Source: Candidatus Saccharimonadales bacterium
GTDB lineage: Bacteria; Patescibacteriota; Saccharimonadia; Saccharimonadales; Saccharimonadaceae
DNA: 64,000 nucleotides
Assembly (NCBI GenBank): GCA_039928925.1
Contig: JBDSSF010000004.1
Coordinates: 1 to 64,000 of the forward strand
Direction of reading: 5' to 3'
Every line of letters starts with the position of its first letter. Position 1 is the first letter of the stretch. The position numbers were made by a program, and so were the translations under genes. Of the stretch, positions 1 to 64,000 are shown piece by piece. The notes below the pieces were generated by a model. That model did not search any database, had not been told where the DNA came from, and saw nothing but the letters and a program-made list of their open reading frames with translations.

Positions 1-2171
1 GCTTTCTAGGCATGACTACTGGTGTGATTGTTAATGAAGCATCTTTTGTTTATGACAAGAATTTTGATAATGAAGAGCATACTGATCCTCGCATGCGTAA
101 GCTACGTCCTGTCACTCGTAAGGAAGCCTATGCAGCTGATATCACGTATGGTACCAACAACGAATTTGGATTTGATTATCTGCGTGACAACATGGTGAAT
201 GAAGTTGATCTTCTTCGTCAGCGTGACCTTCACTTTGCTATCGTAGATGAAGTCGACTCGATTCTTATTGATGAAGCACGAACGCCATTGATTATTAGCG
301 CGCCAGCAGCTGAAAACCCAGAGAGCTATTATCAATTTAGTAAAATTGCTGCGAAATTGACAGAAGAAGACTACACTCTTGACGAAAAACGACGTAGTGT
401 TGCGTTGACTGATGAAGGTGTTGAAAAAGTACAGAAGATGCTTGGTATAAAAAACTTATACACTCCTGATTATGTCCGCTCTGTCTATCATATGGATCAG
501 TCTCTTCGTGCACAAGCGTTATTTAAAAGGGATAAAGATTACGTCGTAACAACCGAAGGCGAAGTTATTATTGTTGATGAGCACACGGGTCGTTTGATGC
601 AAGGGCGCCGTTACAATGAGGGTCTTCACCAGGCAATTGAAGCTAAAGAAGGTGTTCCAGTTCTTCAGGAGAGCATGACGCTTGCTACAGTATCATTTCA
701 AAACTATTTCCGCCTATATAGTAAGTTGTCGGGTATGACAGGAACGGCATTTACTGAAGCTGAAGAATTCCAACAAATTTACAGCCTTGATGTTATTCAA
801 ATTCCATCAAATAAGCCAATTCGTCGTAACGATCATCAGGATTTAATCTTCAAAACCGAAAAAGGGAAGCTTAAAGCAGTAGCCGATGCAATTAAGCAGT
901 ACCACAAAGATGGTCGTCCAGTTTTAGTCGGATCAGCATCAATTGCAAAGAATGAACTTATCGCAGCATGGCTTGATAAAGAAAATGTTCCATACGAACT
1001 ATTAAATGCAAAAAATAACGAACGTGAAGCAGCTATTATAGAAAAAGCAGGTGAGAAAGGCGCAATTACTCTTGCGACAAATATCGCCGGTCGTGGTACA
1101 GACATTAAACTCGGCAAAGGTGTAGTTAAACTTGGCGGTCTAGTCGTCATCGGTTCTGAACGCCACGAGTCTCGTCGTATCGATAACCAGCTTCGTGGTC
1201 GTGGTGGCCGTCAAGGTGATCCAGGTGAAACACAATTCTATGTTTCAACTGAAGACGATCTTATGCGTATTTTTCAAGGTGAGCGTATCGCAAGCCTTAT
1301 GGACCGTCTAGGTGTCGACGAAGACCAGCCAATTCAAAACAGTGCCGTCAGTAAGACACTTGAAGCTGCGCAAAAGCGAGTCGAAGGATACAACTTTGAT
1401 ACTCGTAAAAATGTCGTGCAGTATGACAACGTCATTAACCGACACCGTAGGGTTGTGTATGTGATTCGTCGCAAGATCTTAGAAGGTGATGATATTCGTC
1501 CAGAAATCGAGAGGCTTTTAGAGGCCAAGATTCGTGAATTAACGCTTCTTCCAGCTAAGAATAATCCTAACTTTGCTGAAAACTTCGGAAGTGTCTTCCC
1601 GCTAAGTGATAAGAAAATTAAATCGATTGGTCTTGAGAAGAAAGATAAGCTACGTTTTGAGCTTGCACAAAAAGAAGTCGAAACATTGTATAAGGCAAAA
1701 GAACAAGAACTGACGAGTGAAGTTATTCGTAAGGTTGAACGCGAAGTTTATTTACAAGTACTTGACACTCTTTGGATGCAACACCTTGAAAATATGCAAC
1801 ATCTTCGTGAAGGTATTCATTGGCGTAGTGTTGGTCAGCGTGACCCATTAGTCGAATACCGATCAGAATCACAAAATTTGTTTGAAAGTCTTCAAGCGAC
1901 ACTTCGTGATGAAGTACTTCGTGCGGTTTTCCATGTTCACAAGCATGATGTGGTCGCAAGTGAAGAGGAAGATCATGACACTGAATTAACTCGTCTTGCA
2001 GAACATTCTGTCGAACGCGGTGTTAACGAAATAACTAGTGGTGAAGTGAGTCGTGATGGCGATTTCAAAACAAAGAAGGCAAAGACCGTTGGTGAGGTTC
2101 AAAAAGTAAAAAATGATGCACGTAAGAAAAAGAAAAGTCAGCGCCAAAATCGTAAAAAGAACCGTAATTAA
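1..2171 (+). CDS. secA: Preprotein translocase ATPase SecA (5' end missing)
   Basis: SecA motor ATPase that drives secretory proteins through SecYEG. The reading frame is open to the left edge (codons F-L-G precede the Met at 12), so the first ~130 residues including the Walker A region lie outside. Counting from that Met: DYLRDN (~55), the Walker B/DEAD-like DEVDSILIDEAR (~79), GMTGTA (~241), NIAGRGTDIKL (~357) and the arginine-finger region GSERHESRRIDNQLRGRGGRQGDPG split around ~381-405. The C-terminus ends in a Lys/Arg-rich tail and lacks the Cys-rich zinc/SecB-binding domain, as in many bacteria without SecB. The next gene begins 27 bp downstream. Confidence 0.97.
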   Translation, partial: FLGMTTGVIVNEASFVYDKNFDNEEHTDPRMRKLRPVTRKEAYAADITYGTNNEFGFDYLRDNMVNEVDLLRQRDLHFAIVDEVDSILIDEARTPLIISAPAAENPESYYQFSKIAAKLTEEDYTLDEKRRSVALTDEGVEKVQKMLGIKNLYTPDYVRSVYHMDQSLRAQALFKRDKDYVVTTEGEVIIVDEHTGRLMQGRRYNEGLHQAIEAKEGVPVLQESMTLATVSFQNYFRLYSKLSGMTGTAFTEAEEFQQIYSLDVIQIPSNKPIRRNDHQDLIFKTEKGKLKAVADAIKQYHKDGRPVLVGSASIAKNELIAAWLDKENVPYELLNAKNNEREAAIIEKAGEKGAITLATNIAGRGTDIKLGKGVVKLGGLVVIGSERHESRRIDNQLRGRGGRQGDPGETQFYVSTEDDLMRIFQGERIASLMDRLGVDEDQPIQNSAVSKTLEAAQKRVEGYNFDTRKNVVQYDNVINRHRRVVYVIRRKILEGDDIRPEIERLLEAKIRELTLLPAKNNPNFAENFGSVFPLSDKKIKSIGLEKKDKLRFELAQKEVETLYKAKEQELTSEVIRKVEREVYLQVLDTLWMQHLENMQHLREGIHWRSVGQRDPLVEYRSESQNLFESLQATLRDEVLRAVFHVHKHDVVASEEEDHDTELTRLAEHSVERGVNEITSGEVSRDGDFKTKKAKTVGEVQKVKNDARKKKKSQRQNRKKNRN

Positions 2172-2198
2172 TCCTTCAAGAAAAGTAAACGAGAATAT

Positions 2199-3485
2199 AT
2201 GCAACACACCACAACAGAGGTACGTTTAAAAAACGGCGCACGAGGCTTACTCATAGACATACCAGGCGCAACAGTTATGAGTTTTCAGTTCCAGTTCCGA
2301 GCGGGCAATCGATACGTCAAATCACCAGACATTTATGAGACAGCTCATATCATGGAGCATATGGCGTTTGGTGCTAATGCCAGATTTAAGACCGAGCATG
2401 ATTATGAAGCTGAATTTACAAAAAACGGTGCTTACCATAATGCATACACAAGTGATTTGTCTATGGTTTACGTAGCTGATTGTGCTGATTTTGAATGGGA
2501 AAGAATTTTTGATCTACAGCGTGTTGCTATATGCCAACCAAAGTTTAACAAGAGTGAGCTTGAGGCTGAAAAAGGTAATGTTCGCAGTGAATTAACAGGA
2601 TATTTGAATAATCACAACCGGGTGTTATGGCCAAAAGTACAGCAAGTGCTCGGTGAAGATATACTAACGTTTCCGCAGCGTCTAAAGACAATTCAGAATG
2701 TTACACTCGCAGATATCAAGCGACATCACTTAGAAACACATACTGCAACAAATATGAGGTTTGTGATCGCGGGCAAGCTAACTGGGCGAAAAGCCGAGAT
2801 TCAACGTCAACTAGAGGAGTGGGAGTTACTTCCAGGTTCACGGTTTGATGTGCCTAAAGATGAACTCTCACTTGCAAAGCCCGTACTTATTCGTCGTAAG
2901 GAAGCATCAAACCTGACATTTGGTTGGTCAATGGTGTTACCTCGTGAGTTAACAGATGAAGAGTCAGACGCAATGGATTGTCTTGACCATATTTTAACTG
3001 GAACGATGCACTCACGTATGTATGGTGCAGCTCGTAAAAAAGGTCTTGCATACGGTATGTTCAGTGATACGTCGGTTGGATTCCATGATAGTAGCTGGGA
3101 CTTTGGTGGACAGGTGAATCTTGAAACAGCGGATGAACTATTTGATATCATTGTTCGAGAAATGAAACATGTTCTTGATGGTAAGATTACAGAAGACGAG
3201 ATAAATGCAGCTAAGTCCTATGCACTCGGTAGGCATCAGATGGGAGCTCAAACTGTTTCTCAAATCAGTAATTTTTATACTGGTCGTTATTTTGCTGACG
3301 ATGTCGTAAAAGACTATGAAAAAGTGCCCGATTCAATCAACAAGACCTCTCGAGACTGCATGATCTCAACTGCACGCGAGTTCATTCAGCATAACGCATG
3401 GGTACTTGCTGGTGTTACGAGTGGCGAAAAGAGTGATCTGAACGAATTAAACGCTAAACTCGAAACTTTGTTTGAAACGCGCTAA
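2199..3485 (+). CDS. M16 family (insulinase/MPP-like) zinc peptidase
   Basis: Zinc metallopeptidase of family M16. The inverted zinc motif HxxEH is present as HIMEH (residues 50-54), and the second glutamate expected ~70 residues later lies in the segment SELEAEKGNVRSEL (~119-131). The length, 428 aa, fits a single-chain protein of two M16 half-domains, like the PqqL/YmxG type. No signal peptide or membrane segment is visible, so it is probably cytoplasmic. It sits between secA and murD with tight spacing (10 bp to murD). The substrate cannot be told from sequence. Confidence 0.88.
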   Translation: MQHTTTEVRLKNGARGLLIDIPGATVMSFQFQFRAGNRYVKSPDIYETAHIMEHMAFGANARFKTEHDYEAEFTKNGAYHNAYTSDLSMVYVADCADFEWERIFDLQRVAICQPKFNKSELEAEKGNVRSELTGYLNNHNRVLWPKVQQVLGEDILTFPQRLKTIQNVTLADIKRHHLETHTATNMRFVIAGKLTGRKAEIQRQLEEWELLPGSRFDVPKDELSLAKPVLIRRKEASNLTFGWSMVLPRELTDEESDAMDCLDHILTGTMHSRMYGAARKKGLAYGMFSDTSVGFHDSSWDFGGQVNLETADELFDIIVREMKHVLDGKITEDEINAAKSYALGRHQMGAQTVSQISNFYTGRYFADDVVKDYEKVPDSINKTSRDCMISTAREFIQHNAWVLAGVTSGEKSDLNELNAKLETLFETR

Positions 3486-3494
3486 ACTAAAACA

Positions 3495-4784
3495 ATGAAG
3501 ATAGCAATCGCTGGATACGGAGTTGAGGGCAAAGTAAACTATCTTTACTTTCGTGAAAAAGGTGAAATCACAATCGTTGATGAGCAACTCGATATTGATG
3601 ATATTCCTGAAGGTGTTGATACAATTCTAGGAAACGGATGCTTTTCGAAGTTAGAGGATTTTGATTTGGTTATACGAACGGCAAGTTTGGCTCCAAATAA
3701 GATTGTTACGAATGGTAAAGTTTGGTCGGCAACAAACGAGTTTTTCGCCGGCTGTCCAGCGAGAATTATTGGTGTTACAGGGACGAAAGGAAAGGGTACG
3801 ACGTGCAGTCTCATTGCTGGCATGCTACGTTCGGCAGGTAAGACAGTACATCTTGTCGGGAATATCGGCATACCAGCGCTAAGCGTACTACCACATATCA
3901 CATCAAATGATATTGTTGTTTTTGAATTGAGCAGTTTTCAATTATGGGATATTAAAAAGTCACCTGATGTAGCAGTAGTACTTATGGTTGAACCAGATCA
4001 TTTGAATGTTCATGCCGACTTTGAAGATTATGTGTCTGCTAAAGCTAACATTGCAAGGTTCCAGCGTGCTACAGATTCTATTATCTATCATCCAACAAAT
4101 GAAAATAGCGCAAAAATCGCAAATTTATCATTAGCGGATATAAAAAAGCGATATCTAACCCCAGAAGCTGCTCATATTGAAAATAACGAGATCATTATTA
4201 ATGAACAAAGTATTTGTTCGGTCAAAGATGTTGCTTTGCTTGGAGAATATAATCTTCAAAATATATGCGCTGCCATAAGTGCGGCATGGATTTTTACTCA
4301 AAACCAAGCTGCAGTTTCTCAAACAGTCCATGATTTCAAAGGTCTCGAGCATAGACTTGAATATGTTGGAACTAAGCAGGGCATTAAATTTTATAATGAT
4401 AGTTTTTCATCTGCACCAACGGCAACGATCGCAGCAATTACTGCATTTAATGATCCAGTAGTCCTAATCGTTGGAGGATTTGACAGGGGTTTAGATTTAA
4501 CTCCTTTAGCTGAAAAAATATGTCAAACATCCGTAGTCAAAAAGGTAATTATCATTGGTCAAGTTAAGGAAAAATTAGCTAAAATTTTGAATGATCTGAA
4601 CTACGACAGGTATGAGGTGACTTCTGAAACTGAGATGCCAAGTATAGTTAGTGAGGCAGTTAAGGCAGCTTCAAGCGGCGATGTTATTCTATTGAGTCCT
4701 GGATGTGCCAGTTTTGATATGTATAAAAACTTTGTGCATAGGGGGCTGCTTTTCAAACAAGCGATAGGAGCATTAGATGAATAA
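3495..4784 (+). CDS. murD: UDP-MurNAc-L-alanine:glutamate ligase (MurD; probably MurD2 type using L-Glu)
   Basis: Mur ligase adding glutamate to UDP-MurNAc-L-Ala in cytoplasmic peptidoglycan precursor synthesis. An N-terminal nucleotide-binding domain (~1-85) precedes the ATP loop GVTGTKGKGTT (~93-103); ELSSFQLW, the central-domain region and a C-terminal domain with YNDSFSSAPTAT follow. At 429 aa it is close to the usual ~450. The 3' end overlaps the next gene by 8 bp, and that gene is MurL. In Xanthomonas, MurD2 attaches L-Glu and MurL then epimerises it, so the partner here suggests L-Glu as substrate. That specificity is an inference; ordinary D-Glu MurD remains possible. Confidence 0.9.
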   Translation: MKIAIAGYGVEGKVNYLYFREKGEITIVDEQLDIDDIPEGVDTILGNGCFSKLEDFDLVIRTASLAPNKIVTNGKVWSATNEFFAGCPARIIGVTGTKGKGTTCSLIAGMLRSAGKTVHLVGNIGIPALSVLPHITSNDIVVFELSSFQLWDIKKSPDVAVVLMVEPDHLNVHADFEDYVSAKANIARFQRATDSIIYHPTNENSAKIANLSLADIKKRYLTPEAAHIENNEIIINEQSICSVKDVALLGEYNLQNICAAISAAWIFTQNQAAVSQTVHDFKGLEHRLEYVGTKQGIKFYNDSFSSAPTATIAAITAFNDPVVLIVGGFDRGLDLTPLAEKICQTSVVKKVIIIGQVKEKLAKILNDLNYDRYEVTSETEMPSIVSEAVKAASSGDVILLSPGCASFDMYKNFVHRGLLFKQAIGALDE

Positions 4785-6057
4785 GTTTATCTTTGAAGAG
4801 TACTATTTTGACCGCACAACGTTGACGGCAACCTTTTCTTACAGATTTCAGGCAGGTATGTATTTCAAGGAAAGTATTACATTTAAGAATGCTATCGAAT
4901 ATAACGAGGAACTATTAGATAGAGTATTATTTCTCAGTTTTATGTTAGTTGGAACATCATACTATAAGCTTTTTCCGAGTTCAGAGATAGAGATTCAAAC
5001 AGGTTCTCTTGACGATTGGCAAGTAAATTTTTTTAGCCATGTATATCAAGAAGGCCTAAGCCAATTTGCTTATGAAAATGGATTAACGCGTAATGATTTG
5101 GCACAATTCCACTCTTCTGCAACTGAGCTGCCTGAAGTCATCAACTTTGATGGTGAGGGTATAATCGCACTTCAGAGTGGCGGTAAGGACTCATTACTCA
5201 CTGCGTCGTTACTGACAGGCATGCACCAAGCATTTAGCCCATGGTATGTTTCGTATTCTGAGCATCATCCCTTGGTGCTTGATACGCTAGGAAGCTCTTT
5301 GAACATTGCAGAGCGCCATTTGGACAAAGAAATGTTGAAAAGTGGAGCTAAAAATGGTGGCCTTAATGGACACGTTCCTGTTACGTATATAGTAATGTCA
5401 TTTGCGCTAATTGAAGCTGTGTTAATCGGTAAGAATAAGATTCTTGTGTCTATTGGTCATGAGGGCGAAGAGCCTCACGGTTGGATAGGTGATTTACCAG
5501 TAAACCATCAATGGTCTAAAACATGGCCCGCGGAAAAAGCGTTCTCAGACTATGTTAAACGCTATATATCACCAGATATTGGTGTTGCATCGCCACTTCG
5601 AAGTTATAGCGAACTTAAGATTGCTGAACTATTTGTAAAAAATGCTTGGTATAAATTTGGCCATAAATTCAGTTCCTGTAATCGTGCTAATTATGCGCAG
5701 GGGAGCGATAATACAGCCTTGAATTGGTGTGGTGAATGTCCAAAATGTGCTAATTCTTTCTTGCTCTTTGCTCCATTTCTGCCAGCAGAAGAGCTAAAAA
5801 GTATATTTAATGGTCAAGATTTATTCAATAAACCACAATTACGAGATACGTTCAAGGGTCTTCTTGGTATCGACGGAGCTATGAAGCCATTTGAGTGCAT
5901 AGGAGAGATCAGTGAGCTACGTTTTGCATATCATAAAGCACAAGCTACTGGAGACTACGACGGATTACCATTCGAAGTTCCGGTAGCAGAATTTAATTAT
6001 GATCAGATTTACCCTCATCAAGAATGGGCAAGTCAACTTCTTGGTCAGCCTCTGTAA
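4777..6057 (+). CDS. murL: UDP-MurNAc-L-Ala-L-Glu epimerase MurL
   Basis: ATP-dependent epimerase converting the terminal L-Glu of UDP-MurNAc-L-Ala-L-Glu to D-Glu, an alternative to glutamate racemase MurI. An N-terminal region (~1-120) is followed by an ATP-pyrophosphatase loop SGGKDS (134-139), NGHVPVT (~197), NHQWSK (243-248), FSSCNR (298-303), a CGECPKC cluster (318-324), FAPFLP and KPFECIGE. This order of conserved blocks is that of the MurL family as I know it. The ATG lies inside the last codons of murD, so the two are translationally coupled. At 426 aa it has family length. Product assignment rests on motif recall, not on a search. Confidence 0.86.
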   Translation: MNKFIFEEYYFDRTTLTATFSYRFQAGMYFKESITFKNAIEYNEELLDRVLFLSFMLVGTSYYKLFPSSEIEIQTGSLDDWQVNFFSHVYQEGLSQFAYENGLTRNDLAQFHSSATELPEVINFDGEGIIALQSGGKDSLLTASLLTGMHQAFSPWYVSYSEHHPLVLDTLGSSLNIAERHLDKEMLKSGAKNGGLNGHVPVTYIVMSFALIEAVLIGKNKILVSIGHEGEEPHGWIGDLPVNHQWSKTWPAEKAFSDYVKRYISPDIGVASPLRSYSELKIAELFVKNAWYKFGHKFSSCNRANYAQGSDNTALNWCGECPKCANSFLLFAPFLPAEELKSIFNGQDLFNKPQLRDTFKGLLGIDGAMKPFECIGEISELRFAYHKAQATGDYDGLPFEVPVAEFNYDQIYPHQEWASQLLGQPL

Positions 6058-6071
6058 CAGGTGAGCAGTGT

Positions 6072-6077
6072 TACAAT
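6072..6077 (+). promoter_or_regulatory. -10 box of prfB (leaderless type)
   Basis: TACAAT with an upstream TG (extended -10) ends 9 nt before the ATG at 6087. Transcription would start at or next to the start codon. No Shine-Dalgarno sequence is seen. Confidence 0.55.
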
Positions 6078-6086
6078 AGATATAAC

Positions 6087-7163
6087 ATGCAGCCTCTAGA
6101 GAAAAGAATCAATCATTTACAACTGGAAGTAGATAATGCCTACGAACGTTTGAAAATAGCTAGTAAACAACGCGAAGCTCTTGATATAGAAACTGAGCTA
6201 TCTGCGCCTGAAATTTGGAATAATCCCGCATACGCACAAGATAAGAGTAAGCAGTTGTCAGCACTTAATTCGATGACTGAGCCTTGGATAACTTTAAAAA
6301 CACAGATTACAGACATTATGGAGTTAATTGAGCTTGGTGACGACTCTCTGCTGCCTGAGTTTGATGTTCAAATAGGGGCACTTGAAGCTGAGTTTGCCGC
6401 ACGACGTAAGGAACTACTCTTTAATGGTGAGTATGATGATCATAATGCGATTATTCGCCTAAGTGCTGGAGCTGGGGGTACAGATGCGCAGGATTGGACG
6501 CAAATGCTCGAGCGCATGTATCTCCGTTGGGCAGAAAAATCTAGACTCACCTCAACCTTAATTGAACGTTCAAATGGAGAAGAGGCTGGTATAAAATCTA
6601 GTGTTATAGAGATCAGCGGTCCCTATGCGTATGGCAAGCTTAAAAGTGAGCACGGGGTTCACCGCTTAGTTCGTCTTAGCCCGTTTAATAGTGATAATTT
6701 GAGACAAACGAGTTTTGCACTTGTTGAGATACTACCGCAAATTGATCAACCTGATGAAGTTCAAATTGAAGATAAAGATTTAAGAATTGATGTTTATCGT
6801 GCCGGCGGACATGGTGGCCAATCTGTTAATACGACTGATTCAGCTGTACGTATTACGCATCTTCCAACAAATATTGTTGTGGCAATTCAAAATGAAAGAT
6901 CACAGTTACAGAATCGTGAAACGGCAATGAAAATTTTGCGATCAAAACTAGCTCAACTCCAACTGGAACAACATGCTGAAAACATCACCGATCTACAAGC
7001 AGGTGAGTCTGCTAGCTGGGGCAGCCAGATCCGAAACTACGTTCTTCACCCCTATACAATGGTGAAAGATACCAGAACAAAATATGAAGATCGAGACACA
7101 AGTGGGGTTCTTGACGGCAAGCTTGATGGCTTCATGGAAGCATATCTTGAAAGACCTCTGTAA
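6087..7163 (+). CDS. prfB: Peptide chain release factor 2
   Basis: Class I release factor that reads UAA and UGA and hydrolyses peptidyl-tRNA on the ribosome. The RF2 anticodon-like tripeptide SPF is at ~198-200 and the catalytic GGQ at ~243-245. I chose the ATG at 6087: the reading frame is open further upstream to 6024, but that part overlaps murL and a -10 box sits just before 6087. The resulting 358 aa match the usual RF2 length. The frame is continuous, with no in-frame UGA and +1 frameshift near codon 26, so the common autoregulatory frameshift is absent. An intact RF2 fits the standard meaning of UGA. Confidence 0.95.
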   Translation: MQPLEKRINHLQLEVDNAYERLKIASKQREALDIETELSAPEIWNNPAYAQDKSKQLSALNSMTEPWITLKTQITDIMELIELGDDSLLPEFDVQIGALEAEFAARRKELLFNGEYDDHNAIIRLSAGAGGTDAQDWTQMLERMYLRWAEKSRLTSTLIERSNGEEAGIKSSVIEISGPYAYGKLKSEHGVHRLVRLSPFNSDNLRQTSFALVEILPQIDQPDEVQIEDKDLRIDVYRAGGHGGQSVNTTDSAVRITHLPTNIVVAIQNERSQLQNRETAMKILRSKLAQLQLEQHAENITDLQAGESASWGSQIRNYVLHPYTMVKDTRTKYEDRDTSGVLDGKLDGFMEAYLERPL

Positions 7164-7210
7164 TTGACGAATGTATATAAGTATAGTATAATCATACATA
7201 TTAGTAAAAG

Positions 7211-7229
7211 AACGGCGCTGCCGTTTTTT
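7211..7229 (+). terminator. Rho-independent terminator after prfB
   Basis: AACGGC-gct-GCCGTT stem followed by a T run. Confidence 0.75.
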
Positions 7230-7231
7230 GT

Positions 7232-7302
7232 TATACTGTACATTTAAAATAAGTAGATATGAGGCTCCAACCGGACCTCTACACATCCTATTCATAGGAG
7301 CC
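7232..7302 (+). promoter_or_regulatory. Promoter and SD-sequestering leader of the Clp N-domain gene
   Basis: An extended -10 (TG-T-TATACT at 7232-7237) gives a leader of ~60 nt. In it GGCTCC (7263-7268) can pair with GGAGCC (7297-7302), which contains the AGGAG ribosome binding site. The pairing would hide the site, so translation may be controlled; this is inferred from base pairing only. Confidence 0.45.
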
Positions 7303-7307
7303 ATGAC

Positions 7308-7892
7308 ATGTTCGAATATTTCTCAGATCGAGCGCGCCGGGTCATCGTGCTATCCCAAGACGAGTCCCGTTCGCTTGGCCACAACTACATTGGGGTGGAG
7401 CACGTGCTACTTGGCCTTATTCGTGAGAACGAAGCAAAGCGAGGCGCTAATACTGGTGTTGCGGCTATGACCTTGAAGGCCATGGGTATTGACCTTACTG
7501 CACTTCGACTCCAAGTTGGAGGTGCTGTCAAACGAGGCACGTCCGTGCCATCTGGACACATTACGTTCACTGACGAGGTCAGGAACATGCTCATTTTGAG
7601 CCAAGAAGAAGCAAAAGTGATGCACCATGATTATACTGGTACTGAGCATCTTCTACTCGGCCTCATTGGGCAGGGAGGTGTCAACTCAGCTGTCTTCACA
7701 ACGATGGGTATCGAGCTCAATGCTGTTCGTAATAAGGTAATTGAATTGCTTGATTACCCTGTTCGATCCTCTGACAGATCCTCATTCGCACGTCTCAATG
7801 AGATTTTCGAACAGAGAAGAGGGCAACGACTCAGAAAAAGCGACATTGCGGATATCAAAGCTATCGCACTGGAGCTATCGCGACGAATATGA
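7308..7892 (+). CDS. Stand-alone Clp N-terminal (ClpC/ClpA-type) domain protein
   Basis: Two Clp_N repeats without any AAA+ ATPase domain. The first spans ~1-75 (FSDRARRVIVLSQDE, GVEHVLLGLI), the second ~80-150 (FTDEVRNMLILSQEEA, GTEHLLLGLI). About 40 residues with the basic stretch EQRRGQRLRKSDIADIKAI follow. In ClpC and ClpA this domain binds adaptors and substrates; alone it could act as an adaptor or a decoy for Clp ATPases (inference). The gene is clearly richer in G+C than its neighbours, uses an AGGAG site 7 nt before ATG 7308, and is bounded by hairpins, which suggests a transferred unit. An ATG at 7303 is out of frame. Confidence 0.82.
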   Translation: MFEYFSDRARRVIVLSQDESRSLGHNYIGVEHVLLGLIRENEAKRGANTGVAAMTLKAMGIDLTALRLQVGGAVKRGTSVPSGHITFTDEVRNMLILSQEEAKVMHHDYTGTEHLLLGLIGQGGVNSAVFTTMGIELNAVRNKVIELLDYPVRSSDRSSFARLNEIFEQRRGQRLRKSDIADIKAIALELSRRI

Positions 7893-7910
7893 CTCACGTG
7901 GATAGGATTT

Positions 7911-7946
7911 CCCAAAATGCAGCTGATGGTTCGGTTGCATTTTGGG
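7911..7946 (+). terminator. Hairpin after the Clp N-domain gene
   Basis: Perfect 11-bp stem CCCAAAATGCA / TGCATTTTGGG with a 14-nt loop and no T run, like the U-poor terminators common in actinobacteria. Confidence 0.5.
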
Positions 7947-8004
7947 CTATCCCAAGAACTTCATACCTGCTTATTTTACCACTCCTATGGTCCTTCGCTT
8001 ATGC

Positions 8005-8010
8005 TATAAT
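8005..8010 (+). promoter_or_regulatory. Extended -10 of ftsE (leaderless type)
   Basis: TGC-TATAAT ends 10 nt before the ATG at 8021 and decides this start over the longer upstream open frame. Confidence 0.6.
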
Positions 8011-8020
8011 AAGTCAAGTA

Positions 8021-8704
8021 ATGATTCTTTTAGATAGGGTAACTAAAACGTACGGTAAAGACATGAAACCGGCCATTAACCGAGTTAGTTTGCATGTCGA
8101 ACCAAAAGAATTTGTCATACTTGTGGGGACATCAGGGGCTGGAAAGTCTACGCTTTTGAGATTACTAACACGCGAAGAGAAACCAACTAGCGGCAAAATT
8201 GTCGTAGGTGGTATCGACTACGACACGTTAAAGGATAAGCATATCCCATTGCTTCGACGTAAAATAGGTGTTGTGTTTCAAGATTTTAAACTCCTTCCAC
8301 AACGTACAGTTTATGAAAACGTGGCTTTCGCACTCGAAATTGCAGGTATGACTGGAAGAGAAATCCGATCAACTGTACCAAAAGTTATCGAACTAGTCGG
8401 CTTAACAGGCAAAGAGAAGAATTTTCCACATCAGCTATCAGGTGGTGAACGCCAACGTGTTGCGATTGCGCGTGCGGTAGTTCGTCAGCCAAAGATTTTA
8501 ATTGCTGACGAGCCAACTGGTAATTTGGATCCGCGCCACAGCTGGGATATCGTACGACTACTTGAGAAAATTAACAAATATGGAACAACAGTTCTCCTTA
8601 CGACACATAATGTTGAAATTGTGAATCGCTTAAAGCGACGAGTCGTTACACTGGATCACGGCAAGATTACAAGTGATCAAGCAGAAGGGAGCTACAGACA
8701 GTAA
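8021..8704 (+). CDS. ftsE: Cell division ATP-binding protein FtsE
   Basis: Cytoplasmic ABC ATPase of the FtsEX complex, which couples ATP hydrolysis to activation of a peptidoglycan hydrolase at the division septum. Walker A GTSGAGKST (36-44), ABC signature LSGGE (139-143) and Walker B with ADEPTGNLD (162-170) are intact. The frame is open upstream to 7889, but MILLDRVTKTYG at 8021 is the canonical FtsE beginning and has a -10 box just ahead, giving 227 aa as expected. ftsX follows 2 bp after the stop. Confidence 0.95.
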   Translation: MILLDRVTKTYGKDMKPAINRVSLHVEPKEFVILVGTSGAGKSTLLRLLTREEKPTSGKIVVGGIDYDTLKDKHIPLLRRKIGVVFQDFKLLPQRTVYENVAFALEIAGMTGREIRSTVPKVIELVGLTGKEKNFPHQLSGGERQRVAIARAVVRQPKILIADEPTGNLDPRHSWDIVRLLEKINKYGTTVLLTTHNVEIVNRLKRRVVTLDHGKITSDQAEGSYRQ

Positions 8705-8706
8705 TC

Positions 8707-9690
8707 ATGGGATCTAAACGTAAGCTAGACGCTAGATCATTTGCGCAACAGAAACGCAAACGTCGCCAGTGGCTGACGTTTGTTCGCATGTGTCGCTATG
8801 GTATTAATAACTTCAGTCGTAATGCTTGGCTTACTGTCGCTGCAACTGCGGTGATGACCATAACTCTTTTAATTGTCTTTATGACTATGGCCGCTCGTCA
8901 GACATTAGTTGACACTGTTGATCAAATTAAAGAAAAAGTTGACATGTCTATTTATCTCAAAAGCGACACTTCCGATTCTGATGCGAATACCATTAAATCT
9001 CAATTGCAGAAATTATCATCAGTTCGACGAGTAACATTTATTAGTGCAGAACAGGCTAGGACTGATAATGCAAATAACAATAAAGATAATATTGATGTAC
9101 TTAACGCTATAAAAGAAGCTACCAATAAGCTACCAAGTACTCTTCGTATTAACCTTAATGACATTAATGATACTAGCCAACTTGATAATTTTGTTAAGAT
9201 GAATAAAGATCTTAAAGATCACATCGATCCAAATCGTCCGCCATCATTCGCGGGTGAAAGGCGAGATGCAATTCAAAATATCGGTAGATGGGTTGGATTT
9301 GCTGAAAAAATTGGTTTAGGTGCAAGCGCACTCTTTGTCATCATTTCATCACTCATAGTCTTTAATACGATACGTATGGCAATCTTCAATCGCAAAGAAG
9401 AGATTCAGATGATGAAGCTTATTGGTGCTGACCGTAGCTTCATCCGTGGTCCATTTGTCGTAGAGGCAATTGTCTATGGTTTTATTGCTGCAATTACCGC
9501 AACTGTGCTTGGTATGGTCATTTTGTATACCTCAAGCGAAAAACTGTTAAGTTATGGCGTTGTCATTCAGCCAACAATAGATTTTGCTACAACCTATATT
9601 GGTCTCGTACTACTTGCTATGATTATCCTGGGTGCTATTATTGGAGTTCTTTCATCCTTGTTTGCAACACGTAAATATTTAAAGATTTAA
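8707..9690 (+). CDS. ftsX: Cell division protein FtsX
   Basis: Membrane subunit of FtsEX. A basic cytoplasmic N-terminus is followed by a first membrane helix (~40-62), an extracytoplasmic domain (~65-195) and three further helices (~200-222, ~255-277, ~298-320), the standard FtsX topology. The end RKYLKI is typical. It is coupled to ftsE and followed directly by the gene of the likely target hydrolase. Length (327 aa) is close to the family's. Confidence 0.93.
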   Translation: MGSKRKLDARSFAQQKRKRRQWLTFVRMCRYGINNFSRNAWLTVAATAVMTITLLIVFMTMAARQTLVDTVDQIKEKVDMSIYLKSDTSDSDANTIKSQLQKLSSVRRVTFISAEQARTDNANNNKDNIDVLNAIKEATNKLPSTLRINLNDINDTSQLDNFVKMNKDLKDHIDPNRPPSFAGERRDAIQNIGRWVGFAEKIGLGASALFVIISSLIVFNTIRMAIFNRKEEIQMMKLIGADRSFIRGPFVVEAIVYGFIAAITATVLGMVILYTSSEKLLSYGVVIQPTIDFATTYIGLVLLAMIILGAIIGVLSSLFATRKYLKI

Positions 9691-9704
9691 CGAAGGTGAA
9701 TAGA

Positions 9705-9733
9705 TTGACATTATATAAAGCTTATGCTAAAAT
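9705..9733 (+). promoter_or_regulatory. Consensus promoter of the CHAP hydrolase gene (leaderless)
   Basis: TTGACA (9705-9710), 17-bp spacer, TAAAAT (9728-9733), then 7 nt to ATG 9741. It lies just downstream of the ftsX stop and lets the hydrolase be made separately from ftsEX. Confidence 0.75.
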
Positions 9734-9740
9734 CAAATTA

Positions 9741-10925
9741 ATGAAACAGCGGTCCGCCACACCAGTTTCGATCTCTCTTCCGACAAAGATTTCTCTTGTC
9801 GCAGTTGCTATCTTAATGGCAGCAGCAGGACCTCTTGCTATGACTCAAAAAACGTATGCAGATAAGTACGATGATCAGATTAATTCAATTCAAAATGATA
9901 TTAATCAGTACGAGGCTCAAGCTGCAATTCTTCGTGGTCAAGCTGACACGTTACAACAGAAGCTTACTTCACTTTCAATTGAGAAGGCGCAAATTCAAGC
10001 ACAAGTTGACATCAGTCAAGCACAATACGATCAATTGATCGCGAAAATTGTTCAAACTGAAAAGGATATCAAAAGTAATCAAGATGGTCTAGGCGAGATA
10101 ATCGCAAATATGTATGTTGATGACTCTATTTCACCTCTTGAAATGCTTGCAAGTAGTAAAAACATTGGTGACTACGTCGATAAGCAGGAGTTTAGAACTG
10201 TTATTCGGGATCAACTTAGCACAACGATTGATTCTATTAAAAAGTTGAAAACTGACCTTGAGACACAAAAGGCTGATGTTACGAAAGTTCTCGCTAATCA
10301 GAAGAACTCACGTGATGCACTCGCGGCTAAAGAAGCTGAACAGCAAGCACTCGTTGACCAAACGAGAGGTCAGGAAGCAGCGTACCAACAACTTTCAGCT
10401 CAACAACATGCGAAACAGGATCAGATTCGTCAGCAGCAGCAGGCTGCAATCGCTGCGGCGATCGCTTCAAGTGGCGGTAGTACACTAATTGCAGGTGGTG
10501 CTGCTCCAGATTACCCATGGAATAGTGGTAACTGTCCTATGACTGGCTACTACTCTCTAGGTGGTGCAGATGGTAATGGCGGTGATGGCAAAGGCTACGG
10601 TTGTCGTCAATGTGCTAGTTATGCTGCGTGGCGTGTTGCTCGTGAAACAGGGTTGTATCCGATAAACTGGGGTAATGCGACTAACTTCCCAGCAAGTGCA
10701 CGTGCTTCTGGATTTAGCACCGGCTATTCACCTCGAGTTGGATCACTTGCGGTTATGCATGCTGGTACAGGTCCAGAAGGACATGTAGCTTGGGTTGAGG
10801 CCGTGAACGGTGATGGTACTCTTATCGTCAGCCAATACAACTACAACTATGGGGCTGGGTGGGGTATGTATAGTAAGATGCAACTATCAGCAAGTATTTT
10901 CCAAGAATACGTCTATATCAAATAA
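9741..10925 (+). CDS. Secreted coiled-coil CHAP-domain peptidoglycan hydrolase (PcsB-like)
   Basis: Exported hydrolase likely activated by FtsEX. A signal peptide or anchor (~15-40, ending near KTYA) is followed by a long Gln/Lys-rich coiled coil (~45-235), an Ala/Gly linker, and a CHAP amidase/endopeptidase domain (~260-394) with catalytic Cys in GYGCRQCASYA (~291) and His in EGHVAWVE (~348). This architecture and the place after ftsEX match Streptococcus PcsB. The start at 9741 is set by the promoter 7 nt upstream; a GTG in frame at 9696 lies upstream of that promoter's start point. The bond cleaved is not known. Confidence 0.88.
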   Translation: MKQRSATPVSISLPTKISLVAVAILMAAAGPLAMTQKTYADKYDDQINSIQNDINQYEAQAAILRGQADTLQQKLTSLSIEKAQIQAQVDISQAQYDQLIAKIVQTEKDIKSNQDGLGEIIANMYVDDSISPLEMLASSKNIGDYVDKQEFRTVIRDQLSTTIDSIKKLKTDLETQKADVTKVLANQKNSRDALAAKEAEQQALVDQTRGQEAAYQQLSAQQHAKQDQIRQQQQAAIAAAIASSGGSTLIAGGAAPDYPWNSGNCPMTGYYSLGGADGNGGDGKGYGCRQCASYAAWRVARETGLYPINWGNATNFPASARASGFSTGYSPRVGSLAVMHAGTGPEGHVAWVEAVNGDGTLIVSQYNYNYGAGWGMYSKMQLSASIFQEYVYIK

Positions 10926-10950
10926 ATATTAACTGCAGTTAAAAATACAT

Positions 10951-10979
10951 AGCGCATCACAAGAGTGGTGCGCTATAAT
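10951..10979 (+). terminator. Hairpin overlapping the next -10 box
   Basis: AGCGCATCAC-aaga-GTGGTGCGCT (one G-T pair) at 10951-10974 ends the hydrolase gene. Its last base is the first of TATAAT (10974-10979), the -10 box of the S41 protease gene. Confidence 0.5.
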
Positions 10980-11013
10980 CATAAGAGTTATTTAGATAGA
11001 AATAGGGGCTAAC

Positions 11014-12228
11014 GTGCACGTAAACCAGGATATCGTAGAAGCAAAGTCACGCGAACATGGCGTATCAAAATCGACACTTTTCATTGCAATTGCACTTACT
11101 GCAGTCATTGGATTTATCGGAGGAACAAGAAGCGACGAAATTATTGGTGCAGTCGGACCTGTACTGGGTCTTAAGGTAGCGACTGGAAAAGTCGATCTAA
11201 GTTCTGTTCAGGCGACATACCAACAACTAAAGTTACATTTTGATGGTACACTCGATGATAAAAAATTAATAGAAGGTGCAAGCCGTGGACTAGTTGCAGC
11301 GGCGGGGGATCAATACACTGTATATATGAATGCCCAAGAAGCTTCTGACTTTGACAAAGAGCTTACTGGTGACATCGGTGCTGGTGTAGGGGCTGAAATA
11401 GGAGTTAAAGACGGCCATCCGTATGTTATCCGTGTCCTTGCGGATAATCCAGCTGAGAAGGCAGGGGTGCATGCTGGTGATGTTATAATCACCGTCAATG
11501 ATGAGGCTACGAGCGGCTGGACATCTGATAAGACAGCGACGAAAATTCGTGGTGACGCAGGGACGACAGTTAAGCTAACTGTGCAGCGAGGTGCTGAATC
11601 GAAAGAATTCACGCTCACGAGGGCAAAAGTAAACAATCCAAGTGTTAGTTCAACTATTGATAATAACATTGGCATTATGACCATTACGCGTTTTGATGAG
11701 CAGACAGGTGACGAGGCACGACGTGCAGCACAGTCATTTAAACAGGCCGGTGTGAAGGGTGTCATTCTTGATCTTCGTGGTAATGGGGGTGGTTACGTAA
11801 CTGCCGCTCAGGATGTGGCCGGGCTGTGGCTAAATGATAAAGTTGTCGTAAGCGAAAGAACGAATGGTAAAGTTACAGATGAACTACGATCTGGCAGTAA
11901 CGCGATCCTAGAGGGTCTTCCGACAGCCGTAGTCGTTAATGGCGGAAGCGCCAGTGCCAGCGAAATAGTCTCAGGTGCGTTACAAGACAATAAGGCCGCT
12001 ACATTAGTTGGGGACAAGACGTTTGGCAAGGGAACCGTACAGCAAATTATAGATTTTGCAAATGGTACTAGGCTAAAAGTTACTGTCGGCAGGTGGTATA
12101 CACCAAACGGTAAGAATATTACAAAAGAAGGCATCATGCCAAATACAAGTGTCTCGCTTACGCAGGCGGACAGCGATGCGGGCCGTGACCCGCAGCTTGA
12201 TGCCGCTAAAGCGGTAGTCACGAAGTAG
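11014..12228 (+). CDS. C-terminal processing peptidase (S41 family, PDZ)
   Basis: Membrane-anchored serine protease of the CtpA/Prc family, which trims envelope proteins and regulates hydrolases outside the membrane. A single N-terminal helix (~20-37) precedes a PDZ domain (~115-205, GAGVGAEIG, NPAEKAGVHAGDVI) and the S41 core (~215-385). The catalytic Ser is in GGSASASE (~310-317, Ser ~314) and the Lys in FGKGT (~339). It starts with GTG, preceded by AGGGG at ~7 nt. The gene follows the FtsEX-CHAP unit, so a role in controlling that hydrolase is plausible but inferred. Confidence 0.92.
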   Translation: MHVNQDIVEAKSREHGVSKSTLFIAIALTAVIGFIGGTRSDEIIGAVGPVLGLKVATGKVDLSSVQATYQQLKLHFDGTLDDKKLIEGASRGLVAAAGDQYTVYMNAQEASDFDKELTGDIGAGVGAEIGVKDGHPYVIRVLADNPAEKAGVHAGDVIITVNDEATSGWTSDKTATKIRGDAGTTVKLTVQRGAESKEFTLTRAKVNNPSVSSTIDNNIGIMTITRFDEQTGDEARRAAQSFKQAGVKGVILDLRGNGGGYVTAAQDVAGLWLNDKVVVSERTNGKVTDELRSGSNAILEGLPTAVVVNGGSASASEIVSGALQDNKAATLVGDKTFGKGTVQQIIDFANGTRLKVTVGRWYTPNGKNITKEGIMPNTSVSLTQADSDAGRDPQLDAAKAVVTK

Positions 12229-12245
12229 CACCGCTTGTGCTTTTT
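12227..12245 (+). terminator. Short terminator after the S41 protease gene
   Basis: AGCAC-cgctt-GTGCT stem, overlapping the stop codon, then five T. The stem is only 5 bp. Confidence 0.4.
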
Positions 12246-12273
12246 GTGATAAGTATGTAGTATAAGGATATAT

Positions 12274-12657
12274 ATGGACGAAAAGAAAAAGATTTTACTC
12301 GTAGAAGATGACGTGGCATTGGCTGCGGTATATAAGTCCCGACTAGAGTTGGAAGGATTTATCATTCAAGAAGTCAATAACGGCGAGGAAGCGTTATCTG
12401 CAGCGGTATCATTCAGGCCTGACTTGATTTTACTCGATGCAATGATGCCGAAAATTAGTGGTTTCGATGTACTAGATATTCTACGTAATACACCAGAAAC
12501 AACTAATATCCGCGTCATCATGCTTACCGCTCTTAGTCAGACGAAGGACAAAGAGCGTGCTGAGTCGCTTGGGGTTGACGATTATCTTGTTAAGTCACAG
12601 GTTGTTATCGGTGATGTAGTTGCTCGAGTGAAATTTCATCTTGGCATAACAGTTTAA
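12274..12657 (+). CDS. Single-domain response regulator (CheY-like receiver)
   Basis: Receiver domain only, 127 aa, with no output domain. Acidic pair EDD (11-13), phosphoacceptor Asp ~55 in LILLDAMMPK, Thr in MLTALS and Lys in YLVKSQ are all present. TATAAG (12261-12266) lies 7 nt before the ATG, so the mRNA is probably leaderless. The block MMPKISGFDVLDILRNT is nearly identical to that of the receiver at 61.6-62.6 kb, so the two are paralogues and may share a kinase. No kinase gene is adjacent. Confidence 0.93.
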   Translation: MDEKKKILLVEDDVALAAVYKSRLELEGFIIQEVNNGEEALSAAVSFRPDLILLDAMMPKISGFDVLDILRNTPETTNIRVIMLTALSQTKDKERAESLGVDDYLVKSQVVIGDVVARVKFHLGITV

Positions 12658-12678
12658 GTTTTTTAAATTCTAAATTAT

Positions 12679-12704
12679 ATACAGCTCCCTTCGAGGAGCT
12701 GTAT
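12679..12704 (+). terminator. Terminator after the receiver gene
   Basis: Perfect 10-bp stem ATACAGCTCC / GGAGCTGTAT with a 6-nt loop; weak T run. Confidence 0.55.
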
Positions 12705-12732
12705 TGACTTATTAGTATAAGTATGATATTAT
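12704..12732 (+). promoter_or_regulatory. Promoter of the 12.76-kb gene
   Basis: TTGACT (12704-12709), 17 bp, TATTAT (12727-12732). It begins on the last base of the preceding terminator. Confidence 0.7.
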
Positions 12733-12757
12733 TTGTTTATAAAAGAATAACATAAAC

Positions 12758-13861
12758 ATGTCTGAAAAATTATACATTACACCAGAACCAGGCAAGACAG
12801 TACTTGTCGAAAATCCAGAAACAAATGTTATTTCTGTTGAAAATATGACAGGTAGATCTTACTCTCCAACGAATAATGGAGGTGACTATCTCATTGAAGT
12901 TGGCACTCCATATGAAAGAAATAAAGGCGCTATATTGTCTGTTGACGCTGCTCATGAAATGTCACACGAGCTTTTAACTGATGCCTATCAAGCGCATTTA
13001 GCCGAACAACTAAGTGGCTTATCTGGAAAAGAGCCTTTCTATCTTCCACCTGAGCACGTTCGTTCCATGAGAATGAATCTTGGAAATGGAAAGGTACTTG
13101 ACTACAATCACATCGGCTATATAAAACGTTCAAATGGAGATAGAGGTTCTATTATTCAGCATACTGACGAGAATGGTCGTCTTCATACCGAGAAGGCTGA
13201 ACTGTTATTTGCAGATCCTATGTATGAATACATTGATGATATTGAAATAACTCGATCACGAAAAATCGGCTTATCAGTTTTAGATAAAGTTAAAGTAGAA
13301 GCTCCATCTACACATGAAATTGCAAAAAATCCTCGACTTCAAAAACTATTTGAACCATTTGTACGTTCAGACAATTCTCGAGAAAAACAAATTCAATATG
13401 ATAGATTCGTTGATGAAGATACAAAACTAATAGCAGAAGATCGACTTAAGAGAACAGTCATGTACGAGGATGGTCTGAGGGCTATCCTGGAGAGTCACGC
13501 ACACTCCGAAATTACAGCATCTACGGTTGATGCGCTCCGCGAGGATGCTAATTTACGATATGAAGTAGGAGTGTACTTTATAGATAAGATAAATAGACTT
13601 GTAAAATCTGACGGTGCAATAAAGGAATATGGATTTGGTGATAGGATTATACGTAACGGCCAAAAAAATCCGAATGCTCGTACTATTCCCGTTCCTATAA
13701 CTAGTCGAGAGTGGTCGGCTGCGTTGGCCCTATCGATGATAGACGGCACGTTTAATGGTCTTCATGGTGGTAAGAACGATACTGTTGAATATAATGACAA
13801 TAACCAAGCAATTCAAGGTCAGCACCGAGATGCTGCCTACACATTACTACAAACTAGATAG
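12758..13861 (+). CDS. Hypothetical protein, 367 aa
   Basis: Not recognised. A soluble, acidic protein without signal peptide or membrane helices. The N-terminal half is rich in short beta-like segments and a potential His/Glu cluster (AAHEMSHELL, ~63-72, which superficially resembles HExxH but is not one). The middle is charged and helical, and the C-terminal ~100 residues include SREWSAALALSMIDGTFNGLHGG split across ~325-348. It has its own promoter and a bidirectional terminator, hence is monocistronic. The leader has no clear Shine-Dalgarno. Confidence 0.75.
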   Translation: MSEKLYITPEPGKTVLVENPETNVISVENMTGRSYSPTNNGGDYLIEVGTPYERNKGAILSVDAAHEMSHELLTDAYQAHLAEQLSGLSGKEPFYLPPEHVRSMRMNLGNGKVLDYNHIGYIKRSNGDRGSIIQHTDENGRLHTEKAELLFADPMYEYIDDIEITRSRKIGLSVLDKVKVEAPSTHEIAKNPRLQKLFEPFVRSDNSREKQIQYDRFVDEDTKLIAEDRLKRTVMYEDGLRAILESHAHSEITASTVDALREDANLRYEVGVYFIDKINRLVKSDGAIKEYGFGDRIIRNGQKNPNARTIPVPITSREWSAALALSMIDGTFNGLHGGKNDTVEYNDNNQAIQGQHRDAAYTLLQTR

Positions 13862-13867
13862 CAAATA

Positions 13868-13896
13868 AATAACTCCGCCACAAAAGCGGAGTTATT
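13868..13896. terminator. Bidirectional terminator
   Basis: AATAACTCCGC-N7-GCGGAGTTATT, a perfect 11-bp stem between two convergent genes. Confidence 0.75.
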
Positions 13897-13913
13897 ATAG
13901 AGATGAATTGTTT

Positions 13914-14186
13914 CTACTTAACAGAAACTTGCGTACGAGAAACACTCTTGCCAGTAAAATGGCCTTTTTTAACTTTACTAAATTCAATGATGCCATCGAT
14001 AGCAGCATGAATAGTAAAATTACGGCTGATGAACGTACCAGGACCAGCAACTTTTGTACTACCAGTTTGGCGTACGAGTACTTCGCCCGTACGAACCGTT
14101 TGACCACCAAAACGTTTGACACCTAGTCGTTGACCGGCGTTGTTGTGGATATTTTTAGCGGAACCGCCAGCTTTCACATGTGACAT
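13914..14186 (-). CDS. rpmA: 50S ribosomal protein bL27
   Basis: Small basic protein of the large ribosomal subunit whose N-terminus reaches the peptidyl transferase centre. The 90-aa sequence has the family signature (HVKAGGSAKN, GQRLGVKRFGGQ, GEVLVRQTG, GPGTF). It begins MSHVKAGGS and lacks the N-terminal extension cleaved in Firmicutes. An AAGGAG site lies 8 nt before the ATG, so this highly expressed gene is not leaderless. rplU is not adjacent. Confidence 0.95.
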   Translation of the reverse strand: MSHVKAGGSAKNIHNNAGQRLGVKRFGGQTVRTGEVLVRQTGSTKVAGPGTFISRNFTIHAAIDGIIEFSKVKKGHFTGKSVSRTQVSVK

Positions 14187-14272
14187 AGAGCAAACTCCTT
14201 ATAGTTTCTAAAATCAATCTGTTCAATTGTAGCGAAATTACGACTATTCGTCAAGGGCTAGGCTGTATGTTT

Positions 14273-15451
14273 CTAGATCTTTGTTAAAACTAGCAGCTCA
14301 CGTGCTACGATTTGATCATCACGGTAGTACAAGAGGTCAGATCGCTCTAAGCCAGCAAACTTAACATGTTCAAATCCATATTTTTCAACGGCCTGAGTTA
14401 ACTGGAGATGAGTGAATCGTCCAGATTCATCACGCCATGCGGGGATAGCTATGCAGAGTGGAGTACCAGCCTGTAATTGAGTGGAAATATTAGCGAGAAA
14501 AGTACTCATGATATGCTGGCAATTCTTACGTACTTGATCGAGCTTTACCGGAGAGGGCGGTGCGCTAAATGGCTGCCCTAAATAACCTTCACAAATAACA
14601 GCATCTATAGGGCTATTCCAGGTAGCTGTCATCGCATCATCAATTTTTAAGGTAATAGTAGGATTCACTTGATGTGTTTCTTTCAGCCAATCAAGGTTAA
14701 CTTCTGAATATTGAATCATTTTTTCTGATATATCAGTACCGTAGGTATCGTAGCCTATCAGGGCTGCTTCTTGTAAGACAACACCTGTTCCACAAAAAGG
14801 ATCGAGGATTCGTGGACGTTTTGTAGTATCCGTTATATGAATTTTGGCGAGATTAATCATGATTTGAGCTAGTTTTGGCGGCAACATACCAACAAAGGCG
14901 TCACGCTTAGGTCGCATTTGATCACGACGAGTGTATGCTGTGATATTTTGCGCGCCAGTACTTTCGGCAATAATAATACGACCACCTCGCGAACGAACTA
15001 CGAGCAGTTCGACTTTATTATTAGATAGCCCAAGTTTATTATGGTGTGAAGTTGCAGAATTTAATGCGAGGTCATTGTTAGGTATTAATCTAAGGCTAAC
15101 ACCTGATTTTTTTAGCTTTTGTTTAAGAATAATTCCTGTTTTTTGGATATCATATGGCGAAGTATCAAATCCGTAGGTACTAATACCGAGCGTGATTTTA
15201 CCTTCAAACTGTGCCCAGATTCGTAGATACTCTTGTACAATTTTTGTGCTTGTTTTATGCCAGTCACCAGTAGGGAGTTCGGCAATCACTTTTCCTGCTT
15301 TAAGGGTGCCACCAAGTTTAGTGATATCAAAATCATCACTCAAGATGGTTGCTGATGTGTCAGAAAACCAACGAACATTGTCACTTTCGAAGTAACGTTC
15401 TAATTCGGCGACACCTATAACGGGCTGTCTGCCAAGGATCGCAATATACAT
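14273..15451 (-). CDS. TRM11-like RNA methyltransferase (putative)
   Basis: SAM-dependent methyltransferase. The N-terminal ~170 residues resemble the THUMP-containing part of Trm11/TrmG10-type enzymes. The C-terminal Rossmann fold has the SAM loop DPFCGTGVVLQEA and the next acidic strand YGTDIS. The catalytic position normally DPPY reads DAVICEGYLG, so the proline pair is missing. I place the start at 15451 (MYIAILGRQP) because a -10 box TATACT (15459-15464, minus strand) lies 7 nt upstream; an in-frame start 13 codons earlier is inside that promoter. RNA and base targets are unknown. Confidence 0.75.
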   Translation of the reverse strand: MYIAILGRQPVIGVAELERYFESDNVRWFSDTSATILSDDFDITKLGGTLKAGKVIAELPTGDWHKTSTKIVQEYLRIWAQFEGKITLGISTYGFDTSPYDIQKTGIILKQKLKKSGVSLRLIPNNDLALNSATSHHNKLGLSNNKVELLVVRSRGGRIIIAESTGAQNITAYTRRDQMRPKRDAFVGMLPPKLAQIMINLAKIHITDTTKRPRILDPFCGTGVVLQEAALIGYDTYGTDISEKMIQYSEVNLDWLKETHQVNPTITLKIDDAMTATWNSPIDAVICEGYLGQPFSAPPSPVKLDQVRKNCQHIMSTFLANISTQLQAGTPLCIAIPAWRDESGRFTHLQLTQAVEKYGFEHVKFAGLERSDLLYYRDDQIVARELLVLTKI

Positions 15452-15458
15452 ATCACTT

Positions 15459-15468
15459 AGTATATAAT
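15459..15468. promoter_or_regulatory. Overlapping divergent leaderless promoters
   Basis: TATAAT (15463-15468, plus) ends 6 nt before ATG 15475. TATACT (15459-15464, minus) ends 7 nt before ATG 15451. The two -10 boxes share 2 bp. Confidence 0.65.
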
Positions 15469-15474
15469 ACATAT

Positions 15475-16521
15475 ATGTCTTTTCGAGCATGGATGAGTAT
15501 TTTTACCTTTTTATTGATTGCAGTAATTGTATTTTTTTCAAGGCACGAACTTTACAGAGCCTGGGAGCTACTAGGTCAAGTTAATATCTGGCTTCTTTTA
15601 TTGCTTATACCTTTGCAAATCCTTTCATACTACGCAGTAGGTGAGATGGTGTTCTCGTATCTTCGTTCAAAAAAATCCATTGATCATATACCACCACTAA
15701 CACTTGCTAGATTGTCTCTTGAAATGAATTTTGTAAATCATATTCTGCCAAGCGGTGGCGTTAGCGGCGTCTCATACATGAGCTGGCGCCTTGGAGGTTA
15801 TGGTGTATCGGCTGGACGAGCCACGATGGCGCAGGGTGTTCGCTTTACTATGGGATTTGCTGCATATATTACGCTTCTTCTTTTGGCACTTCTAGCAGTA
15901 ACTATCGACGGTAATATTAATCGATGGATTATTTTAGTGAGTGGTGCGCTAATCACATTTCTTGTTGGTACGATGGTCGGAGGAGTATTTCTTATTAGTA
16001 GTTCTGCGAGAATTACAAAGTTCGGCCAATGGCTAACGCGATCCATCAACACACTTGTTCGGAGGGTGAGTTTCGGTCGTGTTAAGAAACTATTAAAGGA
16101 TGACAAAGTTCATAATTTTCTTCATGATATACATACCGATTTTGTTGAACTACGCCGTGAAAAAAGAATCTTACTGAAGCCCTTCTTGTGGGGTATTCTT
16201 ATGAATATTACAGAAGTTGGGTTATTCATGGTGACGTTCTGGGCACTGGGTGAGAGTGTTAATCCAGCGCCAATTATGATTGCCTTCGGAGTGGCTACTT
16301 TTGCGGGTGTGTTCGTCGTAACCCCTGGTGGAGCAGGTGCATATGAGGCAATTATGGTGGGCTTTGTGACACTTGCTGGGGTGTCGGGTAGTGTTGCGAT
16401 CGCTGGAATTGTTCTTACTCGTGTTATTTTGCTCTTTGGCACCATCGTTCTAGGATATGTGTTTTATCAACTTGCACTTTTAAAATATGGAAAAGGCAAC
16501 AAACCCAACCTTCAGCGTTAG
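15475..16521 (+). CDS. Lysylphosphatidylglycerol synthase-type transmembrane protein (UPF0104)
   Basis: Integral membrane protein of ~8 helices resembling the flippase half of MprF and the UPF0104/AglD family. Segments include ~5-22, ~38-58, ~122-145, ~150-175, ~240-262, ~268-290 and ~305-335, with the conserved LPSGGVSGVSYM (~87-98) and TPGGAGAYEAIMV (~282-294). There is no soluble aminoacyl-transferase domain. It may flip a lipid or glycolipid; the substrate is unknown. The 3' end overlaps xseA by 35 bp. Confidence 0.85.
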   Translation: MSFRAWMSIFTFLLIAVIVFFSRHELYRAWELLGQVNIWLLLLLIPLQILSYYAVGEMVFSYLRSKKSIDHIPPLTLARLSLEMNFVNHILPSGGVSGVSYMSWRLGGYGVSAGRATMAQGVRFTMGFAAYITLLLLALLAVTIDGNINRWIILVSGALITFLVGTMVGGVFLISSSARITKFGQWLTRSINTLVRRVSFGRVKKLLKDDKVHNFLHDIHTDFVELRREKRILLKPFLWGILMNITEVGLFMVTFWALGESVNPAPIMIAFGVATFAGVFVVTPGGAGAYEAIMVGFVTLAGVSGSVAIAGIVLTRVILLFGTIVLGYVFYQLALLKYGKGNKPNLQR

Positions 16522-17587
16522 CGATTTCATTGCGCTAACTAATCAAACTCTCGAGTATTCGTACCCGACTGTTGAAGTCGAGGGTGAGGTGAGTAGCTTC
16601 AAAATTAATCAAGGTAAGTACGTTTTCTTCGACATTAAGGATGCTGGAGCAAGTGTTGGCTGTTTTATGACTGTATGGCAGTTACGTGTTCCGATCGAAG
16701 ATGGTATGAAGGTAGTTGTCACTGCAACACCTAAATTAACGCAGTGGGGCAAGTTCAGTCTTACCGTTCGCATGGTTCGACCTAGTGGTGAAGGGGGTCT
16801 GAAAAAAAGTTTTGAAATCCTAAAAGAAAAACTTGACAAAGAAGGACTGTTTGCGGAAGATCGTAAACGTTCTTTACCGACAATTCCGACTCACGTTGCG
16901 GTAATTAGCTCAATTCAAGCAGCAGGATATGCAGATTTTATGAAAATTATCGATGATCGCTGGGGAGGTATTGTTATAGATGTTGCGCATGTACAGGTTC
17001 AAGGTACGAGCGCACCGGATCAAATTATCAAGGCACTTGCATACATAAATGCACAGGAAACTCCTCCTGAGGTCATTGTCATTATTCGAGGGGGAGGAAG
17101 TGCTGATGATCTCAGTGCATTTAATGACGAGCTCCTCGTGCGTGCAGTAGCCGCAAGTCGCGTCCCAACGTTAGTCGGCGTTGGTCATGAGATTGACACA
17201 AGCTTAGTAGATATGGTGGCTGACGTACGTGCGGCGACTCCGAGCAATGCGGCTCAGCTATTAGCTCCGGATCGCCATGAATATATCCGTCATGTTCAGC
17301 GGCGAGTGGTTGGGCTCCTTCCTCGTGTTGAACAGAGTATTCTAGGCCAACAAGATGCAGTACGGAAAGTAATAGGTTCGACTATTGATAAAATTGATTT
17401 GCGTATTAGTGATAGACTCACGCTTATAGCCGGTGTTCGCCGAGTTCTAGATGAACTTGATCCAAATCGCGTTCTTACTCGAGGCTACGCACTTATACGC
17501 GGTACCATAAAGATCGGCTCAATTATAGAAATTGAAAAGACAGATGCTATTATAAAAGCAGAGGTAAAACATGTCGACACGAAGTAA
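16487..17587 (+). CDS. xseA: Exodeoxyribonuclease VII large subunit
   Basis: Catalytic subunit of ExoVII, a single-strand DNA exonuclease. An OB-fold (~8-100: EVEGEVSSFKINQGKYVFFDIKD) is followed by the nuclease domain (~120-300) with VAVISSIQAAGYADF, VIVIIRGGGSADDLSAFND split around ~198-215, and VGVGHEIDTSLVDMVADVRAATPS. The usual long C-terminal coiled coil is short, giving 366 aa against ~450 in E. coli. It overlaps the preceding gene and the small-subunit gene xseB (17 bp). Confidence 0.93.
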   Translation: MEKATNPTFSVSDFIALTNQTLEYSYPTVEVEGEVSSFKINQGKYVFFDIKDAGASVGCFMTVWQLRVPIEDGMKVVVTATPKLTQWGKFSLTVRMVRPSGEGGLKKSFEILKEKLDKEGLFAEDRKRSLPTIPTHVAVISSIQAAGYADFMKIIDDRWGGIVIDVAHVQVQGTSAPDQIIKALAYINAQETPPEVIVIIRGGGSADDLSAFNDELLVRAVAASRVPTLVGVGHEIDTSLVDMVADVRAATPSNAAQLLAPDRHEYIRHVQRRVVGLLPRVEQSILGQQDAVRKVIGSTIDKIDLRISDRLTLIAGVRRVLDELDPNRVLTRGYALIRGTIKIGSIIEIEKTDAIIKAEVKHVDTK

Positions 17588-17777
17588 AACAATCCAGGAA
17601 AAGATGAGTGAGCTAGATCAATTAGTATCTTGGTTTGATGGAGATGCGTTTGAACTTGAAGGTGCTCTGGATCGATTTAAAAAGGCTGAGGCTCTAGCTG
17701 CAGATATTGAAAAAGATCTTCAATCTCTTAAGAATGATGTGAAAGTGATAAAACAAAAATTTGATAGTGAGACCTAA
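17571..17777 (+). CDS. xseB: Exodeoxyribonuclease VII small subunit
   Basis: 68-aa helical subunit that binds the XseA coiled coil. It has the family pattern of a Leu-rich first helix (MSELDQLVSWFDGDAFELEGALDRF) and charged second helix (residues ~9-60). The start lies inside the end of xseA, indicating translational coupling. Confidence 0.88.
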   Translation: MSTRSKTIQEKMSELDQLVSWFDGDAFELEGALDRFKKAEALAADIEKDLQSLKNDVKVIKQKFDSET

Positions 17778-17780
17778 TTC

Positions 17781-18302
17781 GTGATTTGGATATTTTGGGT
17801 AATTGCAATTCCAGTCCTACTATTTGGTTTCGTAGTTTTTCGAGGCGCACCGTACGTTCCAAGTAAGAAACGCGATGTTATATTAGCATTTACGCAACTA
17901 TATCCACTTTCAAAAAAGGATCTAGTTGTTGATATTGGATCTGGCGATGGTATCGTACTGCGTGCTGCTGCAATGCTCGGTGCTCGTGCAGTCGGATATG
18001 AACTCAACCCTTTATTAGTGATGATTGCACGATTTCTGTCTCGTAATCAACCAGACGTACAGACAATACTAGCTGATTTTTGGCGAATCAAGTTACCACG
18101 CGAAACAACAGTTATCTATACATTTGGTGAATCGAGAGATATTAAAAAAATGGCTGCAAAAATTCAGAATGAGGCTACCAGGCTTCAGAAAACACTAGCA
18201 TTTATTAGCTATGGTTTTGAAGTCCCCGGTCTCACTCTTAGCAATAAAACAAATGCTCATTTTTTATATCACATTACGCCTTTACAGCGACATGAACCAT
18301 AA
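17781..18302 (+). CDS. Membrane-anchored SAM-dependent methyltransferase
   Basis: 173-aa protein with one N-terminal membrane helix (~2-20) and a class I methyltransferase fold: motif I VVDIGSGDGIVLRAA (~49-63), the acidic strand AVGYELNPLL (~70) and a shortened C-terminal part. The start is GTG, 3 bp after xseB. Substrate unknown; similar small anchored methyltransferases are common in CPR genomes. Confidence 0.82.
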   Translation: MIWIFWVIAIPVLLFGFVVFRGAPYVPSKKRDVILAFTQLYPLSKKDLVVDIGSGDGIVLRAAAMLGARAVGYELNPLLVMIARFLSRNQPDVQTILADFWRIKLPRETTVIYTFGESRDIKKMAAKIQNEATRLQKTLAFISYGFEVPGLTLSNKTNAHFLYHITPLQRHEP

Positions 18303-18303
18303 G

Positions 18304-18309
18304 TATAAT
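18304..18309 (+). promoter_or_regulatory. -10 box of the 18.3-kb gene (leaderless)
   Basis: TATAAT straddling the preceding gene's end, 6 nt before ATG 18316. Confidence 0.6.
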
Positions 18310-18315
18310 GGCAAC

Positions 18316-18975
18316 ATGACGAGACATGAATATAAAAATGAAGACGGTGCTGTTAGCGGTTCACTAATTACAATTATTGGACTAGTTATCTTGGCTGCTG
18401 CATTTGGATCGCTCGCAATCTGGGCTTTTTTGAATTATAACGAACAAAAAACAAATGTTGATGGAAAAATTGCAGTCGCCCAAGCTGATGCAAAAAAAAT
18501 GCAGGCTGATTCAGACGAAAAGAAGTTTGCTGAGCGTGACAAAGAACCAAATAGAACATTTGTTGGCCCAGAAGACTACGGTCGTCTATCATTTGATTAT
18601 CCAAAAACCTGGAGTGTATACATAGCAAAAGATGTGACTCAGGGTGGTACGTACGAAGCATATCTAAATCCAGTAACGGTACCACCAGTCAGTTCAAAGC
18701 AACAGTATGGCATTCGAGTGCTTATTGAAGAAAAAAGTTCTGACTCAGTCATCAGTTCATACCAGGCATTGGTTAAGAAGGGTGATCTTCGTTCGAGCGC
18801 AACCAGCTCTGATGGTAATGACGGAACCCGCCTAGATGGTAGTTTTAGTCCCGACATTCGTGGAGCTGCTGTTATCTACAAGATACGAGATAAAACGGTT
18901 ACGATTAGGACTGATGCCGATACATTTAAGCCAGATTTTGAAAATATTATTAAGACTATTAAGTTCAATACATAG
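18316..18975 (+). CDS. Membrane-anchored extracytoplasmic protein, unknown function
   Basis: 219 aa. A short acidic N-terminus is followed by one membrane helix (~16-38), a charged coiled-coil linker (~40-75, Lys/Asp/Glu-rich) and an extracytoplasmic domain (~80-219) with FDYPKTWSVYIAKD, a pattern like the PsbP/photosystem-lipoprotein-type domains found in many Gram-positive lipoproteins. No lipobox is seen. I chose ATG 18316 because of the -10 box 6 nt upstream; an in-frame ATG at 18292 lies upstream of that box. Confidence 0.78.
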   Translation: MTRHEYKNEDGAVSGSLITIIGLVILAAAFGSLAIWAFLNYNEQKTNVDGKIAVAQADAKKMQADSDEKKFAERDKEPNRTFVGPEDYGRLSFDYPKTWSVYIAKDVTQGGTYEAYLNPVTVPPVSSKQQYGIRVLIEEKSSDSVISSYQALVKKGDLRSSATSSDGNDGTRLDGSFSPDIRGAAVIYKIRDKTVTIRTDADTFKPDFENIIKTIKFNT

Positions 18976-18990
18976 CAACTTATCCCATGC

Positions 18991-18996
18991 TACACT
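18991..18996 (+). promoter_or_regulatory. Extended -10 of the histidine kinase gene (leaderless)
   Basis: TGC-TACACT ending 9 nt before ATG 19006. Confidence 0.5.
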
Positions 18997-19005
18997 ATAT
19001 GTAGG

Positions 19006-19746
19006 ATGAATGGGGATGTCAGTGCAAAGAAATACGTGTCAATGGGGTTATCTTTGTATGATCTTCCATCGCTCGTAACTGCTGCCCATGAGCTAAAAGC
19101 GCCTCTTGCATTAATTCGTCAACTGGCACTTGAATTAGAAGCAGGTGAGCTGTCACGTGCTGATCAGAACCGGCTTTTCCAGCAAATGACATTGACGAGT
19201 GAACGAGCGCTACGTCTAACGACTGACTTAACAAAAGCACAGCGATTGCAGGACAGTTTATTTGAGGTCGAACCACTTAACCCACAACAATTATGTGAGG
19301 AAGTTGCACACGAACTAGCACCACTTTATGAAGCGATGGGTCGCTCGATATATGTTGTACCAAGAGTAAAGCCTCTTTTAGTCGTTGCCAATAGGGAATT
19401 ACTGCGGAGAATTATGCTAAATTTTGGCGATAATGCGCTTCACTATGCGGTATCAGATGTACCAACTGAATTACGTGCTGTATCTTATAATATGGGTCAA
19501 AAGGTAAGAATTGGTGTTCGAGATTTTGGACCAGCACTTGCCCAGAACACTTGGAATCTAGTTCGGGATGAACTGGGCGTAGCAGCAAAAAGCATTCATG
19601 CGCGCCCCGCAAGTAGCGGGCTTGGACTATATATTGCAGCGCAGTTTGCAGAAGCAATGCATGGGTCGATTGGTGCGACAAGACATCGTGATGGTGCGAC
19701 ATTTTTTGTAACCATAGATGCTTCGACGCAGTTATCGTTATTATGA
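19006..19746 (+). CDS. Soluble sensor histidine kinase
   Basis: 246-aa kinase with a dimerisation/phosphoacceptor helix (AAHELKAPLALIRQL, His ~25) and a HATPase domain (~95-240: NFGDNALHYA, DFGPA, SGLGLYIAAQFAEAMHGSI). It has no sensor or membrane domain, so the input must come through a partner. The N-box reads NFGDNALHYA, with the Asn needed for ATP binding. The stop overlaps the start of the receiver gene by 4 bp, so the two form a coupled pair. Confidence 0.9.
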   Translation: MNGDVSAKKYVSMGLSLYDLPSLVTAAHELKAPLALIRQLALELEAGELSRADQNRLFQQMTLTSERALRLTTDLTKAQRLQDSLFEVEPLNPQQLCEEVAHELAPLYEAMGRSIYVVPRVKPLLVVANRELLRRIMLNFGDNALHYAVSDVPTELRAVSYNMGQKVRIGVRDFGPALAQNTWNLVRDELGVAAKSIHARPASSGLGLYIAAQFAEAMHGSIGATRHRDGATFFVTIDASTQLSLL

Positions 19747-20117
19747 TTACTCAAAAAAAAGTTCTAGTTGTCGAAGATGATGCTTGGCTTGGTGATCATC
19801 ATGTTCGTATGCTTGAAAGTGCAGGGTATAAAGCCTGGACAGTACCGCACGCGCTAGCAGCAATTGATGATATAGATACCTACAGACCAGATATTCTTGT
19901 ACTTGATATGCTATTAGTTGGTTCAACTGCCTTTGCATTACTGCACGAGGTGCGTTCGCACGTTGATATTGGAAATACCCCCGTTATTTTATGTACAAAC
20001 GCTGCTGGAGAACTTGCAGGCGAAGATATGACTGCATATGGTATTAAAGCAGTTCTCGATAAGACGACTATGCAGCCGATCGATCTCATTCATGCTGTCG
20101 ACAAGGTTCTGCTATGA
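19743..20117 (+). CDS. Single-domain response regulator (divergent receiver)
   Basis: 124-aa receiver with EDD (~11-13), phosphoacceptor Asp ~55 (ILVLDMLLVG) and Lys in VLDKTT. The usual MPxxxG after the Asp reads MLLVGSTA and the Thr/Ser position reads ILCTN, so the active-site loop is atypical. No output domain. Its start overlaps the kinase stop and its stop overlaps recO (4 bp each), so it is probably co-translated with both. Partner: the kinase at 19.0 kb. Confidence 0.87.
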   Translation: MITQKKVLVVEDDAWLGDHHVRMLESAGYKAWTVPHALAAIDDIDTYRPDILVLDMLLVGSTAFALLHEVRSHVDIGNTPVILCTNAAGELAGEDMTAYGIKAVLDKTTMQPIDLIHAVDKVLL

Positions 20118-20791
20118 GCACACAACGAACATCTGCTATAGTACTCCGACGAACAAACTATGGAGAGGCTGATAGAATTCTGCAATTATTAACTCCACTC
20201 GGTAAATTTAGTGTTATAGCTAAAGGCGTTCGTCGTGAGAAGTCACGGCTTGCTGGTGGCATCGAGCTATTTGCGATTAGCGATATCGTCATAACAAGTG
20301 GGAAGGGTGATCTTGGTATTCTTACGTCTGCCCGGCTAGATGATTTCTATCATCATATTTTAGAGGATTATGATCGTATGCAATTTGCATACGAGGTATT
20401 AAAGCAAGTAAACCGTGCAAGTGAAATGGTAAATGAACCAGAATGGTTTGATGTTCTTCTAGAGGTTCTTGCTGGACTTGATGCGATTACACTTGATCTG
20501 AGAATTGTACAGACATGGTTTTATCTTCGATACGCTGCATTACTCGGCCATGAGTTGAGTGTGTGGCGTGATGTTTCCGGAGATGAGCTACTTGCGAATG
20601 AAACATATCGATACGATGAAGGTGAGAAAGGATTTTTACAGTCGAAAAACGGTGATATTACCGAGGGTCATATTAAATATCTCCGACTTGTGAGCCAGAA
20701 ACCACTCAAGATTATTGCACAGATTGGTGGGGTAGAACTAATCCTTCCGAGTTGTCTAGCTATTACTCGCCAGCACGCTGCTATCTACTAG
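20114..20791 (+). CDS. recO: DNA repair protein RecO
   Basis: RecFOR-pathway mediator that anneals single strands and loads RecA. The N-terminal OB-fold (~5-80) contains AIVLRRTNYGEADRI and the family pattern GKFSVIAKGVRREKSR; a helical C-terminal domain follows. At 225 aa it is a little shorter than E. coli RecO (242). No zinc-binding Cys cluster is seen. Confidence 0.88.
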   Translation: MSTQRTSAIVLRRTNYGEADRILQLLTPLGKFSVIAKGVRREKSRLAGGIELFAISDIVITSGKGDLGILTSARLDDFYHHILEDYDRMQFAYEVLKQVNRASEMVNEPEWFDVLLEVLAGLDAITLDLRIVQTWFYLRYAALLGHELSVWRDVSGDELLANETYRYDEGEKGFLQSKNGDITEGHIKYLRLVSQKPLKIIAQIGGVELILPSCLAITRQHAAIY

Positions 20792-20798
20792 TATCTGT

Positions 20799-20804
20799 TA
20801 TAAT
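20799..20804 (+). promoter_or_regulatory. Extended -10 of glyS (leaderless)
   Basis: TGT-TATAAT ending 9 nt before ATG 20814; no Shine-Dalgarno. Confidence 0.65.
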
Positions 20805-20813
20805 AGTAGAATT

Positions 20814-22175
20814 ATGGCATCACAAAAAAACGAAAAGATGGAAGCAATTGTTAGTTTAACGAAACGCAGAGGCTTTATTTACCAAGGTTCCGAAATCTAC
20901 GGAGGATTATCGGGAACATGGGATTACGGTCCACTAGGTATCCAGTTAAAACGAAACATAGTAAATAATTGGTGGAAATTTTTTGTTGAAGATCGTGAAG
21001 ATGTATATGGCATTGATGCTGCGATTCTTATGAATCAAAATGTCTGGAAAGCAAGTGGTCATGTTGGTGGATTTAATGATCCACTTGTAGAAGATTTAAA
21101 GACAAAAAAGCGCTACAGAGCTGATACGCTCCTAGAAGACAACAATGTTGAAGGCGTTACTTCAATGACATTTGGTCAAATGGATCAAACGATCAAAGAT
21201 CAAGGTATTAAAAGTCCAGATGGTAATGAGCTTAGCGAAGTCCGTCAATTTAATATGATGCTTAAAACTCATGTTGGTGCGGTCGAAGACGACACCAGCG
21301 TAAGCTATCTCCGTCCAGAAACTGCCCAAGGAATGTTTGTGAACTTCAAGAATATCATTGATAGCTTTAGTCCAAATATTCCATTTGCGACAGCACAGGT
21401 TGGTAAGGCATTTCGTAATGAAATCAGCCCACGAGATTTTATTTTTCGTGTTCGTGAATTTGAACAGATGGAGATTGAAGTTTTTGCGCACCCCGATAAC
21501 TGGCGGGAAGTCTATGATGAATGGTTGGCTTTGCAAATGAATTTTTTTGTTAACCTTGGATTACCAGAGGATAAGATTCACCACATTGAGGTGCCTGCTG
21601 AAGACCGAGCGCACTATAGCAAACATTCAATTGATACAGAATTTGATTTTGCAATTGGCCAAAAAGAACTTGGTGGTTGTGCATATCGAGGTGATCACGA
21701 TCTTTCGGCACACATGCGTGCGTCCGGTAAGAATCTTGAATATCGCCCAAAAGATGGAAGCACTGCATATATTCCACATGTGATTGAACCTACTATTGGT
21801 CTAGACCGAACATTTCTCGCTGTCATTGATTCAAGCTATCGTGAAGACGAACAGAATGGTGAAAAACGCATATATTTAGCGCTACCAGAGCATCTTGCGC
21901 CAGTTAAATATTGCGTTTCGCCGCTTTTGAAAAATAAACCAGATTTAGTTGCCAAAGCTCGTGAAGTATATGTTGCATTAAAGAAAAAACATGGAGCAGT
22001 TATGTGGGATGACAATGGAAACATTGGTAAGAGGTACCGTCGTCAAGATGAGATAGGCACACCTTACTGTGTCGTTATAGATTTCGACTCACTCGAAAAC
22101 GACACCGTTACAATTCGAAATAGAGACACAACAGAACAGACACGCATTAGCATACAAGACCTAACTAATCGATAA
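20814..22175 (+). CDS. glyS: Glycyl-tRNA synthetase (class II, homodimeric type)
   Basis: Charges tRNA-Gly in the cytoplasm. Class II motifs are visible: motif 1 area GTWDYGPLGIQLKRNI (~33-48), motif 2 FRNEISPRDFIFRVREFEQMEIE (around ~200-222) and motif 3 EPTIGLDRTFLAVID (~324-338), followed by the anticodon-binding domain (~360-453, PLLKNKPDLVAKAREVY). At 453 aa it is the compact eukaryote/archaea/Gram-positive-like form, not the alpha2-beta2 enzyme of most Proteobacteria. Confidence 0.96.
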   Translation: MASQKNEKMEAIVSLTKRRGFIYQGSEIYGGLSGTWDYGPLGIQLKRNIVNNWWKFFVEDREDVYGIDAAILMNQNVWKASGHVGGFNDPLVEDLKTKKRYRADTLLEDNNVEGVTSMTFGQMDQTIKDQGIKSPDGNELSEVRQFNMMLKTHVGAVEDDTSVSYLRPETAQGMFVNFKNIIDSFSPNIPFATAQVGKAFRNEISPRDFIFRVREFEQMEIEVFAHPDNWREVYDEWLALQMNFFVNLGLPEDKIHHIEVPAEDRAHYSKHSIDTEFDFAIGQKELGGCAYRGDHDLSAHMRASGKNLEYRPKDGSTAYIPHVIEPTIGLDRTFLAVIDSSYREDEQNGEKRIYLALPEHLAPVKYCVSPLLKNKPDLVAKAREVYVALKKKHGAVMWDDNGNIGKRYRRQDEIGTPYCVVIDFDSLENDTVTIRNRDTTEQTRISIQDLTNR

Positions 22176-22191
22176 GTTTAAGTACAATTTA

Positions 22192-22220
22192 TTGCGCTCG
22201 GCTTATGTCAGGCGCATAAT
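22192..22220 (+). promoter_or_regulatory. Promoter of the DUF427 gene
   Basis: TTGCGC (22192-22197), 17 bp, CATAAT (22215-22220); leader with AGAAGAGG before ATG 22251. Confidence 0.5.
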
Positions 22221-22250
22221 AGGGTTATAAACAAAGAAGAGGTATATAAA

Positions 22251-22553
22251 ATGAGAGCTATATGGAACAACACGACAATTGCCGATGCTGCAAAAGATGA
22301 TTTAATTCGTATTGAAGGCAACTGGTACTTTCCAGCTGAAAGTATGAAAAAAGAATATTTTACGCCAAGTGATCACCATACGACATGTTTTTGGAAGGGC
22401 GAAGCTAGTTATTACGATGTTGTCGTAGACGGACAAACGAATGAGTTTGGAGCATGGTATTATCCAAAGCCAATGGATGGATCAATTGAAAAAGTAGGCA
22501 AGGACTTTACGAATTATGTGGCGTTTTGGAACGGTATTACCGTCACTGAGTAG
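22251..22553 (+). CDS. DUF427 family protein
   Basis: 100-aa protein matching the DUF427 pattern: RIEGNWYFPAESM, FTPSDHHTTCFWKGEASYYDV split around ~38-60, AWYYPKP and VAFWNGITV. DUF427 is a small beta-rich fold of unknown biochemical role, widespread in actinobacteria and other phyla. It has its own promoter and a Shine-Dalgarno (AGAAGAGG). Confidence 0.88.
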   Translation: MRAIWNNTTIADAAKDDLIRIEGNWYFPAESMKKEYFTPSDHHTTCFWKGEASYYDVVVDGQTNEFGAWYYPKPMDGSIEKVGKDFTNYVAFWNGITVTE

Positions 22554-22564
22554 TACTAGTAGGC

Positions 22565-22570
22565 TATACT
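22565..22570 (+). promoter_or_regulatory. -10 box of rnhA (leaderless)
   Basis: TATACT ending 6 nt before ATG 22577. Confidence 0.5.
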
Positions 22571-22576
22571 TACATA

Positions 22577-23002
22577 ATGACTATTTATTATACTGACGGT
22601 AGCGCCAGCCCAAATCCTGGCCCAGGTGGCTATTCGGTCATTTCTGACGGTAAGCCTGTTGCGCTTGGTAGTGAGCCAAGTGGTAAAGAAACAACAAATA
22701 TTCGTATGGAAGGATATGCGATTATTGCGGCGTTAAAGCATGCAGCTGGATCGGAGTGTCAAATCTATACAGACAGTGAATTCTGGATAAATGTTATCAC
22801 TAAATGGTCGCTAAGCTGGGAGGCGAATGGCTGGAAGAAGAAAGGTGGTGAGATCAAAAATCTTGATATTGTTCAAGAAGTTTGTCCACTTTTTCGACAG
22901 TCAAGAGCAACACTGATTTGGGTACGCGGTCATATGGGTGATGAAGGCAATGAGTTAGCTGACGAATGGGCAAATAAAGCAAGAAAAGGCTCAAGATTGT
23001 GA
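22577..23002 (+). CDS. rnhA: Ribonuclease HI
   Basis: Cleaves the RNA strand of RNA-DNA hybrids. The catalytic carboxylates are in YTDGSASPNPG (Asp ~5), RMEGYAII (Glu ~45), YTDSEFW (Asp ~66) and GNELADEWA (Asp ~130), and the handle region WSLSWEANGWKKKGGEIKN (~74-92) is present. 141 aa. The stop overlaps the first CYTH gene by 4 bp. Confidence 0.94.
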   Translation: MTIYYTDGSASPNPGPGGYSVISDGKPVALGSEPSGKETTNIRMEGYAIIAALKHAAGSECQIYTDSEFWINVITKWSLSWEANGWKKKGGEIKNLDIVQEVCPLFRQSRATLIWVRGHMGDEGNELADEWANKARKGSRL

Positions 23003-23598
23003 AAGCCGAGATTGAAGCTAAGTTTCTAGACATTAACCACGATGAGATACGTGAGAAACTAGAGAAATTAGGTGCGACATGTGAGCAGCCGATGCGTCTC
23101 ATGAGGCGAGTCACAATTGACACACCTGATATGAAGAGTAAGGATGCTTTCCTTCGTGTTCGTGACGAAGGTCATAGGGTAACAATGACATATAAACAGT
23201 TTGATAGCTTATCTGTTGACGGTGCAAAGGAAATCGAAGTCATAGTAAGTGATTTTGATGCTACGATTCAGCTACTTACTGCCGCTGGACTACCGTATAG
23301 TTCATTCCAGGAATCAAAGCGTGAGACATGGCATTATGATGATGTAGAAATTGTACTTGATGAGTGGCCATGGCTAAAGACTTATATTGAAGTTGAATCA
23401 CATAGCGAGCAGAAGCTACATGATATTGCGAGCAAGCTTGACCTCAATTGGAGTAGCGCCGTATTCGGTGATGTAATGGCTGCATATCGCGTAGAGTATC
23501 CACATCTTAGTGAAAAACAAACTGTTGGACGACTACCGATCGTAAAATTTGGTGATCCACTACCTAATTTACTGAAAAGTGATATACCACATGCGTGA
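22999..23598 (+). CDS. CYTH domain protein (class IV adenylate cyclase-like), copy 1
   Basis: CYTH/triphosphate-tunnel enzyme of 199 aa. It has the N-terminal EIEAKFLDI (the ExExK signature), the repeated basic/acidic tunnel strands FLRVRDEG, VTMTYKQF and KEIEVIV, and EIVLDEWPWLKTYIEVE. Family members hydrolyse inorganic or organic triphosphates or make cAMP; which applies here cannot be told. Start is GTG overlapping rnhA. The gene overlaps a second CYTH gene by 8 bp. Confidence 0.88.
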   Translation: MKAEIEAKFLDINHDEIREKLEKLGATCEQPMRLMRRVTIDTPDMKSKDAFLRVRDEGHRVTMTYKQFDSLSVDGAKEIEVIVSDFDATIQLLTAAGLPYSSFQESKRETWHYDDVEIVLDEWPWLKTYIEVESHSEQKLHDIASKLDLNWSSAVFGDVMAAYRVEYPHLSEKQTVGRLPIVKFGDPLPNLLKSDIPHA

Positions 23599-24148
23599 AA
23601 TCGAAATTAAAGCAAGAGTACTTGACCGGGCTTCACTACTTGATGTCCTAACTTCTAAATCGATTGATTTATCGGATCCGATTACTCAACACGACGAGGT
23701 TTATGGAGAGCCTGGTATCAACGGTGGAGATGAGAATTCAGCAGCATGGCTTCGTATCCGTACCGAAACGAAAAATGGCAATACAGTTCAAATCCTCACT
23801 TTAAAAAAATCTGTAACAAACCAGATGGATAGTATTGAACACGAAACGATAATAGGCAACAGTGATGAAATGAAAAAAATTATTCATCATTTAGGTTATG
23901 AACCGTATTCAGACATTACGAAAACAAGACAAAAAGCAATGATAGGCGGTATCGAGATCTGCGTTGACGAAGTAGCGCCATTAGGCGTATTCATTGAAGC
24001 GGAAAAGTTAACGGAGGAAGATGCTGACTATGAAATAGTTGCAAGGGAGTTATGGGAATTACTTGAAAGTTTTGGTATTACAAAAGATAGTCATGTGACA
24101 GATGGATATGACGTATTGATGCGTCGTCATGATGGACTTCAAGGCTAA
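23591..24148 (+). CDS. CYTH domain protein, copy 2
   Basis: 185 aa with REIEIKARVL (ExExK), AWLRIRTETK, TLKKSVT, EHETIIG, KTRQKAMIGGIEICVDEV and LGVFIEAEK, all CYTH tunnel strands. It is a divergent tandem partner of the preceding gene rather than a fresh duplication. ATG 23591 (MREIEIKA) puts the ExExK at the very N-terminus as usual; a codon 4 upstream is also open. Substrate unknown. Confidence 0.86.
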   Translation: MREIEIKARVLDRASLLDVLTSKSIDLSDPITQHDEVYGEPGINGGDENSAAWLRIRTETKNGNTVQILTLKKSVTNQMDSIEHETIIGNSDEMKKIIHHLGYEPYSDITKTRQKAMIGGIEICVDEVAPLGVFIEAEKLTEEDADYEIVARELWELLESFGITKDSHVTDGYDVLMRRHDGLQG

Positions 24149-24176
24149 GGCCCTAGCACTGCCCGCGACATAAAGC

Positions 24177-24182
24177 TATAAT
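24177..24182 (+). promoter_or_regulatory. -10 box of the 24.2-kb gene
   Basis: TATAAT with a ~30-nt leader carrying an AAAGAAAG purine tract before ATG 24220. Confidence 0.45.
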
Positions 24183-24219
24183 ATCTTCTAGTCGTTACTA
24201 AAAAAGAAAGAAAACTTAT

Positions 24220-25197
24220 ATGGAACAAACACCCGAGCCAACTGATATTTTTCTATGGGCAAACAACACCGATGGTATAAAAAAAGAACTTGATGTTGAA
24301 TTTTTCTTGTTTAACAAAAATTACACACCGTATACAGTCAGCTTCGCTAGCGAACTTAATGCTCAGATAAAACCACTATTTTTATATGAGCTAATCGGGC
24401 AAGTTATAATGGGCGCCGGAACAGGTCTATCTGTCCGTGACTTTGAGCTTTCCGATAATGAAGACAACGTTCTACTAAGAACTGATCTTGCTAAGGTTGG
24501 ACGTGCTGAGACGTTGCTACACCTTATTGAGCATGAGCGCCATGATATTGTGGAATTTAGCGAACAAGAACATGAATTTAAGCGGATAAAGGGTATTGTT
24601 GCACGTTTCACGCATAAGGATACACCTAAAAAAGCGTTTTACGCGATCAAGCAAATTAATCAGTCTTCAATTCTAAAGGGTGCAACAGCATGGGAATTTC
24701 GTGAGGGTAAGTTCCAGACTTTTGCAGCAGATGCTGGTTTGAAAATTCCATCAGATAACCAGGTGCTTATTATAGATAAAGATATCTTTGCTTTTAATCA
24801 AAGTAAATTTGAACGTTTATTCAACTATGATTACAAAAAACAGGCAATTGCTGATCAGAAGGTTGTCGAAATCGAAAAGCAATTTAAACTTAGCTTTCCT
24901 GACGGGCTTGATTTACAGTCTTTGGTTCGCGAAAGAAGAAAAACAGTTACAAAATTACAGAAAATTGAAATCGGTGAAATAACTCAAGAGCAAGTTATCG
25001 AGTATGCCGATACTATGCAGCTTGAGCTAATGACCGACGATGCGGGTGCAATAATCATTATGGATGGTCGTGATTTAGATATGTTCGTTAATCTTATAAA
25101 TGAAGATTACATTACAAGTGAAATTACTGGAAAACGTTACGAGATTAAAACAAAAAAACTCCTAGATGAGGCAGAAGGTGAACCACCAAGAAGTTAG
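24220..25197 (+). CDS. DUF4868-like protein (possible KwaB homologue)
   Basis: 325-aa soluble protein. The N-terminal half (~1-130) is mixed alpha/beta. The middle has VLIIDKDIFAFNQSKFERLFNYD (around ~183-205), and the end carries the block LINEDYITSEITGKRYEIKTK (around ~290-312). This arrangement resembles DUF4868, the family of KwaB in the Kiwa anti-phage system, by recall of the C-terminal pattern. No kwaA-like membrane gene is adjacent; a Pif1-type helicase follows. A defence role is a hypothesis, and the family call needs a profile search. Confidence 0.55.
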   Translation: MEQTPEPTDIFLWANNTDGIKKELDVEFFLFNKNYTPYTVSFASELNAQIKPLFLYELIGQVIMGAGTGLSVRDFELSDNEDNVLLRTDLAKVGRAETLLHLIEHERHDIVEFSEQEHEFKRIKGIVARFTHKDTPKKAFYAIKQINQSSILKGATAWEFREGKFQTFAADAGLKIPSDNQVLIIDKDIFAFNQSKFERLFNYDYKKQAIADQKVVEIEKQFKLSFPDGLDLQSLVRERRKTVTKLQKIEIGEITQEQVIEYADTMQLELMTDDAGAIIIMDGRDLDMFVNLINEDYITSEITGKRYEIKTKKLLDEAEGEPPRS

Positions 25198-25250
25198 CGT
25201 ACATAACAAAAAGAACAACATTGTTCATGAGTATGTTAATTCATCTAGCG

Positions 25251-25256
25251 TATAAT
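25251..25256 (+). promoter_or_regulatory. -10 box of the Pif1-like gene (leaderless)
   Basis: TATAAT 8 nt before ATG 25265 (5 nt before an alternative GTG at 25262). Confidence 0.55.
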
Positions 25257-25264
25257 ATAAAGTG

Positions 25265-26791
25265 ATGAATCAGGGACTAGCACTTGAAATTATGCTGGCA
25301 GGTGAAAGCGTGCTATTAACTGGACCGGCGGGTGCTGGTAAGACTTTTGTATTAAACCAATTTATCCGTATTGCTAAAAATGAAGGCAAGCATATTTCTG
25401 TGACAGCAACGACAGGGCTCGCGGCAACGCATCTTGGTGGCACGACTATTCATAGCTGGGCTGGTATTGGGGTACTGGATGAATTACCATCACGTTTTGC
25501 AGATAATATCGCTAAAGGAAGACGCGAAATTATTGAAAAAACAGATGTTCTTATCATCGACGAAATTAGTATGCTTCACGACTACCGACTTGATATGGTT
25601 GACGAGGCGTGTCGTTTGGTGCGTAAAAAGCCAGATGTGCCATTTGGCGGTATTCAACTCATAATGAGTGGAGATTTTTTCCAGTTACCACCTATTAATC
25701 GAGGAGATACACGTGCCGGTGGATTTGTTGTCCACTCAAAAGTATGGGAAGAACTTGACCCTACAGTCTGCTATCTACAAGAACAGCATCGCCAGGACGA
25801 CGAACAGCTCCTAGATATATTAAATGCACTTCGTGCCGGGGATATTCGCCGTCATCACGCAGAGCAGTTACTTGCCCGTGTAGACGAAGTTCCGCCAGCA
25901 GATATGATATTAACAGAACTACATACGGTTAATGTTGATGTCGATAGGCTTAATGAACGTAAACTTGATGAGTTATCTGGAGATGAATTATTTTACACAC
26001 AAACAACAACGGGGAATGACAACTACGTTGAAAATCTACAGCGCTCGGTTTTGGCACCAGCGACGCTAAGACTCAAAAAAGGTGCACTTGTTATGTCTGT
26101 GAAAAATTCACTTGATAGAAAATATGCAAATGGAAGCTTAGGAACTGTTTCTGGGTTTGAACCGTCAACTGAATACCCGATAGTTGAATTCTATAATGGT
26201 CGAACTGTTACTATGCAGCCTGACACCTGGGAGCTTCGTGATGGAGATAAGAAGCGAGCTAGTATTTCTCAAATTCCTTTACGTCTAGCTTGGGCTATTA
26301 CAGTTCATAAAAGTCAGGGAATGACACTCGACGCCGCTCGGATTGACCTTCGAAAAGCATTTGTCGAAGGTATGGGTTACGTTGCACTGAGCCGAGTAAA
26401 AAATTTGCGCAATCTTTATTTACATGGCATTAATAGGATCGCACTTCAGGTTAGTGAAGACGCTCAGTTAATAGATGGTAACTTACGTACACGGGCTACA
26501 AATGATAGTAAAAAATTTTCACATCTTTTAAAGAATATTGAAACCCGTTCAACTGAACCAGTGAAAGAAAAAAAATCAGCAAGTGGTTGGCAAGATAAAA
26601 TTACAAAAATGCGTGAAACACACCCAAACGCGTATAAGCCATGGCTACCAGCTGACGATGCTACCTTAAAACAAGAATTTCAGAACGGTGCATCAGTTGA
26701 TGATCTTAGTTTGCTTCTCGGTAGGCACCAAGGTTCAGTTACAATGCGACTTCAAAAACATTTTGGAGAAGATATTGTCGCAACGAGCTAG
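25265..26791 (+). CDS. Pif1/RecD2-like superfamily 1B DNA helicase
   Basis: 5'-3' DNA helicase of the Pif1 group. Walker A GPAGAGKT (~21-28), motif Ia TATTGLAATHLGG, motif II LIIDEISM (~98-105), motif III MSGDFFQLPP, and the late motifs WAITVHKSQGMTLD and YVALSRV are intact. The last ~80 residues add a charged linker and a small helical domain (WLPADDATLKQEF...DLSLLLGRHQGSVTMRL) that looks like a DNA-binding helix-turn-helix. 508 aa. Likely role: replication-fork or G-quadruplex processing. Confidence 0.92.
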   Translation: MNQGLALEIMLAGESVLLTGPAGAGKTFVLNQFIRIAKNEGKHISVTATTGLAATHLGGTTIHSWAGIGVLDELPSRFADNIAKGRREIIEKTDVLIIDEISMLHDYRLDMVDEACRLVRKKPDVPFGGIQLIMSGDFFQLPPINRGDTRAGGFVVHSKVWEELDPTVCYLQEQHRQDDEQLLDILNALRAGDIRRHHAEQLLARVDEVPPADMILTELHTVNVDVDRLNERKLDELSGDELFYTQTTTGNDNYVENLQRSVLAPATLRLKKGALVMSVKNSLDRKYANGSLGTVSGFEPSTEYPIVEFYNGRTVTMQPDTWELRDGDKKRASISQIPLRLAWAITVHKSQGMTLDAARIDLRKAFVEGMGYVALSRVKNLRNLYLHGINRIALQVSEDAQLIDGNLRTRATNDSKKFSHLLKNIETRSTEPVKEKKSASGWQDKITKMRETHPNAYKPWLPADDATLKQEFQNGASVDDLSLLLGRHQGSVTMRLQKHFGEDIVATS

Positions 26792-26797
26792 ATTTAC

Positions 26798-26826
26798 TTG
26801 AGTTTTATCTTTAAGAGTGTCATAGT
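26798..26826 (+). promoter_or_regulatory. Promoter of the 26.8-kb gene (leaderless)
   Basis: TTGAGT (26798-26803), 17 bp, CATAGT (26821-26826), then 6 nt to ATG 26833. Confidence 0.5.
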
Positions 26827-26832
26827 ACCAAC

Positions 26833-27510
26833 ATGTCGAGAAGAGTTGAGCCAGGTTCGGGGGAGTTCTATCTCACATTAGACTCAGATGAGTCGCTTGG
26901 TCATATTTTCATTAAAGAACTCATTGAACCAGCACGCGAGAAGGCTATGAGACGTAAGGGCTTTATAGTGATGTCTGCAACCGATAGTGGTGATATGACA
27001 CGTCACACTTATACTTTTCATGATATGACAAATCTTCAGCTAAACGGAAAAGTCCATATTATCTCAAGAGAAATTGAAGCGCATAATGACCCAGTCCCAG
27101 ATGTAGAGCTAAATTGTATTCGTGAACAGATGCTAGAGCTTGATACACCACCTAAAAATCGGCTATATAAGTATAGTAGCGACGAGATTACAGTCAACTC
27201 ATTAGCATGTTGTGACGTACATTTTTTTATTGAAAGAGAGTATATTGCAGATCCTGTGAGTAGCGCATTCTATGTGCATACATCCTTTGGGTATGAAATT
27301 AATGGGGAGACTATTTTTATTGATTCACCTTTCGAAATTCACGATGTCGATAGTATGGAGCCAGAAAAAGCACATGAACTCGATCTTATAGATGAGTATA
27401 TGAATTATACAATTGACGCTGCGCGCCTTAAGGAAGTGAGCGAGGCTCTCTTAGTGATGGGACTATGTAGCATTGAGGATATTGCGCGTTTTAAGTCCCG
27501 CTTAGCGTAA
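26833..27510 (+). CDS. Hypothetical protein, 225 aa
   Basis: Not recognised. Acidic and soluble, with alternating polar/apolar strands (RHTYTFHDM, KVHIISREIEAH, CDVHFFIEREYI, FYVHTSFGYEI, IFIDSPFEIHDVD) and a helical end (LKEVSEALLVMGLCSIEDIARF). The strand pattern with many charged residues could fit a CYTH-like or lipocalin-like barrel, but no ExExK motif is present. Its 3' end overlaps the opposite-strand gene by 9 bp. Confidence 0.68.
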   Translation: MSRRVEPGSGEFYLTLDSDESLGHIFIKELIEPAREKAMRRKGFIVMSATDSGDMTRHTYTFHDMTNLQLNGKVHIISREIEAHNDPVPDVELNCIREQMLELDTPPKNRLYKYSSDEITVNSLACCDVHFFIEREYIADPVSSAFYVHTSFGYEINGETIFIDSPFEIHDVDSMEPEKAHELDLIDEYMNYTIDAARLKEVSEALLVMGLCSIEDIARFKSRLA

Positions 27511-28359
27511 TTTATTTTTTAGTTCAGCCACTTTTAATGTACCATCCGTTACGATAGTGACGCCAAATGTTTGCCCACGAAATTCGAGAGGTTCACCAGC
27601 GGTAATTGTCTCCAATCGTTTTATGAGCCCCTTATTTTTTAATGAATTCACAACAAAATCTCGTTCTTTGTCAGTTTCATCGTCTATCTGATGCGTAACC
27701 TGGAGGTTTTGAATACGAAATGCGATCGACCGACTATCATATGTTGCCGCACCAATCCAAATTTCTTGTTGTCTTTTTGTAAATATACTGAGAATTTTAT
27801 TCCAAAAGGTGGTATGACCATACTTATCTGGAGAGTCTTTAGTTTGAAGTTGCCAGAAGCGGATATGGTGGCGGTGACGCGGTGAGGGTTGTTCTCCTGA
27901 TTCAATCTGAAATCCGATATCATGAGCACGACCAAATAAGTACAGATTAGTAAATGGTGCAGTAGCGTATGATTTACGAAGGATCATTGAAAGAATCGTT
28001 CGAAACGTTGAACTAAGAGTTGCCTTATCTGCAACTGACCAGCCTGCTTTATGCATATTTTTTATTAGTTGATTCTTACTTTTACAAACAATAGCAATAT
28101 TAACAGGATCACTAGACCAGCCATCTCCAGTCGTCGCGTATACGGGTAAGCGAGATGGCTTAAAGACAGAACGCCAGATACGTACCAGCACGGGAATACC
28201 GACATATGCAAGCCATAAATATAAGACGATAAGTACTATTAAGAATGGAAGATGATTATCAAGATAGGGGTATAGAAGAAAAAAAGTCACATACGCAAGG
28301 ATTATTACCAGTCCACCGACTAAAAGCCGCCAGAGGGTATGAAGGACTGTTAAGTGCAT
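27502..28359 (-). CDS. Two-helix membrane protein with C-terminal soluble domain
   Basis: 285 aa. Two N-terminal membrane helices (~10-30 and ~36-60) are followed by a cytoplasmic or exposed domain of ~220 residues with VNIAIVCKSKNQLIKNMHKAGW, NLYLFGRAHDIGFQIE, RHHIRFWQL and WIGAATYDSRS. This matches the look of the LssY-like C-terminal domain found in some phosphatase/DedA-associated proteins, but I am not sure of that. It is the only leftward gene in this stretch. Confidence 0.65.
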   Translation of the reverse strand: MHLTVLHTLWRLLVGGLVIILAYVTFFLLYPYLDNHLPFLIVLIVLYLWLAYVGIPVLVRIWRSVFKPSRLPVYATTGDGWSSDPVNIAIVCKSKNQLIKNMHKAGWSVADKATLSSTFRTILSMILRKSYATAPFTNLYLFGRAHDIGFQIESGEQPSPRHRHHIRFWQLQTKDSPDKYGHTTFWNKILSIFTKRQQEIWIGAATYDSRSIAFRIQNLQVTHQIDDETDKERDFVVNSLKNKGLIKRLETITAGEPLEFRGQTFGVTIVTDGTLKVAELKNKLR

Positions 28360-28386
28360 AACTTTATTTTACAGTAAAATCTGTCG

Positions 28387-28392
28387 TATAAT
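28387..28392 (+). promoter_or_regulatory. -10 box of the GH1 gene (leaderless)
   Basis: TATAAT ending 8 nt before ATG 28401. Confidence 0.6.
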
Positions 28393-28400
28393 GGAATAGT

Positions 28401-29663
28401 ATGCAGAAAAAACCAGTGCTCCAGTTTCCTAAGAAATTTCTTTGGGGAGCAGCCATCGCAGCCCATCAAGTTGAGGGCAACACACACAATCAATGGACGG
28501 TGTGGGAACTTGAAAATGCAAAATCTTTAGCAGCCAAATCACAGTATCAATTCGAAGATATGGAAAATTGGCAAGAGATTAAAAAAGAAGCAAAAAATCC
28601 AGATAATTATGTATCCGGTGATGCAACAGACCACTATAATTTATATCCACATGATTTTGATCTTTTAAAAACAATGAACATGAACAGTTTTCGATTTAGT
28701 GTCGAGTGGTCACGTATCGAACCCGAAGAAGGCGTCTGGAGTGCAGAGGCAATCAATCACTATAAACAATATGTAGAACTTATGAAAAAGCAGGGTATTG
28801 AACCTGTCGTGACACTATTTCATTTCACACTTCCTGTTTGGTTTGCGGAGAAGGGTGGGTTTGAGAAAAAATCTAATGTGACCTATTTTACGCGCTTTGC
28901 TGAGAAAATCGTTAGTGAATTAGGGCTTGATATTCGTTTTATCATTACACTCAATGAACCCGAGGTATATGCATACGAAAGTTATATGGCTGGTACATGG
29001 CCACCGAATGTAATGAGCAAATGGAAACTTTGGCGCGTATTGAAAAATCTAGCATACGCACATCAACAGACTGCGAAGGTTATTCACGGTATCAACCGTC
29101 GTTATAAAGTTTCGATCGCCAAAAACTCTCAGTATTTTTATGCAGGTGATACCGCATGGCTAAGTCGATTTTCAGCTGCCATTATGCAATATGTGCAAGA
29201 CGACTATTTTCTAAAAAAGGTTACTAAGAGCTGCGATTTTCTTGGCGTAAATTTCTACGGTAGTAGCAGAGTTTATGGGTATCGTATCCACAATCCAGAA
29301 GTTCGATTGAGTGATCTTGGCTGGGACTTAAGTCCAGTAGATATTCAACATGCACTGGAGCGATTAGACGAAAAGTATCATTTACCGATTATCATAACTG
29401 AAAATGGCCTAGCTGATGCTGATGATAGTAGACGGCAATGGTGGATTAGCCAGACACTTATTGGAATACAAAGAGCATTAGATAATGGAGTAAGACTTGA
29501 TGGTTATATGCACTGGAGTTTGCTTGATAATTTTGAATGGGCACATGGTAAATGGCCACGCTTTGGTCTGGTAAAAGTCGACTATGATACCAAGCAGCGT
29601 ACTCTTCGCCCAAGTGCTCTATGGTATGGTAAAGTTATAAAACATTTACGGAGTACAAAATAA
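28401..29663 (+). CDS. Glycoside hydrolase family 1 (beta-glucosidase-like)
   Basis: Retaining beta-glycosidase with a TIM barrel. It has the N-terminal FLWGAAIAAHQVEG, acid/base Glu in TLNEPEVY (~190), and nucleophile Glu in IITENGLAD (~332-340). At 420 aa it lacks insertions of larger GH1 enzymes. No signal peptide, so it is cytoplasmic. The aglycone site cannot be read from sequence; beta-glucosidase, beta-galactosidase or a phospho-glycosidase remain possible. One of the few carbohydrate-catabolism genes in the window; yvcK-like follows with no gap. Confidence 0.92.
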   Translation: MQKKPVLQFPKKFLWGAAIAAHQVEGNTHNQWTVWELENAKSLAAKSQYQFEDMENWQEIKKEAKNPDNYVSGDATDHYNLYPHDFDLLKTMNMNSFRFSVEWSRIEPEEGVWSAEAINHYKQYVELMKKQGIEPVVTLFHFTLPVWFAEKGGFEKKSNVTYFTRFAEKIVSELGLDIRFIITLNEPEVYAYESYMAGTWPPNVMSKWKLWRVLKNLAYAHQQTAKVIHGINRRYKVSIAKNSQYFYAGDTAWLSRFSAAIMQYVQDDYFLKKVTKSCDFLGVNFYGSSRVYGYRIHNPEVRLSDLGWDLSPVDIQHALERLDEKYHLPIIITENGLADADDSRRQWWISQTLIGIQRALDNGVRLDGYMHWSLLDNFEWAHGKWPRFGLVKVDYDTKQRTLRPSALWYGKVIKHLRSTK

Positions 29664-30710
29664 ATGAATGAACCATTTGCCCCAACAGAATTAAAGATTG
29701 CTGTGATTGGTGGTGGAACAGGTAGTTTTACCTTGCTGTCATCATTAAAAGAGCACACCTCTCAAATTGCTGCACTTGTAAATATGGCAGATGATGGCGG
29801 TAGCACAGGTACGCTTCGTGACGAACTCGGCGTCTTGCCACCGGGAGATGTACGACAATGCCTAGTCGCACTTTCTGGTTCAACCGAAATACGCGATCTT
29901 TTTAATTATCGTTTCGAAGAAGGTAGCCTTCAGGGGCATGCATTCGGAAATCTATTTCTTACGGCACTTGAAAAAATGACGGGTGATTTCGTAAAAGGTA
30001 TTGAAACAGCCAGTACCGTACTTAATATCACTGGAACTGTTGAGCCAATTACACTGACTAATGTTAAATTGGTCATGCGTGACGATGAAGGCCATGAAAC
30101 ATACGGTGAGTTTGAAATTGCTAATAAAGATTTTAAGGGCGGAAGACCTGAATTCCGCCTAGAACCAGCTGCAACGGCTAGTCCACGTGCTCTTAGGGCT
30201 ATCGAATCAGCCGACATGGTTGTTATAGCACCGGGGAATCTGTATGGGAGCCTTGCACCTGCACTAATAGTTCCTGGTGTTGGAGAAGCTCTCGCAATGT
30301 CAAAAGCTGTCAAAGTTTATGTATGTAATCTCGTAACCAAACCAGGCCAGACAGACAATTATGATGTATGTGATTTTGCCGATGAGATCGAAAGATTAGC
30401 TGGCGCATCTTTTCTAGATGCTGTTATTTATAATACTGAGGCACCATCTGATGATCTTTTGAAAAAATACGCTAGAGAAGGTGAGCTAAGCGTAACTTTT
30501 GATGAAGATAAACTTGCAAATGCTCACTACCTTGCAGTGGGCGCCAATCTTTTGTCGAGTACAATCTGGGAAAATAGTAACTCTTCAGACCCAATCGCAA
30601 GTACTCGCACACTTATTCGTCACGACTCCCAGGCCATTGCACGTGCACTAGTTGATTTATATCGTTTTACTCAACCCGAGACTAACGGCATAACTCGTGC
30701 TGCGCATTAA
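29664..30710 (+). CDS. Gluconeogenesis factor YvcK/CofD-like protein
   Basis: Rossmann-type protein of the CofD/UPF0052 family. In Bacillus YvcK binds UDP-sugars and is needed for cell-wall growth on gluconeogenic carbon. GGGTGSFTLLSSL (~13-25), MADDGGSTGTLRDELGVLPPGDVRQCLVAL (split across ~41-72) and IAPGNLYGSLAPALIVPG (~190-207) are diagnostic. 348 aa. It starts directly after the GH1 stop. In Gram-positives the gene sits near rapZ and whiA; neither is here. Confidence 0.92.
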   Translation: MNEPFAPTELKIAVIGGGTGSFTLLSSLKEHTSQIAALVNMADDGGSTGTLRDELGVLPPGDVRQCLVALSGSTEIRDLFNYRFEEGSLQGHAFGNLFLTALEKMTGDFVKGIETASTVLNITGTVEPITLTNVKLVMRDDEGHETYGEFEIANKDFKGGRPEFRLEPAATASPRALRAIESADMVVIAPGNLYGSLAPALIVPGVGEALAMSKAVKVYVCNLVTKPGQTDNYDVCDFADEIERLAGASFLDAVIYNTEAPSDDLLKKYAREGELSVTFDEDKLANAHYLAVGANLLSSTIWENSNSSDPIASTRTLIRHDSQAIARALVDLYRFTQPETNGITRAAH

Positions 30711-31416
30711 ATCACAAAAAGTCATTGAGATTTTTTTCGTACTAGACTTTGACCGTACGCTTGGTAATACAGATTTACTTTTTGATATTTTTCAATCGGT
30801 CACAGAAACAAACACGAGCTTTAGTGTCAACCAGTTAGCTGCAGGACGAAGAGAGGTTGAAAGCAAGGGAGAATCATTCGATGTAATAGACTATGTTAAG
30901 TCAGAGCTATCATCAGATAATAAATCCTCCGTTTGGCATGGTATTGAAGGATTATTTATCAAAAGTTCCAATCAAGCTGATTGTATGATGCCAGGAGCTC
31001 AAGAACTTCTTGCGATTCTAGATGAAACACATAAAAGTTACGGTATTCTTACGTATGGTGGCGAGCAGTGGCAGACGCTTAAGATAAAAGCCACCGGACT
31101 AACATATGTACCAATGTTAGTAACGGATAGTTATGCAAAAGGAAAACTAATAAGTACATGGCGACAACCGGATGGTACGTTTCAGATTCCTGACAGTTTA
31201 TCAAAAGGTCAAGGTTTGATTGCTAAGAAGATAGTGCTCATAGATGACAAAAAGCAAAACTTTGATCACTTGCCAGCAAATTGTACAGGTTTTTATATAG
31301 TAGGTAAGACTACATATACTGATAATAAGTTTTCTAAACCACCGAAGGGTGTCATCGAGGTGGAGAATTTACTTGAAGTGATCTCGCTATTAGATCATGA
31401 TATTGACAAAGCATAA
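30697..31416 (+). CDS. HAD-like phosphatase
   Basis: Haloacid dehalogenase-type hydrolase of ~240 aa. Motif I is FVLDFDRTLGNTD (DxD with Thr, ~14-26), motif II ILTYGGEQWQ, and the acidic motif IV KIVLIDDKKQNFD (~184-196). A helical cap lies after motif I. The start is GTG, overlapping the previous gene by 14 bp. Substrate unknown. Confidence 0.82.
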   Translation: MLRIKSQKVIEIFFVLDFDRTLGNTDLLFDIFQSVTETNTSFSVNQLAAGRREVESKGESFDVIDYVKSELSSDNKSSVWHGIEGLFIKSSNQADCMMPGAQELLAILDETHKSYGILTYGGEQWQTLKIKATGLTYVPMLVTDSYAKGKLISTWRQPDGTFQIPDSLSKGQGLIAKKIVLIDDKKQNFDHLPANCTGFYIVGKTTYTDNKFSKPPKGVIEVENLLEVISLLDHDIDKA

Positions 31417-31431
31417 CTAGTATGCTAACAT
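31403..31431 (+). promoter_or_regulatory. Promoter of the 31.4-kb small gene (leaderless)
   Basis: TTGACA (31403-31408), 17 bp, TAACAT (31426-31431) with upstream TG, then 9 nt to ATG 31441. Confidence 0.55.
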
Positions 31432-31440
31432 AAATATATT

Positions 31441-31659
31441 ATGACAAAAACAACAAAAACCACAACAAAAAAGCAAATTAAAGAATCAGTAGATAACAGT
31501 GTAGATATTCAGGCAATCGATCGCCAGACAAATCGTGATATGTTTGTTGCAGCATTCATCGTATCTGTTGCAGTAAATGTTTTCATCCTAGCACTTTGGG
31601 TTGCTTTGAATACTACCAATAGTGAGGCAACAACTCTCAGTGTCATTCTTGGACGCTAG
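31441..31659 (+). CDS. Small single-helix membrane protein
   Basis: 72 aa with a Lys/Thr-rich start, then a polar stretch and one membrane helix (~38-60, FVAAFIVSVAVNVFILALWVAL). No family recognised. It has its own promoter and a strong terminator, so it is a separate unit just upstream of the dcw cluster. Confidence 0.7.
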   Translation: MTKTTKTTTKKQIKESVDNSVDIQAIDRQTNRDMFVAAFIVSVAVNVFILALWVALNTTNSEATTLSVILGR

Positions 31660-31679
31660 AAACTAACAAACCATAGTCA

Positions 31680-31714
31680 AAAACACTACTTCAAAATGGA
31701 AGTAGTGTTTTTTT
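31680..31714 (+). terminator. Rho-independent terminator
   Basis: ACACTACTT / AAGTAGTGT perfect stem with an 8-nt loop, then seven T. Confidence 0.9.
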
Positions 31715-31733
31715 GTATCTGATAGATAATTAT

Positions 31734-31742
31734 TTATCCACA
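31734..31742 (+). promoter_or_regulatory. DnaA box upstream of mraZ
   Basis: Perfect consensus TTATCCACA in the intergenic region. Confidence 0.4.
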
Positions 31743-31797
31743 TTTCTGTGGAAAAGTGTCAACTACTGTATTTAAAATTACTCATTTGGGGCTTGTC

Positions 31798-31845
31798 GTG
31801 GGTAACTGTGGGTATTATAGTAAAGTAAGTGGAAACAAGTGGGTA
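31798..31845 (+). promoter_or_regulatory. MraZ box array and dcw promoter region
   Basis: GTGGG at 31798, 31808 and 31839 and GTGGA at 31829, i.e. two pairs each with a 10-bp period. MraZ binds such spaced TGGG repeats in its own promoter. TATTAT (31813-31818) between them could be the -10 box. Confidence 0.6.
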
Positions 31846-31917
31846 ACACCACAAACATAAACAAACACACCACTAATTAAAAAATAACCTAACAAACAAA
31901 GCCTGGAAAGGCGAACA

Positions 31918-32289
31918 ATGGCAACAGTAGATTATTTTCAAAGAAAGCTCGATGATAAGCGTCGGTTGACGATACCAACAGAGCTTCGAAATGAATTTGC
32001 TAGCGGCGTTGTCGTAACCAGAGGCTTTGGCCAGTATCTTCACTTGTACCCTCAGAATGTTTGGGACAGGGAAGTTGAACCAGCACTTAGTGGAAGCATT
32101 CTCGATGAGAGAGTAGCAGATCTAAATGTCAGGTTTCGTCGTGGCAAGATTGACGCAGCACTTGACCTTAAACAGGGCCGAGTGACAATCGAGCAGCACC
32201 TGCTTGATTATGCCGGTATCGACCACGAGCTGGAAGCAGTCCGCGCAGGCGCATATTGGCGCATTATTCCGCCGGGCGCTGATGTATAG
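31918..32289 (+). CDS. mraZ: Transcriptional regulator MraZ
   Basis: DNA-binding regulator of the dcw cluster, built of two SpoVT/AbrB-like repeats. The first repeat has DDKRRLTIPTELRNEF (~12-27) with the expected D..RL..P pattern; the second has DLKQGRVTIEQHLLDYAGI (~82-100). At 123 aa it is shorter than the usual ~145. A GGAAAGG site lies 6 nt before the ATG. The MraZ-box-like repeats upstream suggest autoregulation. It is separated from rsmH by 333 bp, unlike in E. coli where they are adjacent. Confidence 0.85.
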   Translation: MATVDYFQRKLDDKRRLTIPTELRNEFASGVVVTRGFGQYLHLYPQNVWDREVEPALSGSILDERVADLNVRFRRGKIDAALDLKQGRVTIEQHLLDYAGIDHELEAVRAGAYWRIIPPGADV

Positions 32290-32622
32290 GTAAAAATCCC
32301 GCACTTTAACAATTTGATTAGATTAGTAAAGAATACTCTCGAGATCAACTATCTGGTAATTCATTGTTGTGGATAACTGTTGTGACCACATAAAAAAATA
32401 GCAAAGTACCTAAATTAAAACACAACACCTCCCAAAAAACTCCACCTCACACATAAGTCTCTCAACCATCTTGTGATAGGGCATGAGTTGCAAAACAACC
32501 CCCTAATTACCACAACATGGACACTTATATTACAAAAACAAACACACTACGCGAAAACAAAAATACAATGAATTGCCAGTTAGGTGATCTCGAGTAAGAA
32601 AATGGTATAATACCAAAAGCTT
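32290..32622 (+). other. AT-rich gap between mraZ and rsmH
   Basis: No ORF with a plausible start. It holds a perfect DnaA box in reverse (TGTGGATAA, 32368-32376) and the rsmH promoter at its end. A long A/C-rich stretch (about 32395-32570) lacks obvious secondary structure. Confidence 0.6.
32606..32611 (+). promoter_or_regulatory. Extended -10 of rsmH (leaderless type)
   Basis: TGG-TATAAT ending 11 nt before ATG 32623. Confidence 0.6.
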
Positions 32623-33519
32623 ATGAGTATCAAAGAACATCCACCACAAGACATACATGTTCCGGTTTTACTAGAAGCGACAGTTGACACGCTACGTCCC
32701 ATTCAAGGCGAGAATTATCTCGATTTGACGGCGGGATACGGTGGTCACGCAAGGCGCTTCTTAGATATAACCGAAAACTATAACGATTCTATTTTGGTTG
32801 ATCGCGACGATTATGCAATAGCAAAACTTGTCGAGTTCGAACAAAAAGGGGTCCGCTTACTGCATACCGATTTTGTTGACGCTGCTCGCAGTCTGATTCA
32901 AGAAGGAAAACAGTTTAGCATTGTACTCGTTGATTTGGGGGTGTCATCACCACAGCTCGATCAGAGTGACCGAGGGTTTTCTTTTATACACAGTGGTCCA
33001 CTTGACATGCGTATGGACCGTCGCCAGAAATTATCAGCTTCAACGCTGGTAAATAAAGCATCAAAAAACGAACTAACGCTTATCATCACCAAATATGGTG
33101 AAGAACCAATTGGATTTGCTTCGAGAACTGCAGCAGCAATTATCAAAGCAAGACCTTTAGAGACAACCCAAGAGCTCGCTGATCTAATCAAATTAAACTA
33201 TCGTGGCAAATGGAAAAAAACCCATCCAGCCACGCGTACTTTTCAAGCTCTCCGTATCGCGGTGAATCAGGAGCTTCTCCAGATTGAAGAACTATTACCA
33301 CTATTACCAAAATTGTTAAAACAAGGCGGTAGGATAGGGATAATAAGTTTTCACAGTCTTGAAGATCGGTTAGTCAAACTCTATCTGAAAGAACAGTTTG
33401 AAGCCGGTTATGAAGCAACTCTGCAGCCACTTACCAAGAAGCCGCTTGACGGAGCCACTTACGATGTTCACAATCCGCGATCACGCAGCAGCAAGCTACG
33501 TGCCGCAGTGAAAAAATAA
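32623..33519 (+). CDS. rsmH: 16S rRNA (cytosine-1402 N4)-methyltransferase RsmH
   Basis: Methylates C1402 in the ribosomal P site. Motifs: HVPVLLEATVDTL (~12-24), SAM loop DLTAGYGGHARRFLD (~35-49), VLVDLGVSSPQLDQSDRGFSF (split at ~101-121), ATRTFQALRIAVNQEL (~203-218) and IISFHSLEDRLVK (~242-254). 298 aa, family length. First gene of the contiguous part of the dcw cluster. Confidence 0.95.
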   Translation: MSIKEHPPQDIHVPVLLEATVDTLRPIQGENYLDLTAGYGGHARRFLDITENYNDSILVDRDDYAIAKLVEFEQKGVRLLHTDFVDAARSLIQEGKQFSIVLVDLGVSSPQLDQSDRGFSFIHSGPLDMRMDRRQKLSASTLVNKASKNELTLIITKYGEEPIGFASRTAAAIIKARPLETTQELADLIKLNYRGKWKKTHPATRTFQALRIAVNQELLQIEELLPLLPKLLKQGGRIGIISFHSLEDRLVKLYLKEQFEAGYEATLQPLTKKPLDGATYDVHNPRSRSSKLRAAVKK

Positions 33520-33546
33520 AACAAACATAGAAAGGGCACTATATAA

Positions 33547-33612
33547 ATGCCAGTTCACATCCAAGTACAAAACGCATCAGTCGAAACAAAAGTGACTGTA
33601 CGTTTTAAATAA
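33547..33612 (+). CDS. Possible 21-codon ORF in the dcw cluster
   Basis: ATG with a good ribosome binding site (GAAAGGG, 10 nt upstream) opens a 21-codon frame beginning MPVHIQVQ and ending TVRFK. It is followed at once by a perfect 11-bp hairpin. It could be a leader peptide, a small protein or chance; the strong SD in a genome where many starts have none is the main support. Confidence 0.4.
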   Translation: MPVHIQVQNASVETKVTVRFK

Positions 33613-33621
33613 CCACAATTT

Positions 33622-33650
33622 GGTATACCCACTGTCATGGTGGGTATACC
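33622..33650 (+). terminator. Hairpin after the 21-codon ORF (terminator or attenuator)
   Basis: GGTATACCCAC-N7-GTGGGTATACC perfect stem; no T run follows, so it may only reduce read-through into ftsL-ftsI. Confidence 0.5.
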
Positions 33651-33686
33651 GCCAAAATAAAAACATAAAAACGAAAACACACACCA

Positions 33687-34037
33687 ATGTCTTATCAACG
33701 TACACAAAATTTTAGCTCTCGTCGTACTCAAAATTGGAGTCGTAATCAAAACACAACTCGATTTGTTTCAAGCGTGAAACTTGGCCCCGTGACACATACA
33801 GTGCTAGTCGCACTTATGATTACAGTGCTTGGTTTGATATACTTAACACAGGCGACTCGAGCAACAGGATATGACTACGAAGCACAGAAAATTGATAGTC
33901 AGATCGCTACCTTAAAAGAGAAAAAAGCAGATCTTGAAGTTGAAAATGCTCGTCTTACCGCGCTTGATACTGTCTCTAATAGCACTGTCGCAAAGGAAAT
34001 GACCACACCGCAAAAGACCGATTACGTTCGTGAATAG
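33687..34037 (+). CDS. ftsL: FtsL/DivIC-like cell division protein
   Basis: Bitopic septal protein of 116 aa: a polar Arg/Gln/Asn-rich cytoplasmic tail (~1-35), one membrane helix (~36-57) and a short extracellular coiled coil (~65-95, IDSQIATLKEKKADLEVENARL). It lies between rsmH and ftsI, the standard place of ftsL. Sequence identity in this family is low, so position and topology carry the call. Confidence 0.8.
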   Translation: MSYQRTQNFSSRRTQNWSRNQNTTRFVSSVKLGPVTHTVLVALMITVLGLIYLTQATRATGYDYEAQKIDSQIATLKEKKADLEVENARLTALDTVSNSTVAKEMTTPQKTDYVRE

Positions 34038-34043
34038 ATATCT

Positions 34044-35786
34044 ATGCAACTAGAAATGATTCCAAAAAGTCGCTCAAAAATACTCGCCTTTATAACACTC
34101 GGTATTATGGCTGTATTTGTTGTGCGGCTTTTTTATTTACAGATTATCCAGCATGATTATTATGTTGGTCTTGCTAATAAAGAACAGCTCAAGCAATTAG
34201 TGATACCTCCAAAACGTGGTGAAATTTATATAATGGATGGATCTACCCCTGTTAAGGCTGTCCTCAATGAGACAGTGTATACTATGTTTGTCGATCCTGT
34301 AACTGTTAAAAATCCATCAGGAATTATCGATACATTGCGCCAGGTTGCTGGTGGTAACATGCGTGATGACCCAGCTGGTTTAATAGCAACGAAAGATTCT
34401 CGTTATCAGATTCTTGCAACAAAATTAACGCGAACGCAAGCTGAGCTCATTAAAGCGAAGTCGTATGCAGGTATAGGCTTTCAAGAGGAGAGCCAGCGAG
34501 TCTATCCAGAAGGTCAGCTTGCAGCCCAAGTGTTTGGATTTGTAGATTATGAGGGTAAAGGTCAGTATGGAATAGAAGGTGGCCTTAATGACCGCCTAAC
34601 TGGTAAAGAAGGTTTACTGCAATCTGTTACCGACGTAAGTAATGTTCCTCTGACTATTGGTAATAACAATATTAATCGTCCTGCAATCAATGGGGATAAT
34701 GTTGTTTTGACAGTTGATCGCAATGTTCAAGCGTACGCCGAAAAAGCACTTGCGGCTGGTTTGCAAAAATCAGGTGCTACTAATGGAAGTGTTATGGTAA
34801 TGGATCCGCAGTCGGGTAAAATCATGGCAATGGCAAATCTCCCAACATACAAGCCGGCTGAATATAATACTGTTCAAGATGCCGCTGCATTTAATAATTC
34901 AACGATAAGTGAGCCATATGAAGCTGGATCTGATATTAAAACCCTTACAGTTGCGACGGGGCTAGATAAGGGTGTTATTGAGCCTGACTCTACATATAAT
35001 AATACGGACTACATTACAGTGGGTGATAAAGTAATTAGTAATGCAACAAAAGGCCAGACGGGTAATATTACTATTCAACATGCACTTAATTACTCACTAA
35101 ACACCGGTATGGTGACAGTTGCTGAGCGCTTAGGTGATGGGGTTAACATAAATTTAAATGCTCGTAATACAATGTACCAGTATTTTCATGACAAATTTAG
35201 ACTCGGTCAGACGACGGGTATAGAGCTTGCAAATGAAGCTAAAGGAACAATTATTCCTCCTACTGATCCAGATGGTGGGGCCGTACGATATTCAAATATG
35301 GCTTTTGGACAAGGGATGGATGTCACGATCATGCAGGTGTGTGCTGCTTTTAGTACCATTATTAATGGTGGAACATATTACACACCTTCTGTTGTCGGTG
35401 GCACAATGAGCGATGACGGCACAAATTTCACGCCGGCAGCAGCAAAACCATCACAAAAAAATGTTATTAGCCAGGTTGCTTCAGATAAGGTACGAAATAT
35501 GATTCATGAGGCAAGGAGTACGTTTTACGCAGGTACAGACAGGCCAGGATATTTTATTGGGGGTAAGACAGGTACATCTCAAACTCTCATTAATGGCAAC
35601 TATGATAATAATCAGACAATCGGAACGTACCTCGGTTTTGGCGGCGTTGATCAGCCAAAATATGTCATAATGGTTGAAGTATCTGGTAAAAATATGAATC
35701 TAGTTGGAAATAAAGACGCAATGCCAATTTTTACCGATATTTCTAACTGGATGCTTAATTACTTGAAACTGCAACCGAAGGGATAA
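34044..35786 (+). CDS. ftsI: Penicillin-binding protein, septal transpeptidase FtsI/PBP2
   Basis: Class B transpeptidase cross-linking septal peptidoglycan outside the membrane. One N-terminal helix (~12-32), dimerisation domain (~50-220), then the transpeptidase domain with SxxK as SDIK (Ser ~296, in EAGSDIKT), SxN as SLN (~351) and KTGT (~508). The usual EPGSTFK reads EAGSDIK, a change next to the nucleophile. 580 aa; no PASTA domain. Overlaps nothing; mraY starts 1 bp after the stop. Confidence 0.93.
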   Translation: MQLEMIPKSRSKILAFITLGIMAVFVVRLFYLQIIQHDYYVGLANKEQLKQLVIPPKRGEIYIMDGSTPVKAVLNETVYTMFVDPVTVKNPSGIIDTLRQVAGGNMRDDPAGLIATKDSRYQILATKLTRTQAELIKAKSYAGIGFQEESQRVYPEGQLAAQVFGFVDYEGKGQYGIEGGLNDRLTGKEGLLQSVTDVSNVPLTIGNNNINRPAINGDNVVLTVDRNVQAYAEKALAAGLQKSGATNGSVMVMDPQSGKIMAMANLPTYKPAEYNTVQDAAAFNNSTISEPYEAGSDIKTLTVATGLDKGVIEPDSTYNNTDYITVGDKVISNATKGQTGNITIQHALNYSLNTGMVTVAERLGDGVNINLNARNTMYQYFHDKFRLGQTTGIELANEAKGTIIPPTDPDGGAVRYSNMAFGQGMDVTIMQVCAAFSTIINGGTYYTPSVVGGTMSDDGTNFTPAAAKPSQKNVISQVASDKVRNMIHEARSTFYAGTDRPGYFIGGKTGTSQTLINGNYDNNQTIGTYLGFGGVDQPKYVIMVEVSGKNMNLVGNKDAMPIFTDISNWMLNYLKLQPKG

Positions 35787-35787
35787 T

Positions 35788-36828
35788 ATGACAGAGTTAG
35801 CACTTCACAATTTTACACATGAAATGACACAAACCTTTTTACTTAGTGTTGGTGCATTTTTACTTGCAATGCTCCTGACGCCACTCTATACATCTGTTGC
35901 GTATAAGTATAAATTTTGGAAAAAACAGCGAGTGACCAGTACGACAGGTGAAAAACTCGAAATATTTACTAAGCTACACGCTGATAAGTTCAAGCGTAAT
36001 ATTCCAACAATGGCGGGACTCATCGGAGTAGTTTCAATCACGCTAATAACATTTTTTTATAATCTTGATCGTGCACAGACTTGGCTGCCACTCGCTGCAC
36101 TCGTAGGCGGTGGGGCGGTTGGGTTACTTGACGATGTCATTAATATCCGCGGACGTGGACTTGGCGTGGCTGGGCTTCGTTCGAGTTTTAAGTTTGCTAT
36201 GATAACTATTTTGGCCCTGGTACTAGGATGGTTCTTTTATTATAAACTTGGTATTAACGCAGTACATATTCCATTTGTTGGTGATATTTTCCTTGGTTGG
36301 TTAATCGTGCCTTTGTTTGTCTTTGCTGTGGTAGCAACAAGCAATGCGGTAAACATAAGTGATGGCTTAGACGGTTTGGCCGGTGGCCTGCTTACTATTA
36401 GCTTTGGAGTTTTCGGTCTAATAGCACTTTTACAAGGTCAACTTGCACTGTCCGGATTTTGCTTTACGGCAGTGGGTGCGTTACTGAGCTATCTTTGGTT
36501 TAATATTTATCCAGCAAGGTTCTTTATGGGTGATGTAGGTAGTTTTGCATTTGGTACGAGTCTTGGCGTTGTTGCAATGCTGACTAACACGCTCTTTCTT
36601 CTACCGGTCATAGGAATAATATTCGTGATTGAAGTTGGGTCAAGCGCAATTCAAATTCTTAGTAAGAAATTATTCCATCGTAAAGTTTTTTTGTCAGCAC
36701 CAATCCACCATCACTTAGAGGCAAAAGGCTGGCCAGAAACAAAAGTCACCATGAGATTTTGGGTGATCGCTTGTGTTAGTGGATTTATAGGTATTTTGCT
36801 CGCGCTTTCTGGTGGTCATATTACATGA
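35788..36828 (+). CDS. mraY: Phospho-N-acetylmuramoyl-pentapeptide transferase MraY
   Basis: Makes lipid I from UDP-MurNAc-peptide and undecaprenyl phosphate in the membrane. Multi-pass, with the catalytic loops VGLLDDVINIRGRGLG (~111-126), NAVNISDGLDGLAGG (~187-201), FMGDVGSFAFG (~245-255) and the HHHLE segment near the end. 346 aa. The stop overlaps ftsW by 4 bp. Confidence 0.95.
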   Translation: MTELALHNFTHEMTQTFLLSVGAFLLAMLLTPLYTSVAYKYKFWKKQRVTSTTGEKLEIFTKLHADKFKRNIPTMAGLIGVVSITLITFFYNLDRAQTWLPLAALVGGGAVGLLDDVINIRGRGLGVAGLRSSFKFAMITILALVLGWFFYYKLGINAVHIPFVGDIFLGWLIVPLFVFAVVATSNAVNISDGLDGLAGGLLTISFGVFGLIALLQGQLALSGFCFTAVGALLSYLWFNIYPARFFMGDVGSFAFGTSLGVVAMLTNTLFLLPVIGIIFVIEVGSSAIQILSKKLFHRKVFLSAPIHHHLEAKGWPETKVTMRFWVIACVSGFIGILLALSGGHIT

Positions 36829-38114
36829 GAAGTTCACTTGTTAAGAGTACAACTGAGAGGGTGAAGTCCGTCATCCGTCGACACCGTGCTGATCATCAGA
36901 TAATTATGTATATGGGCATACTCATGATGCTCGGGTTGGTAGTTATTTATGCTATTGGCCCACAGAGAGCGAACGTTTTAAATAATGCATACGGAGCAGA
37001 TTATTCAAACTCATACTTTTTTATTAAGCAGGCAGTGAGCCTTGCACTTGCCCTCGGGTCATTTGCATTAATGTCTGTTATCCCAGTTCGATTCTTCCAA
37101 AAGTATGCTAAAAATATACTTTTGATCGGATTTGCATCCTGCGCGCTTCTATATTTACTCGGAAATGTTGGCCATGTTAGCCAGGTTGTTCAATGTAGCC
37201 TAGGTGCATGCCGATGGTTCTCACTTGGCCCGCTCGGTACTATTCAGCCAGCAGAATTTTTGAAGTTTGGTTTGTTGCTGTTCGTCGCAAGTTTTCTAGG
37301 GATGCGCGTTAATCAAGGGCTTATAAATGATGTTCATCGTACGCTAATTCCTATTGGCGTGGTCGCACTTATTTCAATCATTTTTGTTATCGGTCTCCAA
37401 CAAGATATGGGAACTGGCCTCGCACTTGTCGCTATTTTGGCAAGTATGCTCGTTATGGCTGGTCTTCATAAGAAGTATGGCGCAATTTTACTTGCAGGTG
37501 TTGTACTGCTGGGGATAGGTCTTATTCTTATAGCACCGCATCGATTAGAGCGCGTGGGCACATTCTTTGCAGGGGACAGTGCATCAACAGATAATGCGAA
37601 TGATTATCATATTGTCCATGCAAAAATTGCTATCGGTAGTGGGGGACTGAGCGGAGTAGGTATTGGCAATAGTGTACAGGCAACGGGCTATCTTCCGGAA
37701 GCAATTAATGACTCGGTATTTGCAATTATGGGCGAAACCTTTGGGTTTACCGGTTTAGTTGTTATTCTGGCACTGTTTACAGCACTTCTGATGCGTCTGC
37801 TTAGGATAGCTGACCATTTAACTGATATGAGAATGAAGTTGATCGTAGCGGGTGTATTTGGCTGGCTAGGTGCACATGTTATATTGAATGTAGCTGCCAT
37901 GATTGGAGTATTTCCACTGACAGGCATAACATTACCGTTACTTAGTTTCGGCGGGACAAGCATGATATTTATTGCCGGAGCGCTTGGACTTGCATTCCAA
38001 TTGTCGCGTTACACCGAACACACATCAACTATAAAGGAGAAGAGCCATGAAAATCCTAGCAGTCGGCGGGGGATCGGGCGGACACGTGACGCCAGTCGCC
38101 GCCGTTCTTCGTGA
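36825..38114 (+). CDS. ftsW: Lipid II polymerase FtsW (SEDS family)
   Basis: Peptidoglycan glycosyltransferase acting with FtsI. About ten membrane helices, with GACRWFSLGPLGTIQPAEFLKFGLL split around ~126-150, LQQDMGTGLAL (~188-198), and the late LPLLSFGGTSMIFIAGALG (~375-393). The end runs 68 bp into murG, giving a basic tail (RRGIGRTRDASRRRSS). Because murG's start is secure, either the overlap is real or ftsW stops are displaced; the sequence shows the overlap directly. Confidence 0.93.
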   Translation: MRSSLVKSTTERVKSVIRRHRADHQIIMYMGILMMLGLVVIYAIGPQRANVLNNAYGADYSNSYFFIKQAVSLALALGSFALMSVIPVRFFQKYAKNILLIGFASCALLYLLGNVGHVSQVVQCSLGACRWFSLGPLGTIQPAEFLKFGLLLFVASFLGMRVNQGLINDVHRTLIPIGVVALISIIFVIGLQQDMGTGLALVAILASMLVMAGLHKKYGAILLAGVVLLGIGLILIAPHRLERVGTFFAGDSASTDNANDYHIVHAKIAIGSGGLSGVGIGNSVQATGYLPEAINDSVFAIMGETFGFTGLVVILALFTALLMRLLRIADHLTDMRMKLIVAGVFGWLGAHVILNVAAMIGVFPLTGITLPLLSFGGTSMIFIAGALGLAFQLSRYTEHTSTIKEKSHENPSSRRGIGRTRDASRRRSS

Positions 38115-39207
38115 ATTAAGACAGCGTGATTCGAGTGTTGAAATTCGCTTTTGGTGTGATCGTAAGTTCTCGTCTCAGGCACGAAGTCTCATCGGTAATG
38201 TTGACTTAAATATTCCAGTCAGCACGGTCATCTCAGGTAAACTACGTAGGTATCACAACATACCAATATGGCGACAGCTTCTTAGGCCTTTTAGTATCGT
38301 ACTACCAAATATACGTGACGGAGCACTTGTCATTATCGGGTGTATACAGAGCATCGCCAAGTTACTCATATGGCGACCAGATGTTGTTTTTACAAAAGGC
38401 GGATACGTATGCTTACCGGTCGGCATTGCTGCAAGGTTACTCCGCATCCCACTTGTGATTCATGATTCAGATGCACACCCTGGGCTTACAAACAGAGTAC
38501 TTGCTAGATTTGCGCAGTCAATTGCAACTGGCGCACCATTAAAAAACTACTCTTACCCAGCAAGTATTACACGCTATGTCGGTATACCTATAGCAAATGA
38601 TTTTAAGCCACTAACATCTATTGAGCAACAAAACGTTAAGGCAGAACTGGGGTTTAATATACTTAAACCACTCATTGTTGTGACAGGAGGTGGTTTAGGT
38701 GCAAAGCGTATCAATGAGGCAGTTGCTAATGTTCTTCAAGATATAATCCAGCTAGGTTCGCTCGTTTTGATATCAGGTAGTCAGCAGTATGATGAAATGC
38801 GTTCAATGACACCAGAAAATGATTCTAGGTTTCAGCTTCACGCATTTGTATCTAGTGGTATGGCATCGATGTTGGGTGCTGCTGATATCGTTGTCACTCG
38901 TGCTGGAGCAACGACTATTTTGGAACTTGCAGCACTTGCAAAGCCAACTATACTTATACCAAACGGCTACCTTACCGGTGGCCATCAGTTAAAGAACGCG
39001 CAAGCTTATGCTGAAAATGGTGCGGTCATCATTATTGATGAGCACGATTTGGACGCAAATCCAAAAGTTTTAGTAAAAACTCTCCGTAATCTGCTCGATG
39101 ACTCAACAATGCGTACTCGTATGAGTGAAGATTTTCATTCATTTGCCAAGCCTCACGCGGCTAGTGATATGGCGGACATGATTATTGACGCTGCGAACCA
39201 GTCATAA
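38047..39207 (+). CDS. murG: UDP-GlcNAc:lipid I N-acetylglucosaminyltransferase MurG
   Basis: GT28 enzyme at the inner membrane face completing lipid II. The N-terminal GGGSGGHVTPVAAVL (~8-22), VVFTKGGYVCLPVGIAARL (~112-130), IHDSDAHPGLTNRVLARF (~138-155; usually HEQN, here HDSD) and the donor-site block GAADIVVTRAGATTILELAALAKP split around ~278-301 are present. AAAGGAG lies 6 nt before the ATG. 386 aa. The HEQN-to-HDSD change is notable. Confidence 0.94.
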   Translation: MKILAVGGGSGGHVTPVAAVLRELRQRDSSVEIRFWCDRKFSSQARSLIGNVDLNIPVSTVISGKLRRYHNIPIWRQLLRPFSIVLPNIRDGALVIIGCIQSIAKLLIWRPDVVFTKGGYVCLPVGIAARLLRIPLVIHDSDAHPGLTNRVLARFAQSIATGAPLKNYSYPASITRYVGIPIANDFKPLTSIEQQNVKAELGFNILKPLIVVTGGGLGAKRINEAVANVLQDIIQLGSLVLISGSQQYDEMRSMTPENDSRFQLHAFVSSGMASMLGAADIVVTRAGATTILELAALAKPTILIPNGYLTGGHQLKNAQAYAENGAVIIIDEHDLDANPKVLVKTLRNLLDDSTMRTRMSEDFHSFAKPHAASDMADMIIDAANQS

Positions 39208-39213
39208 ATTTGG

Positions 39214-39219
39214 TACAAT
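39214..39219 (+). promoter_or_regulatory. Extended -10 upstream of ftsQ
   Basis: TGG-TACAAT, 13 nt before ATG 39233; gives a leader of only a few nucleotides. Confidence 0.5.
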
Positions 39220-39232
39220 ACCTTTAGTTCTT

Positions 39233-40165
39233 ATGGCTTTATTTTCTAAAAAACAACCTGATGCGGCACGTCGTCGTAAAAGTGTGCCCGAACAACGGGT
39301 GTCTCCATTAGAGCTAGATGAAAAGTATAGTTTTAGGCGAAACCGGACACTAACGGGAAGTTCTTCGTCACGGATCGCAAGTGCAAACGAAGCGTCCGCA
39401 CAGATGAAATCTCCCCGTGTTCATATTCATGATCTTGCAAAAAAACGTCGTCATCTAGGCCTTACACTTTTTCTTGTTGTTGCAGTTCTAATGATCCTCT
39501 ATGGTATGCTAAGCCAGTTTACGGCAGGTGTCAGTTTACGAACTGATGACATTACGACAAAACTTAATGGATCGTATTCAAAAATAATCCAGGACTACTT
39601 TAATGCACAGCCTATAGAGAGGTTTCGTTTCCTGCTGAATATTGATCATCTTAGTACTTATGTTCAGACAATGGCTCCAGAAGTACTAAGTGTCACATCA
39701 ACTGGCTCTAACGGCGTCGGAACGACTAATATGACACTAACAATGCGTCATCCTGTTGCAGGGTGGAATATTCAGGGTAGTAAGCAATATGTTGATAGTA
39801 GCGGTACGGCATTCGAGCAAAACTATTTTGCAGAACCTGCCGTGCAGATCATTGATGATAGTGGCGTGACAGTTACCAGTGGTCAAGCAGTTGCGAGTAA
39901 TCGCTTTCTTAGTTTTGTCGGACGCCTTGTTGGGTCGGTAAAGGGTCAGGGTTATACGGCAGAACAGATTATTATACCTCGGGGGACTACCCGTCAGGTG
40001 GAGCTACGGCTCTTAGGTATTACATACCCAATAAAATTTTCAATTGACCGACCGGTAGGTGAGCAGACCGAAGACATGAGTAGGGCACTAGCATACCTTA
40101 AAGCGCAGAATGTTAATCCTCAGTATATCGATTTAAGGGTTAGTAACAAAGCGTTCTATAAGTAA
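39233..40165 (+). CDS. ftsQ: FtsQ/DivIB-like cell division protein
   Basis: Bitopic divisome scaffold. A basic cytoplasmic tail (~1-80, two Lys/Arg clusters) is followed by a membrane helix (~81-101) and an extracellular part with a POTRA-like region (~110-190) and a C-terminal beta domain. 310 aa. The call rests on topology, length and the location at the end of the dcw cluster. The frame is open further upstream, but ATG 39233 has a -10 box right before it. Confidence 0.78.
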   Translation: MALFSKKQPDAARRRKSVPEQRVSPLELDEKYSFRRNRTLTGSSSSRIASANEASAQMKSPRVHIHDLAKKRRHLGLTLFLVVAVLMILYGMLSQFTAGVSLRTDDITTKLNGSYSKIIQDYFNAQPIERFRFLLNIDHLSTYVQTMAPEVLSVTSTGSNGVGTTNMTLTMRHPVAGWNIQGSKQYVDSSGTAFEQNYFAEPAVQIIDDSGVTVTSGQAVASNRFLSFVGRLVGSVKGQGYTAEQIIIPRGTTRQVELRLLGITYPIKFSIDRPVGEQTEDMSRALAYLKAQNVNPQYIDLRVSNKAFYK

Positions 40166-40170
40166 TAGAT

Positions 40171-40196
40171 ATGAAAGGGGTAATCTACCCTTTCAT
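40171..40196 (+). terminator. Terminator of the dcw cluster
   Basis: ATGAAAGGG / CCCTTTCAT perfect 9-bp stem, 8-nt loop; moderately T-rich downstream. Confidence 0.6.
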
Positions 40197-40199
40197 ACA

Positions 40200-40220
40200 A
40201 ATGTTCTACTTTTGTTCTAT
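40200..40220 (+). repeat. Left copy of a 21-bp direct repeat
   Basis: AATGTTCTACTTTTGTTCTA plus one base; 18 of 21 positions match the copy at 40860-40880, exactly 660 bp away. Confidence 0.6.
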
Positions 40221-40262
40221 ATTTAGAAATATGTCAAAAAAACATATTAATATATATAAATA

Positions 40263-40334
40263 ATAAAAAAGCAAATAGGGCAGTAATAGAAAAAATAGGG
40301 CAGTAGGGCAATAAAAAAATAAAAAAGCAAATAG
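40263..40334 (+). repeat. Iteron-like AT-rich direct repeats
   Basis: Two identical 16-mers 56 bp apart (40263-40278, 40319-40334), enclosing two ATAGGGCAGTA copies 20 bp apart and a third GGGCA at 40306. Confidence 0.6.
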
Positions 40335-40362
40335 CAATAATTAGACCAAAAACTTACATAAA

Positions 40363-40371
40363 TGTGGATAA
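40363..40371 (-). promoter_or_regulatory. DnaA box
   Basis: TGTGGATAA, perfect consensus on the minus strand, 29 bp after the iteron-like repeats. Confidence 0.4.
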
Positions 40372-40565
40372 CTATTTGAACGGGTCTAGACCTAAATGTC
40401 GTAGACAGAATAACAACCTGTATGCTTCACAAGCACCTAAGTGATGTGTGTATATAGTCTAAGCAATAAATATAGTAACGATGTAAGTAGATTAATGAAT
40501 ATAAGTAACGCGAGTTAAATGAGTAGTATATACCCTCTTAGAATAGATATAAGTAAATTTTGTCT

Positions 40566-40599
40566 TACATATAGATGAGTACTCATTCATCTATATGTA
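40566..40599. repeat. 13-bp perfect inverted repeat
   Basis: TACATATAGATGA (40566-40578) and TCATCTATATGTA (40587-40599), 8-bp centre containing part of the palindrome TGAGTACTCA. Confidence 0.65.
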
Positions 40600-40859
40600 T
40601 TATATCTAATGTCGTAAAAGATATATTGTGCGACGTATAGTCACTATAACTTACATTACATACATTGCCTATAATTAACCAATATACCTAACGTTACCTA
40701 CTTACTTTTGTTCGACCATTCACACCCTACTACTTCACAACGTCCTTCACTACATTTATACTAGCTATATCAGATTTATATTCAGTCTGCAATTAGTAAG
40801 TATCTATGTGGATTTTGTAGTGTTTGCGCGACGATGTTTGGTTTATTTAGACAATATAT

Positions 40860-40880
40860 AATGTTCTATATTTGTTCTGT
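40860..40880 (+). repeat. Right copy of the 21-bp direct repeat
   Basis: AATGTTCTATATTTGTTCTG plus one base, matching 40200-40220 at 18 of 21 positions. Confidence 0.6.
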
Positions 40881-40937
40881 TTTGTGTTTACTATTAAAAA
40901 CATTGTTTATCTATTCGTTGATGAGTAGGGGGACGAT

Positions 40938-43655
40938 TTAACGAAGGTGGAGTTCGTTAGAAGCTTCTGTGCTTTGATTAGACCCCTGCCCTGCGTTAAC
41001 AGGAGGAAGCATAGTATCAGAGTTTGTTTTTTTCTTACGTGATCGAGTACGCTTTTTCTTTACTGGAGAGCCATCTTCGTTTAATTGCTGAATAGGGGTA
41101 TCACTTCCCTGTCTAGCTGGGCTAACAGGATTGTTCATTGCTGGACGCTGAGGCGTAATAACTTGGGACTGAGCATTGATAGGCCACCTGGCGCCTTGTG
41201 AGTTAGATTGTGGCGGTTTCTTTGACTGGAGATGTTCTGGTGGCTGTATAGCTTCAGAAATCTCACGTTCAACTTCTGCTCGACTACGGCTAAAGAGACG
41301 TCGTGTATTTTCAATAATAAGAGGGGTATTATCGTTTTGAGCAGGTGGAAGCTCAAGCGTTTTAGCACTAAATGCTGGGGATTTTTCACCATTAATAACC
41401 ATATTAATAATAAAGTTTCTGTTATGCATTTGTAGAAGATCGGTTGGCTCAAACTGAGGCTCAAACTGCTTTGAGAGCACTGGGGAGTCATCAGCTGAGA
41501 CACGGAAGCTTATCATAGTACCGACGTTTCCGAAGACAGCATCACGAACGGTATCACTCATCTGGGATATATACTGATTCGCTACAGTCAAATTAAGCCC
41601 GTATTTACGTGCTTCGGATAGAATGGTCGCGAAACTGTCTGTTGCAAAGTTCTGGAATTCGTCTACGTATAAATAGAAAGGACGTCTATCTTCAACATTT
41701 GGGATATCACTACGACTCATTGCTGCAAGTTGAATTTTTGTTACTAAGAAGGCGCCAAGAATTGCAGCATTGTCTTCACCGATAAGACCTTTAGACAAGT
41801 TGACCACTAAGATCTTACCCTCATCCATTATTTCGCGAATGTTAAAGGTACTCTTTGGTTGTCCAATTATATTACGAATAGTAGGGTTTGCTGTAAATGC
41901 ACCGACTTTATTTAGAACAGGAGCAACGGCTTCCGAGGCAAATTTATCTTGCCAACTAGCGAACTCAATTTTCCAGAAGTTAAGGACAACCGTGTCTTTA
42001 CAGTAGCTAAGAGTTTCTTCGCGGAACTTCTTATCTGTTAACATACGAGTTATATCGAGCATCGTCGTCTCTGGGCGGTCAAGTAGGGCCAGAATAGTGT
42101 AGCGAAGGATATACTCGAGACGAGGTCCCCAACTATCGACAAACATACGCTTAAGTACCCCTATCACCTCCGAGCTGATATTGGTTTTCATCGTAGGGTC
42201 TGTTACCTCAAGAGGGTTGAACCCAAGTGGAAATGCAGTATCTGCAGGGTTGAAATAAACGACGTCTTTTAATCTGTGTGCAGGAATGAATTTCATATTA
42301 TTCACTGCAAAGTCACCATGCGGGTCGATAATTGCGTAGCCTTGGTTGTGATAGATATCAGATAGTGCAAAGAGTTCAAGAGTACCTGATTTACCTGCAC
42401 CAGTTTGGCCAATAATATATATATGTCGTGATCGGTCTGATCTTAGCATACCAAATTGGTGATTAATGCCACGGAAATTTGTGAGTCCAAAAGCGCTGAT
42501 GTTTTCATCGATAGCATCGTTACCAGTTATGACCGGCAATTTAGCAGGTGGTTCAGCGGTCTTGTTACTCGCCCATACTATGTTTGGCGTTTCTACGTTA
42601 GTGTGAGGTAAGTGAAAGACTGACGCGAGCTCTTCTATATTTAGAATAAAGCCTTTATCTGTAAACAAACGTGCATTGTATTGAGCAAGATCTTCTTTTT
42701 TAAAACTTGCATCGGCAATCTTAAAACCGTTCAAGTTAGTACTATTAAATTGCTTAAATGTACCAACAAGTGCCTGCATGCGTAGGCGTGCATTCGTCGT
42801 GCTTTCACCAAGGTATACTAGTCGTATTTTTACTTGATAGCCAAGTTTTGTGGCTTTCTTCTCAGCTTCAGCGATACGTGTTTTATCACGGTCGGATATT
42901 TCTTTTACAGCCGGTGCGCCACCTATCCCCTGTTCTGGTGGTTTCCATAAAGCCTCAAATAAGCCACCAACCCATCGCATATTAAAGCCCTCTCCTGTTA
43001 GTAAGGAGAACGATTTACCATTTTTTACAGATTTAATCCAAGTATCGGAAGATTTATGCCAATCGTCAGGTAATGGGCGCGCTAGTACTTGAATCCACAG
43101 CTCTTCTCCCGTCGACTCCATCTTGGCAAGGGTTCCTGTGATACCCGCAAGTGGATCTACTTCAAAACTTTGAAATGTCTTAATCGGAAGAAATTCACTG
43201 TCGCTGAGAACGACTTCACCGGTATAGACGACACTGTGTTGTCTCTCATGCGCTACGTAATCCTCATCTGCTTCATGAATTTGTACAGTTGGGTACTGAG
43301 AATAAATTTGACCTTCAACGAAGCTTTGCAGAGACCGAGGAACCCACACGTAAAAACGGATCTGTCCATTAACAGATGCAATTTCGAAACTTAGGTGCTC
43401 TTGAATACCGTGTGTCTCACGAAGTTCATCTTTGTCACGCAAAATACCGTGCAAGCTAGCAAAAAGTTGTTCCGCTGCAAGTTCGGACTTATCATTCGCT
43501 TTTGGAATTTCGAGAATCAGCAGAACGCTTTCAATCTCTTTTACGATGTCGATACGTTTATAATTACGCCACGTAAGGTACGCTAATATGAGTACGATCG
43601 GGAGCCAGACGTACCATTGAAGTAACAAATTTAATATCCACGACAAAATGCCCAT
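40938..43655 (-). CDS. VirD4/TraD-like DUF87-type ATPase (orphan type IV secretion/coupling protein)
   Basis: 905-aa membrane-anchored ATPase. An N-terminal helix (~5-25) precedes a large domain (~40-370) that, as in related CPR proteins, resembles a DUF8128-like module. Walker A GQTGAGKSG is at ~413, IIDPHGDFA at ~440 and Walker B LYVDEFQNFA at ~665, followed by SEARKYGLNLTVANQYI. The last ~110 residues are disordered (Pro/Gln/Asn-rich) with a Lys/Arg cluster. These are features of conjugative coupling or VirB4-like motors. No other T4SS gene is visible here. GAGG precedes the ATG; the sigma-like gene is 41 bp upstream. Confidence 0.85.
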   Translation of the reverse strand: MGILSWILNLLLQWYVWLPIVLILAYLTWRNYKRIDIVKEIESVLLILEIPKANDKSELAAEQLFASLHGILRDKDELRETHGIQEHLSFEIASVNGQIRFYVWVPRSLQSFVEGQIYSQYPTVQIHEADEDYVAHERQHSVVYTGEVVLSDSEFLPIKTFQSFEVDPLAGITGTLAKMESTGEELWIQVLARPLPDDWHKSSDTWIKSVKNGKSFSLLTGEGFNMRWVGGLFEALWKPPEQGIGGAPAVKEISDRDKTRIAEAEKKATKLGYQVKIRLVYLGESTTNARLRMQALVGTFKQFNSTNLNGFKIADASFKKEDLAQYNARLFTDKGFILNIEELASVFHLPHTNVETPNIVWASNKTAEPPAKLPVITGNDAIDENISAFGLTNFRGINHQFGMLRSDRSRHIYIIGQTGAGKSGTLELFALSDIYHNQGYAIIDPHGDFAVNNMKFIPAHRLKDVVYFNPADTAFPLGFNPLEVTDPTMKTNISSEVIGVLKRMFVDSWGPRLEYILRYTILALLDRPETTMLDITRMLTDKKFREETLSYCKDTVVLNFWKIEFASWQDKFASEAVAPVLNKVGAFTANPTIRNIIGQPKSTFNIREIMDEGKILVVNLSKGLIGEDNAAILGAFLVTKIQLAAMSRSDIPNVEDRRPFYLYVDEFQNFATDSFATILSEARKYGLNLTVANQYISQMSDTVRDAVFGNVGTMISFRVSADDSPVLSKQFEPQFEPTDLLQMHNRNFIINMVINGEKSPAFSAKTLELPPAQNDNTPLIIENTRRLFSRSRAEVEREISEAIQPPEHLQSKKPPQSNSQGARWPINAQSQVITPQRPAMNNPVSPARQGSDTPIQQLNEDGSPVKKKRTRSRKKKTNSDTMLPPVNAGQGSNQSTEASNELHLR

Positions 43656-43669
43656 GTTTACCTCTTATT

Positions 43670-43687
43670 GTCGCACCTTAGTGCGAC
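43670..43687 (-). other. Intergenic hairpin in the sigma-like/ATPase operon
   Basis: GTCGCAC-N4-GTGCGAC perfect 7-bp inverted repeat between two same-strand genes; no T run. Possibly a processing site or weak attenuator. Confidence 0.45.
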
Positions 43688-43696
43688 CTTGGCAAC

Positions 43697-44755
43697 TTAT
43701 TTTACTGCCTGTTTGTCAAATGCGTAAGTTGCTTTTGATACGCGCTTGAACTGCGGTTTGCTTTGAAGGTTAAGTAGAATAGTTGTCTCTTTTACTTGAC
43801 GACTTTTGAGAACGCGCTTAACAATTTCATCACGGTGGAGTGGCTCGCCTGCGCTTGTAAGAACGTCAGAGATAATATCTGAGACTGTTCCTTTTGAGAA
43901 GCCCCAGTTATCAAGCGCATATATACCACGCCCGATAAGAACGAATCTTTTATCTTTAATAAGCTCGTTGTGGATCGCCTGTGTTGTGACATCTTTTCGT
44001 TTGAAGTCACTTCCCTTAATAGCCCCAGCTATCTCTGAGAAATGCATAGGTTTACCATTCTCAGCGAGAATAACATAAATTTTATCACGGATGTTCTTTG
44101 GGTTAACTGTTGGCCACTTTGTAAGTCCCCAGCTATCTTTAAGATGTGCTAGGTGTTTGCTTGTGCTTGCAAGAGCACGAACATGATCAGGGTGTTCATG
44201 ATTTAGTTGTGTGTGTAACTCTTCAATTTCAAGAGGTTGACCGTGCTTTTTAACAGTTTTAACTATTTCATCCACGTTCTGCTTGATCTTTTTTTCGTCA
44301 CCATGTTCCTTGATGCCAATTGTATGGTGATAATTATCATTTTCACTGACAACAACGAGTTTTGGAGAGAGCTCTGAGACAAATGCAATATGTGCTCGGC
44401 TACGTGCATCACTTTTACTACCCATAAGTCGAGTTGCGACATCTTGAACGCGTCCAACGCGACCGTTTTCAGATAGATCACGGATAAGTACACGTTCTAC
44501 TTCGTGCACAGCTGGGACCTTATTATCTTCACCGGCGATCTTAAGACGGATGAGGATAGCTTTTTCAAGCTGACGAACACGCTCACGTGTGATACCAAGA
44601 AGATCACCGATTTGCTCGAGGGTTTCACGTCGATCAAACAGACCAAATCGTCGTGTAATGATTTCACGTTCACGATCTTGTTCGATCGTAGCCAAGATTC
44701 CATCGACAGCTAGTTTTAGCTGAGCAGTGGTGTCGATTTTGTTCGTTTCGTCCAT
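43697..44755 (-). CDS. Sigma region 4 - HARE-HTH fusion protein
   Basis: 352 aa. The N-terminus has a sigma-70 region 4.2-like helix-turn-helix (REREIITRRFGLF...TLEQIGDLLGITRERVRQLEKAILIRLK, ~28-75), but no region 2 or 3, so it cannot act as a normal sigma factor. The C-terminal part has two HARE-HTH-like winged helices (~220-280: AENGKPMHFSEIAGAI, RFVLIGRGIYALDNWG; ~288-345: AGEPLHRDEIVKRVL), as in the RNA polymerase delta subunit. A transcription-associated regulator is likely. It has a full consensus promoter and a GAGAGGA site. Confidence 0.85.
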   Translation of the reverse strand: MDETNKIDTTAQLKLAVDGILATIEQDREREIITRRFGLFDRRETLEQIGDLLGITRERVRQLEKAILIRLKIAGEDNKVPAVHEVERVLIRDLSENGRVGRVQDVATRLMGSKSDARSRAHIAFVSELSPKLVVVSENDNYHHTIGIKEHGDEKKIKQNVDEIVKTVKKHGQPLEIEELHTQLNHEHPDHVRALASTSKHLAHLKDSWGLTKWPTVNPKNIRDKIYVILAENGKPMHFSEIAGAIKGSDFKRKDVTTQAIHNELIKDKRFVLIGRGIYALDNWGFSKGTVSDIISDVLTSAGEPLHRDEIVKRVLKSRQVKETTILLNLQSKPQFKRVSKATYAFDKQAVK

Positions 44756-44816
44756 CTTTTATCTAATCCTCTCTAGATCTTGCGTAGAAAGTTACTTTAT
44801 TATATATCTAACATTG

Positions 44817-44845
44817 ATTATAAAACAATGTATATTTAATGTCAA
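44817..44845 (-). promoter_or_regulatory. Consensus promoter of the sigma4/HARE-HTH gene
   Basis: On the minus strand TTGACA (44840-44845), 17-bp spacer, TATAAT (44817-44822): a perfect sigma-70 consensus. The leader is ~50 nt with a Shine-Dalgarno. Confidence 0.85.
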
Positions 44846-44916
44846 GTATTTCCCCTTGTTTAGACAATTATAGCATACAATAGACGCTTATGGTAAATAG
44901 TGTCCTATGACTTTAT

Positions 44917-44956
44917 TAAAAAAAGCGATATTGTATAGTTCGTATACAATATCGCT
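44917..44956 (-). terminator. Terminator of topA
   Basis: AGCGATATTGTATA / TATACAATATCGCT perfect 14-bp stem with a 5-nt loop; on the minus strand it is followed by a run of seven T. Confidence 0.9.
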
Positions 44957-44974
44957 AATAAACAGAGGTGAAAT

Positions 44975-47323
44975 CTATTTTTTTGTTGAAGTCCTTCGTT
45001 TTGTAGTTGTCTTTTTTCGAGTTGTTATTTTGCGAACTGGTCGTTTTTTGGACGCTGGAGCAGCCGCTAGGAGTTCCTTTGCTTGATCATGAGTAATAGT
45101 TTTTGGCTCAGTTCCTTTAGGGATCTTTGCATTCTTGTCTCCATCAGTGATGTATGGTCCGTATCGTCCATTTAGAACTTTGATGCCATCCCCAAAATCA
45201 CTTATATTTTTCTCAGCTTCAGCCTGAACCTTAGCTAGGTAGAGATCCTTAGCTTCATCTAGGGTAATAGCATGTGGATCAAGTGGTTTTATACTTACAA
45301 ATAGCTTATCAACTTGTATATATGGTCCAAATCGGCCTATATTTGCTTTAATCTCAAACCCATCATCTGTTTTTCCTACTATTCGAGGTAATTGAAACAT
45401 TACGAGCGCTTGTTCTAGTGTGACCGTTTCAATCTTCGCTCCAGTTGGGAGTGGCGCAAATCGAGGCTTGTCGCTTTCGTCTTCAGTGCTACCCATTTGT
45501 AGCATTGGACCATAACGGCCGAATCTCGCAACGACTGGTTTGCCTGATTTTGGATCTATACCTATTTCTCTAGACTGAGCAACAGAAGCTCTGTCGATTG
45601 TTCCAGATTTTTCAATCAGTTCATGAAATGGAGTATAGAAACTTTGTAACATTTCATTTCGATCTAATTTGCCTTCTGCGATTTGGTCAAAGTATTCTTC
45701 GACATTTGCTGTGAAGTCATAATCAACAATTTTGTCGAAGTGGTTTGTGAGGAAATCACTCACTACTTGGCCGCTTGGTGTTGGAATTAATTTACCACGA
45801 TCAGACCCTGTTTTCTCTGAAACGATATCTCTTACTACGTCACTACCTTTTACGGTTAGAGTAATAATTTCTCGAGGCGTACCTTCTGCCTCACCTTTTT
45901 CAGCGTAGCCTCTTACCTGCACGGTATTAATAATCGTAGCGTAAGTTGATGGTCTTCCTATACCAAGTTCTTCTAATTTTTTTACGAGTGCACCTTCTGT
46001 AAATCGAGCAGGAGGTCGGGCGAATGTTTGGCGAGCGTTAGCTTCGTCGAGAATAAGTGCTTCTCCGCTTTTGACTGCTGGCAAAATGTCGGCATCTTTT
46101 TTACTACCGCCGTAGACTTTAAGAAATCCGTCAAAGATGATAACTTCACCTTTTGCTTCAAATACTTCAGTCCGTGTACTTATGTTAATTGTTACAACTG
46201 TTCTTTCAAGTTTTGCAGGTGACATCTGACTTGCAAGTGTACGAGTGCGAATGAGATTGTATAGTTTTTGGTCATATTCATTGCTACTGCCACGTTCAAG
46301 ACGCATATCTGTTGGGCGAATTGCTTCATGAGCTTCCTGAGCACTTGCATTCTTCGTTTTGAATTGACGTACCTGGCTATACTCTGGTCCATACGCTGAA
46401 GTGATAAAGTCTTTTGCGCTAGCAATTGCTTGCCCGCTTAGATTCATCGAGTCCGTACGCATGTAGGTTATCTTACCTTCTTGGTATAATTTTTGAGCAC
46501 TCGACATTGTTGCTTTAGATCCAAATCCTAGCTTGCTATTGGCATCTTGCTGAAGCGTACTGGTTGTAAAAGGAGCGCCAGGATTTCTAGTTGATGGACT
46601 TGTTGTGACATTAGAGACTTGGAAGTTTGCTCCAGTAAGCGATTCCAAGAATGTATGAGCTTCCTGCTCTGTATCAAATCGCTGTGGTAATTCAGCTTTG
46701 AATTCGTCGCCTTTATTTGTAAAGAGTGCCGTCACTTTAAATTGATATGAACCTTCGAAAGACTCAATTTCACGCTCACGCTCAACGAGCAGACGTACAG
46801 CCGGAGACTGGACGCGTCCAGCGGATTTTCCTCCAGGTACTTTTTGCCACACTACTGGAGATAGTTCGAAACCTACGAGACGATCAAGAATTTGTCTGGC
46901 TTGTTGAGCCTTCACTAAACTCATATCGACAGTTCGGGGATGCTTAATAGCCTCTTCTATGGCAGATTTTGTGATTTCATGAAAAACGATACGTTTTGTT
47001 GTTATCGGATCAAGATTCAAAACTTCACAAAGATGCCAAGCGATTGCCTCACCTTCTCGGTCTTCGTCGGTTGCAAGCCAGACTTCATTCGCTGTCTTAA
47101 CTGCTTTACGGAGTTCTGCGACAGTTTTCTTTTTTTCTGCATCAATTTCATAGGTCGTTTTAAAACCATTTTTTACATCGATTGGTGGAGTACCGTCTTT
47201 GGTCTTTTTTACGATACCGCGGATATGCCCTACGCTTGAGAGTACAGTAAAAGCACTACCGAGATACTTCTCGATTGTCTTTGCTTTTGCAGGTGACTCT
47301 ACGATAACGAGGTTCTTGCTCAT
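44975..47323 (-). CDS. topA: DNA topoisomerase I
   Basis: Type IA topoisomerase relaxing negative supercoils. Toprim domain with VESPAKAKTIEKYL (~8-21) and DEDREGEAIAWH (~109-120), active Tyr in ITYMRTDSMNLS (~290), PSTYATIINTVQVRGY (~455-470). Instead of Cys4 zinc fingers, the C-terminus has repeated GxxGRYGPY-type blocks (RFGRYGPMLQMG, NIGRFGPYIQV, LNGRYGPYITDG) and a Lys/Arg/Thr tail, the form common in Gram-positives and actinobacteria. 782 aa. AAGGA precedes the ATG. Confidence 0.96.
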   Translation of the reverse strand: MSKNLVIVESPAKAKTIEKYLGSAFTVLSSVGHIRGIVKKTKDGTPPIDVKNGFKTTYEIDAEKKKTVAELRKAVKTANEVWLATDEDREGEAIAWHLCEVLNLDPITTKRIVFHEITKSAIEEAIKHPRTVDMSLVKAQQARQILDRLVGFELSPVVWQKVPGGKSAGRVQSPAVRLLVEREREIESFEGSYQFKVTALFTNKGDEFKAELPQRFDTEQEAHTFLESLTGANFQVSNVTTSPSTRNPGAPFTTSTLQQDANSKLGFGSKATMSSAQKLYQEGKITYMRTDSMNLSGQAIASAKDFITSAYGPEYSQVRQFKTKNASAQEAHEAIRPTDMRLERGSSNEYDQKLYNLIRTRTLASQMSPAKLERTVVTINISTRTEVFEAKGEVIIFDGFLKVYGGSKKDADILPAVKSGEALILDEANARQTFARPPARFTEGALVKKLEELGIGRPSTYATIINTVQVRGYAEKGEAEGTPREIITLTVKGSDVVRDIVSEKTGSDRGKLIPTPSGQVVSDFLTNHFDKIVDYDFTANVEEYFDQIAEGKLDRNEMLQSFYTPFHELIEKSGTIDRASVAQSREIGIDPKSGKPVVARFGRYGPMLQMGSTEDESDKPRFAPLPTGAKIETVTLEQALVMFQLPRIVGKTDDGFEIKANIGRFGPYIQVDKLFVSIKPLDPHAITLDEAKDLYLAKVQAEAEKNISDFGDGIKVLNGRYGPYITDGDKNAKIPKGTEPKTITHDQAKELLAAAPASKKRPVRKITTRKKTTTKRRTSTKK

Positions 47324-47413
47324 AATTATATTCCTTGTGCTTGTTAGCTAAACACAATGGTTGATTGTACGCAAGTTTTTTAATTTTGTAAAATTTACCC
47401 CTGAAATCGGAAA

Positions 47414-47439
47414 AGCGGCCACCTTGTAGGGTGACCGCT
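47414..47439 (-). terminator. Terminator of the 47.5-kb lipoprotein gene
   Basis: Minus strand AGCGGTCACC-N6-GGTGGCCGCT (one G-T pair), then TTTT. Confidence 0.7.
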
Positions 47440-47505
47440 GCTCCCAGGGATTTCTCCTTGGTAAAGCATCTACCTTTTTTATCGAGTGTAGATCTCGAAC
47501 CTACC

Positions 47506-47982
47506 TCAGTTCGGCATGTAGCGGCCGCAGAGGGTCAGCGAGGTGATACCGGCATTCGCGAAGTTCTTCGTTGCCAGGTAGAACCCTGCGGGGTCCTTCG
47601 CATCTTCCGGTACGTTCACCGGAATGGTTTTGTTCACGATAGCCGAAACGGTCAACGGAGTCCCCTGGAAGGAGACCGTCATACCGAGCTTGCTTCTCGT
47701 GACAGTAATGTTGGTTCCGTCGAGTGTGACGGTACCGCCGATCGTCAGACGAGCTGTGGTGCCACTCTTGTCACAGCTCAGAACACCTCCGGTGCCCTTC
47801 ACCAGATAGGGCGTGTAGCCTTCCTGGGGAAAGAGCTCCATGGGACCGGCGACAACGGGTGTCGTCGAGACCTTGGAGGGGCTCGGGGCCGGTGCGCTCG
47901 AGTTCGACGAGCAACCGGAAACGAGCAGAATGATGATGGTGGCCACGCCTGCCATCAGGGGCACTGCGAGTTTTTTGCTCAC
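47506..47982 (-). CDS. Putative lipoprotein, GC-rich gene
   Basis: 158 aa with a lipoprotein signal (hydrophobic ~8-21, lipobox LVSGC with Cys ~24), a Ser/Pro/Ala linker (~25-45) and a beta-rich domain (~50-158: GGVLSCDKSGTTARLTIGG, TVTLDGTNITVT) with two more Cys that could form a disulfide. No family recognised. The gene is much richer in G+C than the core genes and starts with GTG. TTGACT (48012-48017) and CATAGT (47989-47994), 17 bp apart, end 6 nt before the GTG. Style of signal, linker and codons is actinobacterial. Confidence 0.75.
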   Translation of the reverse strand: MSKKLAVPLMAGVATIIILLVSGCSSNSSAPAPSPSKVSTTPVVAGPMELFPQEGYTPYLVKGTGGVLSCDKSGTTARLTIGGTVTLDGTNITVTRSKLGMTVSFQGTPLTVSAIVNKTIPVNVPEDAKDPAGFYLATKNFANAGITSLTLCGRYMPN

Positions 47983-47988
47983 TTGCGG

Positions 47989-48017
47989 ACTATGTCATAT
48001 TACGTATTATTAGTCAA
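47989..48017 (-). promoter_or_regulatory. Promoter of the 47.5-kb lipoprotein gene (leaderless GTG)
   Basis: TTGACT-17-CATAGT on the minus strand, 6 nt from GTG 47982. Confidence 0.55.
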
Positions 48018-48081
48018 TAATTTTTCTATGCTCCTACCGCAAAGTGGAATGTCATCATAATGTCATTAACTTTAAAAATGG

Positions 48082-48109
48082 AAAAACCGCCGTTCAAATC
48101 GAACGGCGG
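48082..48109 (-). terminator. Terminator of the 48.2-kb lipoprotein gene
   Basis: Minus strand CCGCCGTTC-N5-GAACGGCGG followed by TTTTT. Confidence 0.85.
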
Positions 48110-48168
48110 CGGTTCCCACCACAACAGAATTTAGCCTAAGGCTGCGGCTCTGTCATACCGCCTTGTGG

Positions 48169-48672
48169 CTACACGCTAGCTGCGCAAAGTGGCGATCCGA
48201 GGACCGACTTCACGTAGGGAGCGAGTTCATCCACGCTTCCGATTCCGATCATCTTGCCCGGATCGGAATCCAGGCGGTGGGCTATGATCACTGCCATGTG
48301 GCTGGGATCGACGGTCCCGGGTGTGACGACCATCACCAGGATGCACTTGGCACCGAGCGGGCCGACGCCGATGTACCCCTTGCTGAGGTACCGGTCCTTT
48401 GGTGCGAAGATGTCGTCTACGCCGAACGTCTTGGCGACGGAGTCCATGCCGGGCAGCTTTTCGCCGCTCGACAGGGTCTTGACCAGGTCGGTACCCGGAG
48501 GTACCTTGTCTGCCTGGACGAAGTCCGCGACGATGATCTTGTCTTTCGACTGCGGTACTGACGGCGACGGTGTCGCCGTTGTCGTGCTGCAGCCCGTCAC
48601 CAGGACGATGCTGAACAGCATGAGGGCGGCCACGCGCACCCTCGTAAAACTCCACTTGCGGGGGGTATTCAC
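48169..48672 (-). CDS. Putative lipoprotein, GC-rich gene
   Basis: 167 aa. A basic N-terminus (~1-13) and hydrophobic stretch (~14-26) end in the lipobox VTGC (Cys ~28), followed by a Thr/Ser/Pro linker and a folded domain (~45-167) with two Cys (~110, ~163). No family recognised. The gene is strongly GC-rich. GTG start, with TGA-TATAAT (48680-48685, minus strand) 7 nt before it, so the mRNA seems leaderless. It is a neighbour of a second GC-rich lipoprotein gene of similar build but unrelated sequence. Confidence 0.75.
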   Translation of the reverse strand: MNTPRKWSFTRVRVAALMLFSIVLVTGCSTTTATPSPSVPQSKDKIIVADFVQADKVPPGTDLVKTLSSGEKLPGMDSVAKTFGVDDIFAPKDRYLSKGYIGVGPLGAKCILVMVVTPGTVDPSHMAVIIAHRLDSDPGKMIGIGSVDELAPYVKSVLGSPLCAASV

Positions 48673-48679
48673 GATATAT

Positions 48680-48685
48680 ATTATA
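48680..48685 (-). promoter_or_regulatory. Extended -10 of the 48.2-kb lipoprotein gene
   Basis: TGA-TATAAT on the minus strand, 7 nt from GTG 48672. Confidence 0.55.
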
Positions 48686-48819
48686 TCACACTATTTATAT
48701 AAAAGCAATAAGATACCGCTATTGACGGTAGTATTACTACGCTGCATAATGATTTAAATCAGTCAGTTGAGTGGAGTAATTCAATCCTGACCGGTACTTT
48801 GACAGTTAGGTAATTATAA

Positions 48820-48870
48820 ACTCCGGTCTGATCTGCATTGAACGTGCTTCAAGATAGATCAGACCGGAGT
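48820..48870 (+). promoter_or_regulatory. 15-bp inverted repeat in the leader of the 48.9-kb gene
   Basis: ACTCCGGTCTGATCT (48820-48834) and AGATCAGACCGGAGT (48856-48870), perfect, 21-nt loop. TTGACA lies just upstream (48799-48804). It may be an operator or an mRNA-stabilising stem. Confidence 0.6.
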
Positions 48871-48905
48871 GAGAACACTTCGGCAGACAGAAAGAGGTAT
48901 CTTTT

Positions 48906-49430
48906 ATGTTCGTTTCGACCCGTACCACGCGCTCCGGTCCAAGCCCTCAAGGCCGAGGACGCAGTGCGCGTCTTGGCAGGCGAAGAAAGGTTGCGAGGAA
49001 CCGTACGGCGGGATTGCTCCTGGCGCTGGCGCTTGTCTTCGGCTTCCTGACGGTGTCCGCACCGGCAGCAAGCGCCTCGACGGTGACGATGAAGGCAGCA
49101 AGCATTCGCCCTCTCGCCGTCCTGTACTGGGACATCAACTACAAGGGGCACAGCAAGCTGCTGTCAGCCAGTCCCGATCAAGGCAACTGTGATTCGAGCG
49201 GGTACAAGCGTCGGTTCGCTGCTTTCGATGAAGAGCACCTGAACATCTCATCGATCGGCAAGCTCGCCGGCCCGGGTATCCGCTGCAACCACGTCATCGT
49301 GAACACGATGAACTACCTCGGACAGGTCGGCAGTGTGTGCTTCTCGGCAAGGCTGCCGGTAGCAAATGTGGGTAGCAAATGCAACGACGCGGTCGGTCAG
49401 ATCACGACATTCTTTGACGGGCAACTCTGA
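48906..49430 (+). CDS. Secreted Cys-rich protein, GC-rich gene (crystallin/inhibitor I36-like?)
   Basis: 174 aa. A long Arg-rich N-region (~1-35) precedes a signal core (~36-50) and a likely Ala-X-Ala cleavage near residue ~57. The mature part (~115 aa) has four Cys, enough for two disulfides, and the segment VLYWDINYKGHS, which looks like the start of a beta/gamma-crystallin Greek key as in the I36 inhibitor family. That resemblance is weak. The gene is very GC-rich, has AAAGAGG 8 nt before its ATG, a 15-bp leader stem, and a large downstream hairpin. An actinobacterial origin is plausible. Confidence 0.7.
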   Translation: MFVSTRTTRSGPSPQGRGRSARLGRRRKVARNRTAGLLLALALVFGFLTVSAPAASASTVTMKAASIRPLAVLYWDINYKGHSKLLSASPDQGNCDSSGYKRRFAAFDEEHLNISSIGKLAGPGIRCNHVIVNTMNYLGQVGSVCFSARLPVANVGSKCNDAVGQITTFFDGQL

Positions 49431-49537
49431 CCATAGCTGTGCCGAAGATGTTCGCCGATCGGTAGAAGATTCAGGATCGGCTTTAAGGCTGGTCTGCGTC
49501 AGCGAGAGCTGAAGTAGCGGCCCGAAATAGTCCTGAT

Positions 49538-49601
49538 CCATCCTCCTATGTAGAGCGAGTACCCTGCCAGGTAGTACTGGGTACTCGCTCTCGTAGGATG
49601 G
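49538..49601 (+). terminator. Large hairpin downstream of the secreted-protein gene
   Basis: Inner 13-bp perfect stem AGAGCGAGTACCC / GGGTACTCGCTCT (49552-49564, 49579-49591) and outer CCATCCT / AGGATGG (49538-49544, 49595-49601). No T run. Confidence 0.5.
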
Positions 49602-49706
49602 GTGACAACAGTGTACTACGGAGCGAGAAAGCCGGTTACGAAAGTGATGGATCTCGTCAATAAGCACGTATAATTACCTATCTGTCGATATTTTAATCGA
49701 TGACAT

Positions 49707-49729
49707 TTAACGCCAAGTGGCGTTTTTAT
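49707..49729 (+). terminator. Short rho-independent terminator
   Basis: AACGCC-aagt-GGCGTT then TTTT. Confidence 0.55.
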
Positions 49730-49841
49730 TTGTCACAGTTACTTTCGAAGTTAGTTGTTATGAGGCTATTATTTCCTTCAATCCTATAAAATGTCGCTCT
49801 AGTAATAGGAATAAATGCTCTTTTTGAAACGTTTAGCTGGG

Positions 49842-50330
49842 TTATTTTGATTTTACGAGTGGTCGTCCGTTTGTCTTTATGAGGAGTGATACGAGGAGCC
49901 CACTTACTGCGACGATACATATCGTAATAATTGTCATTAGGATAGGCTGATACAGAAACCATGACGGGACAAGACGCGTGGGCACTACGATGACTCCTAT
50001 GAATGCACCTAAAAGTCCAAAATAGCTTCCGAGCATAAATGCTTTATGCGCATTTATGTCGCCTCGACGCGCATTGTAAATACCAGCACAGATACTAAAA
50101 ATTGTCCAAAGCGCGAGCCCTCCTAGGAAAATATCTATTGGCTCATGTGTCTTAATGATAAATAAGCCGCTGATGGATACGAAGAGCATCATATAAGCCC
50201 ATATACGCCCGACTGCTCGGTGGATTGTATCACCTCTCACGGTTCTTATTGCGTTGAATGTGCCGAGGACGAGGGTAGATGTAGCGATGACCGCATGGAG
50301 CACGATAACAATAGTCCAGGGAGCATGCAT
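49842..50330 (-). CDS. DUF2306-like membrane protein
   Basis: 162-aa integral membrane protein with about five helices (~5-25, ~42-60, ~68-85, ~100-120, ~128-152). The pattern HRAVGRIWAYMM (~37-48) and NAHKAFMLGSYFG (~95-107), with paired His, matches the DUF2306 family as I recall it. Function unknown. Isolated gene. Confidence 0.75.
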   Translation of the reverse strand: MHAPWTIVIVLHAVIATSTLVLGTFNAIRTVRGDTIHRAVGRIWAYMMLFVSISGLFIIKTHEPIDIFLGGLALWTIFSICAGIYNARRGDINAHKAFMLGSYFGLLGAFIGVIVVPTRLVPSWFLYQPILMTIITICIVAVSGLLVSLLIKTNGRPLVKSK

Positions 50331-50587
50331 TATGTAGTAATGATATCATAGCCGTGCATCACAATAGACTATTAATTTGTAGAAAACCTGTCTCGTAAGT
50401 ATATGGTAAGCAATGATATATATTTGATCGAATAAAATATATTATTTATATAATGCTTTTGTTTTAAATACAATTGATTTACTTATCTGTTAGCAGTTCG
50501 TTCCATCTGACACATTAACATTGATTTTTATTATTATATGTGTCAGTAGGTATTGACTTAATACGAAATACGTGCTAATATGATAAA
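50331..50587. other. AT-rich gap
   Basis: Nothing recognisable except the promoter at its right end (50553-50581). Confidence 0.5.
50553..50581 (+). promoter_or_regulatory. Promoter of the 50.6-kb structured RNA
   Basis: TTGACT (50553-50558), 17 bp, TAATAT (50576-50581). Confidence 0.65.
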
Positions 50588-50833
50588 CGATTGATTGCTT
50601 CTGCGAGAACAATCAAACGCACCTTATACCCCCTATTCTAACTTATGTTAGGTTGTATGCAATGTGCTTACCAGTATCTACCCTCCACTGATAAGCCTAG
50701 AAAGCATTGCATATATACTAACCCCTTTCACCAGCGGATATCTGCGTTTACACGAGATGATCACGCCTGCCCCCGGGTGGGTGAAAGGGCAAAACGGCGC
50801 CAGGTGATGCCCACCCTTACCTGGCGCTTTTTT
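50588..50833 (+). ncRNA. Candidate structured non-coding RNA (~245 nt)
   Basis: Bounded by a good promoter and a strong terminator, without a credible ORF. Helices seen by eye: P1 TTGATTG/CAATCAA extended by TTCT/AGAA (50591-50616); P2 CTAAC/GTTAG (50638-50651); P3 TATGCAATG/CATTGCATA (50656-50664, 50705-50713) enclosing GCTTA/TAAGC and CAGT/ACTG (50666-50675, 50687-50696); P4 CCCTTTCACC/GGTGAAAGGG (50723-50732, 50780-50789); P5 is the terminator. It lacks the hallmark sequences of RNase P, tmRNA, SRP RNA or 6S RNA. The downstream gene has its own promoter, so this is probably a free RNA rather than a riboswitch. Confidence 0.65.
50797..50833 (+). terminator. Terminator of the structured RNA
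   Basis: GCGCCAGGT-N13-ACCTGGCGC perfect stem then six T. Confidence 0.92.
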
Positions 50834-50905
50834 GTTGGAATTTTTTATGGCGTATAATTTGTTTAACTGTCGATATAAATAAGTACTATCGAGTCTATTA
50901 GTTGT

Positions 50906-50911
50906 TACAAT
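50906..50911 (+). promoter_or_regulatory. Extended -10 of the DUF475 gene (leaderless type)
   Basis: TGT-TACAAT ending 11 nt before ATG 50923. Confidence 0.55.
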
Positions 50912-50922
50912 AGATATATTCT

Positions 50923-51990
50923 ATGTCAGATAAACCGAATATGATGCATCCTAACCATCCACTGCGCATATTCGCAATTTCTGGCATTCTCACTATTATC
51001 ATCGGTGCTATTTTTGGAATAATAAGTGGTCTCGATGCGCTGTGGTTATTTATCGTTCTTGCAGTTATGGAAGTAACATTCAGCTTTGATAATGCTGTCG
51101 TTAACAGCCGAATACTCATAAGATTGTCTCCACTTTGGCAAAAGCTATTTTTAACCGTAGGTATATTTATTGCAGTATTCGTGGTTCGATTTGCTCTTCC
51201 TATTCTTATAGTGATGGCTGCTACGAGCTTGGATTTTGCTAGTGTTGTGAACTTGTCATTAAATGAACCGGCAAAGTATAGTGAAGCGCTACATAAAGCT
51301 GCTCCTGTTATTGATGCTTTTGGTGGAACGTTTTTACTGATGATTGGGATTAATTATTTTCTTGACCGTGATAAGGTAATTCATTGGCTACATCCTTTAG
51401 AAAGACGACTAGTCCTGCTCGGGAAAGTGAAATTTATTAAGCCGATTATTATGATTTTAGTCGCTTCTTGTATATATCTGACTGTCGATCAGAAACTTCA
51501 ACAAATAGTCCTTATATCGAGTCTTGTAGGTATTATATTGCACATTGGGCTTGAGTCTATGGGGCATTACTTTGAACAGTCTATGACAAGAAAAAAATCA
51601 AGTATGACAGCGACTCACTTAGTAGGATGGGCCGCATTTGCGTCGTTTATGTACCTCGAAGTACTCGATGCTTCTTTTTCATTTGATGGCGTTATTGGGG
51701 CATTTGCGATCACAGATAATATTGTTCTTATTGTAGCCGGGCTAGGTGTTGGCGCACTCTGGGTTCGTTCGATGACTGTCTATTTAATGCGCTCGGGAAC
51801 GCTCGCAAAATATCGATATCTTGAGCATGGAGCTCACTGGGCCATTTTTGCCCTAGGTACTGTCATGCTCATCAAGCTATATCACATTGAACTTCCGGAA
51901 TGGGTTACTGGGTCTCTTGGATTAGTTTTTATTGTGACGGCAGTTATTAGTAGCATTATTGAAAAAAGACGTCAGACAAAAACTTCATAG
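50923..51990 (+). CDS. DUF475/TerC-like integral membrane protein
   Basis: 355-aa, ~9-helix protein of the TerC superfamily, whose members export Mn(II) or confer tellurite resistance. The two signature acidic helices are present: VMEVTFSFDNAVVNS (~45-59) and LEVLDASFSFDGVIGAFAIT (~246-265). The Asp in each FSFD motif would bind metal. It heads a run of three small transporter genes. Substrate inferred from the superfamily. Confidence 0.88.
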   Translation: MSDKPNMMHPNHPLRIFAISGILTIIIGAIFGIISGLDALWLFIVLAVMEVTFSFDNAVVNSRILIRLSPLWQKLFLTVGIFIAVFVVRFALPILIVMAATSLDFASVVNLSLNEPAKYSEALHKAAPVIDAFGGTFLLMIGINYFLDRDKVIHWLHPLERRLVLLGKVKFIKPIIMILVASCIYLTVDQKLQQIVLISSLVGIILHIGLESMGHYFEQSMTRKKSSMTATHLVGWAAFASFMYLEVLDASFSFDGVIGAFAITDNIVLIVAGLGVGALWVRSMTVYLMRSGTLAKYRYLEHGAHWAIFALGTVMLIKLYHIELPEWVTGSLGLVFIVTAVISSIIEKRRQTKTS

Positions 51991-52000
51991 GACCGTATGA

Positions 52001-52006
52001 TATGAT
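52001..52006 (+). promoter_or_regulatory. Extended -10 of the ZIP gene (leaderless)
   Basis: TGA-TATGAT ending 9 nt before ATG 52016. Confidence 0.5.
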
Positions 52007-52015
52007 AAAAAGCAT

Positions 52016-52762
52016 ATGACAATCGTCTACTTACTCTCTGCAATTCTAGCTGGTAGTGCGATATCTCTGCTCGGAGGTGCGCTTCTTTTACGCGCAAAAA
52101 AACAGCGGCGTCGAGCGCTTTTGATCACATTACCGTTTGGTGCTGGTGCATTATTAGCTGCAGCGTTTTTTGATTTACTACCCGAGTCGTTTAACAGAGG
52201 TGTTCCACGTACGATGCTTCTTTGGGCTCTTGCTGGCTTCACTATCTTTTTTGTTTTAGAACGATGTGCCACTTGGTTTCATCATCATCACGAACACGAT
52301 CAGGATGTGAAGAATAAGGGTCAACGCCGGCTTATTGTCGCTGGAGATATTATGCATAATGCGATTGATGGTCTTGCGATCGGAGCGGCATTTTTAGTGA
52401 GCGTGCCAACTGGAATCATTACCACTCTTGCAGTAAGTGCTCATGAAATTCCTAAAGAGCTTGGCACATTTGCAATGCTGCTTTCTCGTGGCTGGAAAGA
52501 CTCAACTGTTCTTATTGCAAATATTTTAACGGCAATTGCTACTGTCATTACAGCACTTCTCGTATACCTCGCTGGCTCAGATCTTAACTTACCTGTCGGT
52601 CCTCTTTTAGCACTTACTGCTGGATTCTTTATCTACGTTGCTGCGAGTGACATTATTCCAGACATACACGAGCAACCACGACGTATAGGCACGATACAGG
52701 CAGCCGTACTCGTATTTGCGATCGGACTTGTCGGTACGGTCGTGACGCTACTAGGGGTGTAA
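52016..52762 (+). CDS. ZIP family metal transporter
   Basis: 248 aa, eight helices. The metal-binding helix IV carries HNAIDGLAIGAAF (~119-131) and helix V HEIPKELGTFAMLLSRG (~148-164), the ZIP binuclear site. A His-rich loop (FHHHHEHDQD, ~92-101) between helices III and IV is typical. It would import Zn, Fe or Mn. It follows the TerC-like gene, hinting at paired metal import and export. Confidence 0.92.
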   Translation: MTIVYLLSAILAGSAISLLGGALLLRAKKQRRRALLITLPFGAGALLAAAFFDLLPESFNRGVPRTMLLWALAGFTIFFVLERCATWFHHHHEHDQDVKNKGQRRLIVAGDIMHNAIDGLAIGAAFLVSVPTGIITTLAVSAHEIPKELGTFAMLLSRGWKDSTVLIANILTAIATVITALLVYLAGSDLNLPVGPLLALTAGFFIYVAASDIIPDIHEQPRRIGTIQAAVLVFAIGLVGTVVTLLGV

Positions 52763-52830
52763 AGTATTCACTACATAAATCACCTCTTTAAATGATATAA
52801 TAGTAGCACAAACTTCAAACACAAAAAAAT

Positions 52831-53589
52831 ATGACAGAAATCCTTTTACTCATCGGTGGCTTTTTTATGGGCGTAATGAACGCTATTGCTGGAGGTGGTA
52901 TTCTTCTTGGTTTTCCAGTGCTACTCGGAGCTGGGTTATCGCCGCTTGTTGCTAATGCGACTGCAAATATTGTAGGCCTCCCAGCATCCCTCAGTTCTGC
53001 GTATGGATACAGAGCATATATTAGAAAAGTTCCTCGCATGTATCTTCTTTTACTTGTCCCCTGCTTTCTCGGTGCGATAGTAGGCTCTTTACTCCTCCTT
53101 CATACACCGACAACTGAATTTCTTCGACTTGTTCCGTGGTTAGTAGCTTTTGCGGTCATTCTTTTTACCGTGCAGCCGTATCTTCACTTCCATCTCCACA
53201 AGACAATCAAGAAAAAGCAACATCACCTTATTCCTATACTCTCCCTGTCTCTTGCTATAGCAGTTCTGTCTATATATGGAAGTTATTTTGGTGCTGGTTT
53301 TGGACTGATCATGTTAGCATTTTTGGGTCTTACAAAACTTCACGATATTCACCAAATGAATGGGCTAAAGAACCTGGCAGCTGCGACAATATCTCTTACG
53401 ACGATCATTATCATTTTTCCAAGCGGGCTTATTAATTGGCAGACGGGCCTTATCATGGCAGTCGGCTCTACAATTGGTGGGTATTATGGTTCAAAGATCG
53501 CACAGCGTGTTTCCTCACATGCTCTGAGGGTCGCTGTTATTTGTATCGGTTTTGTTACTGCGACGTACTTATTTATTCATACAATTTAA
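52831..53589 (+). CDS. TSUP (TauE/SafE) family transporter
   Basis: 252 aa, eight helices in two repeats. Repeat 1 has GGFFMGVMNAIAGGGILLGFPVLL split around ~7-28; repeat 2 has YFGAGFGLIMLAFLGL and GLKNLAAATIS (~150-188). The family moves sulfite, sulfonates and other small organosulfur anions; substrate here unknown. TGA-TATAAT at 52796-52801 gives a ~22-nt leader. The end overlaps pth on the other strand by 4 bp. Confidence 0.9.
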   Translation: MTEILLLIGGFFMGVMNAIAGGGILLGFPVLLGAGLSPLVANATANIVGLPASLSSAYGYRAYIRKVPRMYLLLLVPCFLGAIVGSLLLLHTPTTEFLRLVPWLVAFAVILFTVQPYLHFHLHKTIKKKQHHLIPILSLSLAIAVLSIYGSYFGAGFGLIMLAFLGLTKLHDIHQMNGLKNLAAATISLTTIIIIFPSGLINWQTGLIMAVGSTIGGYYGSKIAQRVSSHALRVAVICIGFVTATYLFIHTI

Positions 53590-54164
53590 ATAACATCAGC
53601 TTCAGGGAGTGCTTTTACTGTGTGATGTGTGAGGGTACCTGTAACGAAAAGATTGATGATGCCATGGGCAGATTTAGTGATATCAGTTAATGCGACTTCC
53701 TCGTCCGCTGTAAACTTACCAAGAACAAAATCAGCGTCGCCGACAAGCGAGCGTTTGTCATTTGCTATACCAACACGAAGACGAGCATAGTCGGTGCCGA
53801 TATGGGCATTTATTGACTTTATTCCATTGTTTCCCGCATCAGAACCATCTTGTCTTGTCCGAAGTGTTCCAAACGGAAGTGCAAGCTCATCATGTATAAC
53901 GAGAATTTGATCATTTTCAATTTTATAAAAGGCTTTAATAGCACTCGCGGCTTCACCTGTTGAATTATAAAAAGTTGTTGGTTTAAAGAGCAGTATCTTT
54001 TCGCCTTTGATCATCAACTCTGTGTATTCCGATTTAAACTTTGTTTTCGTCTGCCACTGCGCATCATGTTTTGCTGCATAGGTATCAAGCAGGAAAAAGC
54101 CCACATTATGTCGTGTGCCATTATATTGAGACTCTGGATTGCCTTGAGCGATAATGATTTTCAT
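53586..54164 (-). CDS. pth: Peptidyl-tRNA hydrolase
   Basis: Recycles peptidyl-tRNA dropped from ribosomes. AQGNPESQYNGTRHNVGF (~6-23) contains the catalytic His ~19; Asn in FKPTTFYNSTG (~67) and Asp in IHDELALPFG (~93) complete the site, with GSDAGNNGIKSI (~107-118). 192 aa, family length. The usual PxTYMN reads PTTFYN. A minus-strand TATACT (54175-54180) lies 10 nt before the ATG. Confidence 0.95.
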   Translation of the reverse strand: MKIIIAQGNPESQYNGTRHNVGFFLLDTYAAKHDAQWQTKTKFKSEYTELMIKGEKILLFKPTTFYNSTGEAASAIKAFYKIENDQILVIHDELALPFGTLRTRQDGSDAGNNGIKSINAHIGTDYARLRVGIANDKRSLVGDADFVLGKFTADEEVALTDITKSAHGIINLFVTGTLTHHTVKALPEADVI

Positions 54165-54174
54165 TACAGGTCTA

Positions 54175-54180
54175 AGTATA
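54175..54180 (-). promoter_or_regulatory. -10 box of pth (leaderless)
   Basis: TATACT on the minus strand, 10 nt from ATG 54164. Confidence 0.5.
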
Positions 54181-54249
54181 GACCATTGACAATGTATATA
54201 AAATAAAGCATTGTACTACTAGTCTTCACCCTACTGAAAGGACTGTAAG

Positions 54250-54591
54250 ATGAACCTGCACGTTAACTTCATACTGCTCGTGGCCGCACTTGCTATACTG
54301 GGCTTTGCAATCATCCTTTTCAGGATGAAAACAAATGTCGGCGTCAAAGTGATGGACGACCGTCTGAAAGTACTGCGGTACTCTCAGCGCGCCGTTGCTA
54401 CCTGTCTGGTATGCCTGGCGCTTGCTCTTGCGCTGTTCGGCTGTGGTGGTGGACCGGATAATGTCCTGACTGTTATTGGGATCTTTCTGGTCGTGGGCGC
54501 TGCGCCGCCTGCAGTCAGTGGAGTCGCCGCATTAATACTGTTCACGAATCTCCGAAAAGACGAGAACAGTGATCAGTCGACAGGGCTGTAG
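54250..54591 (+). CDS. Small membrane protein, GC-rich gene
   Basis: 113 aa with three membrane helices (~6-24, ~48-68, ~73-98) and a short charged C-terminus. No family recognised. GC-rich compared with flanking pth and der. AAAGGA lies 8 nt before ATG and can pair with AGTCTT (54221-54226), so the site may be masked. It ends in a long structured terminator. Single-gene unit of the same style as those at 7.3, 48.9 and 60.0 kb. Confidence 0.7.
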   Translation: MNLHVNFILLVAALAILGFAIILFRMKTNVGVKVMDDRLKVLRYSQRAVATCLVCLALALALFGCGGGPDNVLTVIGIFLVVGAAPPAVSGVAALILFTNLRKDENSDQSTGL

Positions 54592-54593
54592 GG

Positions 54594-54666
54594 AAAACTT
54601 GTGTGCGGCAAGATGTGTCGGGGTGGTATCGTAAGATACCGAACCGTCACCGCACAAAGTTTTTTA
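54594..54666 (+). terminator. Long structured terminator
   Basis: Outer stem TGTGCGG/CCGCACA with flanking AACTT/AAGTT and inner stem GGTATC-gtaa-GATACC; six T follow. Confidence 0.8.
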
Positions 54667-54697
54667 TCTGCCGCTCAACATGCGGATATTTTTTTGT

Positions 54698-56128
54698 CTA
54701 TTGTTCTTGTTCTGGAGTACGAGCGAGCTTAAGTCGTAGTTCTTCTTTAGCTGCTTTAGATTTTTTCGTAACTGGTTCTTTGCCTTCTGCAATACGAGCT
54801 TTATTAGCTTTAATCTGTTTTTCATCACGGAAGCTGAAACGAATAGGCGTTCCCGCAAAATTGAATTCTTCACGAACAAGACGTTCGAGATAGCGCTTAT
54901 ATGACCAGTGGATAAATTTAAGATTTGAACCATAAATAACAAACCATGGTGGTGACATATCTGTCTGAACCATGTAACGCAGTTTTGGATGCGTGTTTTT
55001 AAGGCCTGCAGGCGGATGTCGCTGAATTGCAGTCTGGAGAAGATCGTTTAAGACACGTGTCTTACATTCGGTCTTGCGACGTGCATCGATATCAAGTGCA
55101 AGATCAAATAATTTCGTGACATTCTGTCCCGTAACGCTACTTGTAAAAATAAGTGGAGCCCAGGGAGTAAACTTAAATGTTCGGCTAATAGTTGGTGCAA
55201 TTGCATCCCTAGTATAAGCATCCTTACCTTCGACACTGTCCCACTTGCTTATGACGATCGCCATTCCCTTACCTGCCTCGTCGATAATACCAGCAAGACG
55301 CTGATCTAATTGTGTATTAAGCTCGTTTGCATCCATGAGGAGGAAACAAACGTCTGATTCCTCAATAGCTTGAAGTGTACGTAGAACGGAGAATTTCTCG
55401 ATACCGACTTCTTGCTTACCTGGTTTACGCATACCAGCAGTATCAAGAAGTTCAATATCTCGGCCACCATATCGAACTGAAATGCGGTTCACATCACGAG
55501 TTGTACCTGCAATGTTTGCAACAAGTGCCTGTTGCTTACCGGCAAGTGCATTGAATAAGTTTGACTTACCAACGTTTGGTCGTCCAATAAGTGAAACCCT
55601 GAGAACATCATCAGGTGTTTCTTCATGTGCCGCAGGAATCATGCTAACAATTTCATCGAGTAACTCTTCTGTACCCTGATTGTGCTCAGCTGAAGTTCGG
55701 AGAATTTGTTTTATACCGAGTCGTTTGAATTCGTCACTCGGAAGACTCTCTTTAAGATCAGATTTATTAGCGATAAGAATAACTGGCTTTTTACTACGAA
55801 GTGCTTTTTTGGCAACAACTTTATCTTGGTCGCTGGCATACTGACTACTATCAATTACAACTAAAATAACGTCAGCTGCATCAGCGGCTTCAGTAATTTG
55901 TTCCTGGATTGATGCTTCAAAATCATCGTTAGGATCTTTAAGACCGGCTGTATCGACGAGCCAGAACGTGTGATATTTGTATTCGACGCGGCCAAGTACG
56001 TTGTCTCTTGTCGTACCCGCTTCTCGTGCGACAATTGCCTGCTGAGATTGGACGAGACGATTAAAAAGCGAACTCTTACCGACGTTCGCTTGACCAATGA
56101 TCGCAACTGTTGGAAGTTTTGAAGCCAT
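54698..56128 (-). CDS. der: Ribosome-associated GTPase Der (EngA)
   Basis: Double-GTPase needed for 50S assembly. G1 motifs GQANVGKSS (~11-19) and GRPNVGKSN (~182-190), each with DTAG and NKSD/SKWD, then a KH-like C-terminal domain (~350-440) and a Lys-rich tail. 476 aa from ATG 56128, which has TGT-TATAAT (56139-56144, minus) 10 nt upstream; an in-frame TTG nine codons earlier is within that promoter. Divergent from a 57-codon gene. Confidence 0.95.
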   Translation of the reverse strand: MASKLPTVAIIGQANVGKSSLFNRLVQSQQAIVAREAGTTRDNVLGRVEYKYHTFWLVDTAGLKDPNDDFEASIQEQITEAADAADVILVVIDSSQYASDQDKVVAKKALRSKKPVILIANKSDLKESLPSDEFKRLGIKQILRTSAEHNQGTEELLDEIVSMIPAAHEETPDDVLRVSLIGRPNVGKSNLFNALAGKQQALVANIAGTTRDVNRISVRYGGRDIELLDTAGMRKPGKQEVGIEKFSVLRTLQAIEESDVCFLLMDANELNTQLDQRLAGIIDEAGKGMAIVISKWDSVEGKDAYTRDAIAPTISRTFKFTPWAPLIFTSSVTGQNVTKLFDLALDIDARRKTECKTRVLNDLLQTAIQRHPPAGLKNTHPKLRYMVQTDMSPPWFVIYGSNLKFIHWSYKRYLERLVREEFNFAGTPIRFSFRDEKQIKANKARIAEGKEPVTKKSKAAKEELRLKLARTPEQEQ

Positions 56129-56138
56129 AACTTGTTCG

Positions 56139-56144
56139 ATTATA
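56139..56144 (-). promoter_or_regulatory. Extended -10 of der (leaderless)
   Basis: TGT-TATAAT on the minus strand, 10 nt from ATG 56128. Confidence 0.6.
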
Positions 56145-56160
56145 ACAGATGTCAATTATA

Positions 56161-56189
56161 TTGACAATGTTAATTTGTAATAGTATAGT
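56161..56189 (+). promoter_or_regulatory. Promoter of the 57-codon gene (leaderless)
   Basis: TTGACA (56161-56166), 17 bp, TATAGT (56184-56189), 10 nt before ATG 56200. Confidence 0.65.
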
Positions 56190-56199
56190 ATGTAAGATT

Positions 56200-56373
56200 A
56201 TGAGTCAGACGAATGAAACGAAGCCACCATTTCAAGATGCTACGGAACATGTAAATCCTAGCTTTGATAATGCGCGTCGCGTTGAGATGATATTTGATAG
56301 ATTACATTTTCAGAAATTACTTGAATTTGTTAATACAGTCTCCTTAAAAAAGGACCTCGTCGCAAGACGATAA
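56200..56373 (+). CDS. Small hypothetical protein, 57 aa
   Basis: Soluble peptide beginning MSQTNETKPPF, with a helical charged second half (RRVEMIFDRLHFQKLLEFVN). No family recognised. A near-consensus promoter placed for a leaderless start supports the gene. The 110 bp after it hold repeated TCGAGCT/AGCTCGA elements. Confidence 0.6.
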   Translation: MSQTNETKPPFQDATEHVNPSFDNARRVEMIFDRLHFQKLLEFVNTVSLKKDLVARR

Positions 56374-56409
56374 GATTATCGAGTGTGGGAGTCAAGTAGC
56401 TCGGCTGAA

Positions 56410-56438
56410 AGCTCGACATTCCTTCGGATAATCGAGCT
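56410..56438. repeat. Inverted repeat between convergent genes
   Basis: AGCTCGA (56410-56416) and TCGAGCT (56432-56438), with a further AGCTCG at ~56398 and related TTATCGAG at ~56387. Possibly a bidirectional terminator without T runs. Confidence 0.4.
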
Positions 56439-56482
56439 GCGTGTATCCGTGAATAAATTTGTTTACACTAGGTTTGGGTGCT

Positions 56483-57064
56483 TTACTCTGTATCGGATGC
56501 TCTGCCTAAGATATGTTTTGCGCTAATGAGTACTATTATAAAATGGAGCACAGCAAGAGAAGGAACCCATAGAATGTATGTATAATTACCTATCCAGCTA
56601 CTTAGCCATAGACCGACCATAATCGCAATAATGACACCATAAGTAAGCCAAAATAGCCGCAATAAACCTCCAAAATAAGAAAACTGTCTATTAACAAATC
56701 CCACCCAAGCTATAATTAAGAACACTAATCCAAGCCCAAGGATAAATGAGAAGAATACGATACTCATGGTTGCGCCACTATCACTAGGATTACTAAACCA
56801 CCATACATTGAGACTTTGAGCGAATCTAATGATCAATCCAAATAATACACTACCATATACAGCTATATTGAGCGCTGGGTATTTTGGCCACTTCCGACGG
56901 AATGATTTTTGACGTAATTTATCATCCATTTCTCTCTGCGCGTAGGTTTTTGGTTTTGGATATAGCGCAGTAAGGTTAGACCGATCTGCGTCACTCAGCT
57001 TAAATGATTTAGTTTCGTACACGTCTGTTTGAGCGTAATGAGAAATCTTTGGTTTATCGGTCAT
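56483..57064 (-). CDS. Four-helix membrane protein, unknown
   Basis: 193 aa. A polar, Tyr/Lys-rich cytoplasmic start (~1-60, TDVYETKSFKLSD) is followed by helices at ~65-85, ~97-120, ~130-152 and ~160-185. No family recognised. It follows the ABC permease by 17 bp on the same strand, so it probably belongs to the same operon and may accompany the transporter. Confidence 0.7.
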   Translation of the reverse strand: MTDKPKISHYAQTDVYETKSFKLSDADRSNLTALYPKPKTYAQREMDDKLRQKSFRRKWPKYPALNIAVYGSVLFGLIIRFAQSLNVWWFSNPSDSGATMSIVFFSFILGLGLVFLIIAWVGFVNRQFSYFGGLLRLFWLTYGVIIAIMVGLWLSSWIGNYTYILWVPSLAVLHFIIVLISAKHILGRASDTE

Positions 57065-57081
57065 ACATAAAACTCACTATA

Positions 57082-59040
57082 TTACTCATCTCGAATATCG
57101 CGTATCGGTGGGCGCCGTGCATTTCTAATAAGTGGCTGAATACTGGCCACTATGCCGATTATAAATATTGAACCAATGGTAACCGGTAGAAGCGGTGATC
57201 CGAGGTTGAAAAGGCTGAACATTGGAGCGCCATCAACAATACCAAAGGAAGTCACGGCAATATCTGTCAGTTTTTGAGCGTACACATAATTGACGGCGAG
57301 CGCGGCTACAATGCCTAAAACCGTCGAAACCACAGCAATCCTTAGAGCTACCAGCAAGATGTACATGAAGTAAACAGCAGTCACATCACTGCGTTTTGCC
57401 CCCATTGCTCGGTACACTGCCGTCTCTTTACGGTTCTCTGCCATGATGCGTGATACCGTAAACCAGATGATTATCGCCGCCATTGCTAGGGCAACCGGGA
57501 AGGCAATCGCTGCGATTCGGGTAAATAGTTTGCTGACCTCATCTAAAATCAGGTAGTTTGAGCCATAAGGGCTGGCGAAAAATCTCTTGTCACAATTTGA
57601 TGCGGATACTGAACACGTTTCATTAGTTAAGAATGTCCGTGCGTTATTGACAGTAGTAAATTCAAGAACATGTGAGACAAAATCATCACTACTGTCTTGC
57701 GGCAATGCTGCGCTTTTGTCCTGTATATCGTCAATTTTCAACGATGTCGGCAATGCACTGTACATTTGAATCGGGATATCAAGCGTCGATGAGTAATTAT
57801 CTTTCGACACGAGTAGGCTCTTAACATACTCATCAATACCCTTTGTGTAGTCGACATATGACTGGGCATATTTGATGCCAACAATCTGGAATGTAATCAG
57901 GCGATGCTGTGGCGCTATGTATGTACCAAGTTTTTTCTGATTAGTTTGAGTATTACGGTCAGCCTGTTTTTCACCAATAGTGCGTGTATCCTGTTTGATA
58001 ACAACATCACCACAGGCTGTCGTTGGATAATCATAAATAAGGCTTGGTTTTATGTAACTTGCATTGCTTTTGTTATTTTCCATGTCAGCATAGTCACTTT
58101 GAATTTTTTGAAGTAGTGCTTGCTCCGTAGAGTTACGATGGCAAACTTGATAGGTCTGGCCATTCAATTTTGTCTGTATGGACTTCAACCATGAACGCTT
58201 ATCACTAGCAGTATCAGGTTCTTTGCCGATACCAACCTTTGTACCAAACATCGAAGCAGCTTCCTGGGCGGAAACGACCACCGGTATGCCCTTTAAGGTT
58301 GTTGTATTCGATGTGAGTACATAGCGACTAAGCAGATTTTGGTCCGTGAAAGCGTAATAACCATTGTGGATAGCATTGATATAATAGCCATAGGGTGTTG
58401 AATCTCCAGATTTTTGATCCGAATCGCCAAAATTTTCTTTGCCATTTTGTACAAGGCGAAGATCAGGTAGTGACGCAAGGAGAGCTGTCTTATCAACAAT
58501 GTAGTAGCCGCTTGCTCCATACTTGCTCCCCGCTTTTTTTAGGTCGCTAAATTTGTTAGTAGCTGTTTTTGCATATGCATCAAATTTCTGAGCGTTAAGT
58601 GCCGTGATGACTGGCGATGAGAAATTGATCCTAACTCGCTGTTCCTCTGGAAGCGTCTTTGACGCTGTAGCATCAGGAGTAAGGGCTGAGATTTCGATCG
58701 ATGCGTCATATGTGAGGCCAAGCGACTTGTATTTATCACGTAGGGTCTGATAATACTGTTGCTCGAACTCTTTTATTTCACGAATATTTTCCAGACTTGG
58801 TGGGTTTGAATAGTTTACGTCTGTAAATGGTATATTTGGAGAAACATTGACAAGATAGCGGTCATTGCCAGCCCTTTTTACAAATTCAGAAGCACTTTTT
58901 TCTGCACCAGTAAAGACGATGACTACTGTAATAAGTGCAGCAAATAGAAGACTGGCGACAATAATGGAGGTAATTAGTACTGCACGTTTGGAGCGGAGTT
59001 TTGTTTGGGCGAGCTTCAATGAATATGATGGTCGAATCAT
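57082..59040 (-). CDS. MacB/FtsX-type ABC transporter permease
   Basis: 652 aa. A first membrane helix (~20-45) precedes a very large extracytoplasmic domain (~50-500) and three C-terminal helices (~510-535, ~560-590, ~620-640) with the FtsX-domain pattern ETAVYRAMGAKRSDVTAVYFM (split around ~540-560). This is the type VII ABC topology used for mechanotransmission or lipoprotein/peptide handling. The periplasmic part is bigger than in MacB and rich in Ser/Asp/Tyr. It overlaps the ATPase gene by 4 bp. Confidence 0.87.
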   Translation of the reverse strand: MIRPSYSLKLAQTKLRSKRAVLITSIIVASLLFAALITVVIVFTGAEKSASEFVKRAGNDRYLVNVSPNIPFTDVNYSNPPSLENIREIKEFEQQYYQTLRDKYKSLGLTYDASIEISALTPDATASKTLPEEQRVRINFSSPVITALNAQKFDAYAKTATNKFSDLKKAGSKYGASGYYIVDKTALLASLPDLRLVQNGKENFGDSDQKSGDSTPYGYYINAIHNGYYAFTDQNLLSRYVLTSNTTTLKGIPVVVSAQEAASMFGTKVGIGKEPDTASDKRSWLKSIQTKLNGQTYQVCHRNSTEQALLQKIQSDYADMENNKSNASYIKPSLIYDYPTTACGDVVIKQDTRTIGEKQADRNTQTNQKKLGTYIAPQHRLITFQIVGIKYAQSYVDYTKGIDEYVKSLLVSKDNYSSTLDIPIQMYSALPTSLKIDDIQDKSAALPQDSSDDFVSHVLEFTTVNNARTFLTNETCSVSASNCDKRFFASPYGSNYLILDEVSKLFTRIAAIAFPVALAMAAIIIWFTVSRIMAENRKETAVYRAMGAKRSDVTAVYFMYILLVALRIAVVSTVLGIVAALAVNYVYAQKLTDIAVTSFGIVDGAPMFSLFNLGSPLLPVTIGSIFIIGIVASIQPLIRNARRPPIRDIRDE

Positions 59041-59873
59041 ACAATAGTCCCATCCCTGAGCTCAATTACTCGATCAGCCTGACGAGCGATACTTGCGTCG
59101 TGCGTCACAACGATGATGGTCGTGCCAAGGCTATCACGAATACTACGAAACAACTCAATAATAGAATTACCATTGGCAGAATCAAGATTACCAGTAGGCT
59201 CGTCTGCCAAAATAATACGAGGGTTATTGATAAGCGCGCGTGCAATAGCAGCACGTTGAATCTGGCCACCCGAGAGTTCTTTTGGGAAATGATTAGCGCG
59301 TTCGGATAATCCAACCTGTTCTAGGAGAAGCTTTACCTTGCTGTTGATATCTTTCTTATTTTTATTCGTGAACATGGCAGGAACTGCAAGATTATCTTTT
59401 AAGCGCAAGAACGGCTGTAAGTAAAACGACTGAAAGATAAAACCTATAGCCTTCTGCCGCAGCTCACTGAGTGCGTTATCGCCAAGATTAGTTGTTTCTT
59501 TTGATTCAACTCTCACGATTCCGTGTGAAGGTTTTTCTAAGCAGCCAATTATTTGCAAAAGTGTACTTTTACCACTTCCACTAGAACCTGTAATAGCAAC
59601 AAATTCGCCTTTGCCTATCGAAAAAGTGACATCCTTGAGTGCATCAACAGTATTTCTTCCAAGTTTGTATCGTTTTGAAACACCCTGAACTGAAATGATT
59701 TCTTCTAAGACTGAGCTATTGGACACACCATTATTATGACTAACTCTCTTTTGCCGTTGAGCTGCGTATATAAAAAGTGCCGAACTAGCCTCAGAAGCGT
59801 CACCACTAAACAGTGAGAGAAACTCTTCTATTTTATTGTCTTGAATATTTGTCATGCTCTTTGCGTGCTTCAT
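59037..59873 (-). CDS. ABC transporter ATP-binding protein (MacB/LolD-type)
   Basis: 278 aa. Walker A GSSGSGKST (~96-104), Q-loop FQSFYLQPFLRL, signature LSGGQIQRAAIARAL (~199) and Walker B RIILADEPTGNLDSANG. An unusual ~60-residue N-terminal extension (low-complexity, polar) precedes the ABC core. TGC-TATAAT lies ~20 nt before ATG 59873; an internal ATG six codons on is an alternative. Drives the large permease downstream. Confidence 0.9.
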   Translation of the reverse strand: MKHAKSMTNIQDNKIEEFLSLFSGDASEASSALFIYAAQRQKRVSHNNGVSNSSVLEEIISVQGVSKRYKLGRNTVDALKDVTFSIGKGEFVAITGSSGSGKSTLLQIIGCLEKPSHGIVRVESKETTNLGDNALSELRQKAIGFIFQSFYLQPFLRLKDNLAVPAMFTNKNKKDINSKVKLLLEQVGLSERANHFPKELSGGQIQRAAIARALINNPRIILADEPTGNLDSANGNSIIELFRSIRDSLGTTIIVVTHDASIARQADRVIELRDGTIV

Positions 59874-59957
59874 AGCTAAACGTTCTTATGGCTATTATAG
59901 CAGACGGATATATAGCCTAAGTCGATATGCTGTCCGTAATACCAACTATTAACATCG

Positions 59958-59993
59958 TATAATTTGGGATGTCTGGAGAAAATCTTCAGACAT
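59958..59993 (+). promoter_or_regulatory. -10 box and leader hairpin of the 60.0-kb gene
   Basis: TATAAT (59958-59963); then ATGTCTG (59969-59975) pairs with CAGACAT (59987-59993). GAAAGGG (60002-60008) is the ribosome binding site. Confidence 0.55.
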
Positions 59994-60014
59994 TCTTAGT
60001 AGAAAGGGCTCGTC

Positions 60015-60365
60015 ATGAGTCTTAAGAAAAGGTTTGCAACTGGCCTTTCGGTCACTGCACTCGTGATTAGTGGACTGTTCCTGGCACCTGCTGCCGCGAA
60101 CGCCACACTCAATCCACACCAGCTCGACCAAGGAGACTTCACGGCCTCCTGCATGGCACAGTACGGACAAGCTGGTTGGGCAGCCAAGCTGAAAGGTAAC
60201 ACGCCCTACAACGCCTACAGCTGGAAGTGCGTCTACAACAACTCCACGAACAGCGCTTCGTGGAGAAGCGTCGATGTCAACTCCTACTGCCAGGCGCACT
60301 GGAGCGTTTACGCTGCTACGCGCAGCTCGAGCGACCCCAACTCCTGGTACTGCCAGGGCTACTAG
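60015..60365 (+). CDS. Secreted two-repeat Cys/Trp protein, GC-rich gene
   Basis: 116 aa with a clear signal peptide (basic ~1-6, hydrophobic ~9-25, likely cleavage after ANA ~30). The mature 86 aa consist of two copies of one motif: D-x3-(S/Y)-C ... (S/N)-(Y/S)-W-x-C, with Cys 46/72 and 92/113, suggesting one disulfide per repeat. Small secreted proteins with such W-x-C repeats are familiar from actinobacteria, but I cannot name the family. Gene is strongly GC-rich against its AT-rich neighbours, has a leader hairpin, a good SD and its own terminator. Likely acts outside the cell. Confidence 0.75.
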   Translation: MSLKKRFATGLSVTALVISGLFLAPAAANATLNPHQLDQGDFTASCMAQYGQAGWAAKLKGNTPYNAYSWKCVYNNSTNSASWRSVDVNSYCQAHWSVYAATRSSSDPNSWYCQGY

Positions 60366-60369
60366 GAAT

Positions 60370-60403
60370 AACCCCCGGTTCTCTTCGTGAGGGCAGGGGG
60401 ATT
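60370..60403 (+). terminator. Terminator of the secreted-protein gene
   Basis: CCCCC (60372-60376) pairs with GGGGG (60396-60400); ATTT follows. Confidence 0.6.
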
Positions 60404-60450
60404 TCCATATCTAAGCCTCTCCATCTAGCTAATCTCAATAATTTTGATGT

Positions 60451-60490
60451 AAAAAAAGAAAGCTCGTGTTTTCTCGTAAGAAGCATGAGC
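60451..60490 (-). terminator. Minus-strand terminator
   Basis: On the minus strand GCTCATG-N15-CACGAGC (one G-T pair) then TTTCTTTTTTT. No minus-strand gene is known upstream in this gap, so it implies an unrecognised transcript or read-through from 60916. Confidence 0.65.
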
Positions 60491-60653
60491 CTTCCGAGTT
60501 GATTATACCAGATGCTATCTAGTGAGCAGGTTATCTATAATATGATCCACCATTTCAACCACAGTTGCGTCTAAAGGATATGGAGCCTGAACTGTCGTGA
60601 ATATTCCGGTTGATAAATCAGAATAGATTAGTTGCAATCATAACGGTGAGCGT

Positions 60654-60816
60654 GGCTTTGGTTCACTGAAGTTCGAGGGGTAGAAGATCTTATGGAAGAT
60701 CGACTACCGTGACCAAGATCTTAAGTAATAGCGTGATCCGCTCGACAAAGCGTGCGGCCGGGCACTAATGGTGGTGTTGAGGAGTATTTGGCTTCTCTGT
60801 CCTGAGTAGGACGAAA
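60654..60816. ncRNA. Candidate structured RNA, strand uncertain
   Basis: Nested pairing: TTTGGT(t)CAC (60657-60666) with GTGACCAA (60709-60716); inside, GGTAG-aa-GATCTT-atgg-AAGATC-ga-CTACC (60679-60708). Further hairpins GAGGAG/CTTCTC (60779-60784, 60792-60797) and GTCCT-gagt-AGGAC (60799-60812). Terminators exist on both sides, so either strand could be transcribed. No known RNA family signature is visible; a decayed GC-rich gene is the alternative. Confidence 0.4.
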
Positions 60817-60870
60817 AACTGCTCACAAATATAACCTACTATGAAAAATCAACTGGAACACTATATAAAA

Positions 60871-60903
60871 ATCATGTCTATAATGGCGTGATTTCTTTTA
60901 TTT
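60871..60903. terminator. Bidirectional terminator
   Basis: AAATCATG-N10-CGTGATTT (one G-T pair), T-rich on the plus side and TTATAT on the minus side; ends the pseudouridine synthase gene. Confidence 0.6.
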
Positions 60904-60915
60904 TAGTTATATCAC

Positions 60916-61614
60916 CTAGCGCATATCAACGGTTTCGTACTCACCTATCTTCATATCACCAAGTGAATAACTACCAAAATTAGTCCTGTGGAGTTTCACA
61001 ACATCATAGCCAAGGCTACCAAATGTGCGGCGAATTTGACGATTGCGACCTTCATGCATTGTCACGCGCCATCGCTTACTATCTCCCTCTATCATACGTT
61101 CAAGAGACAGCTTACTCGGTCCGTCTTCTAGTGTTACCCCATAATCACTGATCATTTGTTGGTGAAGCGCAGCAAGCGCAGGATCAATCTCGCACTCATA
61201 GACTTTTGTCTTTATGAATTTAGGATGAGTCATTTGATACGCAAAGTCACCATCGTTTGTTAACAGAATTAGACCTGAGCTTTTTCGGTCGAGGCGACCA
61301 ACTGGCTTTAGAGTACGGTACTCATCAGGTAGAATATCGTAAATGGTTGGACTATCTCCCTGCTGCCGGCGAGAACATACATAGTTAATAGGTTTATTAA
61401 AGGCAATGTACTGAAATTTAGTATTTTTGCCAAGAAGTTTATGGTCCACAAAGATGTTATCGTCATCTTTAAAACGCGCACCAAGCGTTGCCATGACATC
61501 CCCTATGTGTACGTGTCCATCATCAATAAGGTTATCTGCTTCACGTCGAGAAATTCCTAATTCGAGAGCGAGGTGTTTATTAAGTCTATTTGTTGCAGGG
61601 TTATCTTGATTCAT
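60916..61614 (-). CDS. RsuA/RluB-type pseudouridine synthase
   Basis: Isomerises a uridine in rRNA. An S4 RNA-binding domain (~8-60: LNKHLALELGISRREADNLI) is followed by the catalytic domain with YIAFNKPINYVCS, catalytic Asp ~109 in GRLDRKSSGLILLTNDGD (split ~106-123) and the late MHEGRNRQIRRTFGSLG. 232 aa. TATACT (61624-61629, minus) lies 9 nt before the ATG. RluB, RluE/F or RsuA cannot be told apart here. Confidence 0.92.
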   Translation of the reverse strand: MNQDNPATNRLNKHLALELGISRREADNLIDDGHVHIGDVMATLGARFKDDDNIFVDHKLLGKNTKFQYIAFNKPINYVCSRRQQGDSPTIYDILPDEYRTLKPVGRLDRKSSGLILLTNDGDFAYQMTHPKFIKTKVYECEIDPALAALHQQMISDYGVTLEDGPSKLSLERMIEGDSKRWRVTMHEGRNRQIRRTFGSLGYDVVKLHRTNFGSYSLGDMKIGEYETVDMR

Positions 61615-61623
61615 ATCCCTACA

Positions 61624-61629
61624 AGTATA
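61624..61629 (-). promoter_or_regulatory. -10 box of the pseudouridine synthase gene
   Basis: TATACT on the minus strand, 9 nt from ATG 61614. Confidence 0.45.
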
Positions 61630-61632
61630 GCA

Positions 61633-62613
61633 TTATTGCTGAGGTGGCTGAGCACCGAAAGGACTTGGGATAGTAGGTGGAGTCGGACGAGGGGTTTCCT
61701 CGAACTGTATACCTGGTAATTGAGGCGTTTGCGCTACTGCTGCTGGAGCAGCGGATACAGGCTGAGGAGAAGGCTGTTGCTGGACTGGTTGTTGCATCTG
61801 AGGTGGTGCTACTGGTGTTGGTTGACTCACTGGTGAGAAAGTTGGCGCAGGTGCTGGAGCTGCAGCAACTGGTTGTGGAGTAGGTGTAGCATTATTAAGT
61901 TCCTGTGAAATGAGGGCAGCCATATCCTGAACAGCAACGTCTGGAGTGATAGGATGGATGACTCTTTCACCAAGATTAGCAGGCCTCGCAGTTGAAAATG
62001 GAGCAGTTGGCTGAGGTAAACTATTTACGACGGGTGTTGGTTGACTCACTGGTGAGAAAGTTGGCGCAGGTGCTGGAGCTGCAGCAACTGGTTGTGGAGT
62101 TGGCGCAGGTGCAAATTGCTGTACAGGCTGAGGTGAAACTGGCGCAGGCTGTGGGGCTTGGGTAGTTGCTGGAGCAGGTGCGGGACGCATAGCAGTTGGA
62201 GCTGGCGCAGCACCAAATGCTTGAGCCGAAGGATGGCTTATTGGTGCATCACCGAGTACATCATGAACAGTACGAACAACATCCTCTATACCAACTTGGG
62301 ATTTTACAAGGTATCTATCTGCACCGAGTGCTTCACCTCGTGCTCGTTGATCTTCGGAGCTAAGAGCAGTCATCATAATAACTTTGATATCTTTTGTTTC
62401 AGTTGTTGAACGAAGGATATCCAGCATATCGAAGCCGCTAATTTTCGGCATCATAACATCGCTAACAATTAATTGTGGTCGTTCTTTTATCGCCATTGCA
62501 AGTGCTGCTTCACCGTCACCGGCTGATACGATGTCATAACCCTCTGCGAGGAGTCGAACACCATATATCTCGCGCAGACTCTTGTCATCTTCTACCAGGA
62601 GTATTTTGGTCAT
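61633..62613 (-). CDS. Response regulator with long Pro/Ala/Gln-rich tail
   Basis: Receiver domain (~1-120; EDD ~8-10, phospho-Asp ~52 in LIVSDVMMPK, Thr in MTALS, Lys in YLVKSQ) fused to a ~200-residue low-complexity tail of Pro, Ala, Gln, Val and Thr. No DNA-binding output. The tail holds an exact internal repeat (PQPVAAAPAPAPTFSPVSQP twice). I chose ATG 62613 (MTKILLVEDD) because a minus-strand TACAAT lies 10 nt upstream with AGAGGA between; the frame is open 8 codons further. Partner of the kinase encoded 51 bp upstream. Confidence 0.88.
   Translation of the reverse strand: MTKILLVEDDKSLREIYGVRLLAEGYDIVSAGDGEAALAMAIKERPQLIVSDVMMPKISGFDMLDILRSTTETKDIKVIMMTALSSEDQRARGEALGADRYLVKSQVGIEDVVRTVHDVLGDAPISHPSAQAFGAAPAPTAMRPAPAPATTQAPQPAPVSPQPVQQFAPAPTPQPVAAAPAPAPTFSPVSQPTPVVNSLPQPTAPFSTARPANLGERVIHPITPDVAVQDMAALISQELNNATPTPQPVAAAPAPAPTFSPVSQPTPVAPPQMQQPVQQQPSPQPVSAAPAAVAQTPQLPGIQFEETPRPTPPTIPSPFGAQPPQQ
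61814..61881 (-). repeat. 68-bp perfect direct repeat, copy 1
   Basis: Identical to 62033-62100, 219 bp apart, both within the tail-coding region of the response regulator and in the same frame. Confidence 0.85.
62033..62100 (-). repeat. 68-bp perfect direct repeat, copy 2
   Basis: Identical to 61814-61881. Confidence 0.85.
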
Positions 62614-62623
62614 ATTATCCTCT

Positions 62624-62629
62624 ATTGTA
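62624..62629 (-). promoter_or_regulatory. -10 box of the tailed response regulator gene
   Basis: TACAAT on the minus strand, 10 nt from ATG 62613. Confidence 0.45.
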
Positions 62630-62664
62630 CTAGGCACTTGTTAAAATTACTATAGCTCTTACGT

Positions 62665-64000
62665 TTAATTAGGTGGATTGTTCCCATTTCGTACAGGAAT
62701 ACTTATACCACTTGTTCTAGCGGCCTGTTGATACTGTTCAGGATGTTGCTCGATACTGTTAATTGAGATATTAGGCCTAGTGTATATAACTTGCTGCGGC
62801 TCAGGCTGTTGGACTGGTGCTGGAGCAATTTGCTGAGGGTATTGAACAGGAGGTACGGCTATTTGGACGGGCGTAACCATAGGCACTGGTTGTGGTGCGA
62901 CTGGAGGTGCTACCTGTTCAGGCTCAGCGTGTACTGGAGCAGCGATAGGCTGAGCTATCGATGCTTGTCGTGCTGCTTCTGCATTCTCGGCCATCTCTCT
63001 CGCTTTTTCTGTCGCAGCTTCATCAGCTAGCCGTGCAGCCTCAACATTATCTAGACGAGGTAGTTCAAGATAGAACGTACTCCCCTTCTTATATTCGCTC
63101 TCTAGCCATATACGACCGTTCATGGCCTCTGCAAGCCGTCGACATAAATAGAGTCCTAGACCTGTACCGCCAATTTCACGAGTATCACTGTTGTCGACAC
63201 GATAGAACTTTTGGAATAAATGAGAAATATCTTCTTTTGGTATACCAATTCCACTGTCGGCGACACTTACGGTAACATGTTCAGCATCGCCACTCACATC
63301 GACAATTACTTCTCCGACGAGTGTATATTTAATCGCGTTTTCTAAAAGATTAGCAATTACTTCACGAAGATGATCGTTGTCGACGTATGTATAAAATACA
63401 GGGTTAAGGCGACGCTCTGTTGTCTTAAGTCCAGCCGCTGCAAATGGTTTGTATGTAACAGTTAGCCCTTTTTCATCTGCTTTAGGGCGAAGTCCTTCAA
63501 TAATGTCGCCAGTAAACGTAACAAGATCAACAACCTTCGGATTATTCGCTAGTCGTCCATCATCTGCTTTTGTGACATCCAATAAGTCCTGGAACAATCT
63601 TCCAAGGTGCTGGGCTGATTCATGGGCTTTTGTGATGAAGTCACGTGCTTTAGCATCTATTGTTGCTGTCGCAGGATTGAGAGTGAGGCCTAAATAACCT
63701 TCTATAGATGCGACTGGTGTGCGCATTTCATGGCTAGCTGTACTGATAAACTCTGCCTGCTCACGCTCTTCGGCTTTTTCTTTAGTAATATCACGAAACA
63801 CAATAATAACACCCGAGCCTATTGATCCAGCAGGAGAAACGACAATAGAAACAAGTAATTTTTTATCAGAATGAGTTAACAGGGATAATTCATTTGTACT
63901 AATTTGTTGATTTGTATTAAGAGCTTGAAGGATTGGGTCATTCCCCGGATCAAGGGTTTTATCTTTACTGTCAGTAAGCCGCATGACAGACTGGTAATTT
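62665..64000 (-). CDS. Sensor histidine kinase with Pro/Gln-rich tail (N-terminus outside window)
   Basis: The frame is open to the right edge (N-Y-Q-S-V precede the Met at 63984), so the sensor part is missing. Visible are the end of a PAS domain (VSIVVSPAGSIGSGVIIVFRDIT), a phosphoacceptor helix with His in STASHEMRTPVASIEGYL, and a HATPase domain (NLLENAIKYT, VADSGIGIPKE, GGTGLGLYLCRRLAEAMNG). After an Ala/Glu-rich helix comes a ~100-residue tail rich in Pro, Gln, Val and Ala. It probably pairs with the downstream tailed response regulator, whose tail has a similar composition. Confidence 0.9.
   Translation of the reverse strand, partial: NYQSVMRLTDSKDKTLDPGNDPILQALNTNQQISTNELSLLTHSDKKLLVSIVVSPAGSIGSGVIIVFRDITKEKAEEREQAEFISTASHEMRTPVASIEGYLGLTLNPATATIDAKARDFITKAHESAQHLGRLFQDLLDVTKADDGRLANNPKVVDLVTFTGDIIEGLRPKADEKGLTVTYKPFAAAGLKTTERRLNPVFYTYVDNDHLREVIANLLENAIKYTLVGEVIVDVSGDAEHVTVSVADSGIGIPKEDISHLFQKFYRVDNSDTREIGGTGLGLYLCRRLAEAMNGRIWLESEYKKGSTFYLELPRLDNVEAARLADEAATEKAREMAENAEAARQASIAQPIAAPVHAEPEQVAPPVAPQPVPMVTPVQIAVPPVQYPQQIAPAPVQQPEPQQVIYTRPNISINSIEQHPEQYQQAARTSGISIPVRNGNNPPN

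Follow-up and report, generated by a model that had tools for sequence, protein, structure and literature searches.

The segment between positions 50553 and 50833 of the window, as the whole 64-kb stretch of DNA analysed here is called, raises the question of whether it encodes a free-standing RNA, to which family such an RNA would belong and how it would act. An earlier note, made by reading the letters of the DNA, had proposed a structured RNA of about 245 nt and of unknown family, bounded by a promoter and a terminator and independent of its neighbours. The window is part of a host genome of 0.98 Mb that is 98.6% complete. Its host belongs to the Saccharibacteria (TM7 group), which are widespread, ultra-small and parasitic or episymbiotic bacteria with genomes of about 1 Mb.

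The promoter that had been claimed is present at the start of the segment (Table 1), and 109 of the 110 homologous upstream regions keep its TTGAC. When 50553-50833 is folded, it reaches -91 kcal/mol, against -60.9 +/- 4.8 for shuffled versions (z -6.3); none of 200 shuffles folds as well. Two covariance models, of which R1 covers the 5' half and R2 the 3' half, match the window at 50578-50731 and 50723-50841, respectively. Together with compensatory changes in homologues and a context that is independent of the neighbouring genes, the folding result bears out the proposal of a free-standing structured RNA of about 245 nt. As read from the sequence, the segment 50553-50834 is an independently transcribed gene for a folded non-coding RNA, with the transcript being predicted.

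Table 1. Elements of the RNA gene and their positions in the window.
Feature	Position	Strand	Basis
Sigma-70-type promoter TTGACT-17-TAATAT, extended -10 (TG)	50553..50581	+	Window sequence
Predicted transcript, ~245 nt	50588..50834	+	Start inferred 7 nt past the -10 box; end inferred at the P7 end
P1 hairpin, TTGATTG / CAATCAA	50591..50616	+	5 of 7 pairs changed on both sides, 45 homologues
S1, (nearly) invariant single strand CGCACCTTATACCCC; GCACCTAAATAA in divergent genera	50618..50632	+	Invariant alignment columns
P2 arm, CTAAC/GTTAG; loop lengthens into longer hairpins in other members	50638..50651	+	
P3 long-range helix	Strands 50654-50664 and 50705-50715	+	11 of 11 pairs with changes on both sides
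P3 apical hairpin bearing S2, loop CTACCCTCC at 50678-50686	50672..50690	+	3 of 4 pairs changed on both sides
P4 long-range helix, CCCTTTCACC / GGTGAAAGGG	Strands 50723-50732 and 50780-50789	+	98.6% of cells paired, many compensatory types, 111 RNAs
P5 inside P4, GCGGAT / ATC-A-CGC, one bulged A	50734..50766	+	98.1% paired, 3 pairs changed on both sides
GGGTGGG, probably pairing with the P7 loop as a pseudoknot	50775..50781	+	Loop complement in cis in 116 of 116 RNAs
P7 3' hairpin, invariant loop GATGCCCACCC (50806-50816); also intrinsic terminator in most members	50790..50834	+	

With regard to the family, none of those in Rfam 15 reaches its gathering threshold in the whole of the window. 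At E<=10 the RNA region gives a single chance match (13 bits, where the cut-off is 45), and at E<=5 there is no match in 18 diverse homologous loci. The Rfam scan suggested in the earlier note thus returns no known RNA in the window, the region or the homologous loci. The signatures of RNase P, tmRNA and 6S RNA had been said to be absent, and this agrees with what the genome contains: the true RNase P RNA (RF00010) is encoded at G000:C3:318838-319172 and the true tmRNA (RF00023) at G000:C3:320989-321396, so that the segment is neither of these, and no 6S RNA is matched in the window, the region (E<=10), the diverse homologues or the host genome. Identity with 6S RNA is rejected on the lack of an Rfam match and on the covariation-supported structure, which has separate 5' and 3' hairpins. 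Membership of the raiA motif (ModT) is likewise rejected, there being no Rfam raiA match in the window or in the 18 diverse loci. A literature search found no publication describing this RNA of the Saccharibacteria. The family is therefore unknown in a strong sense, in that homologues are widespread and yet none of Rfam's families matches. The segment almost certainly belongs to a real RNA family that is absent from Rfam, and this single-copy, order-wide family of the Saccharibacteria is most likely previously undescribed.

A search with the DNA alone found relatives in 38 of 61 related genomes. When a pattern of 22-25 bases from the most conserved strand was scanned over some 85,000 named prokaryote genomes, 98 stretches were returned, nearly all of them labelled Saccharibacteria or Saccharimonadia and including the isolate TM7i. 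Bins labelled Chloroflexi and Nomurabacteria (L033 and L088) also carry the RNA; these are probably mis-assigned contigs or labels. Among 119 collected loci, all those with enough flank also show, 185-440 nt downstream, the 3' loop in the form GATGCCCACCC or one close to it. The 5' strand and the 3' loop thus occur together, and both ends are therefore parts of one unit. R1 matches 165 and R2 matches 213 of 247 genomes from the order, with a single match per genome in practically every case; at least five of the listed genomes are matched by R1 but not by R2, which places the RNA in at least 218 of the 247. Of 380 Patescibacteria sampled evenly across the phylum, R2 matches 32 of 32 members of the order and 0 of 348 others, and R1 matches 23 of the 32 and none outside the order, although only five genomes in this sample come from other orders of the same class, so that the limit of the family within the class is drawn on a thin sample. 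The 5' half has diverged in genera g2, g10 and g11, where R1 matches it weakly but at the right place. Nearly every member of the order carries one copy of the RNA gene.

The covariance check that had been proposed supports P1, P3, P4, P5 and P7 through compensatory changes in homologues from independent lineages. Across an alignment of 45 5' halves, the paired cells amount to 95.1%, against 83.8% in shuffles, and both sides have changed in 19 of 27 pairs; for 43 aligned 3' halves the figures are 97.3% and 17 of 28. In both halves alike, covariation exceeds that of 500 of 500 shuffles and of all slid controls. Of the five helices originally described, it can be said that they are real and covarying, the long-range P3 and P4 included, but that the count was too low, as there are at least seven helical elements and a likely pseudoknot.

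S1, which follows P1, reads GCACCU(UAUACCCC) as RNA and is invariant or nearly so, although it is shortened in genera g2 and g11. A cis partner for it was sought within the RNAs, and none was found above chance. The CTAAC/GTTAG base of P2 is invariant in the aligned main-group set and the hairpin is extended in 27 main-group RNAs, while in the divergent genera P2 is re-sequenced and its pairing is kept. GTTAG could pair instead with the CTAAC at 50718-50722, past P3, and the energy model prefers that fold. The two pairings are mutually exclusive, which would leave room for a switch. At the tip of the P3 arm, the core of the S2 loop is ACCCTCC, nearly invariant, in the main group and ACCTCC in the divergent genera; written as RNA, the strand is UACC(C)UCCAC and (nearly) invariant. 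S2 has no conserved partner in cis, as the apparent excess in the main group is an AGGGTA within the paired 3' strand of P4 that is absent in the divergent genera.

The clearest covariation among the helices is that of P4 (CCCTTTAAC/GTTAAAGGG). In 111 RNAs its variants include AAC/GTT, GAC/GTC, GTC/GAC, ATC/GAT, CTCT/AGAG, CTAT/ATAG and GCC/GGC, as well as a matched one-base insertion on both strands; the window's own version is CAC/GTG. The interior of P4 holds the compact P5 in the window's group and elsewhere a longer 'type B' module, GACTATCCAGTAGTG...CAGGCGC...CGCTTC, which has the look of an RNA domain conserved in its own right, invariant bases included. Type B replaces P5 in L016, L019, L020, L022, L029, L111 and others.

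P7 has changes on both sides in all 6 of its outer pairs and in 3 of the 4 inner ones, and its 11-nt loop GAUGCCCACCC is invariant or nearly so. The pairing spans the A/U tracts and continues past them, and there are compensatory changes downstream of the U-tract, although a bidirectional terminator could contribute to the covariation there. The U-tract is kept in 86 of 99 members, and several of those that have lost it (L040, L046, L051, L062, L084, L090) have a second, ordinary terminator directly after P7. Because of this second terminator and of the covariation beyond the U-tract, P7 is best regarded as a structural element that usually terminates too. The '9-bp GC-rich terminator' of the earlier note is thus right as to termination in most members, but misses the structural character of the hairpin.

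A 6-nt complement of the P7 loop region is found in cis in 97 of 97 and 19 of 19 RNAs (116 of 116), compared with about 36-40% after shuffling, kinship being uncontrolled in both figures. Of 111 RNAs, 60 have an exact GGTGGG or GGGTGG immediately ahead of the 3' strand of P4, 27 have it within P4, 19 have it at both places and 5 at neither. It is supported but not proven that the CCCACC of the P7 loop docks on GGUGGG of the P4/P5 domain, forming a pseudoknot with a relocatable partner; the strands are complementary, but the loop varies too little to yield compensatory changes.

An outside partner is likely for S1 and S2, because both are unpaired, invariant or nearly so and without a conserved partner in cis. 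To judge from these features they probably bind something in trans, although they could instead make tertiary contacts that are invisible to pair analysis. The rRNA complementarity of S1-S4 in five genomes was not consistently above that of shuffled segments; 16S rRNA was not found in the window's own assembly, and that of relatives was used. Pairing of S1 with helix 45 of 16S rRNA (CGCACCUU with AAGGUGCG) is unsupported, since helix 45 of genome G158 is AAGCUGCG and S1 is unchanged there. In genera g2 and g11 (L184-L203) the S2 loop AUUACCUCC is identical to nine bases of the 16S 3' tail GGAUUACCUCC as read in five relatives outside these genera, and the main-group S2 has an extra C. The apparent likeness of S2 to the 16S 3' tail may serve as a lead only.

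This likeness bears on the idea that the RNA is an antisense small RNA acting in trans, with C-rich loops that would pair with Shine-Dalgarno or other G-rich sites in mRNAs, blocking or freeing translation. S1, S2 and the P7 loop are all conserved and C-rich, and the divergent S2 loop mimics the anti-Shine-Dalgarno sequence of the 16S tail. However, sequences complementary to S2 or to the P7 loop show no enrichment ahead of start codons, and Shine-Dalgarno targeting by either is rejected, as there is no enrichment at ribosome-binding sites. Among 418 ORF starts, from 97 loci and the window, a -10-like box stands 12-17 nt before the ATG in 123 and a Shine-Dalgarno-like motif is present in 45, which suggests that many saccharibacterial mRNAs are leaderless. 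The commoner -10 boxes, the extra C of the main-group S2, and a size and order-wide architecture beyond the needs of a seed RNA all make the antisense role doubtful. That the RNA replaces 6S RNA in function, binding RNA polymerase, is also unlikely. 6S RNA binds the RNA polymerase holoenzyme and templates pRNAs, and its hallmark is a long hairpin, paired at its ends and opened in the middle by a large bubble that mimics an open promoter. The Saccharibacteria RNA is comparable to 6S RNA (RF00013 and relatives) in its strong promoter, single copy and housekeeping size, in a genome where 6S itself has no match, but it lacks the closed, long irregular duplex with an open-promoter-like bubble and paired ends. 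Instead it consists of P1, the P3 arm, the P4 domain and P7, with P1 and P7 as separate hairpins at its ends, and the members scanned have no Rfam 6S score. A conserved core, exchangeable peripheral modules and a likely pseudoknot are also met with in large ribozymes, but a self-acting catalytic RNA is highly improbable here, given that there is no substrate or product and no resemblance to the ribozyme families of Rfam.

Explanations that tie the RNA to its neighbours have to contend with the gene order. In 85 of 97 loci dprA is the adjacent upstream gene, in divergent orientation, and a palindrome around the -35 position, TTGAC..GTCAA, is often common to the promoters of the RNA and dprA (60 of 100 loci with dprA) and could serve both genes. 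A cis element or locus-specific regulator of dprA, and so of natural transformation, working through this divergent promoter might be imagined, but the RNA is transcribed away from dprA and is kept where dprA has been lost. dprA has no match anywhere in the window's genome, in which the RNA is intact, and a few other lineages without dprA also retain the RNA; this persistence argues that the RNA is free-standing, and a role tied to dprA is correspondingly improbable. Downstream, the 97 loci have pth (19), transporter-like genes (10) and unrelated singletons, in dozens of unrelated clusters, about half of them on the opposite strand as counted on simple ORF calls. The terminator-like hairpin at the 3' end would suit the leader or riboswitch of a downstream gene; however, since the downstream genes vary, with no fixed same-strand association with one gene class, and P7 is kept even without its U-tract, this class is rejected and has next to no chance of being correct. 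The varied downstream gene and mixed orientation are as expected from the independence that the earlier note had claimed.

The reading preferred to these is that of an undescribed, single-copy and order-wide RNA with a housekeeping role in trans, as a regulator or a scaffold comparable to 6S or ModT, rather than the leader of an adjacent gene; as a whole it is rather probable. Its central element, a housekeeping RNA working in trans, is itself more probable than otherwise, and is inferred. In the proposed mechanism the strong sigma-70 promoter would give a stand-alone transcript of about 245-430 nt. Sequence comparison shows the RNA folding into P1, the arm P2, the long arm P3, which bears a C-rich loop at its tip, the P4 domain, whose interior can be exchanged for unrelated modules, and P7 at the end. 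With the putative P7 pseudoknot, the compact body may display the C-rich S1 and the S2 loop to a conserved trans partner, either a protein of transcription or translation or another RNA, and exchange of GUUAG between the two CUAAC strands may toggle the exposure of S1. A bolder and tentative version, to be viewed with some scepticism, would make this a core RNA of a new class of ribonucleoprotein or switchable regulator, pseudoknotted, with swappable modules and near-invariant strands (one copying the 16S tail in some genera), and controlling translation where many mRNAs are leaderless.

Among known RNAs, ModT/raiA and 6S are those that it resembles most, having a strong promoter, a stand-alone gene and a length of about 200-260 nt at its shortest. 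The raiA motif RNA, or ModT, is a stand-alone, abundant, conserved, structured and trans-acting RNA of about 215-260 nt, with its own housekeeping-sigma promoter and alternative terminators, from Bacillota and Actinomycetota (PMC11706538). The Saccharibacteria RNA is likewise structured and stand-alone by promoter and context, and some members have a second terminator; its failure to match raiA in Rfam sets it apart. RNase P RNA and tmRNA are of comparable size and likewise have a variable periphery around a fixed core, as well as pseudoknots, of which one is likely here too, but both of them have separate genes in the same genome. OLE, ROOL and GOLLD are longer RNAs. They are counted among the large ornate bacterial RNAs (PMC12286853), and are similar to the present RNA in their conserved core, ornate structure and poorly known function. 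Unlike them, it is tied to one order and is nearly universal there, and it has no Rfam match to any of the three. As almost every Saccharibacterium keeps the RNA, even after the loss of neighbouring genes, it is probably important to the cell. It adds a lineage-specific case to the few large conserved RNAs of bacteria with open function (OLE, raiA/ModT and others), and provides a concrete target for deletion in cultured strains such as TM7i.

A few observations concern the surroundings of the gene in the window itself. Where dprA would be expected, between topA and the RNA (47324-50552), there are small lipoprotein-like and other ORFs. The -35 region at this locus (50553-50567), from which dprA has been lost, reads TTGACTTAATACGAA. 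An inverted repeat, GAGCGAGTACCC...GGGTACTCGCTC, is present at 49552-49593.
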